Shown here: in pieces, positions 1-64,000 of the stretch
Position numbering within the stretch: position 1 is the first letter of the stretch
Layout of the letters: each line of letters starts with the position of its first letter
From: Stomoxys calcitrans
Taxonomy: Eukaryota; Arthropoda; Insecta; Diptera; Muscidae
Direction: 5' to 3'
Length of the DNA: 64,000 nt
NCBI RefSeq assembly: GCF_963082655.1
Contig: NC_081555.1
Location: 90,284,272 to 90,348,271 of the forward strand
Program-made: the position numbers and the translations under genes
Notes under the pieces: generated by a model
Told to the model about the DNA's origin: nothing
Databases searched by the model: none
Seen by the model: only the letters and a program-made list of their open reading frames with translations

Positions 1-1792
1 CGTTACTACAGAAAGAGGCAGACTGTCTGGCGCCTCGTCTGGCCAAAATTTTCACAGCGTAGCCAGGACTTGCATATACACCGTAGGCCTGGCAGGAGGC
101 AAGGGTGGTGTTTATACCCAAGTCTGGCAAGGCAAGTTATGCGACACCGAAGGCCTACAGACCCATAAGCCTTACGTCCTTTCTACTCAAAACCATGGAA
201 CGTATTGTGGACACCATGATAAAGAGTAGGATATCCAGCGAACTGCTCAAATACAAACAGCATGCCTATGTCAAGGGAAGGTCAGTGGAGACTGCCCTGC
301 ACGAGGTTGTGCATAAAATAAAAAAATCGTTCGATGCCAAAACGCACACACTGGCGGTATGCATTGACATTGAGGGGGATTTTAACAATGTGCGGACCAA
401 CACATTGATCCAATCCTTAGACCAGTACCGGGTGGACCCGGTCCTTAGAGACTGGATAAACCATATGCTAAGGAACAGGTGGATAAATTGTGTGTCCAAT
501 AGTATAAACTTAAGGGAGAAAGTGGCACAGGTCACGCACGCCACAGTGGGGCATTTTATTGCCACTCCTATGGGTGATCACCATAAATGACCTATTACGG
601 ATGCTGACTGAGGAGGGGTTTGAACCCGTCTGCTACGCAGACGATGTTATAATACTTCTAAGGGGTAAGGATTCGAACGAGCTATGCAGAAGGTCCGAAA
701 GGGTCTTGCATATGGCATATGACATGACTAGACCCAGAGGTCTCAATGTTAACCCAGAGAAGACCGAAACGCACCACGTTTAATATTTATGTGTGATGTT
801 GGACAGGAAACTGATTTTGAAGTGTCACAGGAGCGTACTAAGAAGGCTCACAGATGTTGGGCACTATGTAGCCGGGCCGTTGACTCGAAATGGGGCCTAA
901 ATCGGAGGATAGTCCATTGGCTCTACAGGGGCGTGATTACACCAATACTTACTTACGCCTCATTAGTTTGGTGGACTTCTAGGGAGAAAAAGTGCAACAT
1001 AAGGACCATACAACAGGTTCAGAGAACATGTTGTCTTGTCATAGGCGGAGCGATGAGGACCACGCCCACTAGGGCACTGGAATCAATTCTAGATGTTCGA
1101 CCCATTGACATACAGATTAAGTGTGAGGCAGCCACTGCGGCTATGAGACTTTAGGCGATGGGAGAATGGATTGAGGATGGGAGCAGCTCATACCATCGCG
1201 GTATAATCGAGGCGACGATAGGAAACGTGGAAGGAAGGGAAGAGGTTTCCGATCGGATACCTGAGATGAACCTTGAAGTCGAGTGCGAGGCACTGCTGCC
1301 ATCGGCACAGTCTTGGATTGACGAAACCCTAGTATTGCCATCTGGATGATCATGTTACACGGATGGATCAAAGATAGACGACAGAGTGGAAGAGTGAGAA
1401 ACCAGGGACTGAGATCTATTTTAGACTGCCTGACCATAATACGGTCCTGCAGGCGGAGATCCGGGCGATCACGGAATGCGTGAAGTGGTGTGGTGCTAAC
1501 GCGAGGACGTTGAGTGTGAACTTCTTTACGGACAGTAAAATTGCCATAAGGGCAATAACAACCAGGACGGTAAGGTCACGAACAGTCTTGGAGTGTTAGA
1601 AGGAGATTAACGCCTTCTCTGAGAATGGGAAAATCCACATCGTTTGGGTGCCGGGCCATAACGGAGTAAGGGGAAAAGAAAGGGCAGGCGATTTGGCGGT
1701 GAAGGCCAGAGGACTGCCGTCAATAAACTTAGTTAACCCGAAGCCTTTCGGGAAGACGCCGTCCGAGTGGAGTGGAGTGGGCGACGAATGCG
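1..1792 (+). pseudogene. LOA/I-type non-LTR retrotransposon remnant (reverse transcriptase + RNase H)
   Basis: Decayed ORF2 of a non-LTR retrotransposon, running in from the left edge. Translated pieces at about 105-590, 559-783 and 789-1154 give reverse transcriptase: a YRPISLTSF motif near the start and the catalytic YADD box at about 634-645, then an LNVNPEKTE stretch. From about 1300 an RNase H domain follows, with YTDGSK at about 1356 and FFTDSK and WVPGHNGVRG further on, ending near 1790. Frameshifts and stops separate the pieces, so no working protein is made. RT followed by RNase H is seen in the LOA and I groups and absent from classic jockey elements. Related copies lie at 9440-12640 and 41025-42775. 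Confidence 0.85.
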
Positions 1793-2163
1793 CATGAAAC
1801 ATTTGCATCCTTCTTTCAAAGACTCCTCGTATTGTCCCTATCGGCCAATATGGGACCCCACTACCCAATTTGTGGTGGAGTAGCTGGTAAATACCTTCCA
1901 ATTGATGCCCATATCGTGCCAATCGGTTACAGTCACTTTTTTCGATATGGGTATCAGATAACGCCTGCTTTTTGGCAAAAAATTACAAATATAGATTTTC
2001 AGCAAATTTTTTGCTGTTATAGCAAACATTTTTGCTAGTTCTTTTTGCCAACAAGTTTTTCTAAGTGTTTTATTTTTGATTTTCGAATAATTGAAAATAA
2101 ATAAATTATTAAAGTTGATCATCAAGCTGTCGCTACAAATGCAAATATCGAGTATCGAGCGAG
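1793..2163. other. Upstream region of the first secreted-protein gene
   Basis: About 370 bp between the retrotransposon remnant and the TATA box at 2164. It is AT-rich from about 1960 on. No ORF or repeat could be assigned. By position it should include the proximal promoter of the gene at 2265. Confidence 0.5.
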
Positions 2164-2170
2164 TATAAAA
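2164..2170 (+). promoter_or_regulatory. TATA box of the 2265-2923 gene
   Basis: TATAAAA lies 101 bp before the ATG. An initiator-like ATTCAAAC stretch follows about 30 bp downstream near 2195, the usual distance, which would leave a 5' UTR of about 70 bp. Inferred from motif and spacing only. Confidence 0.6.
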
Positions 2171-2264
2171 TTGTTCACATATAGCCAGCATTATTCAAAC
2201 TAATTCGGTGTGTATTCTGTCTCGTGTGCATTAACGGAGTTTGTAGCTCAAATTATACCTTACT

Positions 2265-2923
2265 ATGGTTAAAAATAAAATCTTTTCTGTAGCCGGTATT
2301 GTATTGTTGAAGTTGTTGATTTTGCCTAAATATTCTAATGTACAGTGTTTATATTTCAAGTTTCATTGGTGATTGTGGCTTCCTTGGCCTCTTTGGGCCA
2401 AGCAGATGTGGTCGGGAAATCCTTGATGCAGGAGTTGGCCAACCATTTCCAGCAATTTGGTGCTGCCACCCTATGTGTTGCAGATCAATTCGATGATACT
2501 GATGTTCCCGGCAAAGTAGACAAGGTCATTGCTGAAGGCATAGGGTATTTGAAGCAATTTCTGGGTAAAACCTTATCCGATGAGGAATATATTAAACAAT
2601 CGATTCTTGTTATTAAGACAGCTGGAGCCAATATTGGTAGAACCCATGAAAAATGTGAAAAGGTACCTGCTGATTATGTTGCCAGTAATACGCCAGCTAA
2701 CGGTTCGGAAGTATTGGCCACTGGCAAAGTACTACTGAAAGTCAGTGAAAATTTATCGTGTGTAGTGCAAAGGGGAGATGCTACAGCCCTTGATAAGGTG
2801 CCATTCTTCTTTGCTAAGACCATTACCAATGCTGCATCCGATGAAAGTGATAAACAGGTCAATAAGTTGTTCAAACACAAAACGGTATTGGCCAATGATT
2901 TGGGAGGCTTGGCTTCATGCTAA
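2265..2923 (+). CDS. Small secreted four-cysteine protein, two exons, function unknown
   Basis: Inferred spliced gene. Exon 1 is 2265-2295 (10 codons plus one base), the intron is 2296-2360 (65 bp, GT...AG, phase 1), and exon 2 is 2361-2923, giving 197 residues. The uninterrupted reading frame starts at 2345 inside the intron; splicing to the upstream ATG instead gives a proper signal peptide, with a positive start (MVKNK), a hydrophobic core and likely cleavage after GQA at residue 25. The mature part looks mostly helical and has cysteines at 49, 109, 144 and 197 (the last residue). N-glycosylation sequons lie at 124 and 141. There is no membrane segment after the signal. A TATA box lies at 2164 and polyadenylation signals at 2970-2990. 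Length, intron phase and cysteine spacing match the gene at 56401-57068, so the two look paralogous. I do not recognise the family; an extracellular or glandular role is only a guess. Confidence 0.8.
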
Positions 2924-2969
2924 ACTGGCAGACTACCGTAATCGAAAAGTGAAGCCATGATTGAGTTAA

Positions 2970-2990
2970 AATAAACTGGGTTCGAATAAA
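2970..2990 (+). terminator. Polyadenylation signals of the 2265-2923 gene
   Basis: Two AATAAA hexamers, at 2970-2975 and 2985-2990, begin 47 and 62 bp after the stop codon. Either would suit 3' end formation of the secreted-protein transcript. Confidence 0.6.
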
Positions 2991-3029
2991 GTATATCTTC
3001 ATATAGCGCTAAAGGCATTTTTATTCTTT

Positions 3030-3390
3030 TTTAGTCCATGTTGATCTAAGCTGCCATATAGACCCAACCGCCGATTTAGGGTCGTAGGCCCATAAAAGTC
3101 ACATATATTATCCAATGTCGCCAAAATTTGGGAAATTTGGTCCAAATCGGAACATATTGGGTTGCCCAAAAAGTAATTGCGGATTTTTTAAAAGAAAGTC
3201 ACAAGCTGTGAAAAAATTTGTCAACGCCGACTATATGAAAAATCCGCAATTACTTTTTGGGCAACCCAATATTTCGATATAGCGCTATTGGGCACAAGGT
3301 ATGCATTTTTGCCGAAAGGTGGTTAACATATATACCCGAGGTGGTGGGTATCCAAAGTTCGGCCCGGCCAAACTTAACGCATTTTTACTT
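3030..3390 (+). mobile_element. mini-me-type element, 3' fragment, split by a mariner MITE
   Basis: Contains the ATATAGACC / CCGATTTAGGGT / GGCCCATAAAAG unit of the mini-me subfamily seen at 33245-35190 (here called beta). It ends with the family's right end: CCGAGGTGGTGGGTAT, then the GGCCCGGCC palindrome and TTTTTACTTGTT. It is interrupted at 3157-3269. Confidence 0.75.
3157..3269. mobile_element. 113-bp mariner-derived MITE
   Basis: Both ends carry the terminal inverted repeat TTGGGTTGCCCAAAAAGTAA, flanked by TA at 3155-3156 and 3270-3271. The ends match the mariner at 45199-46462, so this is a short internal-deletion derivative with no coding capacity, mobilised by the larger element's transposase (inference). 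Confidence 0.9.
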
Positions 3391-3410
3391 GTTTTTTATT
3401 ACTTTCGACG
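3391..3410 (+). pseudogene. Left piece of a mariner transposase split by the Transib insertion
   Basis: The last bases before the Transib element read, after removal of the insert and one copy of CGACG, directly into the reading frame that resumes at 8765: TATTACTTTCGACG encodes YYFRR, followed by GLTQQQCID. This shows the pre-insertion target was mariner coding sequence. Confidence 0.7.
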
Positions 3411-4841
3411 CACAGTGGGCCAAATGGCAAAAAAATTGGAAATAAGTCTACAACTTTTTATCTGTTGATTTTAGCCATACAAAATGTTCTAGACATTTGT
3501 AGAGGAGGACATAGGCTTTCAGAAAAGTGCTGTTGTTGGTCCATATCTTTAATACAGGGTGAGCTACAGGGTGTCAAAGTTGACCACTTTTGACTTCTCC
3601 AAGCTTCTGGGGGCCATAACTTTTGATCTACTCAACCGATTTACATGATTTAGGACTCTAGAGAAAGAGCTTGACAAGATCTAAAAAACTTATGCATAAA
3701 GTACCATGCCATCGTGTACTGTTAAGGAGTTATGAATTGTTTAATTTTAAAATATGAAAATTTGGCCTTGGTTTTTTTCAGTGTTTTTTAAATAACTCCG
3801 TCAATTTTAAAGCTATAAACTTCATACTTCACACAAATTATGCCAGCATATGTGTGCATAAAATACAAAAGGAATCACGTGAATATCTTTGGCGGTTTAA
3901 AAATGGCATCGTTTTCAATATGAAAAATATTTTTTTTGTCAAAAAATTGCAAAATTTTTCAAAAAAGATACTCCCATTTCCTTTAAGTTTTCGCAAACTT
4001 TGGCCGTCAAAGCATTATCATTTCTTTCCATTTTCACAAAGTCGAGGTATTAAGAAAAGTTTTAAGTGCTAATTTGGCTAATTTCGATATCAAACAACAC
4101 CGTTATCTTAAGACCAAAATGGCCAATTTTTTTACTAAACTTCAAAAGTTTCTCACTGGAAAAAAAGTTCCACGGGGATTTTTTCGCTTTTTTTGAACTT
4201 AAATGAAAGCTTAAAATGTTCCCAACATTTTAAGGTATGTCTCGCCATATCCTAGCCATAAATGAGATCGTAGCGATCAAAATACTGAAAAAAGTCAATT
4301 TTCAAGTAGTGCTATATTCATTGCTAAAAAACAAGTATTACGTCACATTTTATTGCAAAGATGTTAAATAAACTTTTATTTGGTAACACTTCTTCTACAA
4401 AACACAAAAAGAATCATGGAAATATCTCTATTCTATTCCATTTTATGGAACCGGCAATAAAAAAGTCAATTTTTCAAAAAAGTCGAATTTCCCAAATTTT
4501 GTTTTTGTTGTCCTAATTGCACATGACACACTATAGCCATATTTACGCAACATACCTTATCGTAAAGGAAATTTTCATACCTTTCCAACGATGTATAAAA
4601 CATTTCTCAACTCGGATTCTATCTACTCTAAAATTCATTTACACTTCATTAAACTCTATATAAAAATGTCTATTTGTGAAATGGAACCTTATATGGGGCC
4701 TACACTAAAACATTGATAGATTTGCCCAGGGTTTACAATACAAATGTGTTAGAATAAAAAAAGGTCTCCTGCCAAAGTTTAAAAAAATTGGAATAAAAAT
4801 ATGTGTTTTAGAGCGAAAACACTTCGCATCGGCGTGCGTTT
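3411..4841 (+). repeat. Left terminal inverted repeat of the Transib element
   Basis: Reverse complement of 7329-8759. It starts with CACAGTG, has an A-run nonamer-like block beginning at base 20, and ends where the sequence diverges after GGCGTGCGTTT. The body is AT-rich, with long A and T runs. A 72-codon open frame at 3854-4072 recurs identically in the other arm but looks like chance coding in AT-rich sequence. Confidence 0.95.
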
Positions 4842-4889
4842 ATATGTATATTAGCTACTCCCAAAATAAAAAAGCATTTTAGTTTTGTA

Positions 4890-6932
4890 TTATTTGATTT
4901 TATTCTCTACCAAATAATCTAAGGTATCAAAATTTAAAAGCTCTTTAATTTGAATGGCATCGGGATCGTCCTTATCTATATCGTCACATATTTTTGGTAG
5001 CCATTTAGTTCTGATGCTGTATAGTACCGGATCAGACGATAACAATAAATATTGAAGTAAATCATAATTTTGGTTAAATTTGGTGCTCTTTCGGGTATTG
5101 AAAAGCCGGAACTGTTTAACATCTCTATTACGGGATTCCTGAGCTTCTTCTGTAAGTTCTCCTAACGGAAGTATGTTGTATTCCACAATTTCCTTGCCAT
5201 GATGTAAGACTTTATGTACTGTCGGTGTTAAAGCTTTCCACGAATATAAATCAGATAAAATGTTTTTTGTGTCATTACTATAAGCTTCAAATTTGGTTGA
5301 ATTTATCATCTTTTTGCTATTGATTACAGCCAAAATCACTTTGAATCGTCTTAGCAAGTGTTCATCAAGACCGGTTATTTTAGATGTCGATACGGGGTCC
5401 TCAAAAAACCGCCTTGCCGAGTTGCCATCATTTGTGCTTCCGTATCCGTAAAGAGGTTTATCTATTATAAGTCCCTTTTGTTTAAACTCCAACTGGATTC
5501 GATTCTTCTCTTCCTGCCTCATTTTGTGAAGATCTTGGTTGTTTCTAGCAGAGACATCGCGGTTTCCAGGGCTAGTCCGATATTTAAGGTCATACGATAA
5601 ATGCAAACAATACTCCATGAATCGAATTCTACAGTGCAGGGGCGAAATACCGAAATTGAGCGCATTTTCGTTTACTAAATTTTCATCAGACTTGTCCTCG
5701 AATTGCCCATTCTTCTTGCCACAAATATTGCATCTCCAATTGGACATAACGCCAGTTAATGCGTTTGCCACCTTTCCATCGATCATAGTGAGTTGTAGTT
5801 GAAACGAAACTTTTATATTTCTTCCCAATTGGTTTATAACAATCATGGGTAATGCAGCAATTTCTTCCTTTATTTCGTTCACCAAAGATCGTGTTGTGTT
5901 CCGGTCTTCCTTTGTATACTCAAACCGAATTGGGCGACATAAATATTTTGACCCAGGTGTTCTATTTATCCATATATCTTGAAATGCATTTTCTTTCGAT
6001 GATGAAGATTGGTCCTTGTACAATCTCATTCTCAATGGTACTAATGATGCCATGAAAATTGATGCGAAGTTGGTATCTATTTCTGTTTGTTGCTTATATT
6101 CGGAAAATCCAGATGATCCATCACAACCCCATTTGCTGATCAAAACCACTTCGGAATTATTACATGTGTTCAACTGTTCTTCAGTAAAATTAGAAATAAT
6201 TCTAACAGCTGTATTTTCAACAAGATCAGCAAGTTTCACTCTTGCTTTTAATTCGTCCACGTATATATTTGATGGCACCATTTTCGTCCTGGTGTTGTAC
6301 AATTTATGTTTTGAGGGTAAACAACCCCATCCTTTTTCACGAAGAGCCTTCCTCATTGTTGAGTATTTGTTTCTTGAGAGGCCTAGGTTCAAAATCAGGG
6401 CCAGTGCATCTTCCTCCGTGAATTCTGTAGTCGATTTTGGAGTTGGAATACTTTCTACCATTCTCTTTACCCTTTTCGGAGATGCTAATGGTAAAACATC
6501 GACAATTCGTCCAACATTTTTTGGTTGTGTTTTTAACAATGCTGTTTTGAACGTATCTTTTATTAAATTTGGCGGATGTGCCGCCAATAGTTCCTCTTGT
6601 TTTTTCTTTTTGGTTTTCTCCGTAACTTCGTCGTATGCTTTGCTAGGCCGGCCGGGAATCAGCGGTTTAATTTCAATAAGTAGATCCGATTTCAGCCACT
6701 TCTCATACATTTTGAAAAACTTGATTTTTGCGAATGAACATTCTGGCAACCTTCTCTCAAATGATTTGTAGAATTTTTCAAGTTTGTCTAAAGCGTCTTT
6801 ATTTAGCCTTATTCCATATATGTGGTCCAAAGTGTAAACAAGTTCCTTAAATGACTCCGTGTATGATTTGGAATCATTTTTGATGTCCCATACAATTTTC
6901 GAAAGAGTGGAATACTTCAGTATGACTTCCAT
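4890..6932 (-). CDS. Transib transposase (RAG1-like DDE recombinase), intact, 680 aa
   Basis: Cuts and joins the ends of its own element; the family is related to the RAG1 core of V(D)J recombinase. Seen in the sequence: the first catalytic Asp in CDGSSGFSEYKQ (D271), the second in MIDGKVANALTG (D385), then a CNIC zinc pair (C401, C404), HCRIRFMEYCLHLSY (433-447), STNDGNSARRFF (499-510), ITGLDEHLLRRF (519-530), and HKVLHHG, whose H573 and H578 match the five-residue spacing of the RAG1 zinc histidines. The catalytic Glu should be E596 or E599 in LTEEAQESRN. The D-D distance (114) and the Cys2His2 layout fit RAG1. There are no internal stops and 680 residues is a normal Transib length. The N-terminal 150 residues are Lys-rich and probably bind DNA. 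The gene fills the element's unique centre; its promoter should lie in 6933-7328. No RAG2-like partner is present. Confidence 0.93.
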   Translation of the reverse strand: MEVILKYSTLSKIVWDIKNDSKSYTESFKELVYTLDHIYGIRLNKDALDKLEKFYKSFERRLPECSFAKIKFFKMYEKWLKSDLLIEIKPLIPGRPSKAYDEVTEKTKKKKQEELLAAHPPNLIKDTFKTALLKTQPKNVGRIVDVLPLASPKRVKRMVESIPTPKSTTEFTEEDALALILNLGLSRNKYSTMRKALREKGWGCLPSKHKLYNTRTKMVPSNIYVDELKARVKLADLVENTAVRIISNFTEEQLNTCNNSEVVLISKWGCDGSSGFSEYKQQTEIDTNFASIFMASLVPLRMRLYKDQSSSSKENAFQDIWINRTPGSKYLCRPIRFEYTKEDRNTTRSLVNEIKEEIAALPMIVINQLGRNIKVSFQLQLTMIDGKVANALTGVMSNWRCNICGKKNGQFEDKSDENLVNENALNFGISPLHCRIRFMEYCLHLSYDLKYRTSPGNRDVSARNNQDLHKMRQEEKNRIQLEFKQKGLIIDKPLYGYGSTNDGNSARRFFEDPVSTSKITGLDEHLLRRFKVILAVINSKKMINSTKFEAYSNDTKNILSDLYSWKALTPTVHKVLHHGKEIVEYNILPLGELTEEAQESRNRDVKQFRLFNTRKSTKFNQNYDLLQYLLLSSDPVLYSIRTKWLPKICDDIDKDDPDAIQIKELLNFDTLDYLVENKIK

Positions 6933-7328
6933 AACTTATAAATGTCCTTTACGCCTCTACAAAATATAATGAAGAAAATTTGGATTTTGTTCAAATATTT
7001 ATGCAATATATTCACAATTAATGACCCATTTCAGGTATCAGACGCAATCGTAAAAAGGGGTCCAAAGTGCCTCTTTTTACTTACTCTTCTATAATTATTT
7101 ACCTGGACTCGAATTTGGTTAAAAAAAATGACAATGAATTTTTTATGGGTAGGTTTTTTCACATTCATTGATACGGTGGATTTCCTGGGAATTCGACATA
7201 GCGAAACAGGTAACATTTGTCTGCATCAAATCTTAACACAAATATATATATATATGCAGGTATATTTCTAGGTTACTTTTTATTCAAAAATCATCAGCTT
7301 ACATTAAAAATAGATGTAGGTACTATAC
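6933..7328 (-). promoter_or_regulatory. Transposase upstream region within the Transib element
   Basis: A 396-bp stretch between the transposase start codon and the right inverted repeat. It is the only single-copy sequence upstream of the gene inside the element, so it should hold the promoter. No clear TATA box in a convincing position was seen. No extra coding exon could be supported. Confidence 0.4.
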
Positions 7329-8759
7329 AAACGCACGCCGATGCGAAGTGTTTTCGCTCTAAAACACATATTTTTATTCCAATTTTTTTAAACTTTGGCA
7401 GGAGACCTTTTTTAATTCTAACACATTTGTATTGTAAACCCTGGGCAAATCTATCAATGTTTTAGTGTAGGCCCCATATAAGGTTCCATTTCACAAATAG
7501 ACATTTTTATATAGAGTTTAATGAAGTGTAAATGAATTTTAGAGTAGATAGAATCCGAGTTGAGAAATGTTTTATACATTGTTGGAAAGGTATGAAAATT
7601 TCCTTTACGATAAGGTATGTTGCGTAAATATGGCTATAGTGTGTCATGTGCAATTAGGACAACAAAAACAAAATTTGGGAAATTCGACTTTTTTGAAAAA
7701 TTGACTTTTTTATTGCCGGTTCCATAAAATGGAATAGAATAGAGATATTTCCATGATTCTTTTTGTGTTTTGTAGAAGAAGTGTTACCAAATAAAAGTTT
7801 ATTTAACATCTTTGCAATAAAATGTGACGTAATACTTGTTTTTTAGCAATGAATATAGCACTACTTGAAAATTGACTTTTTTCAGTATTTTGATCGCTAC
7901 GATCTCATTTATGGCTAGGATATGGCGAGACATACCTTAAAATGTTGGGAACATTTTAAGCTTTCATTTAAGTTCAAAAAAAGCGAAAAAATCCCCGTGG
8001 AACTTTTTTTCCAGTGAGAAACTTTTGAAGTTTAGTAAAAAAATTGGCCATTTTGGTCTTAAGATAACGGTGTTGTTTGATATCGAAATTAGCCAAATTA
8101 GCACTTAAAACTTTTCTTAATACCTCGACTTTGTGAAAATGGAAAGAAATGATAATGCTTTGACGGCCAAAGTTTGCGAAAACTTAAAGGAAATGGGAGT
8201 ATCTTTTTTGAAAAATTTTGCAATTTTTTGACAAAAAAAATATTTTTCATATTGAAAACGATGCCATTTTTAAACCGCCAAAGATATTCACGTGATTCCT
8301 TTTGTATTTTATGCACACATATGCTGGCATAATTTGTGTGAAGTATGAAGTTTATAGCTTTAAAATTGACGGAGTTATTTAAAAAACACTGAAAAAAACC
8401 AAGGCCAAATTTTCATATTTTAAAATTAAACAATTCATAACTCCTTAACAGTACACGATGGCATGATACTTTATGCATAAGTTTTTTAGATCTTGTCAAG
8501 CTCTTTCTCTAGAGTCCTAAATCATGTAAATCGGTTGAGTAGATCAAAAGTTATGGCCCCCAGAAGCTTGGAGAAGTCAAAAGTGGTCAACTTTGACACC
8601 CTGTAGCTCACCCTGTATTAAAGATATGGACCAACAACAGCACTTTTCTGAAAGCCTATGTCCTCCTCTACAAATGTCTAGAACATTTTGTATGGCTAAA
8701 ATCAACAGATAAAAAGTTGTAGACTTATTTCCAATTTTTTTGCCATTTGGCCCACTGTG
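7329..8759 (-). repeat. Right terminal inverted repeat of the Transib element
   Basis: Mirror of 3411-4841 and of equal length (1431 bp). It ends at CACTGTG, directly followed by the second copy of the CGACG target duplication. Confidence 0.95.
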
Positions 8760-9030
8760 CGACGTGGATTAACTCAACAACAGTGCATCGATGTACTTTA
8801 ATCAATTTTTGGCGAAGAAGCTCCTTCAAGGACCAGTGTTTATCGATGGTATGATGAATTCAACCGAGGTCGTAGTTCACTCCAAGATGAATTTCGTGAA
8901 GGTCGTCCAAAATCAGTTGTTGTTTCAAAAACCATTGATGCTGTGCGCCAACTGATATTGCAAGATGGTCATATGACCTATCGTGAGATTGAGACAACCT
9001 AAGGCATTAGTGGCACCAGCATTACTTTAC
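8760..9030 (+). pseudogene. mariner transposase N-terminal fragment, interrupted by Transib
   Basis: The frame reads GLTQQQCID, then EEAPSRTSVYRWYDEFNRG, RSSLQDEFREGRPKS and TYREIETT, the helix-turn-helix and linker region typical of mariner transposases. It has in-frame stops after DVL and after EIETT and breaks off near 9014, before any catalytic residue. It differs clearly from the mariner at 45199, so it belongs to another mariner subfamily. The short 5' part lies at 3391-3410. Confidence 0.85.
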
Positions 9031-9046
9031 TTTCAGTAATGCTGGT

Positions 9047-9440
9047 CCCACAGAATATTTGTTCCACTAGCCGAACGAAGTTAGAATAGCGTTGCAAGCG
9101 CCTCGATATTCTGCGCTCATTCTAAAATCTCTGAAACCAAGTTTCGACCACTTGATCTTTCCATCGGGCTTTTGGTCTTCCCGATTTGTGTGTACCACCG
9201 CGTTTGTCTTCAAAAGACTTCTTTTGCTGCAGCTTCTTCATCCATTCTGACAATATGGCCTAGCCAACGCAGCCGTTGTATTTTGATGCATGTAACTATG
9301 CTATCGTCGTCATACAGCTCGTGGTTCATACTTCGCCTATATTCTCCATTAACGCAAACTGGTGCATATATTTTACGAAGAATCTTTCTCTCAAATACTC
9401 CAAGCACTGCCTCATCTGCAAGTCGAAAGGGGAACGAAGA
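9047..9440 (-). pseudogene. RTE-type non-LTR retrotransposon, 3' ORF fragment
   Basis: Minus-strand translation gives DEAVLGVFERKILRKIY, IVTCIKIQRLRWLGHIVRMDE and GRPKARW, the C-terminal region that follows reverse transcriptase in RTE-group elements. It matches 38798-39120, and both copies share the 3' end GTTCCACTAGCCGAACG. 5'-truncated, with frame breaks. Confidence 0.8.
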
Positions 9441-10612
9441 AAGTCTTCCACCACAACACCGGTCCCAAGTGAAGGATCTGGTAAAGGAACGGGTTTCGAA
9501 CATATGTTGAACTCTGTTTGGGGTCCACCCAAATCAACTATGAGCTGCGAGTATAGAGGGGACTTAACGCTGTGCTTTGCGTCAGATGAATGTATTGCTA
9601 CCATCAAAAAGCTCTTTGGAAGTATCCACACTTCCTGAAGCGGAAAGCTCGACCTGGTAAGGAAGATGGGCATCCCCAGCTAACAAAGGCCACGGTCTTC
9701 ATCATGGGTGAGGGCGACAATTCGCCATGGAACGCATGATGGAAGTCTTGCTCAGGCAAAACCAAGGTTTGGTAACTGAGAAATGGGAGATCTTTCACAG
9801 TGAGGAGAAGGAGGAAGGGATTCTCCCTGTGGTGGGCATTGGGCAAGTCTCCGTTTCATATTTGGCTTGGACTACAGGCATAGCGTACTATCGATGCAAG
9901 GCTGTCTTTTTCAAGATTGGGAAGATTAGGATAGGGAAAAATCTTCATATTGAGACATCACGCAGTGCAGTGGAAGGACACTCAATATCGCTTAACGAAC
10001 AGGGGGCCGACGACGAAACAATCACTGACTTAATTAATGATTGGAAGATGAGGATAGGTGAATAACTCAATATTGAAACATCAGGCGGCGTAGTGACAAT
10101 AAACTCACTGCAGTCTAGCGGACAGGGAGCCGACGATGACACCTGACATTACCTACTCCCGAGAAGCACATTTGCTTAAGATTTGGAAGACTAGGATAGT
10201 CAAAAATCCTAATATAGGAATATCAGGCAGTACAGGGACGGCAGACTCAACACAGCTTAATGAACAGGGATCAGAAGAAGGAACCACCAACGACATTCTC
10301 AATATTCGGAAGATTAGGATAGGTAAAGGTCTTAATATTGAAACATTAGGCAGTGTAATGACAATAAACTCAATGCAGCCTAAAAAACAGGAAGCAAGAT
10401 GCTCATTTACAGGAGGACCAATGATTGAGGGCATCCACATAAACCTCCACCGGAGCGAGACAGCTACACATGCTCTGATGGAGAAAATCAGCAACGCCAG
10501 GGTTAATGTTGCCTTCATTCAAGAGCCATGGAACCAAATCCGGAACCAAATTTCTGGACTGAAACACTGCTACTTGGTCGATAACATGCCTTATTTGTCA
10601 TAAAAATTAAAG
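9440..10612 (+). pseudogene. LOA-type retrotransposon fragment: end of ORF1 and start of endonuclease
   Basis: 9727-10065 and 10136-10603 are open. The second ends with IHINLHRSETATHALMEKI and VNVAFIQEPWNQI, the start of the apurinic-type endonuclease domain that opens ORF2 in these elements. The upstream part, with GILPVVGIGQVSVSYLAW, resembles an ORF1 C-terminus. Frameshifts occur throughout, and sequence is lost between here and the RT part that resumes at 11264. Confidence 0.7.
9913..10402 (+). repeat. Four degenerate ~125-bp tandem repeats inside the LOA fragment
   Basis: A block starting TTGGGAAGATTAGGATAGG and continuing through AATATTGAAACATCAGGCAG to ACAGGGAGCCGACGA recurs at about 9915, 10041, 10181 and 10304. 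In translation the unit reads KIRIGKNLHIET...EQGADDET. It lies just before the endonuclease domain. Confidence 0.8.
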
Positions 10613-11050
10613 TAATTGTCAACGTTGTTGTTATTGTCGTTGTTATCAAAGTCACATTTTCATGTGGAGGTGGCGATCCTCGTCAAGCTCCTGTAGGTGA
10701 GCAAGCTCATTGCGACCCAAAGGACCGATCGCCGCCGGAACTGAGTGGCCATTGGTTATTTAAAGGCGCCAATAACTCGACTTTTCATTTCGAGCACCAT
10801 TGGTACTCAGTATTGATGCTAGAGCCGGTGCCGACCGATCTCTCACTGAGACTCTCCACTCGATACCGCTGATTGATCGTGACTGCCGTTGCAGCTACCC
10901 CGTATGGAGCATTCCATAATCCCCAACCTGTGGACGCGTCCGGTAGTTCCCAGCTAAGCTTCTCTTGCCAGTAATGAACACCACACAGACCGGACCTCAA
11001 TGTTCCAGCCTGTGTGGTGCTCATTGCTATCCCGTGCCGGTAATTTTGAT
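10613..11050. other. Unassigned GC-richer segment
   Basis: About 440 bp that is clearly less AT-rich than its surroundings. It starts with a GTT-rich run (about 10622-10650). An open frame on the minus strand (10785-11024) has no recognisable motif. It sits between LOA material and a Transib relic and is probably part of another repeat. Confidence 0.4.
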
Positions 11051-11054
11051 TTTA

Positions 11055-11262
11055 AAATAAAACGAAAAACCTCTCTAACGGTTAACGATGGCATGGTACA
11101 CAGTTGATTATGAAATAGCCCCTTGAAGGTTGAAGAAGGGGAAAGAGGTCAACTTTGTCACCCTGTATCTCACCATGTACAAACGATTTCCTGAAAGTCT
11201 ATATCCTCCTCTAAAATTATTTGAGACATTTTTCACCGCATAGATCGACAGTTAAAAGTCAA
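11055..11262. repeat. Diverged relic of a Transib-type terminal inverted repeat
   Basis: The order and wording follow part of the right Transib arm (about 8445-8720): ACGATGGCAT, then AGGTCAACTTTG.CACCCTGTA.CTCACC, then TTTCTGAAAG.CTAT.TCCTCCTCTA, GA.CATTTT and GA.CAGTTAAAAGT. There are many substitutions and a large deletion in the first part, so this is an older or different copy of the family. Confidence 0.75.
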
Positions 11263-11263
11263 T

Positions 11264-12640
11264 GTGCAATGTTTTAATACATCTAATGGTAAAGGATCCG
11301 GATCAGCAATCTATTGTAGAAGGGCCGAAATGGTCTTAAAGATGACCAGGCTTGAACTAGGTGTCTCAATGTTAAACCCGAGAAGACTGAAATCTGCCTG
11401 TTCACGAAGAAGACATAGGTGCGCCAATTTGATGCTCCACGTTTCCTCAATAAAACGATTTCGTTATCTGACAAAGTCAAATACTGCTGGGCACTATGTA
11501 GCTGGGCCGTAGGCTCGAAATGGGCCTGATTCCAACCATAGTCTTTTGGCGGACTGCGATGGAAGAAAAGTGCAACGTAAGGATAATACAATAGGATCAG
11601 AGAACATGTTGTCTTGGCATAGGCGGAGCGATGAGAACCACTCCCACTAGGACTCTGGAGACTATTTTAGATATACCACCCACACATATACAAATTTAGT
11701 GTGGACAACCACTTCGGCTATGAGACTTTAGGCGATGGGAGGATGGATAGAGGATAGACGCTGGTCATACCATTGCGGTTTAATCGAGGTGGTGATAGAA
11801 AACCTGGATGGAATAGAAGAGGTCTCTGATCGGCTATCTGGAACGATACTTGAGGTCGAGTGCGAGGCACTGCTGCTAGAGGCACCGTCTTGGATTGACA
11901 GAACTCTGGTATTGCCATCTAAGAGATCATGCTTTACAAATAGATCATAGACTAGAGGTCTACTTTGAGAACCCAAGGAATGAAATGCTGATGAAGATCC
12001 AAGCGATCACGGAATGCGTGAGATGGTGTGGCGTTAACGCGAGGACATCAATCGCGAAGATCTTTAGGAATAGGAAACTGGTCATCAAGTCTTGGAGTGA
12101 AAGAAGCCTTCTCTGAGGATGGCACAATCTGCATTGTTTGGTTGCCGGCCACAGCGGAGTAGGGGGAATGAGAAAGCAAACGATGTGGCAGTGAAGGTTA
12201 TTGGACTGCCGTCAATAAACTTGGTTAACCCGCAGCTTTTCAGGTCGACGAAGTTCGAACGGCGAAATGGTTGACGAAGATCCTATGGTGAGATCCGGAT
12301 CATGAGAAGACGAGGCTATTACTGAGAGCAAGAAAGAAGGAGGTCAGTATAGTTTTCGGCATCATAACGGGACACATGTGACTACGAGCTCACTTATACA
12401 AAATCTTTGAGGCTGGGGATAGCATGGGAAGCGCATGTCGGCACTTAGGTTGGATTAAGGGGGGTGTGGTATGGACAAATATTAGGAATTTTGTAAGTAG
12501 CACTGAATTTCTGACATAGATTTTGTTCGAGGTTATTGTTTAGTATTTAGAGCGCACAACAAGCCGATTACTGGCTTAAAATATGTCCACAGTGGCATGT
12601 GGCGGATTAACATCCGCTCTTTCTTTTTAACCTTACCTAT
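11264..12640 (+). pseudogene. LOA-type non-LTR remnant (RT end, RNase H, C-terminal region)
   Basis: Parallel to 660-1790 and 41025-42775: CRRAEMVLKM, GVSMLNPR, then a tether region, RNase H remains (WVKPATAE-like, 12130-12170) and the conserved 3' end with TTTTGTAAGTAGCACTGAAT, TTTAGAGCGCACAACAAGCC and GTCCACAGTGGCATG (to about 12600). Heavily frameshifted; the segment between endonuclease and RT is missing. Confidence 0.8.
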
Positions 12641-12689
12641 TCTTTAAAAGTTTTTTGCCTGTTAGGGTGAAGATTGTTTAATTTTAAGA

Positions 12690-12890
12690 TTTTTGTTTAT
12701 TTCTCTTTCGAGACGAGCTCGATGATCAGAGATTTTCTTTGCAGATAAAAAAGAAAGAAATCGGCCATATTAGGTGTGAAGCCTTCAAGGGCCGTACTTT
12801 GGTTTGTTGTACTTATAACGAATTTATTGCGAAAACGCCTATATGGACACCCTGTCTGTCTGCTGTACTTTTCTCTAGTTCATTTGTGCA
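12690..12890 (+). repeat. Unclassified interspersed repeat X, copy 1
   Basis: Shares CGAGACGAGCTCGATGATCAGAG, CATATTAGGTGTGA, GCTTCAAGGGCCGT, a GCGAAAACGCCTAT stretch and CTGCTGTACTTTT with 49611-49890 and 62355-62625. No coding frame is shared across the copies. A 3' mini-me end (GGCCCAGCCGAACTAAACGC, TTTTACTTGTT) is attached at 12890-12975. Confidence 0.6.
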
Positions 12891-12975
12891 AATTTTTGGC
12901 AGAATCCGTGGTAATGGGTTCCCAAGACATGGCCCAGCCGAACTAAACGCGATTTTACTTGTTTTTAAGTTCTCA

Positions 12976-13136
12976 TACGCTGGGGCGAACTTAAGCACTG
13001 CAATTGCAATTCTTACGATCTTTCGATTAAGATTAACAGGATACACTTCTGTCATGTCAATTGGTGTTGTCAGATTTAAGTTCTAGCTCAATTTAATGAG
13101 TTTTGCTCCAAAGTGAAATACAATGATAAGGAACCT
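12976..13136. other. Short unassigned spacer
   Basis: AT-rich. The last 30 bp (CAATGATAAGGAACCTCC) resemble a scrap of the reverse-oriented SINE found elsewhere in the window. Nothing else seen. Confidence 0.35.
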
Positions 13137-14130
13137 CCATTTTATACCCTCCACCATAGGATGGGGGTATACTAATTTCGTCATTCTGTTTGTAACTTCT
13201 TGAAATATTCATATCAGGCCCCATCAAGTATACATATTCTTGATCGTCATGACATTTTAAGTCGATCTAACCATGTCCGTCCGTCCGTCCGTCTGTCTGT
13301 CGAAAGCACGCTAACTTTAGAAGTAGTTAAACTAGCCGCTTGAAATTTTGCACAAATACTTCTTATTAGTGTAGGTCAGTTGGGGTTGTAAATGGGCTAT
13401 ATCGGTCCATGTTTTGATATAGCTGCCATATAAACCGATCTTGGATCTTGACTTATTGTGCCAACAGATAGCACAATTCATATCCGATTTGGCTGAAATT
13501 TTCCATGATGTGTTTTATTATGACTTCTAACAACTGTGCTGTGTACGGTTGAAATCGGTCCATAACCTGATATAGCTGTCATATAAACCAATCTGGGGTC
13601 TTGACTTCTTGAGCGTCTAGAGTGTGCCGTTCCTATCCGATTTGGCTGAAACTATCTGTTATGACTTCTAACAACTGTGCCAAATAAGGTCCAAATCGAT
13701 CCATAACCTGGTATAGTTGCCATTTAAACCGATCTGGGATCTTGACTTCTTGAGCCTCCAGAGGGTGTAATTGTTTTCCGATTTGGCTAAAATTTTGTAC
13801 AACGGCTTCTCCAATGACCTTCGACATACGTGTTAATCGAATCCGAATCGGTGTATAGCCTGATGCAGCTCCCATATATACCGATATCTCTATTTTATTT
13901 CTTAAGCCCCTTAACGGCGCAATCCTAACTCGAATGGTCTGAAATTTTTCACAATGACTTCTACTATGGTCCCCAACCTTTAGCTTAATTATCGTCTGAA
14001 TCGGACCATAACTTGATATAGCTCTAATATAAAATCTTTGTTTACCTAAAAAGTGATAACGGGAAAAGAACTCGACAAATGCGATCTATGGTGGAGGGTA
14101 TATAACACTCGGCCCGGCCGAACTTAGCAC
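13137..14130 (+). mobile_element. mini-me element, subfamily alpha
   Basis: Starts TTTTATACCCTCCACCATAG and ends GGTGGAGGGTATATAACAC, then the GGCCCGGCCGAAC palindrome and CTTTTACTTT. Near the left end it has the dipteran mini-me core (TTCTTGATCGTCATGACATT) followed by a GTCY microsatellite (GTCCGTCCGTCCGTCTGTCTG). Inside are about four diverged ~155-bp units, each with a GATATAGCTGCCATATAAAC block and TTGACTTCTTGAGCC. No coding capacity. Mini-me elements are known from Diptera and thought to seed microsatellites. Confidence 0.85.
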
Positions 14131-15900
14131 GCTTTTACTTTTTCTAGACTAGTCCTACGGGCGTGCCGCAGATTCACGACGCAAAAAGTTTCACAAATGT
14201 CGTCCCCATGCTAACCTCCGGCAGATTTTATACTTAACTTTAAGAGTATAACATACAATTTTTGCATTGAAACATTCTATTGGTGTTCAAACGCCATGTC
14301 TGTACCACCGCATCATGTCGCTTGGTCAAGTGGCTCAAATGGCTCAAATGTGTTAAATGGGGTTTCATTGTTTCAACTCTTTAGCGAGTTAAAATGTGAA
14401 CAAAATTAAAAAAAGTATGCGAAAATGAAGCGAGCGATGATCATTAACGCGACTAATTGATGATGAAAGTATGTAATGAATGGTTATTCGCCTTTCGGCA
14501 CTTTGTTCAGATTGAAGAGTGAAATGCGGTTTAATAACCTATTGGCCAAATAAGCAATGCCGTTAACATAATATGCGGAAGATTTACAGCACTGGTATTG
14601 CATATGGCGAAAAAAAAGAGATTGGCTTCATACAGCTGACTGAGGAGTAGTGTGAGTTAGGGCTTCATCGTTGAACTTGTTTTTTGGATGTGTTTGGCTT
14701 GGACCACACAATTCTTTTGCCCAATATTTAGGGTGATAACGAATGAGTTGTTAACAGGCACTATTAATTATGACCATGTCATTTAATTTACACCATTCGA
14801 TTGGTTTCACACTTCATGTTGACCTTTAGGTATTGATTTACTTTTAAAATTTATTGAAAAAGAAAAAAAAAGATAGCAATGGGTTGGTTTGTAGCATATA
14901 AAAATTTACTAAGGCTTGGCATTTAGGGGCCGCATAAAGTTCTTAAGGCGTTGTAAGATTTGTGTGTATTAAAGTGTCAAATGTCAAGTTGTCAACCAGT
15001 TGAAAAGCCAAACACGTAATTACATTTAAGATAAAACATTAAAATTAAGTGACCATTTATACACGGTTAAATATGTCAAAGCTTTTTTAGCTTAATTAAA
15101 AAAATTTTTTATTTTTGTTTGTTTTAATAAGTATAATAAACGTTCGATGATCGAATACCTCTTCAGAAAATAAAGATCGAAATTTTAAGTAACATTCACT
15201 TTTTGACTTCCATTATCATGTGTGCATTGCAAACGAAAGACTTAAGACACAAACCTGATTTAATTGTAACATTCTGGACAACCATAAAATCTTTTGACTT
15301 GTATAGAAATCTAATCACACACATAAACAACTCCAAACACTTTCACACATTTTATGACATTTTGTCGTGTCTTGTACCGATTTCTTTTTTAGCTCCAAGT
15401 GTAAAATCAAAGCTATTTATAATCATAAATGGTGTTAAAATGAAATTATTCAATAAAAACTCTGCATGCATGTATGCATGTTTTGTTTTTCTTCTACAAT
15501 AACCTTTTATTGTTCATAGATCAAATTATATAATGCAAATGTAGACATAACTCCAGAGGAGAAAAAAAATAATTTCATTAAAAGCGACAATTATTATTAT
15601 TATCGTAAAACCAGCACTGGCAAGACGGAAATTTTATGATATGAGCATGACATAACTAAAACTAAAGAAATGAGGGAATACAGAAAATATAAAAATATGC
15701 ATAGCTTTATAAATGATTGGACAATAAAAGTTTGATGTCATTAGATGGAGAAGAATTGTTATACCTAACACCACTACTGTAATACAAGGATTTATAACTT
15801 TTTACTTTGTTTGCAATGCAAAGGAGGAGAAAAGCTAAATCCAATATTAGGAATACCCTTAATACGACGCAAAATTAAGTATTTCGTCTGTCTGTGTATG
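14131..15900. other. AT-rich non-coding stretch, no gene recognised
   Basis: About 1.8 kb of apparently unique sequence with an ATT run near 15588-15605. A 99-codon frame at 15203-15502 has low-complexity, hydrophobic content and no motif. A 24-bp string at 15231-15254 recurs exactly at 36643-36666. No promoter, splice pattern or RNA gene could be supported. Confidence 0.5.
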
Positions 15901-16150
15901 TCCTTAAGGACATACACTTATGCCATGCCACCAAGGACATACACCTATGCCAGAAAATGCTTGTTATGCGCTCTAAAAACTAAAAAGTAACCTTTAACAA
16001 TAAACTTAATATCACAATCCTTTATTGTTCCTCATACAATGCCCTAAGTCGGTTCATGTGTGGCATTGTGTCCCCACCTAAGTGGCGGTGTCAGTAAGCG
16101 GCGAATGAATTAGGAAATTCTCCAACGCAAAGTGCGAAAGAATCGAAAAA
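15900..16150 (-). pseudogene. LOA 3'-end fragment (first copy of a tandem duplication)
   Basis: On the minus strand: NRL-like LGGDTMPHMNRL, then a stretch matching the LOA tail (AGAGCGCATAACAAGC, TAGGTGTATGTCC, GGTGGCATGG), in the same order as 42590-42740. Repeated at 16566-16795. Confidence 0.75.
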
Positions 16151-17213
16151 ACAGCAAAAAGGCGTTAAGTTCGGCCGAGCCGAACTTTGGGGACCCACCA
16201 CCTCGGGTATATATGTAAACCACCTTTCCTCAAAATCCGCTGAAATTTGGATACCTTATGTTCCATAGCGGTTATATCGAAATATGATCCAATTTGGACC
16301 AAATACTAATAAGTACAAGTCATTGTTCAATTGTGTATAACAAAATATTGGTCTTTTTAAATCGATCTGAACCATATACAACATATATATCGAAAAACCT
16401 AACATAAGTCACTGTGTCAAATTTCAGTTAAATCGGATTATAAATGCGCCTTTTTTGGGGCCAAGACTTTAAATTGAGATATCGGTCTATGCGGCAGCTA
16501 TGTTCAAATCTTGATCGATCTAGATCAAATTGCAGAAATATTTGGAGGGGCTTAACTTAAGCCCCTTATGCCATGCCACCAAGGACATACACCTATGCCA
16601 GAAAATGCTTGTTATGCGCTCTAAAAACTAAAAAGTAACCTTTAACAATAAACTTAATATCACAATCCTTTATTGTTCCTCATACAATGCCCTAAGTCGG
16701 TTCATGTGTGGCATTGTGTCCCCACCTAAGTGGCGGTGTCAGTAAGCGGCGAATGACTTAGGAAATTCTCCAACGCAAAGTGCGAAAGAATCGAAAAAAC
16801 AGCAAAAAGGCGTTAAGTTCGGCCGAGCCGAACTTTGGGGACCCACCACCTCGGGTATATATGTAAACCACCTTTCCTCAAAATCCGCTGAAATTTGGAT
16901 ACCTTATGTTCCATAGCGGTTATATCGAAATATGATCCAATTTGGACCAAATACTAATAAGTACAAGTCATTGTTCAATTGTGTATAACAAAATATTGGT
17001 CTTTTTAAATCGATCTGAACCATATACAACATATATATCGAAAAACCTAACATAAGTCACTGTGTCAAATTTCAGTTAAATCGGATTATAAATGCGCCTT
17101 TTTTGGGGCCAAGACTTTAAATTGAGATATCGGTCTATGCGGCAGCTATGTTCAAATCTTGATCGATCTAGATCAAATTGCAGAAATATTTGGAGGGGCT
17201 TAACTTATCCTCT
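15918..17213. repeat. 648-bp direct tandem duplication, two near-identical copies
   Basis: Unit 1 is 15918-16565 and unit 2 is 16566-17213. I found one difference by eye (GAATGAATTAGG near 16105 against GAATGACTTAGG near 16753). Each unit joins an LOA 3' end to the reversed right end of a mini-me beta element. The junction is at CTTA microhomology. Confidence 0.9.
16566..16795 (-). pseudogene. LOA 3'-end fragment (second duplicated copy)
   Basis: Copy of 15918-16150 produced by the 648-bp tandem duplication; same content and orientation. Confidence 0.75.
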
Positions 17214-18335
17214 GTCCCAAATTTCGCGTATCGGACAATAAATGCCTCATTTATGGGCCCAAAACATTAAATCGAGAGATCGGTCTATATGACAGCTACA
17301 TCCAAATCTGATCCAATCAAGGCTAAATTAACGAAGGATGTCGAAGGGCCTAAGACAACTCACTGTCCCAAAATTCGGCGACAGCGGACAATAAATGTGC
17401 CTTTTATGGGCTCAAAACCTTAAATTGAGTGATCGGTCTATATGGCAGCTATATCCAAATCTGATCCCATCAAGGCCAAATTAACGAAGGCTGTCGAAGG
17501 GCCTAACAAAACACACTGTCCCAAATTTCAGCAAAATCGGGTAATAAATGTGGCTTTTATGGGCCTAAGACCCTAAATCGGAAGATCGGTTAGCTATATC
17601 CAAATCTGATCCGATCAAGGCCAAATTAACGAAGGCTGTCGAAGGGCCTAACAAAACACACTGTCCCAAATTTCAGCAAAATCGGTTATAAATGTGGCTT
17701 TTATGGGCCTAAGACCCTAAATCGGAAGATCGGTCTATATGGCAGCTATATCCAAATCTGGACCGATCCGGTCTAAATTAGCGAAGGCTGTCGAAGGGCC
17801 TAACAAAACTCACTGTCCCAAATTTCAGCAAAATCGGGTAATAAATGTGGCTTTTATTGGCCTAAGACCCTAAATCGGCGGATCGGTCTATATGACAGCT
17901 ATATCCAAATCTGAACCGATCTGGGCCAAATTGACGAAAGATGTTGAAGGCCCTAACACAACTCACTGACCCAAATTTCAGCAAAATCGGATAATAAATG
18001 TAGCTTTTGTGGGCCTAAGACCCTAAATCGGTGGATCGGTCTATATGGTGGCTACATGAAGATATAGTCCGAAGTAGCCCATCTTCGAACTTAACCTGCT
18101 TATGAACAAAAAAAGAATCAGTGCAAAATTTCAGCACAATATCTCTATTTTTAAAGACTGTGGCATGATTTCAACAGACAGACGGACGGACATGGCTAGA
18201 TCGTCTTAAATGTTTACGCTGAGCAAGAATATATATACTTTATAGGGTCGGAAATGGATATTTCGATGTGTTGCAAACGGAATGACAAAATGAATATACC
18301 CCCATCCTTCGGTGGTGGGTATAACTTTCAAATTT
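16796..18335 (-). mobile_element. mini-me element, subfamily beta, reversed
   Basis: Begins with the reversed right end (AAGGCGTTAAGTTCGGCCGA) and ends with the reversed left end: a GACAGACGGACGGACATGGC core, ATATATATACTTTATAGGG and CCCATCCTTCGGTGGTGGG. Between them lie at least seven ~145-155 bp units with CTATATGGCAGCTATATCC, AAGGGCCTAAC and CTGTCCCAAATTTCAGC. The first ~415 bp are also present at 16150-16565 because of the tandem duplication. Confidence 0.85.
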
Positions 18336-18339
18336 TAAA

Positions 18340-18912
18340 TGGTTAGAGCAGAGGGGCTCTCAGAGATCATATGCCAAATTTTAAGGCCCTAAGTGATCCG
18401 GGCGCCTCTTGAATGTTGACTTCTTGAGCCACTATAAGGTACAATTCTTATCCGATTAGGCTGAAATTTTGCATGAAGTGTTGGGTTATGACTTCAAAGT
18501 ATGGTTCAAATCGGTCGATAACCTGATGTAGCTGCCATATAAACCGATCTGGGGTCTTGACTTCTTAAGCCTCTAGAGGCCGCAATTCTTATCCGATTTT
18601 GCTGAAATTTTGTACAACGACATTTCCCATAACCTTCAACATACATGTCTTATATGGTCTTAATTGATCTATAGCCTGATACAGCTACCATATAAACTGA
18701 TCTCCCGATTATGAGCCCCTACAAAGCGCAATTCTTATCCGAATGGACTAAAATATTTCCCAATGACTTCTACTATGGTCTTCAACATTCAATTCACTTA
18801 TGGTCCGATTAGGCATAACAGTTCTTATCCATTATTTTTTGTTTGCCTTAAAAGAGATGAATCCGATTCATGGTGGAGGGTATATAGGATTCGGCCCGGC
18901 CGAACTTTCATT
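18340..18912 (+). mobile_element. mini-me alpha element, left end missing
   Basis: Three ~155-bp alpha units (TTGACTTCTTGAGCC, TATCCGATT.GGCTGAAATTT) followed by GGTGGAGGGTATATAGGATT and the GGCCCGGCCGAAC palindrome. The TTTTACTTGTT tail is absent. Confidence 0.8.
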
Positions 18913-19021
18913 TCAGTATAAATTTCAACGACTGTTAAAAACCCAGAAACTGGACGAGAGTGCGCACTGTTTTTTGTTCCTATTCACAAGTTATCTTGCC
19001 CGAAAACATTATAAAACTGTA

Positions 19022-19325
19022 TAGCGATGGTTATCTCCTCCTAAGATAGCGAAATTTTTAGGTATTAAGCCATGGAAACATTTATCCTCAAGGAGGTGTA
19101 GCCTTGCGGCACGCCGTTAGGACTCGTCTATAGAGAGGAGATCCCCTCCTAATGGTGGCGATATTTGTGAGATACTAAGCCATGTAAAAGCCTCTCCGCA
19201 ACATAAGCAAAGTCCCTTATCATTGAGCTTGAGCGGACATGACTCATTGCTGTGTGTGAAGTTTGTCCTACGTTTCTTAATGGATTGGTCGTGGGTAACT
19301 TTGCAATTTGCTTCTATGATAGAAT
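19022..19325 (+). mobile_element. Two degraded SINE body fragments in a row
   Basis: Both carry body blocks of the tRNA-derived SINE: TCCTCCTAA.ATAGCGA, GGCACGCCGTTAGGACTCG (19022-19140), then CCCCTCCTAATGGTGGCGA, GCCATGTAAAA, CCCTTATCATTGAGCTTGA and AATGGATTGGTCGTGGG (19145-19325). The tRNA-like head is absent from both. Confidence 0.7.
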
Positions 19326-20735
19326 ACCAAAGCTTTTTCTCTTTCTAAACAACAATTCATCACTTTTGCTGAGCATTAGAAACATTTTTTCACTGAAACA
19401 AATGCTTCTTTGAGCTGGTCACCTGGGTGAATATTGGTAAAAGATGTACACAGAATTCTTTGGTAAGGCAAAGGTTAAGTAACTTAAAGGGAGTCAAGAC
19501 GATACAGCTGAATCTAGAGTCATGAAATTTTCAGTGGAATCACTCTTGGTATGAAAAGATGGGGTATTGGAAATTCGTTCTAAACAGTATCAAAAATACT
19601 TATAGGCTGACACGGAGTGCTACTCTGGTATATATGTCAAACTACAAATGCCAGCTACATGATATTTACTTGTGAATTTGATGAATTTCCGAACATTATA
19701 TTCTCTATCGGGAAATATGTTTCCCTAGAATTTATGACTACAAATTAAATTTTCCATCTCAAGTGGTGATAAGTTAACGACGAACTATTCTGTAATGAAA
19801 CTATCTAAATGAAAATGTCTCTAAAAATCGTACTGTCCTAATTTTAGGATTTTTAATTAGTTGTAAAAACTCTTTTTTTCGATTTTTGAGTTGCTAATTC
19901 GATGTCTAAATTGGGAGCATGCAGTTTTAGAAATTTTTGTTGTTTAACTTAAACAAAGATTTATTACCATCGTAACACATTCATTTTAAAAAAAAATTGT
20001 TAACTTTTTACAAGATTTTAAGTCCTTGTAAATAAACTTATTACTTTGTATTTGCAAAGTGTTTTTCTTATCTGTTTAGGTGGCGCTGCATGTGGTCTAT
20101 TTCTCTTTCGCTTCCTTTTAATTGGCTCCAAATTATCAATTTATTGTTTGTTTGTACCTCAAATAGATAAAAACATTAATTTTTTGCAATATTTTTACAA
20201 CATAGCGCCTTGTCGTAGCACAGGCGTTGTCTTCAAACAAATCAAAAAGTTATTTTCCACCTGCAATAAAAACATAACACCTACCAAAGTTAAACGGAGT
20301 ATTTGGACATCATGGTTTTTGTTCTCTATATCCCATTTTAGTGTCAATTTGTGCTGTCAGTTTATTTCAATCTGCTTACAACCGAGAGAAAAAAAATATG
20401 TATGTGAAAAGAAATATTTCTGAATTCCATCCAATATGCAAGAAAAATGGTGAACCAATACTCCCCAGAATACAATCAACATGAATAAATATGTGAATGC
20501 CACAGGAATGTTATACTAGTGGCACAACATCAATCACATGTTAAGGTTAATGTGGGGAGAGCGGCCTTTTGGAAGGCCCAGAAATATGTTTTAATTCATA
20601 TCAAACAGCTCAAATTTAGTAATGGGAGTGGTATTTTTAAGATATATGGCCCAAAATCAAACCAATCTATCTGGACTTTAGTAGCCACAATTTTGTTCCA
20701 ATTTTTAGAAAACTTGAACCTGGTTCTTTTTTTTT
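19326..20735. other. AT-rich non-coding stretch, no gene recognised
   Basis: Frames at 20046-20423 (125 codons) and 20519-20737 (72 codons) have no recognisable motif, no splice context and AT-driven composition. At 20740-20900 a single weak mini-me-like unit (GATATAGCTCCCATATTTA) precedes the next element. Confidence 0.45.
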
Positions 20736-20905
20736 AAATTTCAAAGATCTGCCATATATAGTCAACACCGGTTGAGATTTTGATATAGCTCCCATATTTA
20801 TCTTCACCTGATATGATCATGTAACGGACGTTTCAAAGCGTATGCAAAATTTCATCAAATCGGATCAGATTAAGATATAGCTTCTTAATACAACTTTCAT
20901 CCGAT

Positions 20906-22230
20906 GCACTTTTTATACCCTCCACCATAGGATGGGGGAATACTAATTTCGTCATTCTGTTTGTAACTACTCGAAATGTTCGTCTGAGACCCCATAAAGA
21001 ATATATATTCTTGATCGCCGTGACATTTTATGTCGATCTAGCCATGTCCGTTCGTCTGTCTGTCGAAAGCACACTAACTTTCGAAGGAATAAAGCTAGCC
21101 ACTTGAAATTTTGCACAAATACCTCTTATTAGTGTAGGTCGGTTGGGATTTTAAATGGGCCATATCGGTCCATGTTTTGATATAGCTGCCATATAAACCC
21201 ATCATGGGTCTTGAATTTTTTAGTCTCTAAAGGGCTCAATTTTGATCCGATCCGATTTGACTGAAATTATGTACATGGTGTTTTATTATGACTTTCAATT
21301 AATGTACTGAGTATAGTTAAAATCGGTCAATGTTTTGATATAGCTGCCATATAAACCGATCTTTGGTCTTCACATCTTGAGCCTCTAGAAGGCGCCATTC
21401 TTATCCGATTGGCATGAAATTTTGCACGACGTGTTTTATTATGACAGCCAACAAAGTAAACCAAGTATGGTTTAAATCGGTCTATAACCTGATATATCTG
21501 CTATATAAACCGATCTTTGGTCTTGCCATCTAGAGCCTCTAGAAGGCGCAATTCTTATCCGATTGGAATGAAATTTTGCACGGCGTGTTTTGTTATAATA
21601 TCTTACAATTGTGCCAAGTGTGGTTCAAATCGGTCCATGACCTGATATTGCCGCCATATAAACCGTTCCTGGGTCTTGAATTCTTGAGCCTCTGGAAGGC
21701 GCAATTCTTATTCGATTTGAATGAAATTTTGCATGACGTGTTTTGTTATGATATCCAGCAACTGTGCCAAGTATGGTTCAAATCGGTCCATGACCTGATA
21801 TAGCTGTCATATAAACAGATCTGGGGACTTGACTTCTTGAGCTTCTAGAGGGCGCAATTCCTATCCGATTTGCCTGAAATTTTGCGGATCCTTTCATGAT
21901 CATAAACATACGTGTTTATTATGGTCTGAACCGGTCTATAGCCTGATACAGCTCCCATATAAATCGATCTCTCTATTTTACTTCTTGAGCCCCCAAAGGG
22001 CGCACTTCTCATTCGAATTGGCTGATATTTTACACAGGTCTCCAACATATAATTTAATTGTGGTCCAAACCGGACCATATCTTGATATCGCTCTAATAGC
22101 AGAGCAAATCTTTTCTTATATCGTTTTTTGCCTAAGAAGAGATGCCGGGAAAAGAACTCGACAAAAGCAAATCATGGTGGAGGGTATATAAGATTCGGCC
22201 CGGCCGAACTTAGCACCCTTTTACTTGTTG
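20906..22230 (+). mobile_element. mini-me alpha element with about seven internal units
   Basis: Complete by both ends: TTTTTATACCCTCCACCATA at the left and GGTGGAGGGTATATAAGATT plus the GGCCCGGCCGAAC palindrome and TTTTACTTGTT at the right. The internal units repeat GATATAGCTGCCATATAAAC about every 155 bp. Confidence 0.85.
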
Positions 22231-23452
22231 TCCATAAGCAGGTTAAGTTCGGAGATGGGCTATATTGGGCTATATCTTAATATGGTCCCCATATAGACCG
22301 ATCCGCCGATTTAGGGTTTAAGGTCCATTAAAGTCACATTTATTATCCGATTTTGCTGAAATTTGGGACAGTGAGTTGTGTTAGGCCCTTCGACATTTTC
22401 TTCAATTCGGCCCAGATCACTTCAGATTTGGATATAGTTGTCATATAGACTGATCTCTAGATTTTAGGTCTTGGGCTAATGAAAGTCACATTTATTGTTT
22501 GATTTCGCTGAAATTTGGGACAGTGTGTTAGGTTAGGCCCCCCTACATCTTTTTGCAATTTGACACAGATCGGGGTCTAGATTTGGATATAGCTGCCATA
22601 TAGACCGATCTCTCGATAAAGTTATTTGGGCCCATAAAAGGCGCATTTATTTTGCGATTTCGATTAAATTTGGGACAGTGAGTTCTGTTAGGCCCTTCAA
22701 CATTCTTCTTCTATTTCGCTCAGATCGGTCCAGATTTGGATATAGCTGCCATATAGACCGATTTCTCGATAAAGTGTTTTGGGCCCATCAAAGACGTATT
22801 TATTGTCCGATTTCGCCGAAATTTGGGACAGTGAGTTGTGTTAGACCCCAAAGCCAAATCGGAGCTATACCAGATTATAGATCGATTTGAATCATACTTA
22901 ACACAGTTATTGGAAAAGATACCAAAACACTACGTGCAGAAAACTGCGCCCTCTAGAGGCTCAAGAAGTCAAAACCCAAGATCGGTTTATATGACAGCAA
23001 TATCAAAACATGGACCGATTTGAACCATGTTAAGCGCAGTTGTTGGCGGTAATACCAAAACACCACGTGCACAATTTCAGTCAAATCGGACAAGAATTGC
23101 GCACTCTAGGGGCTCAAGCAAATCAAGACCCAAGATCGGTTTATATGGCAGCTATATCAAACCATTTACCGATTTGGCCCATTTACAATCCCAACCGACC
23201 TACACTAATAAAAAGTATTTGTGCAAAATTTCAAGCGGCTAGCTTTACTCCTTCGAAAGTTAGCGTGCTTTCGACAGACAGACGGACGGACGGACGGACG
23301 AACGGACAGACATGGCTAGATCGACCGACATAAAATGTCGCGACGATCAAGAATATATATACTTTATGGGGTCTCAGACGCATATTTCGAGGTGTTACAA
23401 ACAGAATGACGAAATAAGTACACCCCCATCCTATGGTGGAGGGTATAAAAAT
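22231..23452. mobile_element. Chimeric mini-me segment: beta units (+) joined to alpha units (-)
   Basis: 22231-22850 holds four forward beta units (ATATAGACCGATC, GGGCCCATAAAAG, GGGACAGTGAGTT). At about 22850 it switches to reversed alpha units (GCCCTCTAGAGGCTCAAGAA) and ends with the reversed left terminus, including GACAGACGGACGGACGGACG and CCCATCCTATGGTGGAGGG. Confidence 0.8.
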
Positions 23453-23454
23453 GT

Positions 23455-24350
23455 TCAGCGGTGGTTAACCCCTCCTAATGCTGGCGACGTTTGTGAAGTA
23501 CTATGCCATGTTAAAAATTCTCCCTTAATAGGTATCGCATAGCCTACAAAAAGGAGGCCCCTTATCGTTGAGCTTGAATCGGACAGCACTCAGTGATATG
23601 TGAGAAGTTTACCCCAGTTCCTTTGTGAACAGAGATGGCCTGTCAGAAACAGTGACGTATATGACATACATTTCCGACGTATATTACATACGTCGAAAAC
23701 GTCGTAAACCTAGCCCAAAAACTAGGTTTCTGACAGAAAAAAAAATTCGAACGAAAATATGTCGAATTTTTGATCTGATTAACTAAAAATTTTGGCATAA
23801 GTATTAACACTCCATGTACCATTTCACTTGACACTTCCTCAGATGTCATGCATTTTTAACATATGTCGTTTACAACAGCTTTCAAAAAGCAAATTAAAAC
23901 GGGAAAAGCAAATAATTTTGCAAAAGGATACAAAATAATTGCAATTTCTAAATATAATTGATGAAAACTGATAATTTATTGATTTTTTGCTTCACAAAAA
24001 AATCCTTAAACGTTACTTTATAAATTGACTTGAAATTTGCGTATATTTCCAATTTATTGTGTGAAAATTGTAAATGCAAAAATTAAAAAAAAAACTTAAT
24101 ATTTCTTTTATTGCGAAATTTTTTTACAAATAAACTCTTCTATATACAGCAAATAAGTGACAATAATATTTGTTAAAAATCAAACTTTTACACTGAGTTA
24201 TTAAGGTTTATGACGTTTGCGACTTTTTCTACGTTTTATACAAGTATACGACGTTTTCGACTTTTACAACTTTTTGACAGTCGGAAACCTAAAAAATCGT
24301 CTTACGGACCATCTCTGTTTGTGAATGTTCATGAGCAAATTTGTATTTTG
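23455..24350 (+). mobile_element. SINE copy split by a hAT MITE
   Basis: SINE body at 23455-23621 (CAGCGGTGGTTAACCCCTCC, AAAAAGGAGGCCCCTTATC) continues at 24326 with TGTTCATGAGCAAATTTG after the 23630-24317 insertion. The tRNA-like head is missing. Confidence 0.8.
23630..24317. mobile_element. 688-bp hAT-type MITE
   Basis: Starts CAGAGATGGCC and ends GGACCATCTCTG (9-bp inverted match CAGAGATGG). It is flanked by a perfect 8-bp duplication TTTGTGAA (23622-23629, 24318-24325), the hAT signature. It holds no transposase; near each end are CGTCGAAAACGTCG- and CGACGTTTTCGAC-like motifs. It sits inside a SINE. Confidence 0.88.
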
Positions 24351-24489
24351 TTATGCAAAGAGCTGGCTATACAAATATTTAAAGCAAAAACTTTTTTTTA
24401 CAAAATGTGGAAATATTTATATAAGCTCTATAGCAACAACAGCCAATGTGCAACAATATTATGATGTTGAAACTATGTATATAGCAAAG

Positions 24490-24605
24490 CTTATTCGAGG
24501 TTTATATCGTTTACCACATTTTATAAATTTTATTCAAGTACAGCGGAAAACCTTAAACATCGTCATACCGACCATCTATGGCCCTTATACTGACTCTGAG
24601 GGCCC
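24490..24605. repeat. Diverged end of a related hAT MITE
   Basis: GAGGTTTATATCGTTTACCAC, ATTCAAGTACAGCGGAAAAC and CGTCATACCGACCATCTATG follow the terminal ~130 bp of the 23630-24317 element in order, with many differences. No matching left end was seen. Confidence 0.6.
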
Positions 24606-25029
24606 ACTTTTGTCGCTACCTTACAACAATACAATCATCTCTCACAGCACTTTGTGTTGCTAGCTTTGTTTTAAAATATTCCCCAACATGCTCACGAAGT
24701 ATTGTTTAGCATAGATTTTTTTTGTGGCATTCGCCCAACAATCCTGAAGAAGATGAAAAACAGTAGGAAAAATATGCCAATCATATGTAAAAAATTGATA
24801 AAGTCTAGCTTGAACACAGTTGGTGGTGTCTCTGGTATGTCAACCGCCCAACTTTCAAGCATGCCTTTGCCACATACTCTGTGCATATATGCATGGATCA
24901 CATGTGCCAAATATGTTTCAAGCAGTAGTGCAATGTGGCACTGTGGTAACAATCAGTTCGCTTAGATGTTTTTTCACGTAACCAACACGCAGGGGTGTCC
25001 CCTGTATATGCAGTGCATTTCGTTGGCAA
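24606..25029. other. Unassigned stretch
   Basis: No repeat, gene or RNA could be recognised. Overlapping frames on both strands at 24692-24965 have no motif. Confidence 0.35.
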
Positions 25030-25395
25030 TTAGGAAAGTTAAGGATTGGAGTGGAGAGAGAGGGATCAGTGTTTATTGATATTCGTCTTAAATTTCTGAA
25101 CGTCTATGTTGGTGGGAAAGACATTTGCCGGAAGTCGATTCCACATACGAATGGTTCGGGTGGTAAAAGAATGGTCTCGGTAATGCACGGTTCGGCCGAC
25201 TGCATAATCAATAACAAACGGGTGTGAGTTCTTGGCAAGTCTTGTATTCCTGGAACACTCGCCATGAAAGTAACGATAGAGCAGTAGATAGAAGCAATAG
25301 AGTTGGTTACTCTACTGCCCACAATCAACACCATCGCTCTCCGTTGAACTCGGTGAAGTAGCCCTAGGGATGATTTTGAATCTCCTGCCCATATA
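25030..25395 (-). pseudogene. jockey/CR1-group non-LTR element, 3' end of ORF2
   Basis: Minus strand reads KSSLGLLHRVQRRAM, NSHPFVIDYAVGRTVHY and FTTRTIRMWNRLPANVFP, the thumb and C-terminal region after reverse transcriptase. It is the downstream part of the element whose earlier parts lie at 26005-26485 and 27798-28770; a rosa-type MITE separates it from the middle part. Confidence 0.8.
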
Positions 25396-26002
25396 AAGGG
25401 TGATTTTTTTGAGGTTGGGATTTTCATGCATTAGTATTTGACAGATCACGTGGGATTTCAGACATGGTGTCAAAGAGAAAGATGCTCAGTATGCTTTGAC
25501 ATTTCATCATGAATAGACTTACTAACGAGCAACGCTTGCAAATCATTGAATTTTATTACCAAAATCAGTGTTCGGTTCGAAATGTGTTCATTCACCGTAA
25601 CGTTGCGTCCAACAGCATCTTTGAAAAAATACGGTCCAATGATTCCACCAGCGTACAAACCACACCAAACAGTGCATTTTTCGGGATGCATGGGCAGTTC
25701 TTGAACGGCTTCTGGTTGCTCTTCACTCCAAATGCGGCAATTTTGCTTATTTACGTAGCCATTCAACCAGAAATGAGCCTCATCGCTGAACAAAATTTGT
25801 CAAAATTTGAACACATTTCGAACCGAACACTGATTTTGGTAATAAAATTCAATGATTTGCAAGCGTTGCTCGTTAGTAAGTCTATTCATGATGAAATGTC
25901 AAAGCATACTGAGCATCTTTCTCTTTGACACCATGTCTGAAATCCCACGTGATCTGTCAAATACTAATGCATGAAAATCCTAACCTCAAAAAAATCACCC
26001 TT
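25396..26002. mobile_element. 607-bp MITE derived from a rosa-like mariner (copy 1)
   Basis: Long inverted arms start AAGGGTGATTTTTTTGAGG and end CCTCAAAAAAATCACCCTT, flanked by TA. Each arm encodes the transposase N-terminus (MNRLTNEQRLQIIEFYYQNQ). The centre holds, inverted, a mid-transposase piece (FSDEAHFWLNGYVNKQNCR-like, EEQPEAVQELPMHPEKCT). No full transposase. Nearly identical to 42997-43593 except near the inner arm boundary. Confidence 0.88.
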
Positions 26003-26004
26003 TA

Positions 26005-26485
26005 TAAGAGTTATATTCCATTTTCGGCCTGATATAGGTAGTATAGACATTGAGAAGATCAGAGATGAAATACTTCCTGCACCGCTTAAGGAAGCCCAAA
26101 CACTTGAATGCTTCACACTTGAACTTGAACACTTCGAATTCATGTTTTGAACACGGACATCACATTGTATCTTCATGCCCAGAACATCAAGAGCATCTAA
26201 CTGATCAATATCTATAACGTCGACGATAGTAGTGGGTCAGTGAATCGCTTGTGAGACAAGAAACAGCACTGCGTCTTCTGTGCGTTAAAGTCTACTCTGT
26301 TTATTCTACCCCATTCCTAAATGGCCACCAAATCCGGGGAGAGCATCTCATCCATAATGCGCCTCTTGTTCGAAATTTCTTGAGGACTGGGCCTATGGTC
26401 GAATGGATATGAATGACACAGACTATTGTTATCGGTAAATGAGTAGACAGGATTCGAAGTCTGACCCAATAGATCGTCAATGAAA
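26005..26485 (-). pseudogene. jockey/CR1-group non-LTR element, RT palm and following region
   Basis: Minus strand: DDLLGQTSNPVYSF, then FTDN where the FADD/YADD catalytic box is expected, then VDFNAQKTQCCFLSHKRF and IDQLDALDVLGMKIQCDV. It continues across the MITE into 25030-25395 and joins, across the mini-me insert, to 27798-28770. The altered catalytic box and stops show it is dead. Confidence 0.8.
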
Positions 26486-26489
26486 AAAA

Positions 26490-27797
26490 GAAACAAGTAT
26501 GAGCGTGCTAAGTTCGGCCGGGCCGAATCTTATATACCCTCCACCATGGATCGTATTTGTCGAGTTCTATGCGCGGTATCTCTTTTTAGGCAACAAAAAA
26601 TATTGAATAAGAACTGTTATGCTATTGGAGTTATATCAAGTTATAGTCCGATTCGGACCATAAATGAATGCTGAACATTGTATAAGTCATTGTGTAATAT
26701 TTCAGTTCATTCGGATAAGACTTGCGCTTTGTAGGAGCTCAAGAAGCAAAATCGGGAGACAGGTCTCTATGGGTGCTGTATCAAGCTATTGATCGGTTCA
26801 GACCATATTCCACACGTATATTAAAGGTCATGAGAGAAGCTATTGTACAAAATTTCAGCCAAATAGGATGAGAATTGCGCCCTCTAGAGGCTCAAGAAGT
26901 CAAGATCCCAGATCGGTTTATATGGCTGCTATATCAGGTTATGTACCGATTTCAACCATTCTTTATACAGTTATTGGAAGTCATAACAAAACACCTCATG
27001 AAAAATTTCAGACAAATCGGATAGAAATTGCTCCCTGTAGATGGTCAAGAAGTCAAGACCCCATGGCAGCTATATCAGGTTATGGGCCGACTTGAACTAT
27101 TCCTAGCACAGTTGTTGAAAGTCATAACAAAACACCTCATGCAAAATTTCAGCCAAATCGGATAATAATTGCGTTCTCTAGTGGCTCAAGAAGTCAAGAC
27201 CCCAAACCGATTTATATGGCAGCTACATCAGGTTATGGACCGATTTGAACTATTCTTAACACAGTTGTTGGAAGTCACAATAAAACACCTCATGCAAAAT
27301 TTCAGCCAAATCGGATAGGAATTACGCACTCTAGACGCTAAAGAAGCCAAGACCCCAGATAGGCTTATATGGCAGCTATATCAGGTTATGGACCGATTTT
27401 AACCACACTCAGCACAGTTGTTGGAAGTCACAATTTCATGCAAAATTTCAGCCAAATCGCATGAGACTTATGCCCTCTAGCGGCTCAAGAAGTCAAGATC
27501 CCAGATCGGTTTATATGGCAGCTATATCAAAATATGGACCGATATAGCCCATTTATAATCCTAACCGACCTACACTAATGAGAAGTATATGTTCAAAAGT
27601 TCAAGTCGCTAACTTGACTCCTTCGAAAGTTAGCGTGCTTTCGACAGACAGACGGACGGACATGGCTAGTTCGACTTAAAATGTCATGACGATCAAGAAT
27701 ATATATACTTTATGGGGTCTTAGACGAATATTTCGAGAAGTTACAAACAGAATGACGAAAATTAGTATACCCCCATCCTATGGTGGAGGGTATAAAA
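26490..27797 (-). mobile_element. mini-me alpha element, reversed, inside a non-LTR ORF
   Basis: Reversed right end (ACAAGTATGAGCGTGCTAAG, the GGCCGGGCCGAA palindrome, TATATACCCTCCACCATGG), then about seven reversed alpha units (CTCTAGAGGCTCAAGAAGTC, GGTTTATATGGC.GCTATATCA) and the left end with GACAGACGGACGGACATGGC and CCCATCCTATGGTGGAGGG. The RT frame resumes on either side (AGVSQG at about 27840, FIDDLLGQ at about 26475), so it inserted into the coding region at a T-rich site. Confidence 0.87.
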
Positions 27798-28770
27798 GAG
27801 AAGGGAAAGAATGGACAAAGCCTTGTGACACACCTGCGGTCAATTTATACTCATCGGATGAGAACCCATCTATAAAGACTCGTATAGTGCGATTTCTGAG
27901 AAAGCTCGATATAAATCGAACGAAGCTATTACCGACTTCAAAAGCGACAAGCTTTGAGAAAGTGCACCGTGCCAGACCTTATCAAATGCCTTGGAGATAT
28001 CCCGAGCCACTACCTTATTCTCACCAAACTGGAGGATGGAGCGACTCCAACGTTCCGACAGAAATGCCATTAGGTCCCCCGCAGGGCGATTTCTTCGGAA
28101 TCCATACTGTTTTTCGTTAAGAAAGGTCATTGGACTCTTAGAATCTCACAAGATGATGGTTAACCATACTCCCCACAACCTTGGAGAGCGGGGAGCATAT
28201 CGCAATTAGCCGGTAACTCGCAGGTTTGTTCGCCCCACCTTTTTTGAAGATGGGCTGAACCTTCTCAACCTTCCAATGCGCCGGGAAAACTTCCGCACGG
28301 TAAGCAAAGTTCAAAAGGTTGCGTAGTGGACGAGTAAGCTACGAGAAACACTTTCAAAGGACTAGTGTGGATATACCGTCCAGGCCAGGAGATTTATTAA
28401 CGTCGAGATCCGCAAGGACCCTTTTAGCTCTACCTATACGAAAGAATATCCGTGGCTTTCAACTAGATTGAAATTGTAATTACGGGGAGTGGTTGACTGC
28501 TAAACGGCAAGGAAGAATTTACTGCAAACATTTCAGCCAGTAGATTAGCTTTATCAACCGGGTCAGTGAATACTTGGTCATCCTTAACAAGATTTGGGAT
28601 AGCCGATGGGTTGCCCTTTACTCTTTTTATGAATGACTAAAAGCTCTTGCTTCCCCTCGGAGAAGCAATAACTTCAGCACGTAGACGCTGTTCGTTAAGA
28701 AAGTTTTCTTGTCTAAGTTCTCTTTGCTTTGATTCATGCGTGTAGCATCTATTATATAAAAATGCTTGTT
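27798..28770 (-). pseudogene. jockey/CR1-group non-LTR element, N-terminal part of RT
   Basis: Minus strand: MTFLNEKQYGFRRNRPAGDL, ALDISKAFDKVWHGAL-type sequence (seen as ARDISKAFDKVWHGAL) and LTAGVSQG. These are RT fingers and palm motifs. Upstream, about 28130-28770, it is decayed. Part of the same element as 25030-26485. Confidence 0.82.
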
Positions 28771-28805
28771 TGTAACGAATAGACTCAAAAACAGAATCGG
28801 TTTTT

Positions 28806-29100
28806 CTAATGAATGTTATTTGAGAGTAAAATACGAATATAAATAATTTCCAAATTTAGACCATGCCAAGAGGGGCCGCAAACATTAATGGGTGTAATGA
28901 AGAAAACTCGTCCATAAATTTGACAAAGAATCTTTCTCTTGAACACTCCAAGCACAGCCACGTCTGCGTTCTCAAATACCCATGATTTGGAACCATATAA
29001 CAACACCGCTACATTTGTTAGGTATCCTGCCATGTTAGGTATCCTGCCATGAACATTCAGAGGCCTAGGTTCAGCCCAGTCATAGTATGTCATCATCAAG
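28806..29100 (-). pseudogene. RTE-type 3' ORF scrap
   Basis: Minus strand: VAVLLYGSKSWVFENADVAV and LGVFKRKILCQIYGRVF, matching the region after RT in the RTE copies at 38735 and 9047. Confidence 0.65.
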
Positions 29101-29139
29101 ACCTTTTTAGATTTGTACGAAATTCATTTGTAGACTCCA

Positions 29140-29467
29140 GATTGGATTTTGTGTAATGACCTCCACTTTCATTTGGTATGCGCACTTTTATACATATATA
29201 TTGGATTTCGTGTCCTGTCCTCCAGTTTCAAACAGAAATCTGGAAGAATTGTTCAACAAAACACAGTTCTGGGATATGTGTGGTATACCAAAATGACGGC
29301 AATGACCTCTACTTCCATTTGGTGCGTGCACTTTTTTGGACGTAGTTCATTTATGGAGGGGAATCTGGAAGAATTGGAATACGTGCGGTACAACAAAATG
29401 AAGGTAAAGACCTCAACTTTCATCTGGTGTTCGCCATTTTTTTTTTGTACGTAGATCATTTATGTTT
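29140..29467 (+). repeat. Three degenerate ~100-155 bp tandem repeats
   Basis: The block ATGACCTCCACTTTCATTTG / ATGACCTCTACTTCCATTTG / AAGACCTCAACTTTCATCTG recurs at about 29157, 29307 and 29408. Each is followed by a CATTTTT- or CACTTTT-like run, and two are preceded by AATCTGGAAGAATT. Not assigned to a known element. Confidence 0.65.
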
Positions 29468-29690
29468 GGAGGCCACCGTAGCCCTCCTAATGCTGGCAAC
29501 ATTTGTGTGGTACTATGCCATGTAAAACTTCTCACTGCGGCACGCCGTTCGGACTCGGCTATAAAAAGGAGGCCCCTTATCATTGAGCCTAAAAAAAAAC
29601 TTGAAACGGACTGCACTCATTGATATGTGAGAAGTTTGCTCCGGTTCCTTAATGGAATGTTCATGGGCAAATTTTTTATTTTTAAATGAT
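29468..29690 (+). mobile_element. SINE copy with internal deletion of the promoter region
   Basis: Starts GGAGGCCACCGTAG, then jumps directly to CCCTCCTAATGCTGGCAAC. The rest of the body and the ATGTTCATGGGCAAATTTT tail are present. The A-box is cut and the B-box is lost. Confidence 0.85.
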
Positions 29691-30110
29691 CTAGAGCATG
29701 AGGTCCAGTGCTACATGCGGGAACCTCTAGATCAAGCGGCGTATCAAACGGGCCTAGACAACATTCATGCAGACACGGATGAATAGCTACCGGATGAATG
29801 TGGTCCTTGGAGAATGACCGCCTCCCATTTCAGCTGAAAAAATTGACCCCCCGTCGACAAACCAGAGTAGTTCTGTCTCAATTACGATCCGGCAGATGCT
29901 GCCGCCTTAATTCCTACAGAGCAAGAACTGATGCCAACGAGCAGGATGCATGACACACGTCACCTATTTAGCTGCCCTGCCAGACAAACTCGTCTAAGAC
30001 TCAGACCCCTCTGGAATCACCCCATCTTAGTCACAAAGTTCTTGATCTGGATACTCAACAAAATCAAGCTCACGAAAGATAGAACAACAATTACTAAATT
30101 AAGATATAAA
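29691..30110 (+). pseudogene. jockey-clade non-LTR element, 3' end
   Basis: Plus strand: PPRQTRVVLSQLRSGRCCRL, NSYRARTDAN, then HDTRHLFSCPARQTRLRLRP and LWNHPILVTKFL, the C-terminal zinc-type region of jockey-clade ORF2. Frameshifted and 5'-truncated. Confidence 0.82.
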
Positions 30111-30320
30111 GCGATTAAAAGGCACACTCGATTTCGTTGAAATTTTGCTCAGTAAGCTGCGTTGGGTCCTTCGATGTTCATGCTGAGTATGATTCAGTTT
30201 GGACTGTATTTGAATATAGGCCCCATATAGATTGATCTCTTGATTGGAGATATTTTACCAAAAAATGGTGTATTTAATAGCCGATTTAGCTGCGGAGTAC
30301 TTCATAGCTGCTTGAAGCAT
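30111..30320 (+). repeat. One and a half mini-me beta units
   Basis: CGATTTCGTTGAAATTTTGC, GTTGGGTCCTTCGATGTTC and CCCCATATAGATTGATCTC follow the beta unit of 33245-35190 in order. No element ends. Confidence 0.65.
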
Positions 30321-31794
30321 CTTGTTAGATGCAAAGGTTTTAAATACAAGATGAACTTCGAACAAAAATTTTGTCTGACATTTTATATTTAGAGGAAATT
30401 CCACTGAAATGTTGACTTTAAGGGAAATTTCATATACATTTACGAGCTTAAAGCAAATTTTATTGAAATTTTTTCTTTAGAAATTTTTCACTGAAATTTT
30501 GTCTTTGGAAAAATTTCACTGAGATTTTGAATATTTTAAACCACTGTATTGCAACATACATACACATGTTAGTTTTTGGCTGACACGATCTAAACGGTTT
30601 TTAGAAGAAAACGGGCGTGATCTATTACTTTTCGTCTTGTTCCAAAATAGTCGCAGACAAAAATGCCACAATGCAATAGGCTGCAGTAGCAGCTGGAGCA
30701 ACAAGGCAATTGGTAAATGTTTAGCATGGAGTTGTGATTTCAAGATTTTTTCTGCGATCTACTGCTTGTTGCTGTTGAAATCCCCTCCCAATTGGCATAA
30801 ATTAATGAGCCAGAAATTGTGTTTTCTTTCAGAAAATGTCGTACGGCAGTGATTGATTTGAATTTAATTTCTTTTTTTGGATTTTGCCTTTTGTTTTGTC
30901 TGCAACAAGAACTTGTTAATGTTTGCACTAAACGTGCCGTGTTAACGATTTTATTAACAAAATCTTTGCCGTTATCATTGTTGCCAATGCTGCCGTTGAG
31001 TGTCTGGTGATGGCGGTTGAAGTAAAATTTAAATAAATGCCAGACAACAGCTTAAGAATAAGCAAAGACGACGCATTGAAATGAAATGAATCAAGTCAAA
31101 TCGGAGTCAAAAAGGATTGACAACATTAAAATCACAAAAACGTGACACCACCCTCATCAACACCATAGCCTGCCACCATCATGGATGGATGGTATGGCTC
31201 CAATTTGATTTTGTCCCTTGTCACTGATGGTGACGCTGGTTGTGCTTTTGCTTGCCGTCTGATGGCGACGTCAATGACTATGCTGGCGAACATTAACTCT
31301 TTTTTTTTTGTCAGAGTCTTTGTAATTGCATTTAAAAATTTTTATTGACTCTTATGCTGAACAACTTCAGGTCGTTAAACAAATGAATGCTCTGCATTAC
31401 CTTTATTATTGACAACCAGTAGAAAATCTTAAGAAGCGAAAATTTTTTCACTTTTTTCCTTTTTGAGAAAAAAACTATGCCATGACATGTTTCAGGAAAT
31501 AGCTTTGAAAGTGTATTACATATTTAAACTACTAACTTGTCTTCTAGCAATAGATTGACTTTGTAGTTTTTTTGTATTCAACGTTCCACAAACAAACTCT
31601 TTTAGCTCATGCGAATAGAGTTTTGAATTATAAAGTTGAACCAAAAATTTTTTTTGTAAGTAAAGATTTTTTTTCATGAGTCAAGGTTTTCGGTGTGGCA
31701 GCACTGTTAGATAGTTGTGCCCAAAAGTCACAGCGCAAGTGCAGTGACTTTTGTATATTCTGCTACTTCGTCAACGGGAACCTTACAAATGGGC
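30321..31794. other. AT-rich non-coding stretch, no gene recognised
   Basis: Contains repeated phrases such as ATTTCACTGAAATTTTG and AAATTCCACTGAAATGTTG between about 30395 and 30525 (simple local repetition). Short frames at 30516-31010 have no motif. Nothing else supported. Confidence 0.45.
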
Positions 31795-32155
31795 AACAAC
31801 TGTAAATGGCTCAAATTTATTATCAAAATTCATGCTCTGTGACAAACGTCCATTGCGATGAGGCTCATTGCTGGCTTAATGGTCGCATCTGGGATAAAGA
31901 ACAGCCACATACAACAAAAGAGTTACTGATGCATCCCGAAAAAAACTATAGTTTGGTGTGGTTTAAGGGCTGGTGTCATCATCGTTAATTTTCCTTCAAT
32001 AATGACTGTCGAAGAAACGTACCTTCAACGCCGAACCATGTGGAGCCTTTTTTTTGCCCCAAATGGCTGAGTTGGATTTGGTTGAAATGTGGTTTCAACA
32101 AGACAGTGTCACATGCCTGTTGAATACGTATTGAAGGTTGAATTTGGTGAGCAGT
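31795..32155 (+). pseudogene. rosa-like mariner transposase relic
   Basis: Reads YYQNSCSVTNV (N-terminus), then directly CDEAHCWLNGRIWDKEQPH and LLMHPEKNYSLVW, matching the transposase pieces of the MITEs at 25396 and 42997 but in forward order with most of the intervening sequence deleted. Confidence 0.75.
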
Positions 32156-32440
32156 TCATTTTTATACCCTCCACCGTAGGATGGGGGGTATAGTTATTTC
32201 GTCATTCCGTTTGTAACACCTCGAAATATGCATATAAGACCCCATAAAGTACACATATTCTTGATCGTCATGACATTTTAAGTCGAACTACCCTTGTCCG
32301 TCAGTGCGTCCGTCCGTCTGTCCATCCGTCCGTCTATCCGTCCGTCTGTTCGTCCGTCTGTCGAAAGCACGGCGCAATTCTAATCAGATTTAGCTGAAAT
32401 TTTGCAAGAAGTGTTCTGGTATGACTCTCAACAACAGCGC
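32156..32440 (+). mobile_element. mini-me alpha left end with an expanded GTCY tract
   Basis: Starts TTTTTATACCCTCCACCGTA and carries the core and an about 80-bp GTCC/GTCT tract (32290-32365), the longest in the window. Breaks off after one partial unit. Confidence 0.8.
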
Positions 32441-33155
32441 AACCAAACACATTCCAGGGAAACTGGAGTCTGTCGATATGCTTCTGGCTACATATAAGCT
32501 AGGTTTTCAGGACCAGGCCCGAAGGACAACGAATGCTAGATGGACACAAAGAGCAAACTGTGACCAAAACTATGTTGCCTAATCTAGACTTGAAGAGGTC
32601 TACTGCATTGCTGCCACTGCCTAGAACAGACGTCTCAGTCATTGTGTCAGTCGGGACAAGTCACTTTCTAGTCGGCAAACATGCTAATAGACTGAAGGTT
32701 GCCAGTAACGACTTTTGCAGAAGCTGTGAGGACATGGAAGAAGAAGGGACTATACTTTCCGTATGTGCGTCCCGCACCGGCAGTCAGAAGGAGTTCCACT
32801 TTATGTTCTTATTTCTTTGAGAACCTGTCTGTTTTGGGGATGTGAACATTCACAAGTTATTGGGCTTTTTAAAGCGATCTGGATGGTTTAACGGTTCTAT
32901 TCCTGTGGTATCACAATGGACAAAAACGTCTAAGTGAGTCTGATGGCAAACTGTCACTTAAACCTAACCGGACCTATCTCTACCCGTTCGCAAAGGCAGA
33001 TTTTTACTATTTTTCGATCCTATTTTACTGTGCAACTGCACTCCCCTTACAGCCATATGGTCTGCACTCTCATTTCCCCTTACACCGGTATAGCCAGGTA
33101 TCCAAATGCGATTGTTTGGCGATGTGATGATGATATTGATTGATGATGAAATATA
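32441..33155 (+). pseudogene. I/LOA-group non-LTR element, 3' end
   Basis: Plus strand: GTSHFLVGKHANRLKVASND, then FCRSCEDMEEEGTIL (the C-terminal cysteine motif after RNase H) and, in another frame, LLGFLKRSGWF. The tail near 33120-33150 is TGATGATGATATTGATTGAT, consistent with the simple repeats that end I-type elements. Confidence 0.72.
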
Positions 33156-33244
33156 TCTGCCACTTTTTGTAAATGTTTAAAAACATTTTCCGTTCACTAG
33201 AATGCGGATTTTTATGCAAAATCGAAATTCTTTCATATTTTTTT

Positions 33245-35190
33245 TGCTCTTTTTATACCCACCACCGTAGGATGGGGGTATATTAATTTTGTCATTCCGT
33301 TTGCAACACATCGAAATATCCATTTCCGATCCTATTAAAGATTAATATCAAAGACGATTTAGCCATGTCTGTAGGTCTGTCCGCCTGCCTGTTGAAATCA
33401 CGCTACAGTCTTTAAAAATAGAGATATTGAGCTGAAACTTTGCGCCGTTTATTTCATTGTTCATTAATGTAGCCCCCATACAGACCGATCCGCCGATTTA
33501 AGAACTTAGACCCATAAATGCCACATTTATTACCCGATTTTGTTGAAATTTGGGACACTCAGTTATGTTAGGCCGCTCGATATTCTTTCTCAATTTGGCC
33601 CAGATCGGTGGAGATTTGGATATAGCTGCCATATAGACCGATCTCTCGATTTAGGGTCTGGGCCCCGTAAAAGACGCATTTATTGTCTGATTTCGCCGAA
33701 ATTTGGGACTGTGAGTTGCGTTGGGACCTTCAACATTTTTCTCTAATTTGGCCCAGCTTGGTTCAGATTTGGTTATAGCTGCTAATAGACCGATTTCTCG
33801 ATTTAAGGTCTTCAGCCTATAAAAGACGAATTTGTTGTCCGATTTCGCCGAAACTTTGGACAGTGAGTTGTGTTAGGTTTCTCGACATCTTTCTCCAATA
33901 TGGCACAGATCGGTACATATTTGGATATAGCTGCCATATAGACTGATCTCTTGATTTAAAGTTTTAGATCTCATTTATTGTCCGATTTCGCCCAAATTTG
34001 GGACAGTGAGTTGTGTTATGACCTTCGACAGCTCTCTTCAATTTGGTTTAGATCGGTTTAGATTTGGATATAGCTACCATATAAATCGATCTCTCAATAT
34101 AATATTTTGGGCCCATAAAAGGCTCATTTATTGTCCGATTGTGCCAAAATTTGGAACAGTGAGTTGTATTAGGCAAGTGGATATCCTTCTTCAATTTGGC
34201 CCAGATCGGTCCAGATTTGGATATAGCTGCCATATAGACCGACCTCTCGATTTAAAATCTTGGGCTCATAAAAGGCGCATTTATTGTCCGAGTGTGCCAA
34301 AATTTGGAGCAGTGAGTTGTGTGAATATCCTTCTTCAATTTGGCCCAGATCGGTCCAGATTTGGATATAGCTGCCATATAGACCGATCACTCGATTTAAG
34401 GTCTTGGGCCCATGAAATGCGCATTTATAGTACGATTTTGCCAAAATTTGGGACAGTGTTTTATGTTAGGACTTTCGACATCCTCCTTCAATTTGACAAA
34501 GGTCGGTATAGATTTGGATATAGCTGCAATGTAGACTGATCTTTCGATTTAAGGTTTTGGGCCCATAAAAGACGCATTTATTATCCGATGTCATCGAAAT
34601 TTGGGACAGTGAGTTATGTTAGGCCCTTCGACATCCGTCTTGAATTTGGCCCAGATCGTTTCAGATTTGGATGTAGCTTTTATATGGACAGATCTCTCGA
34701 TTTGAAGTTTTGCCCCATAAAAGGCGCATTTATTGTTCAATTTCGCCGAAATTTAGGACATCGATTTGTGTTCGCCCCTTCCAGATACCTCTTAAATTTG
34801 GCCTAGATCGGTTAAGATTTGGATATAGCTGCCATGCAGACCGAATTCTCGATTTAAAGTTTTGGTCCCATAAAAGTCACATTTGGAATCCAATTTCACT
34901 GAAATTTGACACAGTGACCTATGTTAGGCTTTTCGACATCCGTATCATTTATGTTTCAGATCGGTCTATATTTGGATATGGCTTCCACAAAGACCAATAT
35001 TTTGCTCTACAAATTTGAACAATGACTTGTACTTATTAGGCATCTCAACATCCGAGTCGAATTTGATAAATCTGCTATGGGGGCATAAATTATGCATTTT
35101 TCAACTGATTAAAAGGTGGTTTACATATATACCGGAGGTGGCGGGTGTCCAAAGTTCGGCCCGGCCGAACTTAATGCCTTCTTACTTGTT
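33245..35190 (+). mobile_element. mini-me element, subfamily beta, about nine internal units
   Basis: Longest clean beta copy: TTTTTATACCCACCACCGTA at the left, GGTGGCGGGTGTCC plus GGCCCGGCCGAAC and TTCTTACTTGTT at the right. The unit (~150 bp) carries GATTTGGATATAGCTGCCAT, GGGCCCATAAAAG, TGTCCGATTTCGCC and GTGAGTTGTGTTAGG. A 177-codon frame at 34006-34539 is a by-product of the repeat period, not a gene. Confidence 0.87.
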
Positions 35191-35199
35191 TTCTTTATC

Positions 35200-35560
35200 A
35201 CTCTCTTTACTTATCTTGTCTTTTAAGAAATAAAGATTTTTACTAATGATCTTATGTTTGGTAGTATGCGTGGGCTTCATCTCCCAGCCTAGGTTGCCCC
35301 CTGAAGAGCCAGTGGTTTCTCTTCGTAGTCTAACCCCTTTTGGTTCCATCACAATGACCAACATCTTTCAGCGTTTTTAATACACTTCTGGATGTGACGC
35401 TTCCAATTGAGTTTCCTATCCAAGACCATTCCCAACTTTTTGATCTTTTCGGAAGTAGGCTCCTTGAATCGATTAATTTTTGTTTTCCTCGTAAACAAAC
35501 AGATTTCGGTTAACTCTGGGTTAACAATCAGACTCTTATATTAGGTCTAGACTAGTCATA
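35200..35560 (-). pseudogene. I/LOA-group reverse transcriptase fragment
   Basis: Minus strand: ESLIVNPELTEICLFTRKT, then KKLGMVLDRKLNWKRHIQKC, the end of the palm and start of the thumb. No other domain follows; both sides are truncated. Confidence 0.7.
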
Positions 35561-37500
35561 TGAAATATTCACGGCCTTTTCGGCTTTTGGAAGTAATATT
35601 ACAGATTCAAATCCTTCCCAGATGCTTGGTAGGGTTTTTTTGGTTTTCTAGGGAGCGGCAATAAAGTGTTTTAAAATGATTACACATGCAATCAAATCGG
35701 ATAATGACTGACTCTCATTGGTGCATAAAATCTCATCGGGAGATGGATTTTTACAGGGCTTTATCTATTGACAGACCTATCTAGTTGAAATTTTAGTGGT
35801 GGTGAAAGTGTATATTCTCCATATGCCAACTAAATGGGTTGTCTAGGAACTCAAGAACTCAAAACTCAGAATCGGCTTTGAATGGGGCCACACCTAATCT
35901 AACCTTACCTATAACTTAAATGCTTAAATTTTCTTAAGACATTAAGAGTATCTCCCCCCAATGAATTTCAAAAATATACATGATTTAAGCTTACCAGATG
36001 ATGTATTTAAATACTAAAATATATTTTCCTCTCAACATTTTATATTTCCAACATGGTCGATTAAGTTACACAAGACTTTATTTCACAACCATCGAAATGA
36101 GAACATTTTTGTTCAATGTCTTAAGACCTTGATAAGCTAACAAATTGCCTTTAATATGGCATATGCTTTTACAATGTTTTTGCATAACAAATTTGAATAA
36201 CAATTTAATTATGGACTTTTATGGGTTTTTATTAAATGAATAAAGGCCAGTCTGGACAAGAGGGAGTTGAGTTACGGACACCACCATTACAAGCCAGTGT
36301 CTTGTTTGCTTTAAAATTAGGAGAAAATGACATGAATCAAAAGCCCAGATATACATTAGCAATTAAGTGCGTATAATTTGAAAAAAAGCCATGGTTATTA
36401 GCTTGGCAATCCATGCGGTAAGCCATAGAAACACAAAAATAAACGAAAAACAAATCAGCTTAATTTACATAATTTTATGGAACACCCACAATTGGTAATT
36501 ATTGGCTATTATGGGAGATTGTAAGCATTTTGATATCTGGAGCATGTGTTAATTAAATAAAATTGCCTGTAACAGCAGAAAAAAAATGCAAAATGTGATT
36601 AAAGAGACTTGCAATAAACATGCGTTCGCAAATGAAAGCTGTAAACGAAAGACTTAAGACACAAACTTTGCCAAGAACAAACTAAAAGAGAATGTTGAGT
36701 GGCGGCAGCTACTAAGCGAAAGAAATGCAATTCCAGTCTCAGTATCAGTTAGTTTGACATACCACTGTATAATGCATTCCTTCTAGACCTATAATCATAA
36801 AGTGCCAACAATGTCTCTTAATTGCCTCATGACAAGAAATCCAGAATTTCAATACATAATAAAATCAACGAGTTTGCTCTTAATAATACGTTTTATTGAA
36901 AATAAATCATTTTCCTGGCATTTTATAAAATTATTGAAAAAATGATTTCAAAGCTAGTATTGACAATCCATTAAACACCCCATTAATCTGGCAGGCGACA
37001 AATCTGCCATAAACACCCAAGAAAAAGGTGTATTTAAGGGGCCATTCCATGGGGCCATAGCATGTAATTTGCAATTGAAATATTTCCGTAAACATGTTAA
37101 TAGTTGCCTTTAACTCTGATAACTTTAGCGTTCGTATTCGTCGTAGCAAATTTTTCGACTGCCAATGAAAGTGGGCGAATTATGTTTTTGGGCTACACAC
37201 TGATAATATTCTGAAACAAATTTAATTTCTAACCCGTTTGGGTTTATTCACTCAGACATATGTGGTGACTTTTTAGAAACACTGATAAGCTATTTCTCAT
37301 GTCTTTAGACGGCATATCTAAATATATGTTACACCATCGATTTTGCACATTTCAATTGACAGTATCGGATAATTGTTATTGACACAACAATGATCCCATT
37401 AATTATATATTTTTAAATTTAAATGCGTATGTGGTTGGCCCAAGAACACTATGCAACGCACACACTTTAGAGAAATAAACTGGAATTTTGTTTAAATTGA
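35561..37500. other. AT-rich non-coding stretch, no gene recognised
   Basis: About 1.9 kb, apparently unique except for a 24-bp string at 36643-36666 shared with 15231-15254. No coding or RNA feature supported. Confidence 0.45.
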
Positions 37501-37529
37501 AAAATGGATAGATTCGCTTCAATCAAAAA

Positions 37530-37785
37530 AAAAAACATCTTAAGCTTGGCCTGGCTGAACTTTGAATATCCACCATCGATAGGTCTGATATAGACCATAT
37601 ACGTCATGGCATCTGAAAAAACTCACTACATGTTCCCTCATACTAAGGTAGCACATGCGCACTTTTTGAGTAAGGCTATAAATCGAGAGATCGGTATATA
37701 TGGGAGCTATAAACAATTGCCGTTCGATCTGAATCGTACTAGGCAAGGATATCTAAAGTTTTGACGCAACTCTCTGTGTTACATT
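37530..37785 (-). repeat. Diverged mini-me fragment
   Basis: GCTTGGCCTGGCTGAACTTT resembles the reversed right-end palindrome. AATCGAGAGATCGGTATATA and GGGAGCTATA follow the reversed unit. Strongly decayed. Confidence 0.55.
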
Positions 37786-37786
37786 T

Positions 37787-38072
37787 TGGAGCCCACCATA
37801 GCACAGAGGTAAGCATGTCCGCCGATGATGCTGAACGCCTGGGTTGGAAAAAATTGTCAGCGGTGGTTATCCCCTCCTAATGCTGGCGATACTTTGCCAT
37901 GTAAAAACTTCTCCCCAAAGAGGTATAGCACTGCGGCGCGCCGTTCGGAATTGCCTATAAAGAGCAGGCCCCTTATCATTAAGCTTAAACTTGAATCGAA
38001 CAGCACTCATAGATAAGTGAGAAGCTTGCCCCTTCTTGCCCATGAAAAGTTCATGGGAAAATTTGCATTTAC
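37787..38072 (+). mobile_element. SINE copy (forward) of a three-SINE cluster
   Basis: Head with damaged A-box (CATAGCACAGAGGTAAGCAT), B-box deleted, body and tail to TTCATGGGAAAATTTGC. Meets an inverted copy tail-to-tail at 38073. Confidence 0.85.
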
Positions 38073-38390
38073 TTGCAAATGCAAAAAAATGCAAATTTTG
38101 CCCAACGAACATTCCACTTAGGAACAGGGGCAAACTTCTCACATATCAATGAGTGCAGTCCGATTCAAGTTAAAGCTCAATGATAAGGGGCCTCCTTTTT
38201 ATAGCCGAGCCCGAACGGCGGTCCGCAGTGCGACACCTCTTTAGAGAGAAATTTTACATGGCATAGTACCTCACAAATGGGAGGAGGGGAAAACCACCGC
38301 TGAATTTTTTCTGATGGTATCGACAGGATTCAAACCCAGGCGTTCAGCGTCATAGGCGGACATGCTAACCTCTGCCCTACGATGACCTCC
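38073..38390 (-). mobile_element. SINE copy (reverse), near full length
   Basis: Reversed tail GCAAATTTTGCCC through the body to the tRNA-like head ending GGTCATCGTAGGGCAGAGG (given in head orientation). B-box present as GGATTCAAACCC on the plus strand. Confidence 0.87.
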
Positions 38391-38718
38391 TTTGCATTTA
38401 CATTTACTGCAAAACTTTGCCCATTAACATTCCACTAAGGAACAGGGGCAAACTTCTCACATATCAATGAGTGCAGTCCGATTCAAGTTTTAAGCTCAAT
38501 GATAAGGGGCCTCCTTTTTATAGCCGAGTCCGAACGGCGTGCCGCAGTGCGACACCTCTTTGGAAAGAAGTTTTACATGGCATAGTACCTCACAAATGTT
38601 GCCAGCATTAGGAGGGGAAACCACCGCTGAAAATTTTCTCTGATGGTCTCGCCAGAATACGAACCCAGGCTTTCTGCATCATAGGCGTACATGCTAACCT
38701 CTGCGCTACGGTGGCCTC
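38391..38718 (-). mobile_element. SINE copy (reverse), full length
   Basis: Complete: reversed tail, body, and head with A-box CGTAGCGCAGAGG and B-box seen reversed as AATACGAACCC. About 310-330 bp, the family's full length. Confidence 0.88.
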
Positions 38719-38734
38719 CGTTTAATTGGCTTAC

Positions 38735-41020
38735 TTTAATTGGCTATGACAGAACACTTGTTCCACTAGCCGAACGTAGAATAGCGTTACAAGCGCCTCA
38801 ATCTTCTTCGCTCATTCTAAAATCTCTGACACCAAGTTTCGAGGTGTCTCCCACCACTTGATCTATCCATCGGGCTTTTGGTCTTCCGGGTTTGCGTGTA
38901 CCACCGTGTTTGCCTTCAAAAAACTTCTTTGCTTCTTCATCCATTCTGACAACATGAGCTAGCCAACGTAGCCGTTGTATTTTGATGCATGTAACTATGC
39001 TATCGACGTCATATAGCTCATGCAAATCGTGGTTCATACTTCGCCCATAATCTCGATTAACGCATACTGGTCCATATATTTTACGAAGAATCTTTCTGTA
39101 AAAACTCCAAGCATTGCCCCATCTGCTTGCACAAGTACCTCATGCCACAGAACCATATAACAACACCGGTAGTATCAGTGTCTTGTATAGTGTAGTCTTC
39201 GTCTGTCGAGATGTGGCCTTGTTTCAAAACTGCTTATTTAGTCCAAAGTAGAATCTGTTTGTCAGTATTATTCTTCGGTTTATCTCAAAACTAGTGTCAT
39301 TCGTTCCGGTTACGGTGGTGCCTGGGTAGATAAAGTGACTGACTATCTCAAAGTTGTGGTTCCCGACTTTCTCTATTTTCTTTATCTGCTCGGTTGTGCA
39401 AGGCTTTTTGGGAGTGGAGACCATCCATTTCGTCTTATCTCCATTTACTACCAGACCCATTTTCACTGACTCTCTTTCGATTCTTTCAAAGGCAGCAGTT
39501 GCTACTTCTGGTGACCGATCTATGATGTCGACGTCGTCCGCATAGGCGAGTAGCTTGTGTTCTCTTGTGATAAGTGTGTCATATCTATTCACATCTGCAA
39601 CTCCTATAATCTTCTCCAACAGGATATTAAAGAGATCACACGATAGGCTGTCTTCTTGTCTGAAACCTCGTTTGGTATTAAATGGTTTGGAGAGACTTCT
39701 TCCTATTCTTACTGAGGAACGCCTATCAGCAAGTGTCATTCACAGAGTCTTATTAATTTTGCAGGGATACAAAACTCAGACATGGCTTGAAACACCTTTG
39801 AACACAAAGGAGTATCGAAACCTGCTTTGTAGTCAACAAAGTGATGGTAGGTGTTGATTTGTCCTTCTCAGGTCTTTTCCAGGATTTGGCGCAGTGTGAA
39901 TATCTGGTCCAGGGTGGATTTACCAGGTCTAAAGCCGCATTGATAGGGCCCAATTATCTCATTGACTTTATGTTTCAATCCTTCACCCAGTATGCTAGAG
40001 AGTATTTTGTATGCGATGGGGAGGAGACTTATCCCTCTGTAGTTGCCACATTCCGCCTTGTCTCGTTCTTGTGTACGGGACATAGTATGCTGAGGTTCCA
40101 ATCATCGGGTATGCGTTCTTCTAGCCCGATTGCGCAGATAAGCTGATGCATACGTCTTATCAACGTGTCGCCTCCGGTCTTAAGTTCAGCGTTCAGTTCA
40201 GCGTTAGTTCAGCGGGTAACCCGTCGGCTCCTGCTGCCTTGTTGTTCTTTAGTCGGGTCACTGCTACTTGGGTCTTTTTCTGACTAGGAGGTAAACATTC
40301 TATTCCATCATCAGGGATTGGTTCTGCAGTATTCTCTTCACAGCCAACGTCGGACACTAGCAGTTCCATATTCTCAGCATGTTATCTGTGTCAGCTACCA
40401 GATTTCCTTCTTTGACTCTGCAGGTGGATGTGCCTGCACCGAAGCCATCGGTTTGATGTTTAATTCTTTGGTAGAATTTCCGGACTTCATTCCTACTCCT
40501 GTACATCTCAATTCGCTCACACTCACGTCTTACGATTTCCTATTTCATTCTGCGGAATAGACGTTTCTCTTCTCTCCTTTTCTCCCGATACCTCTCCTTC
40601 ATCTGGCGCGTTGCTACTGGTTGCAGGGTTGCTCTACATGCCGCATTCTTGGCTTCAGTAGCATCTCGACACTCTTGGCCGTACCATGGGTTTCTTGGAG
40701 GATTTCAATGTCCAGCTTCCGTGCACTGTCAGATCGTATTTTCCTCGCCATGTTCAAACGGGCGCGAACCTTTGCAACAAGGTAATCCGAATCGATATTC
40801 GCTCAATGGATCGATTGTACATCTAACACGCTGGATGAATGCCTTCCAAGAGTTTGGCTTTTATGCGGATTGTGGCTAGCCTCTCATTCACCGGAGTAAA
40901 GCTGGCGACTAACCACAGCCAAACTCATGCCTCTTGTTATGGCAGCTATAGTATAGTTCGTCACCGTTTGGTGTTGTAGTAACTCCATTCCCAGTCCATC
41001 GCACTTCCCGTAAGGCTGTA
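38735..41020 (-). pseudogene. RTE-type non-LTR retrotransposon, endonuclease linker to 3' end
   Basis: Reading leftward from about 41020: linker with YRSRNEVRKFYQ-type sequence, then ECGNYRGISLLPIAYKILSS, IIGPYQCGFRPGKSTLDQI and FTLRQILEKT (39868-40101), RT core with KLLAYADDVDIIDRSPEVA (YADD near 39540) in 39224-39739, and the C-terminal RLRWLAHVVRMDEE and RKPGRPKARWIDQ at 38798-39037. Several frameshifts; the endonuclease is mostly missing. The best RTE copy in the window. Confidence 0.85.
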
Positions 41021-41024
41021 ATAT

Positions 41025-42775
41025 CTCGATATCTGACAAGGTCAAATACTTAAGACTGCCCTTGGATAGAAAACTTAATTGGAAGTGTCACATTCGGGAG
41101 GGTACTGAGAAGGCTCACAGATGTTTGGCACTATGTAGACAGGCCGTGGGCTCGAAATGGGCCTGAATCCGAGGATAGTCCACTGGTGATTAGACCAGTA
41201 TGAATAGACCAATACTTACTTATGCCTCAGTACTTTGGTGGACTGCTTGTGATATGGTCCACGATAGGACCATATCACAAGTTCAGAAAACTTCTTGTCT
41301 TGACATAGGCAGAGCGATGAGAACCAAGCCCACTAGAGCACTGGAAATTATTCTTGACATCCGACCCAGTGACATACAGATAAAATGTGAGGCAGCCATT
41401 GCGGCTGGAGGCCACCGTAGCGCAGAGGTTAGCATGTCCGCCTATGACGCTCAACACCAGGGTTCGAATCCTGGCGAGACTATCAGAAAAAAATTTCACC
41501 GGTGGTTTTCCCCTCCTAATGCTGCCATGTAAAACTTCTCTCCAAAGAGGTGTCGCACTGTGGCACGCCGTTCGGACTTGGCTGTAAAAAGGAGGCCCTT
41601 ATCATTGAGCTTAAACTTGAATCGGACTGCACTCATTGATATGTGAGAAGTTTGCCCTTGTTCCTTAGTGGAATGTTCATGGGCAAAAATTGCAATTTAG
41701 CCATTGCGGCTATGAGACGTATGGAGATGGGAGAATGGATTGTGAATGGGAGCAGCTCATACCAACGCGATATAATCGGGGCGACGATGGGAAACCGATC
41801 GGATACCTGAGACGCCACTTGAGGTCGAGTGCGAGACACTGCTGCCAGCGGCACAGTCTTGGACTGACGGAGCCCTAGTATTGCCATCTGGAAGATCATG
41901 TTACACGGATGGATCAAAGCTAGGGGATAGAGTGGGTCTGGGGTTTTACATTGAGAACCCAAGGACTGAGATCTATTCTAGACTGCCTGACCATAATACG
42001 GTCCGGCAGGCAGAGATTCGGGCGATCGCGAAATACGTTAGGTAATGTGGTGCTAACGCGAGAATACGTTAGTGTGGACATCTTTACGGACAGTAAAAAG
42101 GTCATAAGGGCAATAACAAGCAGGACGGTAAGGTAACGGACAGTCTTGCAGTGTAAGAAGGAGATTAACGCCTTCTCTGAGTACGGTATAATCCGCATCG
42201 TTTGGGTGCCGGGCCATAACGGAGTAAGGGGGAATGAAAGAGTGGACGATTTGGCTGTGAAGACCAGAGAACTGCTATTGAGAAACTTGGTTAACCCGAA
42301 GCCTTTCGGGTCGACGCAGTCCGATTTAAGGAGTGGGCGACAAACGCGCATGTAAAACTATGAAACATCGAAACAAGCGGTACGACGGCGAAAATCATGA
42401 GAGGACGAGGCTATTACAAAAAGAAATTAAAAAGGAGGTCAGTATAGCTTTTGGTGTCATAACGGGACACATAGGACTACGAGCTCAATTATGCAAAATA
42501 GGTTAGGCAAATGATAGCATGTGTGGGGCATGCGGGGAAGATGATGAGACGTTGGAGCATTTCCTATGTCATTGCCCGGCTTTCGCGGCTAACAGACTCC
42601 GGTACTTAGGTGGAGACACAATATCAGACATGAACCAAAATTAGGGAGTGGTATTGAAAACAATTAAGGATTTTGTAAGTAGCACGGAATTCGTAACTTA
42701 AAATTTTCTTTTTCTTAGGTGTATGTCCATAGTGGCATGGGGCACCCTCTCTTCAACCTAACTTAACCTAACCTA
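41025..42775 (+). pseudogene. LOA-type non-LTR remnant (thumb, RNase H, C-terminal zinc motif), split by a SINE
   Basis: RPILTYASVLWWTACD and TKPTRALEIILDIRPSDIQI (41200-41406) continue after the SINE with AIAAMRRMEMGEW-type sequence. RNase H motifs follow: CYTDGSKLGDRVG (about 41895), DIFTDSKKVIRAI (about 42080) and IVWVPGHNGVRGNERVDDLA (about 42200). Then CGACGEDDETLEHFLCHCPA (about 42530) and the 3' end GTATGTCCATAGTGGCATGG. A few frameshifts only, so younger than the other LOA copies here. Confidence 0.87.
41407..41698 (+). mobile_element. tRNA-derived SINE with intact promoter boxes and target duplication
   Basis: A-box TAGCGCAGAGG and B-box GGTTCGAATCC fit RNA polymerase III consensus. 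The body and tail end GTTCATGGGCAAAAATTGC. It is flanked by a perfect 13-bp duplication AGCCATTGCGGCT (41394-41406 and 41699-41711), so the insertion used target-primed reverse transcription. The host is the LOA remnant. Confidence 0.92.
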
Positions 42776-42990
42776 TGTTAGACTTTTCGACATCCGTGTC
42801 GTATATAGTTCAGATCGTTCTATATTTGAATATGGCTACCAAAAGACTAACATTTTGTTCTACAAAATTGAACAATTTTTATTTTCGAGGATACTTTTAA
42901 TTTTTAGTGCGCACAACAATGTCCATAGTGACGTGGGACGGATTAATATCTCCACTTTTCAACCTTACACACATTACTAAGCTCTAAAGG
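42776..42990 (+). repeat. mini-me beta scrap followed by a second LOA 3' end
   Basis: GTTAGACTTTTCGACATCCG and TATATTTGAATATGGC match 34925-34990. From about 42890, TTTTTAGTGCGCACAACAAT and GTCCATAGTGACGTGGGA match the LOA tail. Confidence 0.65.
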
Positions 42991-42996
42991 CAAGTA

Positions 42997-43593
42997 AAGG
43001 GTGATTTTTTTGAGGTTAGGATTTTCATGCATTAGTATTTGACAGATCACGTGGGATTTCAGACATGGTGTCAAAGAGAAAGATGCTCAGTATGCTTTGA
43101 CATTTCATCATGAATAGACTTACTAACGAGCAACGCTTGCAAATCATTGAATTTTATTACCAAAATCAGTGTTCGGTTCGAAATGTGTTCATTCACCGTA
43201 ACGTTGCGTCCAACAGCATCTTTGAAAAAATACGGTCCAATGATTCCACCAGCGTACAAACCACACCAAACAGTGCATTTTTCGGGATGCATGGGCAGTT
43301 CTTGAACGGCTTCTGGTTGCTCTTCACTCCAAATGCGGCAATTTTGCTTATTTACGTAGCCATTCAACCAGAAATGAGCCTCATCGCTGAACGGTGAATG
43401 AACACATTTCGAACCGAACACTGATTTTGGTAATAAAATTCAATGATTTGCAAGCGTTGCTCGTTAGTAAGTCTATTCATGATGAAATGTCAAAGCATAC
43501 TGAGCATCTTTCTCTTTGACACCATGTCTGAAATCCCACGTGATCTGTCAAATACTAATGCATGAAAATCCTAACCTCAAAAAAATCACCCTT
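42997..43593. mobile_element. 597-bp MITE derived from a rosa-like mariner (copy 2)
   Basis: Same structure as 25396-26002, flanked by TA (42995-42996, 43594-43595). At the inner boundary it reads CATCGCTGAACGGTGAATGA, whereas copy 1 has an extra CAAAATTTGTCAAAATTT stretch. Here the central transposase piece and the right arm join in one minus-strand frame (43071-43421). Confidence 0.9.
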
Positions 43594-43599
43594 TACAAC

Positions 43600-44460
43600 A
43601 CTAATTTAGGCAGAAACTGAATTTTTTAAACCCTTCTTCTCCTTTTTCTTCGACAATACTATAAAATTTTTACCACCATAGTTTTTTAGTCTTACCTCAA
43701 ATTTGTTTTTTTTTTCATTTAGTTATATAGTGTAGCGAATACAAAGTATGCTAATTTTCAATTACTTCCATTATGTCAAAGACTGAAAATAATTTTCCAC
43801 TCTTTCCAACAATTTCCTTAATTAAAGTTGATTGGCTCATTTGTTTACGACCATATTTTTCTTATTTATAGCATAAGAGCATTGCATTTGCTTGCGGCTT
43901 CATACGCCTCTAATGTGGCCTATGGCTTGCTAACAAATTAAAATATTTTCTCATTAGCAAGTCATAAGAATAGACATTTATTGGCATTCTAAGGACTACT
44001 ACTGTTGTACTGAACTGTATTTAGCAGCAATATTTCAATTACGAGTTATTTATTAGAAACATTTTGTCATTCCACGTTTCAGCATTGAGAGACATGAAAT
44101 TGGAGTTGTAATTTGGTTTTACATACGCGCCACCATTGTAGAGGAGGCTCTTAATTGTATCATTACGTTGGCGAATACAACGAATTATTGATTTCCGAAA
44201 AATGTGCTACAAAATACCGGCATGATTGGTGGGCCCAAAAATATTCCGTTTAGGCATAAGAGGGAAATTTCTCACACCAATTAGTGCTGTCCGTTTCAAG
44301 TTTAAGCTAAATGACATGTGCAATATGTAACAATATGTTAATTAAAATTTAAGGTGGTTGAGTTTGCTGATTAGACACAACTGTCCAGCATCAAAATCCA
44401 TTGATCAATAGTCCATAACTTTGATTCTATAGTGAATTCTGACGCTCGCCAAAATTGCTG
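43600..44460. other. AT-rich non-coding stretch with a SINE scrap
   Basis: No gene. At about 44245-44325 a reversed SINE tail fragment (GGAAATTTCTCACACCAATT, CCGTTTCAAGTTTAAGCT) can be seen. Confidence 0.45.
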
Positions 44461-44469
44461 TGACAGGAG

Positions 44470-44835
44470 AATCTACGTAAGTTGGAAACACAGTGGTGAT
44501 TTCGATTCGTATGGAAGAATATCAGCAAGATGATGAAACAATGCGTATTAAATTGCCTACAGTGCAAGTTAAATAAACGGACAAGGCATACGAAGGAAAG
44601 ATGTATGATTACAGAAACACGGGAGACAAGTTTTGAGGTGGTGTCAATTGATACAGTGTGTCCTCACCGAATATCCGGGAATTATCGTTAAATTCTTACT
44701 ATACAGCGTGACTTGACGAAGTATATAGTAGCCTACCCGATGGAGAAGAAAGACGCTAGACCTGTGGCGAAGTCTTTAGTAGAGCAGTTCATTCTCATCT
44801 ATGGAAGTTTTAAGATATTGAAATCAAGATAAGCA
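44470..44835 (+). pseudogene. Ty3/gypsy LTR retrotransposon integrase fragment
   Basis: In one frame with slips: CKLNKRTRHTKERCMITET (end of the zinc-binding domain), then SFEVVSIDTVCPHRISGNYR, then DLTKYIVAYPMEKKDARPVA and KSLVEQFILIYGSFKIL. These match the start of the integrase catalytic core of gypsy-group elements (the mdg1/412 type is my best guess). The first catalytic Asp is in VVSIDTV. No LTR, RT or other part was found nearby. Confidence 0.75.
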
Positions 44836-45004
44836 TACTGAATTTACTGAATGTGGAAAAGTGAGTAGCAGAGACCACCCGATATCCAAACCGAGTATGG
44901 TCCACAACAGACAATGTTTAGATATAGCCTCCATATCAATCGATCTCAATGAATTTTAGAACAGTGCTTCGAACTATTACAAAATTTTCTATGAACATTT
45001 AGTA

Positions 45005-45168
45005 ATGGAGGTTAAACATGGCGGGATACCTCTCAAATGTAGCCAGCATTGGTAAGGGGACACTTTGGTTAAAAAAATTTATTTGATGTTCACGCCGGGA
45101 TTTGAACCCAGACGTTCCACGTCATAGACGGACATGCTAACCTCTGCTCTACGGTGGCCTCCAGAACA
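45005..45168 (-). mobile_element. SINE head fragment, reversed
   Basis: B-box (reversed GGGATTTGAACCC) and A-box region (CTAACCTCTGCTCTACGG) with GGTGGCCTCC at the 5' end; truncated in the body at about 45005. Confidence 0.8.
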
Positions 45169-45198
45169 GAACAGTGTATTGCTACTAATAAAGATATA

Positions 45199-46462
45199 TT
45201 GGGTTGCCCAAAAAGTAATTGCGGATTTTTCATATAGACGGCGTTGACAAATTTTTTTGCAGCTTGTGACTCTGTAATTGCATTCTTTCTTCTGTCATTT
45301 ATCAGCTGTTACTTTTAGCTTGCTTTAGAAAAAAGTGCGCGAAATTTTGTTTACATTTGTTTGTTTGGCGTCAATTTTAATATGGAGCCCACAAAGGAGC
45401 ATTTTCGTAATATTTTACTTTATTATTTCCGTAAAGGAAAAAACAAAAAGTTTCGAGATGTGTATGGTGATAAAGCCTTAAAAGGAAGACAGTGTCAAAA
45501 TTGGTTTCGCAAATTTCGTTCTGGAGATTTTTCACTTAAAGATGAGCCACGTTCAGGTCGGCCAAATGAAGTTGTAATGATGACCAAATCAAAGCATTAA
45601 ACGAATTGGATCGTCATGTAACTGAGCGTGAGATAGGAGCGAAGTTAAATATACCAAAATCAACCGTTCATAATCACAAAAAAAGTCTTTGGCTGGTGAA
45701 AAAGCTTAATATTTGGGTACCACATGTATTGAAAGAAATTCATTTAACAAACCGAATCAACGCTTGTAATATGCACCTTAAACGCAATGAATTCGATCCG
45801 TTTTTAAAACGAATCATAACTGGAGATGAAAAATGGATTGTTTACAACAACGTTAGTCGAAAACGATCATGGTCCAAGCATGGTGAACCAGCTCAAACCA
45901 CTTCAAAGGCTGATATCCATCAAAAGAAGGTTATGCTGTCTGTTTGGTGGGATTGGAAGGGTGTGGTATATTTTGAGCTGCTTCCAAGGAACCAAACGAT
46001 TAATTCGGATGTTTACTGTCCACAATTGGACAAATTGAATACAGCCATTAAGGAGAAGCGACCAGAATTGGTCAATCGTAAAGGTGTCATATTCCACCAG
46101 GACAACGCTAGACCGCACACATCTTTGGTCACTCGCCAAAAACTGAGTGAGATTGGCTGGGAACTTTTGATGCATCCACCATATAGCCCTGACCTTGCAC
46201 CATCAGACTACCATTTATTTCGATCTTTGCAGAACTCCTTAAATGGAAAAACTTTCGGCAATGAACAGGCTATAAAATCGCACTTGGTTCAGTTTTTTGC
46301 AGATAAAGGCCAGAAGTTCTATGAGCGTGGAATACTAAATTTGCCAGGAAGATGGCAAAAGGTTATCGAACAAAATGGCAATTATATATTTGATTAAAGT
46401 TCATTCTAAGTTTTATTAAAAATGCATTTACTTTCTTTTAAAAAATCCGCAATTACCCAATA
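45199..46462 (+). mobile_element. mariner element, nearly complete
   Basis: The left terminal inverted repeat starts TTGGGTTGCCCAAAAAGTAA. The right end carries AAAAAATCCGCAATTAC but has lost about 12 bp of the repeat before CCCAATA, which would weaken transposase binding. Between them lies a transposase gene with one frameshift. About 1.26 kb, the usual mariner size. Parent type of the MITEs at 3157 and 50160. Confidence 0.9.
45382..46397 (+). pseudogene. mariner transposase, one frameshift
   Basis: A DDE/D cut-and-paste transposase in two frames: 45382-45600 (start MEPTKEHFRNILLYYF; an in-frame ATG upstream at 45361 is possible but the family starts here) and about 45600-46397. Motifs: helix-turn-helix with QCQNWFRKFRSGDFSLKDE and RSGRPNEV in the first part; in the second, EREIGAKLNIPKSTVHNH, then catalytic ITGDEKW, HQDNARPHTS and YSPDLAPSDYHLF, with the third Asp 34 residues after the second (D34D pattern). 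The total length is 1016 bases including stop, one base short of a multiple of three, so a single-base deletion near 45590 fits. All three catalytic Asp are present. Confidence 0.92.
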
Positions 46463-46644
46463 GATATAGTAGAGATATAATAAAATTGGATAATAAATAT
46501 ATCTATGGTGGTAGATATCAAAAGATTCGCACAGCCGAACTTAAAGCATTTCAAATTCACATTCGCAAATTTATAAAGGAAAAGCATGGACTAGAACAAA
46601 AACACGTTTACTTTTGTAAGGAATACTTACGTCGAATCGGAATT

Positions 46645-46818
46645 CATGGTAAATACAAGGCTCATGATAGTAACACAATGCCCTTTTTGGGATATCTTGG
46701 CACCTAAGGCAACAATCCTTTTAAAATTTTACTTCCATAGCCTAGGGGGAATGCCCTAGGTGCTAAAAAGTCCCAAAAAGGGCAATGTGTTACCATCATG
46801 AGGCTTGTATTTATCATG
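46645..46818. repeat. Long imperfect hairpin (about 66-bp arms, 42-bp loop)
   Basis: Left arm about 46645-46710 and right arm about 46753-46818 are inverted copies with about 85-90% match by eye (AAATACAAGGCTCATGATAG pairs with the complement of CCATCATGAGGCTTGTATTT). It could be a short foldback element or a hairpin RNA source; not assigned. Confidence 0.8.
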
Positions 46819-47575
46819 TATAAGTTAGACCAAGCTTTTATTCAAAACATGGTATCGTTAAAAAATTGTTCTTCTTAGATTAGGCCATTCTAAATAACAA
46901 AGCCAAATTTTTGAAACAAAATCTAATTTAATTTTTTTTAACCACTAACATTCCATCAATTACTATGCCATTTTATAGACTGTGAAATTAAGTTTGTTGC
47001 TTAAGTCTTTTGTTTCATTCAAAATCATTTAGTCATCACATGTATTTTCCGATAACAAACAGAACCTACGAATGGCACATAAATAAACTTGCTGTCAATC
47101 TGGAAATTGTTTGCCGTTATTTTGCTACGAAAAGACAAAACAATTTAGCGGAAATTGTACAAGTTATTACATAAATGTTGCAATTTCCCTTCGATGCAAG
47201 ATTTTTATGATGCTGTCAGCAATGCCGTCATATTTGCCAATGAACCAGCAAGCAAGCAAGCAAACAAACATGCAATCAATCAGCGTTACACACAAAGGAG
47301 ATATGTGAACAAATTAATATAGAAAAAAATCAAAAAAAAAAAACTCGTTAACAATTACATTTCAACAAATTAGGTTCAAAAAGTTATTTAGCTGAAGTAC
47401 AAGAATGTTCGCGGTTCGCCTAAACTAGCATGTAATAAAAAGGTTTTACACTTAGATTATTATTAGAGATTCTGAATTTTGAATGCTCATAGATGAAAAA
47501 TATCAAAAAATTAAAATAATAATCAGTGGAGAGATTTTTAAATAAATCCACTTTGAAAAATCAAATTGCAAATGC
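46819..47575. other. AT-rich non-coding stretch, no gene recognised
   Basis: Includes a CAAG/CAAA-rich run near 47249-47270 and an A-run near 47327. Short frames have no motif. Confidence 0.45.
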
Positions 47576-47890
47576 AAATGGTTCATACCGGTTCAGATTT
47601 GGATATAGCCTCCACATAAACCGATCCCCAGATTTGGCTCAAGAACCCTTAGAAGCCTCAATTTTAATCCGATTTGGCTTAAATTTGGAAGATATAGCCC
47701 CCATATAAACCGATCATTGGATTTGACTTCTTTAGCCTTTAAAAGTCAAAATTTGGCTGAAATTTCGCCCAAGAATCTATCTTATCAGTGCCAAGTTTTA
47801 TCCGAATCGGTCAATATGGTGATATATGCCACCCGAAATACCAATATCTCGATATGACTTCTTGAGGCCAAAACATTTAAACCTTGGTGG
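47576..47890 (+). repeat. Diverged mini-me units without ends
   Basis: GGTTCAGATTTGGATATAGC, CATAAACCGATCCCCAGATT, then a second unit with ATATAGCCCCCATATAAACC and GACTTCTTTAGCC. A distinct variant from both alpha and beta. Confidence 0.65.
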
Positions 47891-47994
47891 TTTCTGCAAA
47901 ATATTTATTCAAAATAAATTTAGTTGTAGGTTTTTGGTATAAGAAATAAGTCTTGTTAGATAAAGTGCCTAGTATTTTCTGAAAAACGTAATAG

Positions 47995-49610
47995 TTTTCT
48001 AGGGGAGGGGCGGGCCCTCCCCCTTAACCCAATTTTCAAAAACGCCAGATCTCGGAGATGCGTGCACCAATTTCATCAAAATTTTTATGCCACCTTGTGG
48101 TACCCCAAAAACCCAAAATCGGTATAACATTTTTGGGGGGACGCCCCATCCCAAAACTCACACAGACGGACATATCTACCGATTCTAACAATATGGGTAT
48201 CAAATGAAAGGTATTAAGGAGTAGAGTACGAACTTGGCATTAAAATGATACTCTAAATGTCGGGGGGTCACCCACCCCCAAAAACACTACCCAACAGGAC
48301 ACTTTTACCGCTTTGGGCAATATGGGTATCAAATGAAAGATATTTATTGTAAAAGTTAAATACAAATCTGACACACAAATTTATTTTTCGGTGTCTGAAA
48401 AAAACCCCTACCCGGACATACATGTTTACCGATTGGGACAATATGGTTATCAAATGAAAGGTATTAAAGCGTAGAATAGGAATTTGGTATACAAATTTCA
48501 CTCTTAATTTTCGAGGGGTCCCCTACCCCCAAGGGGGTATTTTCACTGCTTTGGGCAATATGGGTATCAAATGAGAGGTATTTAAGAGTAAACTACGAAC
48601 TTGGCATTAAAATGTTACTCTAAGTGTCGGGGGGTTTTTCTGATTGGGACAATATGGATATCAGATGAAAGCTATTAAAAGGTAGTGTCCAATGCTGATA
48701 TAAAAGTTTATTCCTTGGTGTCTGAGGCGCCTCCCCAAACCCTCAAACCCCTCCCACCCAAACCCCTCAACAGGGCATGTATACCGATTTGAACAATATG
48801 GGTGTCAAACGCCTCCATATGGGCTAAATACTCGTCGGGGGGACCTCTCCTCTTCTCTCAATAAATACAACGCCAAGATGACCGAGAATATATTGTACTC
48901 AAATGAATACAATATATTCTCAATAATTGGGATGGACACAGGAGGACCTGTTGATCTTTAAGAATGTGGTATCCCATATGGTCGCTTTGAAATATGATTT
49001 TGAATGTAGATAACCAATACAAAAGAATTAATTAGAATGAATCTGAACAAGACCCGTAGCGCAGAATATCTTGATAGCCACCTTCAAAATGCTTGACATT
49101 ATGGAACTCAAACAAAATCGTGATCTAGCACAATGCTGACATTATTCAGGGTCCGCCTCTAAACTCTCTTTAAACCGGTCATGATAAATAATAGGTATTT
49201 GATAGTAGAAAACGAATTTGATATCCAATTTTGAGCCCAAGGGATAAGTACGTGGGCCCCACCCTGCATACCCCTCAAACTGGACATATTTGTGGATAAT
49301 GGCAAAAAGGGGCTCAAATCTGTATTTGTTTCATAGCCAAGTGTTTCAGGGACGCCCCACCTCATAAACTCCCCCTAAACCACACATATTTAAAGACTAA
49401 AGCAATATGTACCTCCAATGTGGTTTTTTGGGAGTGGAGTATGAATCTGATATCCACTTTCGGGCCAAAGAGTTTGGATACTCCAATCCGCCACCAAATT
49501 CAAGAGAATGAAGTAGATCCAACATCCGAACTTTAATAAGCGGACACTCCCCTTACCCTATTTTCAAAAACGCCAGATCTTAGAAATGGGTGGGGCGATT
49601 TAAGCAAAAT
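47995..49610. repeat. Degenerate ~95-130 bp tandem-repeat array
   Basis: The phrase CAATATGGGTATCAAATGAA recurs near 48189, 48319, 48440, 48556 and in weaker form near 48650 and 48793, each followed by a GTATTAA-like block and a C/G-rich GGGGGGTCACCCACCCCCAA-type block. Both edges carry TTCAAAAACGCCAGATCT (about 48035 and 49564), so the array has a repeated border. Not assigned to a named element. Confidence 0.7.
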
Positions 49611-50150
49611 TTAGTTTGTCTTTTGAGACGAGCTCAATGATCTGCATCTCTGATCATTGAACTCGTCGTGGATAAGGAAAGCCAAAGATAGCAACACACG
49701 CCAACCACTATAGGACGGGTTTCGTCTTTGCTTAGAAGACTTTTCAACCATATTAGGTGTGATGGCTTCAAAGGCCGTGCGTGAGTATGTTGTATTTGAA
49801 TCGTATTAATAGCGAAAACGCATCTATGATGCAATTACCACATTAACCACGCTCGACAACCCTGTTTATTAGCTGTACTTTTTCCCAATGCATGTATTTT
49901 TGTGTAATGACAGACATTGTTTCTGTGACAAATTACACTTCTTCCGTACTACACATGATTTTATGCATCTGTTGGATGTTGTATTGATGGCTTCGAATGC
50001 TAAGACAATGGCAATGGTTCTCGCTGTTGTTCCGTGTGCCCAGGTTAGCATTCGAAGCCATCAATACAACTTTCAACATTTGGGAGTAGAGCACCAACAT
50101 TATATCCACATTGGGGCGAAATATCTGAAAAGCCATACCAGCCCCCCAAA
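49611..50150. repeat. Unclassified interspersed repeat X, copy 2
   Basis: Matches 62355-62810 closely: GAGACGAGCTCAATGATC, AAAGATAGCAACACACGCCA, ACGGGTTTCGTCTTTG, CATATTAGGTGTGATGGC, and further TAATGACAGACATTGTTTCT, CTTCTTCCGTACTACACATG and TTGTATTGATGGCTTCGAA. A 26-bp perfect hairpin (49978-50003 with 50045-50070) is unique to this copy. Confidence 0.7.
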
Positions 50151-50159
50151 CAGGACTTA

Positions 50160-50395
50160 TTGGGTTGCCCAAAAGTAATTGCGGATTTTTCATATAGTCG
50201 GCGTTGACAAATTTTTTCACAGTTTGTGACTCTGTAATTGCATTCTTTCTTCTGTCAGTTATCAGATTTTACTTTTAGCTTGCTTTAGAAAAAAAGTGTA
50301 AAAAAAGTATACTTGATTAAAGTTCATTCTAAGTTTTATTAAAAATGCATTTACTTTCTTTTAAAAAATCCACAATTACATTTTGGGCAACCCAA
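50160..50395. mobile_element. 236-bp internal-deletion derivative of mariner
   Basis: Both inverted ends match the mariner at 45199 (TTGGGTTGCCCAAAAGTAAT ... TTTTGGGCAACCCAA) and are flanked by TA. It keeps the mariner left ~140 bp and right ~75 bp and lacks the whole transposase. Confidence 0.93.
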
Positions 50396-51775
50396 TATTT
50401 TCTGACCGTGTCGGTTATAAGGCTCAGATAAAATAAGAGAGTGAAAGAAGGCGCCGGGGAACGGGCCCTGTCCATCTAGTTTACATATATTTTCGAGAAT
50501 TGGAACATTTATGTTAAAGCAGTTTGTTGACTCTAAGTGATTATAATCATAAGCTACAAATTATAGTTGGGAGTGTTGGTTGCCATTCCCAGTTATTGGT
50601 TTCCCATATGTGTATGTATATTCCATGTAATTTCATTTTCTAAGAAAAAGTTTTATCATATGTAAAAAGTGTGAATGCGAAAAAATGCGGCCAAGCAATC
50701 ATAATGAACTCAACTGAAACCAAATCAGGTTCATTTAATTAAGTGCGCAAAACCCCGTATCAAACAATAGAAATCGTGTATTTTCCCACATTTAATTATT
50801 GCATGGATTTGCTTAATTGCATCTGTTTGGACTGTGAAAACTATCTGGCAACTGTTCAAATGCTTAAGGGAATGATATCATTTGGTTAAGTGAAATAACA
50901 TATTTTCAATTAATTTTTCATTTTTTTTTATCCAGACCAGATATTGTCATTTTTTCTGTCGCTCGTCTCCGCTATTGTTGTGTAATTTGTGAATGCATTG
51001 CTGCTATGCGTTTTCTGTGCCAAGTGGCGTTTAGTTTTTGCTATGCCATGGCGCCATGTGAAGATGCAATCAACAAATGCAAGAGCATGGTGGAGATGGA
51101 GGAAACAAGAAACCGGTGAATTTTACTAAGCACTTGGGAAGCAACACTTGTGTCCAAGTCGTTTGTTTTTCCCGTCTGTATTGGCAAAATTTTGCGTAGC
51201 AGTTTTGTTGTGGTTGTTGTTGTATGGAAAAGGAAATTACGCATTTTTCACAACTCTGCTGCACCTGGCTTTATTGATGTAGACGCCGTTGTATGATATT
51301 TCGCCAAGTCAGCTAGGCATCATTGTATTTGTCGGATGTTGCCAAAGCGATAGACTTGTGTGAATTTGGCCAAAAGTCAAATTAATCATATTTCTAGTGC
51401 AAAGTTTGCTCCGGCATTGTGAAATGTGAGAAATGATACGAAGGTGTTTCAAAGAGATGGCGAAATTATGAAGTGGGATAAATATGAGCAATAAATTAAA
51501 ATTACAGCCAATACTACTAAAATACTTAATACCAGATCCTTAACCCAAAAAAGCTATTTGTTAAACGGTATTGATGTTTGAAACTAATAATTTGAACTGC
51601 AAAATAAGAAAACAGCTGTGTATTTGATCTAACCGCATTCGAATGGCTATAGCTATCTCCAAAAATTCAAAAAGCAAGTAAAAACGCATATAGTTTGTCC
51701 GGGACGAACTTTAAACACCTAGCATTGGTATGCTTACCACATTTCTTAAAAATCCACATTTCATCTCATTTATTG
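50396..51775. other. AT-rich non-coding stretch, no gene recognised
   Basis: Apparently unique sequence, with TTGTTGTGGTTGTTGTTG at about 51204-51225. Overlapping frames at 51041-51264 have no motif. A decayed mini-me end scrap lies at about 51674-51720. Confidence 0.45.
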
Positions 51776-52915
51776 CCATTTTTATAACCTCCACCATAGG
51801 ATGGGGGGTATACTAAATTCGTCATTCTGTTTGTAACTACTCAAAATATTCGTCTGAGACCCCATAAAGTATATATATTCTTGATCGTCGCGATATTTTA
51901 TATCGATCTAGCCATGTCCGTCCGTCTGTCCGTCCGTCTGTTTGTCGAAAGCACGCTAACTTCCGAAGGAGTAAAGCTAACCGCTTGAAATGTTCCACAA
52001 ATACTTTTTATTAGTGTAGGTCGGTTGGTGTTGTAAATGGGCCAAATCGGTCCATGTTTTGATATAGCTGCCATATAAACCGATCTTGGGTCTTGACTTC
52101 TTGAGCCGCTAAAGGGCTCAATTCTTGTTCGATTTGACTGAAAATTTGAACGTGGTGGTTTGGTATCACTTCTAAAAACTCCGCTAAGTATGGTTCAAAT
52201 CGTTCCATGTTTTGATATAGCTGCCATATAAAGCGATCTTGGTCGTGACTTCATGAGCCTCTAGAGGGCGCAATTCTCATCCGCTTCAACCGAAATTTTG
52301 TATGTGGTGTTTTGGTATCACTTTCAACAACTGTGCTTAGTATGATTCAAATCGGTTCATAATCTGGTATAGCTGTCATATAAACTTTTCTTGGATCTTG
52401 ATTTCTTGAGCCCATAGGGCGCGCAATTCTCATCCGATTTGGCTGACACTTGTGTTTGTTATGACTTCCAATAACTGTGGTAAGTATGGCGTAAATCGGT
52501 ATAGAACCTGATGTAGCTGCCATATAAACCGATTTGGGATCTTGACTTCTTGAGCCTCTAAAAGGCTCAATTCTCATCCGATTCAACTGAAATTTTGCAC
52601 AACGGCTTCTCTCATGAACTTCAACATACGTGTCTAATATGGTTTGAATCGATAAATAGCTTGATACAGCTCCCATTAAAACCTATCTACCGATTTTGCT
52701 TCTTGAGCCCCTACAAGGCGCAATTCGTATCCGAACGAACTGAAATATTACACAATGACTTCTACATTGTTCAGCATTCATTTATGGTCCGAATCGGACT
52801 ATAACTTGATATAGCTCCAATAGCATAACAGTTCATATTCAGTATCGCATTCAAAATGCGATCAATGGTGGAGGGTATATAAGATTCGGCCCGGCTGAAC
52901 TTAGCACGTTCTTAA
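51776..52915 (+). mobile_element. mini-me alpha element
   Basis: TTTTTATAACCTCCACCATA at the left, core and GTCCGTCCGTCTGTCCGTCC tract near 51915, about five ~155-bp units, and GGTGGAGGGTATATAAGATT with GGCCCGGCTGAAC at the right. The tail is decayed (TTCTTAATTTTT). Confidence 0.85.
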
Positions 52916-52989
52916 TTTTTAATTCCTACATACGTACAATAGAGTGAAAGGCTTAACTCTAATAAATTTCATATAAACATATACAGTAC

Positions 52990-53862
52990 TTTGATTCCTG
53001 TATCTACAAATAAAATAATTACAAATGGACCTAGTACAAGACTCCCATCGAAAAGCCAGTAAAAAACAAACGCCAAATAATAAACGGGTAATAAATAAAG
53101 TTTTTATGGGCTTTGGTCCCCTTATCGGCAGATTGGTCTATATGACAGCTACATCTAAACATAGTCCGATCTGAACCATATTAAGGTCAGTTGTCGGGAA
53201 GCCTTAAACAACCCTCTGTTTTAAATTTCAGTGAAATCGGGTAATAAATAAAGTTTTTATGGGCTTCAGCCCCTTATTGGCAGATAGGTCTATATGACAG
53301 CTATATCTTAATATAGTCCCATCTAATCCATATTTAGGTCAGATGTCGGGAGATTTAAAATAATCCACTGCTGCAAATTTCAGCGAAATCGGGTAATAAA
53401 TAAAACTTTTATGGGCTTCAGTCCCCTTATTGGCAGCTATATATAAATATAGTCTGATCAGAACCGTATTTGGGGCAGCTATTAAGAGGCCTAAGACTAC
53501 TCACTGTTTCAAATTTCAGCAAAATCGGATAAAAAATAAAGTATTTATGGGCATTAGACCCTTTACCTGCAGATCGATCTATATAGCAGCTTTATACAAA
53601 TATGATCCGATTTGGCCTGTTCAAGAACTTAAACAGCGTGCATCAAAAAGACGCATCTGTATATCTCAATATCTCAATTTTTGAAGGCTGTATAGTGATT
53701 ACAACAGACGGTCGGACAGACGGACAGACATGCGGACATCGTTAAATCGTCATAGAATTTTACGACGATCCGAAATATATAAAATTTGTAGGGTCGGAAT
53801 GGCTAAATGGACATACCCTATGGTGTTGGGTGTAAAAATAAAAACCATAAGGAAACTCTCAA
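52990..53862 (-). mobile_element. mini-me element, third subfamily (gamma), reversed
   Basis: About four ~155-bp units with GTAATAAATAAAGTTTTTAT, CTATATGACAGCTA and AAATTTCAGCGAAATCGGGT. It ends with the reversed left end: GGTCGGACAGACGGACAGAC, ATATATAAAATTTGTAGGG and CATACCCTATGGTGTTGGG. The right end is not recognisable. Confidence 0.8.
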
Positions 53863-53869
53863 ATGTTTG

Positions 53870-56030
53870 TTTTTATACCCACCACCATGGGGGTATACTA
53901 ATCTAGTAATTCCGTTTGTAACACCTCGAAATATTGATACCCGCCACCATGGGGTATATTAATCTAGTAATTCCGTTTGTAATACCTCAAAATATTGATC
54001 TAGGACCCCATAAATCATATATATATAGTTGATCGTCTCGATATTCTGATTCGATCTAGCCAAATCCGTCCGTCCGTCTATCGAATTCACGATAGCGTTC
54101 GAATGCGTAAACGTAGCCGCTCGAAATTTTGCACAGATACTTTATATTGATGTAGGCCGTTGGGGATTCCAAATGGGCTATATCGGTTCAGATTTGGATA
54201 TAGCTCCCATATAAACTGATCTCCCTATTTGACTTCTTGAGCCCCTGGAAGCCCCAATTTTTGGTCAGATTTGACTGAAATTTTGCATGAAGTGTTTCAT
54301 TTTTTTTCTTATTAACGTAGCTCGGTTGGTATTGTAACTGGGCCATATCGGTTCATGTTTTGATATAGCTGCCATATAAACCGATCATGGGTCTTGACTT
54401 CTTGAGACTCTAGAGTGCGCAATTCTTATCTGATTGGAATGAAATTTTGGAGGACGTGTTTTGTTATGATATCCAACAACTGTGCCAAGTATGGTTTAAA
54501 TCGGTCGTTAACCTGATATAGCTGTCATATAAACCGATCTTGAGCCTCTAGAGGGCGCAATTCTTATCCGATTTCAATGAATTATTTTGAAGTATTTTGT
54601 TATGATATCCAACAAGTGCCAAGTATGGTTTAAATCGGTTCATAACCTGATATAGCAGTCATATAAACAGATCTGGGGACTTGACATCTTGAGCTTCTAG
54701 AGAGCGCAATTCCTATCCGATTTGGCTGAAATTTTGCATGACATATTTTATTCTCACTTTCAACAACTGTGCTAAGAATAATTAAAATCGGTCCAAAACC
54801 TGATATAGCTGCCATATGGACCGATCTGGGGTCTTGACTTCTTGAGCCTCTAGAGGACGCAATTATTATCCGATTTGGCTTGAGCCTCTAGAGGACGCAA
54901 TTATTATCCGATTTGGCTGAAATTTTGCATGACGCGTTTAGATATGACTTTCAACAACTGTGTCAAATAAGGTTCAAATCGGTCCATAACCTGATATAGC
55001 TGTCATATAAACCGATCTGGGATCTTGATTTTTTGAGCCTCTAGAGGACGCAATTATTATCCGATTTGCCTGAAATTTTGTACGACGGATCCTCTTATGA
55101 CCATCAACATACGTGTTTATTATAGTCTGAATGTGTCTATAGCCCGATACAACTCTATTATAAATCCATCCCTCTATTTTACTTCTTGAGCCCCCAAAGG
55201 GCGCAGTTCTTATTCGAATTGGCGGACCTTTCACACAGGTCTCCAACATATAATTTAATTGTGGTCCAAACCGGACCATATCTTGATATCGCACTAATAG
55301 CAGAGCAAATCTTTTTCTTCATCCTTTTTTGCCTAAGAAGAGATTTCCGGGAAAAGAACTCGACAAATGCGATCCATGGTCGAATCGGTGGATAACCTGA
55401 TATAGCTCCCATATAAACCGATCTCCCGATTTGACTTCTTGGCCCTTGGCAGAAGCAAATTTTATCTGATTTAGTTGAAATTTTGCATGTAGTGTTCTGT
55501 TGTGACTTTCAGCTACTATGTTAAGTACGGTCCGAATCGATGGATAACCTGATTTAGCTCCCATATAAACCGATCTCCCGATTTGGCGTCTTGAACCCTT
55601 ACAGGCCGCAACTTGTGCCCGATTTGGCTGAAATGTTGCATGTAGTGTTCTGTAATGACTTTTAACAACTATGCCAAGTACGGTCTGAATCGGTCTATAA
55701 CCTGATATTGCTCCCATTTAAACCGATTGCCCGATTTGACTTCTTGAGCCCTTACAAGCCGCAACTTGTGCCCGATTTGGCTGAAATGTTGCATGTGGTG
55801 TTATGTTATGACTTCCAACAATTGAGTCAAACACGGTTTAAATCGGTCCATATCCTGAAATAGCTTCCTTGTAAACCGGTCTCTCGGTAATCCTTATTCG
55901 GTTCCTAGAAGTATGTGGAATAAAATTATCCCCTTCAACTAAATTTGTTTGGTAAACATTTTTAGCAGATTTCATGGTGTTGGGTTTCCAAGATTCGGCC
56001 CTGGCTAACTTAGAACGCTTTTACTAGTTT
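53870..56030 (+). mobile_element. Composite mini-me alpha array with local duplications
   Basis: The left end is duplicated: the block from CCACCATGGGGGTATACTAA to CTCGAAATATTGATA occurs at 53882-53940 and again at 53941-54000. Inside, a 38-bp block ending ATTATTATCCGATTTGGCT is directly repeated at about 54842-54918. At about 55380 one element's right end (CGACAAATGCGATCCATGGT) is cut straight into another's units. The right end is GGCCCTGGCTAACTTAGAAC and TTTTACTAGTT. Confidence 0.8.
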
Positions 56031-56358
56031 TATATGCCCCAGAGGTTTTCTATAAGGTTTAGGTCCCACGATTGCCATAATTTTTCCAAATTCGGTATAT
56101 AAAGCTCTTGGAATTAGAATTCTGCTAGTCTCGAAGAGTGTTTTGAGTCGTTATCTTTCGTGAATTGTCACTTAAGGCTTTTTCTTCGGCAAATGGAATC
56201 ATTTTGTTCCCCAAGATATCCTTTTAATCCACAACACACATTTTGTTCCTTATCCAGAAATGACAATTTCTGAAGTAATTTTTTTATGAATAAAAGTTTT
56301 ACTAAAGCTTTATAGATTTAAACTTGGCTCATTTTCTTATTTTTTATTGATAAGAATT
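56031..56358. other. Downstream flank of the second secreted-protein gene
   Basis: About 330 bp with no repeat or gene recognised. It separates the mini-me array from the 3' end of the minus-strand gene. Confidence 0.45.
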
Positions 56359-56364
56359 TTTATT
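56359..56364 (-). terminator. Polyadenylation signal of the 56401-57068 gene
   Basis: AATAAA on the minus strand, 37 bp after the stop codon. Confidence 0.6.
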
Positions 56365-56400
56365 TCGATACAAGTTAACTACAAATCTATCCTTCATCGT

Positions 56401-57068
56401 TTAACACTCTATGGCAATGTTGGCACAACTGGAGGAGTATTTTTGCAATTTCTGTACAAGGTCATGAACAGCCTGCTGGAAAACGTTCACTGCTGTCGTT
56501 GATTCAAGGCTTGTTGAGACCACTCTCTCTATATTAGAGCCCAAGGCACCTGGAATTTCCACCAGTACTTCGGGCTTGGCATTAGCCACCAAGCAAATCA
56601 ATGTCTCTCCCATTATTTGAAGATCTTTTCCCAAATCACTGAGCAGCGATTGAGTAGCCGATGGACAGTAACTGGTAACTGCAGCACATTTACTGTCTAT
56701 GTCTTGCAAGAACTCTGACGTACCACCAATTAAGATTTTCATTGCTGTTGCTAATTTTTCCTCAGTCAAAGGACCTTTGCTAATTTCCTTAATGCCAGCC
56801 AACGATTTGTCATAGGCCGCATAAGTCTGGGCAATGATATCGGCATCATTTACAAGATCTGCTAGACACATGGTATGGATGCCTACTCTTATTATACCCT
56901 TTCCGGCTTGGGCCATAAACTCAAAGGGATTTGCTTTAATTGAGTGAACAGTGGTTAGAAATAAGAGATAAGCTGAAAAAAAAGAATAAAAGGAAGAAAG
57001 TATTTCCTCTGTATACATTTTCTACCCTTACCTGTAGTAGCTGCAATTGACAATTTCAAATTTGCCAT
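56401..57068 (-). CDS. Small secreted cysteine protein, two exons, paralogue of the 2265-2923 gene
   Basis: Inferred spliced gene on the minus strand. Exon 1 is 57068-57032 (12 codons plus one base), the intron is 57031-56973 (59 bp, GTAAGG...TTTTTTCAG, phase 1), and exon 2 is 56972-56401, giving 202 residues. An unspliced frame starting at 57018 would lack a proper signal peptide; the spliced one begins MANLKLSIAA and has a hydrophobic core ending near SIKA (residue 26). Cysteines lie at 48, 108, 115, 139, 195 and 202. The 60-residue gap from 48 to 108 equals the gap from 49 to 109 in the other gene, and both proteins have L/MCxAD at the first cysteine and KC at the second. The mature part looks helical, with no membrane segment. 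A TATA box lies at 57129-57136. Family not recognised; an extracellular role is inferred from the signal peptide only. Confidence 0.82.
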
Positions 57069-57128
57069 TTTGTACTTTCCTCTTTAGAACAAACGTGGTT
57101 TGTGTTTATCTGCATTCAAGGCATTCGG

Positions 57129-57136
57129 CTTTTATA
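57129..57136 (-). promoter_or_regulatory. TATA box of the 56401-57068 gene
   Basis: TATAAAAG on the minus strand, 61 bp before the ATG. Transcription would start about 30 bp downstream and leave a 5' UTR of roughly 30-35 bp. Confidence 0.6.
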
Positions 57137-57480
57137 GTTACTTTCTACTGGGAGAGTCTAAAAATACTCCTACCTGTTTCCTGAGTTTTATAAATTTTGT
57201 TAATTATGTCCATTTGTCTTTGGGCGTAAATACATTTGGTGACAAAAAATTATATTCGTTAACTAGTATTTGAGAAGCAATTTAACTATTTCGACTATTT
57301 GTATGACTGATCACCATAAACAATGCACGTCAAATACACGTGTTGTTAATTGGAACTTGTGCCGAAATTATTAACCTGATGGAGGTGGTGCTATCTTGTC
57401 ATGTGTCTGTTTATATCAGTCGAAAGAAACCAAAAAGACGATGTGCGTGTTGGGCAAAAGGTGGATTGAGGTGAAAGGCT
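57137..57480. other. Upstream flank of the second secreted-protein gene
   Basis: No repeat recognised. By position it holds the upstream regulatory sequence of the minus-strand gene. Confidence 0.45.
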
Positions 57481-57484
57481 AGAT

Positions 57485-58425
57485 TTTTTTAACCCACCAA
57501 CATAGGATGAGGGTATACTAATCTAGTCATTCCATTTGTAACACCTCGAAATATTGGTCTAATATATATAAATATATATATATTCTTGATCGTCTCGACA
57601 TTTTGATTCGAACAAGCCATGTCCGCCCGCCTGTCGAAATCACGATAGCGGTCAAACCCGTAAAGCTAGCCGCTCGAAATTTTGCAGATACTTTGTATTG
57701 GTGTAGGTAGTTTGGGATTCCAAATGGGCCATATCAATTCAGATTTGGATGTAGCTCCCATATAAACCGATCTCCCGATTTGACTTCTTGAGCCCCTGGA
57801 AGCTGCAATTTCTGTACGATTTGGTTCAAACTTAGCACACAGTGTTCTGCTGTTATGACTTCCAACAACTGTGTCAAATATGAATTGGGCAATAACCTGG
57901 TATAGCTCCCATATAAGCCGATCTTCCGATTTGACTTCCTGAGCCCCTGGAAGCCTCAGTTCTCATCCGATTTGTCTGAAGTTTTGCACATAATCTTCTG
58001 TTATGACTTCCAACAACTGTGTCAAGTACGAATTGGGCAACTGAGCTACTAAGCACGGTCCACATCGGTCTATAACTAGATATAGCTCCCATATAAACCG
58101 ATCTCCCGATTTCACCTCTTGAGCCCCAGAAGCCTCAAATTTTGTCCGATTTGGCTGAGATTTTGTGCGTTGTGTTCCATTATCGGTCAAGAACATGATA
58201 TAGCTCCCATATAAACCTATCGCCCGATTTGACTTCTTGAGCCCTTACAAGCCGCGATTTTTATCCGATTTGACTGCAATTTAATGTTAAGACTCTCAAC
58301 AACGGTGCCAAGGATAATCCAAATCGGTCTATAACCAAATATAGCTCCCATATTTTAGCAGAATCCATGGTGCTGGGTTCCCAAGATTCGGCCCAGCCGA
58401 ACTTAGCATGCTTTTACTTGTTATC
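57485..58425 (+). mobile_element. mini-me alpha element
   Basis: Left end TTTTTTTAACCCACCAACATA, a shortened core (GTCCGCCCGCCTGTCG), about five units with ATATAGCTCCCATATAAACC and TTGAGCCCCTGGAAGC, and right end GGCCCAGCCGAACTTAGCAT with TTTTACTTGTT. Confidence 0.85.
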
Positions 58426-58429
58426 GATT

Positions 58430-58690
58430 AGATGCGGCTTTGCCTCTTCTTTTTAAGCGAATGAAATAAATAGTGACCTTTCCTGCAATTGCAATGTCAT
58501 TTGAAGATGGTTATCACAAAAACAGGTACAGACGATCAGAGAGATTTAAAAGGTAAAGAAGTTAGGACGTAGAAGAAGTATAAAAGTCAAACAAAAAATT
58601 ACAGCGATATGAAATTTACTTTATTGACCGCTTTTTATATTGTCTACAAGTCACCAAAAGAATTTGCTTCTGCAACAATTTAAAACAAGT
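58430..58690. other. Short unassigned spacer
   Basis: Nothing recognised. A TATAAAAG at 58579 with an ATG 30 bp later is too close to be a promoter-gene pair. Confidence 0.4.
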
Positions 58691-58875
58691 TTGGCCGGGC
58701 CGAATCTTGGGAAACCAAAATCATGGATTCTGCTACAAATTTCTACATACCAGGTTAGGTTAGGTTGAAAAGAGGTTGCATATTTTAATTCGCCCCATGC
58801 CACTATGGACATACACCTAAGCCAGTAATCAGCTTGTTGTGCGCTCTAAAAGCTATAAAGTAACTTCTAACAAGT
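58690..58875 (-). repeat. Reversed mini-me right end followed by reversed LOA 3' end
   Basis: AACAAGTTTGGCCGGGCCGA (58692-58715) is the reversed mini-me end. From about 58750, GCCACTATGGACATACACCT, AGCCAGTAATCAGCTTG and TGTGCGCTCTAAAAGC are the reversed LOA tail. Confidence 0.7.
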
Positions 58876-59790
58876 AAGAGCGTTCTAAGTTCGGATATAG
58901 CTCCCATATAAACCGATCGCCCAATTTGACTTCTTGAGGCTCTACAACCCGTAATTTTCATCCGATTTGGCTGAAATTTTTCATATAGCGTTCTGTTATG
59001 ACTGTGCTAAGTACGGTTCAAAAGCAAAAATTAAAGCTTCAAGGAACCGAATCAGGTTATAGACTGACTTGCACCGTATTGGGCACAGTTGTTGGAAGTC
59101 GTAACAGAACACCACTTGCACCTGATCAGTCCTAGACGGCGCAATTCTTATCCATTTTGGCTGAAATTTTCCATATGGTATGACTTCCAACTACTGTATG
59201 ACTTCCAACAACTGTGCCAAGTATGGTCAAAATCGGTTCATAACCTGGCATAGCTGCCATATAAAACCGATCTTCCGTTTTGTCATTCTAAGCCCCTTTG
59301 AAGGCGCAATTATTAGAGATGGGTTTCTACCGGGTAAATACCCAACGCTTGGGTATTTATTGTGTAAATACCCAATAAATACCCTTTTTGGGTATTTATA
59401 ATTTTGCATATATCTTGGGTATAAACATTTTTTGATGATTTCTTATTCTTTATATATATATACCTGACCTTCTGATCTCACAAAATCAGACTTTATTTAT
59501 ATATAGCCACCATATAGACCGATCTCCAGACTTGAAGTCTTGAGGCAATAAATTGGTCAGTTTTCATCCGATTTCGATGAAATTTGGCACAGTGAGTTCT
59601 GGTAGACTATATCGGGAGATCTGTATATATGGCAGCAATATCCAAATATGGTCCGATCTGCACCACATTTGACAGGAATGGGTAGAGGTCTACTTGAACA
59701 CACTGTGCCAAATTTCATCGTAGAGAGCGCACATCTTATCCGATTTGGAAGAAAGTTTGCGTCCACATCAGTCCATAACCTGATACATCT
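58876..59790. repeat. Mixed mini-me units with a possible hAT end
   Basis: 58876-59310 holds alpha-like units in both orientations. At 59313, AGAGATGGGTTTCTACCGGG resembles a hAT terminus and leads into a GGGTATTTA/TAAATACCC repeat run (about 59333-59400); no second end or duplication was found. A TA run lies near 59451-59461. 59480-59790 holds beta-like units. Confidence 0.55.
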
Positions 59791-59794
59791 TTCG

Positions 59795-60775
59795 ATTTAG
59801 GTTTCAATCTTTCACACAGTACGCTCGAGAGTATTTTGTATACGATGGGGAGGAGACTTATTCATCTGTAGATCAAACATTCCATCTTGTCGCCTTTCTT
59901 CTGTACCAATGTCCCGTATGCCGAGGTTCTTATTATCGGGTATGCGTTCTTCTAGCCAGATTGCACAGATAAGCTGATGCATACGCCTTATCAGCATGTC
60001 GCCTCCGGTCTTAAATAGTTCAGTCGGTAACCCGTCGGCTCCTGCTGTTGGGTCATTGCTACCTGGACCTCATTCTGACTAGGAGGTAAACATTCTATAC
60101 CATCATCATTGATTGGTTCTGCGGTATCCTCTTCGCCGCCAACGTCGGACACTAGCAGTTGGCATGTTATTTGTGGCAGTTACCAGATTTCCTTCTTTGT
60201 CTCTGCTGGAGGATGTGCCTGCACCAAAGCCATCGGTGTGATGTTTTATTCTTTGGTAGAATTTCCGGACTTCATTCTGACTATTCCGCAGAAAGAAAAA
60301 GGAAATGGAAAGACGCGAGTATGAGCGAATTGAGATGTACAGCTCAATTCGCTCATACTCGCGTCTTTCCATTTCCTTTTTCTTTCTCCGGAATAGACAT
60401 TTCTCGTCTCTCCTTTTTTCTCGATACCTCTCCTTCATCTGGCGCGTTGCTACTGATTGCAGGGTTGTTCTATATACCATATTCTTGGGTTCAGTAGCAT
60501 CTCGACACTCTTGGTCGTACCATGGGTTTCTTGGAGGAGACTTCCGGTACACAAGTACGGATTTCGCGGCATTTTCCATGGAGTGGGCAATAGTTTGCCA
60601 CTCATCGGAACAAGGAGTGCATCATCGGAACAAGGAGTGCTTTCATCAAGCAGTTGGGTCAGTCGAGTGGAGTATGCCGCTGCTACTTGTTGTGTTTGCA
60701 GCTTTTCAATGTCCACTAAATTCCGTATAAAACTTTCATTCAAAATTTCGGTTATGTGTTTTTTTTCCCTTCTCT
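59795..60775 (-). pseudogene. RTE-type non-LTR fragment with an internal palindrome
   Basis: Minus strand: RKSPPRNPWYDQECRDATEP, QMKERYREKRRDEKCLFRRK, then FYQRIKHHTDGFGAGTSS, and further left LIRRMHQLICAIWLEERIPD, the endonuclease-RT linker and start of RT as in 38735-41020. Truncated before the RT core. Confidence 0.8.
60281..60396. repeat. 54-bp perfect-type palindrome (inverted duplication)
   Basis: Left arm 60281-60334 and right arm 60343-60396 are reverse complements with one mismatch; the loop is 8 bp (ATGTACAG). The other RTE copy (63120-63180) has this sequence once, so it is a private inverted duplication. Confidence 0.93.
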
Positions 60776-61692
60776 GCTCAATTCAACCTTCAAACTCTTT
60801 TTTTCTCAGTAATATGAGACACCTTTTCACACCCTCCCACTGTTATACTTGGATAACTCCATGACTCATTTATTTCCATGGAAACAAACATGACAATCAA
60901 CAACAGAACATTGCACAACACCACACCACACCCTGGTGCTAAGAACTTTTACTTGGATTAAGGAAATGCTACAATCACTTCCAAGCAAGTTGTTGGCATA
61001 AAGTGCATTACATGGCAATTATCTAATAACTTTTACACTTTGCCACTACCTCAGTAACAGCAAAAGGGGAAATACAAAAGTTGTTTTGCCAGACCTTTCC
61101 ATATTTCACATAATCGAAGTTTTTTAGTCATGTAACACAAGCATCCAGTTCCACCATAACGGGGACGAAAAAACGCCAGACCGTTTGTCGGCCGTTCAAA
61201 GGCTGAAAGCTATTAAAAAAAAAACTCTGCAGCTAAACTTATTTAAAAATGAAAAAAGTTCGTTGGTTGAAGGTCACCATTTTGTTATCTATGCCATTTA
61301 TTGGCTAATGTGGTATATTTCGTAATACCTTCACTTTTATTTAATGCACGCTTGTTCGATATTTTTGATTAAATAGGAATGATTTTTGGATTATTCTTTG
61401 TTTGAACCAATAATAAAAAAAAAATCGCATACAGTTTGCATTAACCCTATACTTATTGATGAAGCTGTTAAATTAGAGAAGATGCTAAAATTGATTTGTG
61501 TAAGATTTTACTCAAAGATTGTTACATAAATTTTATTTTGTTTTCAAATTCAACTTTAATTAATTTAAAAAATTCGACAAAATTTGTATTGAACCAAAAC
61601 AAGAAATTAAAAAAGAAAATCTCTAAGGAAAATTTTCTTTAACACTTTCGCTGTGTGATTATCTCTTTCAAGATAAAATTTCAATAAATTAC
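60776..61692. other. AT-rich non-coding stretch, no gene recognised
   Basis: Apparently unique sequence. No frame, promoter or RNA structure could be supported. Confidence 0.45.
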
Positions 61693-61955
61693 CACCTATG
61701 ACGCTGAACGCCTGGGTTTGAATCCTGGCGATGCCATCAGAAAAAAATTTTCAGCGGTGGATTTCCCCTCCTAATGCTGGCAACATAAGTGAGGTACTAT
61801 GCCATGTAAAACTTCTCTCCAAAGAGGTATCGCACTGCGGCACGCCTTTCGGATTCGGCTATAAAAAGGAGGCCTCTTATCATTGAGCTTATACTTGAAT
61901 CGGACTGCACCCATTGATATGTGAGTGAAATATTTATGGGCAAAATTTGCATTTA
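61693..61955 (+). mobile_element. SINE copy lacking the first ~40 bp
   Basis: Starts inside the head at ACCTATGACGCTGAACGCCT, has a near-consensus B-box GGTTTGAATCC, the full body and a shortened tail (TTTATGGGCAAAATTTGC). Confidence 0.87.
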
Positions 61956-62350
61956 ACCTTTGACCACACTGGAGGGCCGATTTGAACCATTCTTACAACT
62001 TAGAGAGAAAAGCAGTTTAACACAGAGATAAAAGAAGAAAGTGGGGAGCAAGCGTCAATTTTACATCCCATGAAGAAGATTTGACCCATGCACATCTTAG
62101 TGTCCACTGGTTGACATAGTGTTCAACACAACATATCCAAGTGTATCACCCAGATCGGAGAAAAACTCCTCCCCACACTCAGAAAAATGTTAATCGTAAA
62201 TATGGTTTGATTATGTGTATTAACGTTAGTTCATGATCTTTACCAACATGGTTAAATATTCGTAAGGGGTTAGAAAATTAACTTTGAGCAAACAGAACTA
62301 ACTTTATATGAGTACAGATAAGACAGCTAAAAACTCAACTGGTGTCAGTA
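61956..62350. other. Unassigned spacer
   Basis: No gene or repeat recognised. Confidence 0.4.
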
Positions 62351-62354
62351 GTTT

Positions 62355-62810
62355 TTTGTTTGTTTCTCTTTTGAGACGAACTCAATGATCAGAGATGCAA
62401 ATGGAAAAGGAAAGCCAAAGATAGCAACACACACCAACCACTATGGGACGCGTTTCGTCTTTGGTTAGAAGACATTTCAATCATATTAGGTGTGATGACT
62501 TCAAGGGCCGTGCGTTGGTATGTTTGTATTTGAATCGTATTAATAACAAAAACGCATCTATGATGCCATTACCACATTAACCACACTCTAAAAACCTGTC
62601 TATTAGCTGTACTTTTCCTAATGAATGTATTTTTGTGTAATGACAGACATTGTTTCTGTGACAAATTACACTTCTTCCGTACTACACATGAATTTGTCCA
62701 TCTGTTGGAAGTTGTATTGATGGCTTCGAACGCTAGACGACGGCATTGGCCTTCGCTGTTGCTCCGTGCGTCCAGCTTCGAATCCGAATTAGTCATTTTA
62801 CTTAAACTAA
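62355..62810. repeat. Unclassified interspersed repeat X, copy 3
   Basis: Matches 49611-50000 over most of its length, with the same order of blocks, and 12690-12890 over the first part. No inverted ends or target duplications were identified. Confidence 0.7.
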
Positions 62811-62954
62811 TTTCTTTGGAAAAAGCAAGCACTTTAACAAACATGGGTAAAATCATATTATCGTTGACGATAACTATTCCCAAATTTTTAACTAAATGAT
62901 CTACTCAAAGAAATTTTGGAATTTTAGATCAATATATGTAACTATGTCGCGAAA

Positions 62955-64000
62955 TTCGTACTTGGGTACCGGAAGCCTCCTCCAAGAAACCCAAGAAACG
63001 ACCAAGAGTGTCAAGATGCTACTAAAGCCAAGAATGCGACATATAGGGCAACCCTGCATTCAGTTGCAACGCGCCAAATGGAGGAGAGGTATCGGAGGAG
63101 AGAGGAGAAACATCTATTCCGTAGAAAAAAAAAAGGAAATGGAAAGACGTGAGTGTGAGCGAATTGAGATGTACAGGAGTCAGAATGAAGTTCGGAAATT
63201 CTACCAAAGAATAAAACATCAAACCGATGGCTTTGGTGCAGGCACATCATCCTACAAAGAAGGAAATCTGGTAACTCTCACAGACAACATGCTGAGGATA
63301 TGGAATAAACATTTTACTCAACTGCTAGTGTCCGATGTTGGCGGCGAAGAGGATAACGCAGAACCAATCAATGATGATGGTATAGAATGTTTACCTCCTA
63401 GTCAGAATGAGATCCAGGTAGCAGTGACCGACTAAAGAACAACAAGGCATCAGGAGCCGACGGGTTACCCGCTGAACTACTTAAGACCGGGGGCGACACG
63501 CTGATAAGGCGTATGCATCAGCTTATATGCGCAATCTGGCTAGAAGAACGCATACCCGATGATTGGAACTTCAGCACACTATGCCAAGACGGAATGTGCC
63601 AACTACAGAGGAATAAGTCTCCTCCCCATCGTATACAAGATACTCTTGAGCGTACTGTGTGAAAGATTAAAACCTAAAGTCAATGAGACAATTGGGCCCT
63701 ATCAATGCCCTTTAGGTCTGGTAAATCCACACTGGACCAGATATTCACACTGCGCCAAATCCTGGAAAAGATCCGAAAAGGGTTGACTACAAAGCCGCCT
63801 TCGATACTCCTTTATGTTCAAAGGTATTTCAAGCCAAGTCTGAGTTTGGTATCCCTGCAAAATCAATAAGACTCTGCAGGATGACACTTGCTGATACACG
63901 TTACTCAGTAAGAATAGGAAAGAATCTCTCCGAACCATTTAATACCAAACGAGGTTTGAGACAAGGAGACAACCTATCGTGTGATCTCTTTAATATCCTG
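62955..64000 (+). pseudogene. RTE-type non-LTR fragment running off the window
   Basis: Plus strand: GSLLQETQETTKSVKMLLKP, RSQNEVRKFYQRIKHQTDGF, SSDVGGEEDNAEP-type sequence and ECLPPSQNEIQ (62896-63435); then, after a frame break, ECANYRGISLLPIVYKILLS and NETIGPYQC (63559-63710), and the motifs leading to the RT core up to the window edge (FNTKRGLRQGDNLSCDLFNI). Several frameshifts. Same family as 38735-41020. Confidence 0.82.

Follow-up and report, generated by a model that had tools for sequence, protein, structure and literature searches.

An abundant Transib transposon of Stomoxys with 1,431-bp inverted arms most likely held alike by mutual copying

Introduction

For the study of how V(D)J recombination originated, Transib transposons serve as a living model; to our knowledge, HzTransib is the only one of them shown to be active. 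As far as the accessible text of the respective reports goes, Transib ends resemble the RSS heptamer (PMC7204232, PMC8355894), the possession of a single gene is a Transib trait (PMC4411706), and excision of HzTransib in vitro leaves hairpins on the flanks (PMC6941560). HzTransib from Helicoverpa zea (structures 6pqn, 6pqr, 6pqx, 6pqy) measures 3,518 bp and encodes a protein of 489 residues, whereas the element described here measures 5,349 bp and encodes 680 residues, 164 of which are extra N-terminal residues beyond the match to the HzTransib chain; it is further set apart by inverted arms of 1,431 bp and some 750 copies. The transib1-4 elements of Drosophila melanogaster, also Transib, are 2.2-2.9 kb long, with ends of 40-45 bp and 3-27 annotated copies (Table 1, within the accessible part of PMC10299278). 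Another young Transib, the P0054 family (Stomoxys LOC131994136), resides in the same genome as our element, with 20 places carrying the same open frame, but it is only ~3.2 kb long, has 14-bp ends (as read at one locus), and has far fewer copies.

A preliminary description of our element, made from its sequence alone, had called the arms exceptionally long and had stated that typical members of the superfamily have short repeats. Arms of 1,431 bp are indeed exceptional for Transib as far as we have seen in the accessible sources, given the 40-45 bp of transib1-4 and the 14 bp of the second family. The statement on typical members holds for these same elements but needs a reservation: Hztransib is described as having 'long TIRs' in the accessible text of PMC1852546, and long arms are therefore not unheard of in Transib. 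The literature searched, in the portions accessible and with subscription journals and Repbase outside the search, describes neither a Transib with kilobase arms nor a Transib burst in Stomoxys. Long arms are also found in Galileo, a P-superfamily element of Drosophila with arms of 765/757 bp that can reach 4.7 kb and take in transposase sequence. According to the accessible text of that report, its authors propose transfer of an insert from arm to arm; Galileo differs from our element in its P-type transposase and 7-8 bp duplications, and it is nearly complete in 1 of 191 D. willistoni copies (PMC4168063), whereas 41 of the 48 copies measured here are near full length.

Results

Anatomy of the element and its surroundings

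The window, by which we mean the whole stretch of 64,000 nucleotides analysed (contig C4:90284272-90348271), contains a whole Transib element at 3411-8759, 5,349 bp from tip to tip. The left arm (3411-4841, plus strand) and the right arm (7329-8759, minus strand) are 1,431 bp apiece and pair without gaps over their full length with exactly three mismatches, at left/right positions 3704/8466, 4590/7580, and 4756/7414. Both tips carry the heptamer CACAGTG (3411-3417 and 8759-8753), and each is abutted by CGACG, which the sequence presents as a perfect target-site duplication at 3406-3410 and 8760-8764. The left arm is further delimited by genome counts of its tip and inner junction, and the right arm, an inverted copy of the left, by the count of its own inner junction (see below). 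Between the arms lies the transposase gene, a single unbroken frame of 680 codons at 6932-4890 on the minus strand. Its start is 396 bp off the right arm and its end 48 bp off the left arm, leaving two unique stretches (6933-7328 and 4842-4889) that were characterized by motif only. The equal-length arms with three mismatches, the perfect duplication, and the completeness of the element had all been read from the sequence beforehand, and each was borne out, as both tips, both arms, the duplication, and an unbroken gene are present.

Judged by motif only, TATA-like sites occur in the longer unique stretch (7248-7254) and in the right arm, and the nearest poly(A)-signal motifs past the gene end, at 4380 and 4354, lie inside the left arm; a transcript may therefore include part of one arm. 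The preliminary description had suggested that the arms, if transcribed, could fold into long double-stranded RNA; for this to form from a single molecule, one transcript would have to include both arms. A scan of 6900-8759 for bacterial signals, which are not applicable to animals, gave 7 promoters against 8.6 in shuffles and 3 terminators against 1.1.

On its right the element is flanked by coding sequence for a broken mariner transposase (SETMAR, E 1.4e-5), and it sits in this relic (8765-9016 plus 3393-3410). When the flanks are joined at one CGACG the frame reads on across the junction; because the left side adds only ~13 bp, this is weak support when taken alone, and the weight is carried by the 19 other perfect duplications described below. 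The window holds several further features. Just left of the Transib lies a short element whose 35-bp inverted ends (3154-3188 and 3238-3272) match perfectly and which looks mariner-like by eye, as does a 263-residue open frame, resembling a mariner transposase, at 45606-46397. Open frames of 192 and 205 codons at 2345-2923 and 56401-57018 appear secreted-protein-like by eye and perhaps belong to one family. At 11092-11257 (minus strand, more weakly to 11049) we found a remnant that is 67% identical to arm positions 46-207 (score 130, maximum 47 in 100 shuffles), a 101-bp part of which matches an old, broken Transib relative (L051) at 82%. To judge from these similarities it looks like an arm of an older, related family; no transposase remnant was detected elsewhere in the window, for instance beside it (best tblastn E 0.17).

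The transposase is nearest to HzTransib

The preliminary description had assigned the element to Transib and had reported an intact, RAG1-like transposase of 680 codons, and both statements stood up. The frame retains a catalytic triad of D271 (6120-6122), D385 (5778-5780), and E599 (5136-5138), which is kept across a 19-row alignment in which one relative has N at the second position. HzTransib matched the protein with an E of 6.8e-84 (RAG1L, 5.1e-5) and was the best match in both sequence and predicted fold, far ahead of RAG1, RAG1L, and the P transposase. Sequence, triad, and predicted fold thus describe a RAG1-core-like DDE transposase nearest to the known Transib transposases. The tips resemble the RSS heptamer (CAC...) at both ends, the target duplications are 5 bp long and GC-rich (in the window copy and in 19 of 20 fetched copies), and only one protein is encoded: among open frames of at least 100 aa no second gene was found between the arms, the sole other frame (251 residues) running antisense within the transposase. 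A tree was built of 26 Transib-like relatives, RAG1 not among them. In viral contigs 27 stretches fitted a search pattern, and none of these encodes a relative.

Arms of this length are typical for Foldback-like elements such as Galileo and Tetris, as far as the accessible text describes them, and the predicted fold of the transposase is RAG1-like, so that one might think of a P-superfamily Foldback element or of a RAGL (RAG1L-RAG2L) element instead. However, a RAGL element has a convergent RAG2-like gene beside its RAG1-like gene, and here a single gene lies between the arms with no second, possibly RAG2-like, partner. A Galileo-like element has a P-type transposase and duplications of 7-8 bp (accessible text of PMC4168063), in contrast to the 5 bp and the Transib transposase found here. 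Since HzTransib heads both the sequence and the fold matches, we regard either alternative to Transib membership as so improbable as to be nearly negligible.

Other Transib families are present in the same genome. The P0054 family has CACATTG tips and a CGGTG duplication at one locus (L053), and residues 1-523 of its 594-residue protein find a 100% match at C1:64190400. A third group, ~40% identical to the P0054 family, shows the same single TAG and single TAA at most of some thirty listed places, which perhaps reflects an intron or a dead master copy. Older relatives also occur, at four places akin to P0042, with 70-97% identity and stops in all four.

About 750 near-identical, mostly full-length copies

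Copies were counted by exact sequence patterns across the genome of 1,070,917,216 bases. The exact 35-bp tip occurs 771 times in forward and 765 times in reverse orientation (reversed control: 0), the exact right inner junction 745 times (373+372), and the exact left inner junction 746 times (375+371). From these counts, which the preliminary description had proposed to obtain, the family comprises about 750 near-identical copies. The spacing of the tips was measured on the first 100 listed (C1, 0.33-65.69 Mb), which form 48 pairs and 4 singles. Exactly 5,349 bp separated 25 of the 48 pairs, and 41 were within 100 bp of this value; five were more than 100 bp short (minimum 3,372 bp), two were longer, and there were no miniature copies among these 48 pairs. 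In a protein search of the genome, each of the best 65 of 1,493 candidates was 100% identical across the 680 residues. These 65 places span 0.33-140.8 Mb of C1, equal scores being listed in positional order, and 24 of them fall inside the tip-measured stretch. Searches with two relatives as queries returned more unbroken full-length frames on C1-C4, as well as a 591-codon frame on C5 that is presumably of the same family. Extrapolation from at least 65 in 140.8 Mb gives ~500 identical transposase genes genome-wide.

Twenty further copies were fetched with their flanks. In 19 of them both tips are present and the 5-bp duplication is perfect; some of the flanks have host repeats in common, but no two copies are at the same place. 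These 19 copies, one of which (L037) has a 67-bp deletion, are 99.81-99.94% identical to the copy of the window over the pieces that cover it, and their duplications are of 12 kinds. The twentieth, L046, carries an insertion, with tips 7,024 bp apart and its 5' tip outside the fetched stretch. Over 20 copies including that of the window, the duplication reads C (18 of 20), G (16), any base, C (17), G (19), and pairwise divergence averages 0.108% with a maximum of 0.243%. An assembly artefact at the window locus is very unlikely, because so many other copies show both tips and perfect duplications at different places.

We conclude that the family is young, which is supported by the identity between copies and by their number. 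The preliminary description had also called the element young, and this part of the claim stands, whereas the evidence it had offered, the similarity of the two arms, does not: the arms exchange sequence (see below), and arm similarity was therefore dropped as a clock. We counted 31 private changes across the 82,521 cells of the arms and 3 across the 13,319 of the unique stretches. With a Drosophila mutation rate of 2.8e-9 this gives a rough age of ~134,000 generations from the arms and ~80,000 from the unique stretches, to be read as an order of magnitude only; the arms are moreover mutually dependent. In the 2,043 bp of the gene there were no variable sites among the 30 copies aligned below, against 4.9-6.3 synonymous changes predicted from the arm rate (P 0.007-0.002). 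An identical protein was the basis for choosing these copies, and the unique stretches hold 3 changes in 444 bp, so that this deficit carries no conclusion.

Variants are shared between the two arms of a copy

The 30 aligned copies comprised the window copy, 19 of the copies L031-L050 (L046 was dropped for its insertion), and L021-L030, the last group lacking right-arm positions 1-327 in the alignment. Identity of the encoded protein had guided their choice, and contig C1 holds 29 of the 30. Variable positions numbered 24 on the right arm and 18 on the left, corresponding to 33 pair positions in all, and 9 of these varied on both arms where 0.30 were expected (hypergeometric P 8.6e-13). Removing a low-complexity stretch left 7 shared positions against 0.22 expected (P 3e-10), and when arm partners were shifted by up to 30 positions as a control, at most 3 were shared. 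At the nine shared positions 241 of 250 cells match, while 2,000 random reassignments of the left arms to copies gave 198 on average and 215 at most. Over 1,103 bp, an arm differs from its own partner arm by 0.8 changes and from the partner arm of another copy by 2.1. Counting against copying are pair position 528, where a different new letter is found on each arm, and pair position 518, which lies within a T/A run. Independent mutation does not yield the observed sharing of variants, and mutual copying most likely keeps the two arms alike.

Could the arms be alike merely because the family is young? The copies are nearly identical throughout, and most of the variable pair positions (24 of 33) show a change on a single arm, both of which fit with that idea. 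Youth does not, however, account for an excess of nine doubly variable positions over 0.30, for three variants (287, 1024, and 1354) that are each private to one copy and yet present on both its arms, or for the half-changed states at pair positions 165, 380, 596, and 1180, and we consider it highly improbable that the family's age alone explains the likeness of its arms. The one-arm changes do count against the copying to the extent that, at 24 of 33, they show it to be incomplete or not fast.

Assembly polishing could blur the arms, and the paired variants might then be consensus errors between identical arms rather than biology; long identical arms are difficult to polish, and our view is that of the assembled sequence. 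Yet identical paired states turn up repeatedly at loci that are unlinked (position 380 in 8 copies, 596 in 5, and 1180 in 11), and polishing would be expected to remove a private variant, not to write it onto both arms. Errors of this kind are in our judgement a very unlikely source of the pairing, and copying between the arms is retained as its explanation.

A copy with extended arms

Among 100 of the 746 left inner junctions, at least two places show a pair of left junctions in face-to-face orientation (L055 and C1:93662888-93664448). L055 (C1:84029400-84033750) is a 4,222-bp element, bracketed by CGACG, whose inverted arms pair over 1,826 bp with no mismatch. Read from its left tip, it passes along the left arm and enters the transposase gene, where the strand switches; the way back leads across the final 347 bp of the gene, the 48-bp stretch, and the left arm. 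At the switch point the partners share 2 exact bases and, within 7 bases, are alike at 6; a variant at 4754 is present on both arms. This is the structure that a template switch during repair would leave.

Discussion

Taken together, our data describe a complete Transib, one of ~750 near-identical copies, with a RAG1-related transposase predicted to cut at CACAGTG tips and to paste into 5-bp CGNCG-like sites, and with 1,431-bp arms that are most likely matched by copying during DNA repair. We hold this reading with a probability of about 85%. In the mechanism that we propose, the transposase would bind the CACAGTG tips and excise the element, leaving hairpins on the flanks like HzTransib, and the element would insert with a 5-bp stagger. 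The excision gap, or a break within an element, would be repaired from another copy, and the growing strand could switch arms across 1.4 kb of inverted identity; such switching would correct the arms against each other and occasionally lengthen them. We infer that the transposase is active and that arm copying probably takes place by strand switching at break or gap repair. The copy number, the identity between copies, and the duplications attest to movement in the past only; present-day mobility of the family, raised as a possibility in the preliminary description, is plausible, and its arrival was probably recent, probably via horizontal transfer, with spread as a full-length form.

The family works like a long-armed element of the Galileo type, yet it is a Transib by the features examined and spreads full-length. 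A wider picture, which we offer tentatively and think somewhat unlikely as a whole, would be that of a RAG-family transposon caught midway through an explosive invasion and carrying its own repair template, in which long arms correct each other and switches lengthen the arms, with the result that autonomous elements of full length multiply free of the swarm of miniature deletion copies that usually arises.

The paired variants and the extended-arm copy show long arms in the making, as evidence at the sequence level for arm copying and arm growth. Hundreds of near-identical, mostly full-length copies offer a candidate second enzyme, probably active, together with its natural ends. The element would be a likely still-mobile relative of our immune recombinase, the enzyme that shuffles antibody genes, and the ~4 Mb that 750 copies of 5.3 kb have newly contributed to the genome of a blood-feeding fly are a large, datable source of new mutations.
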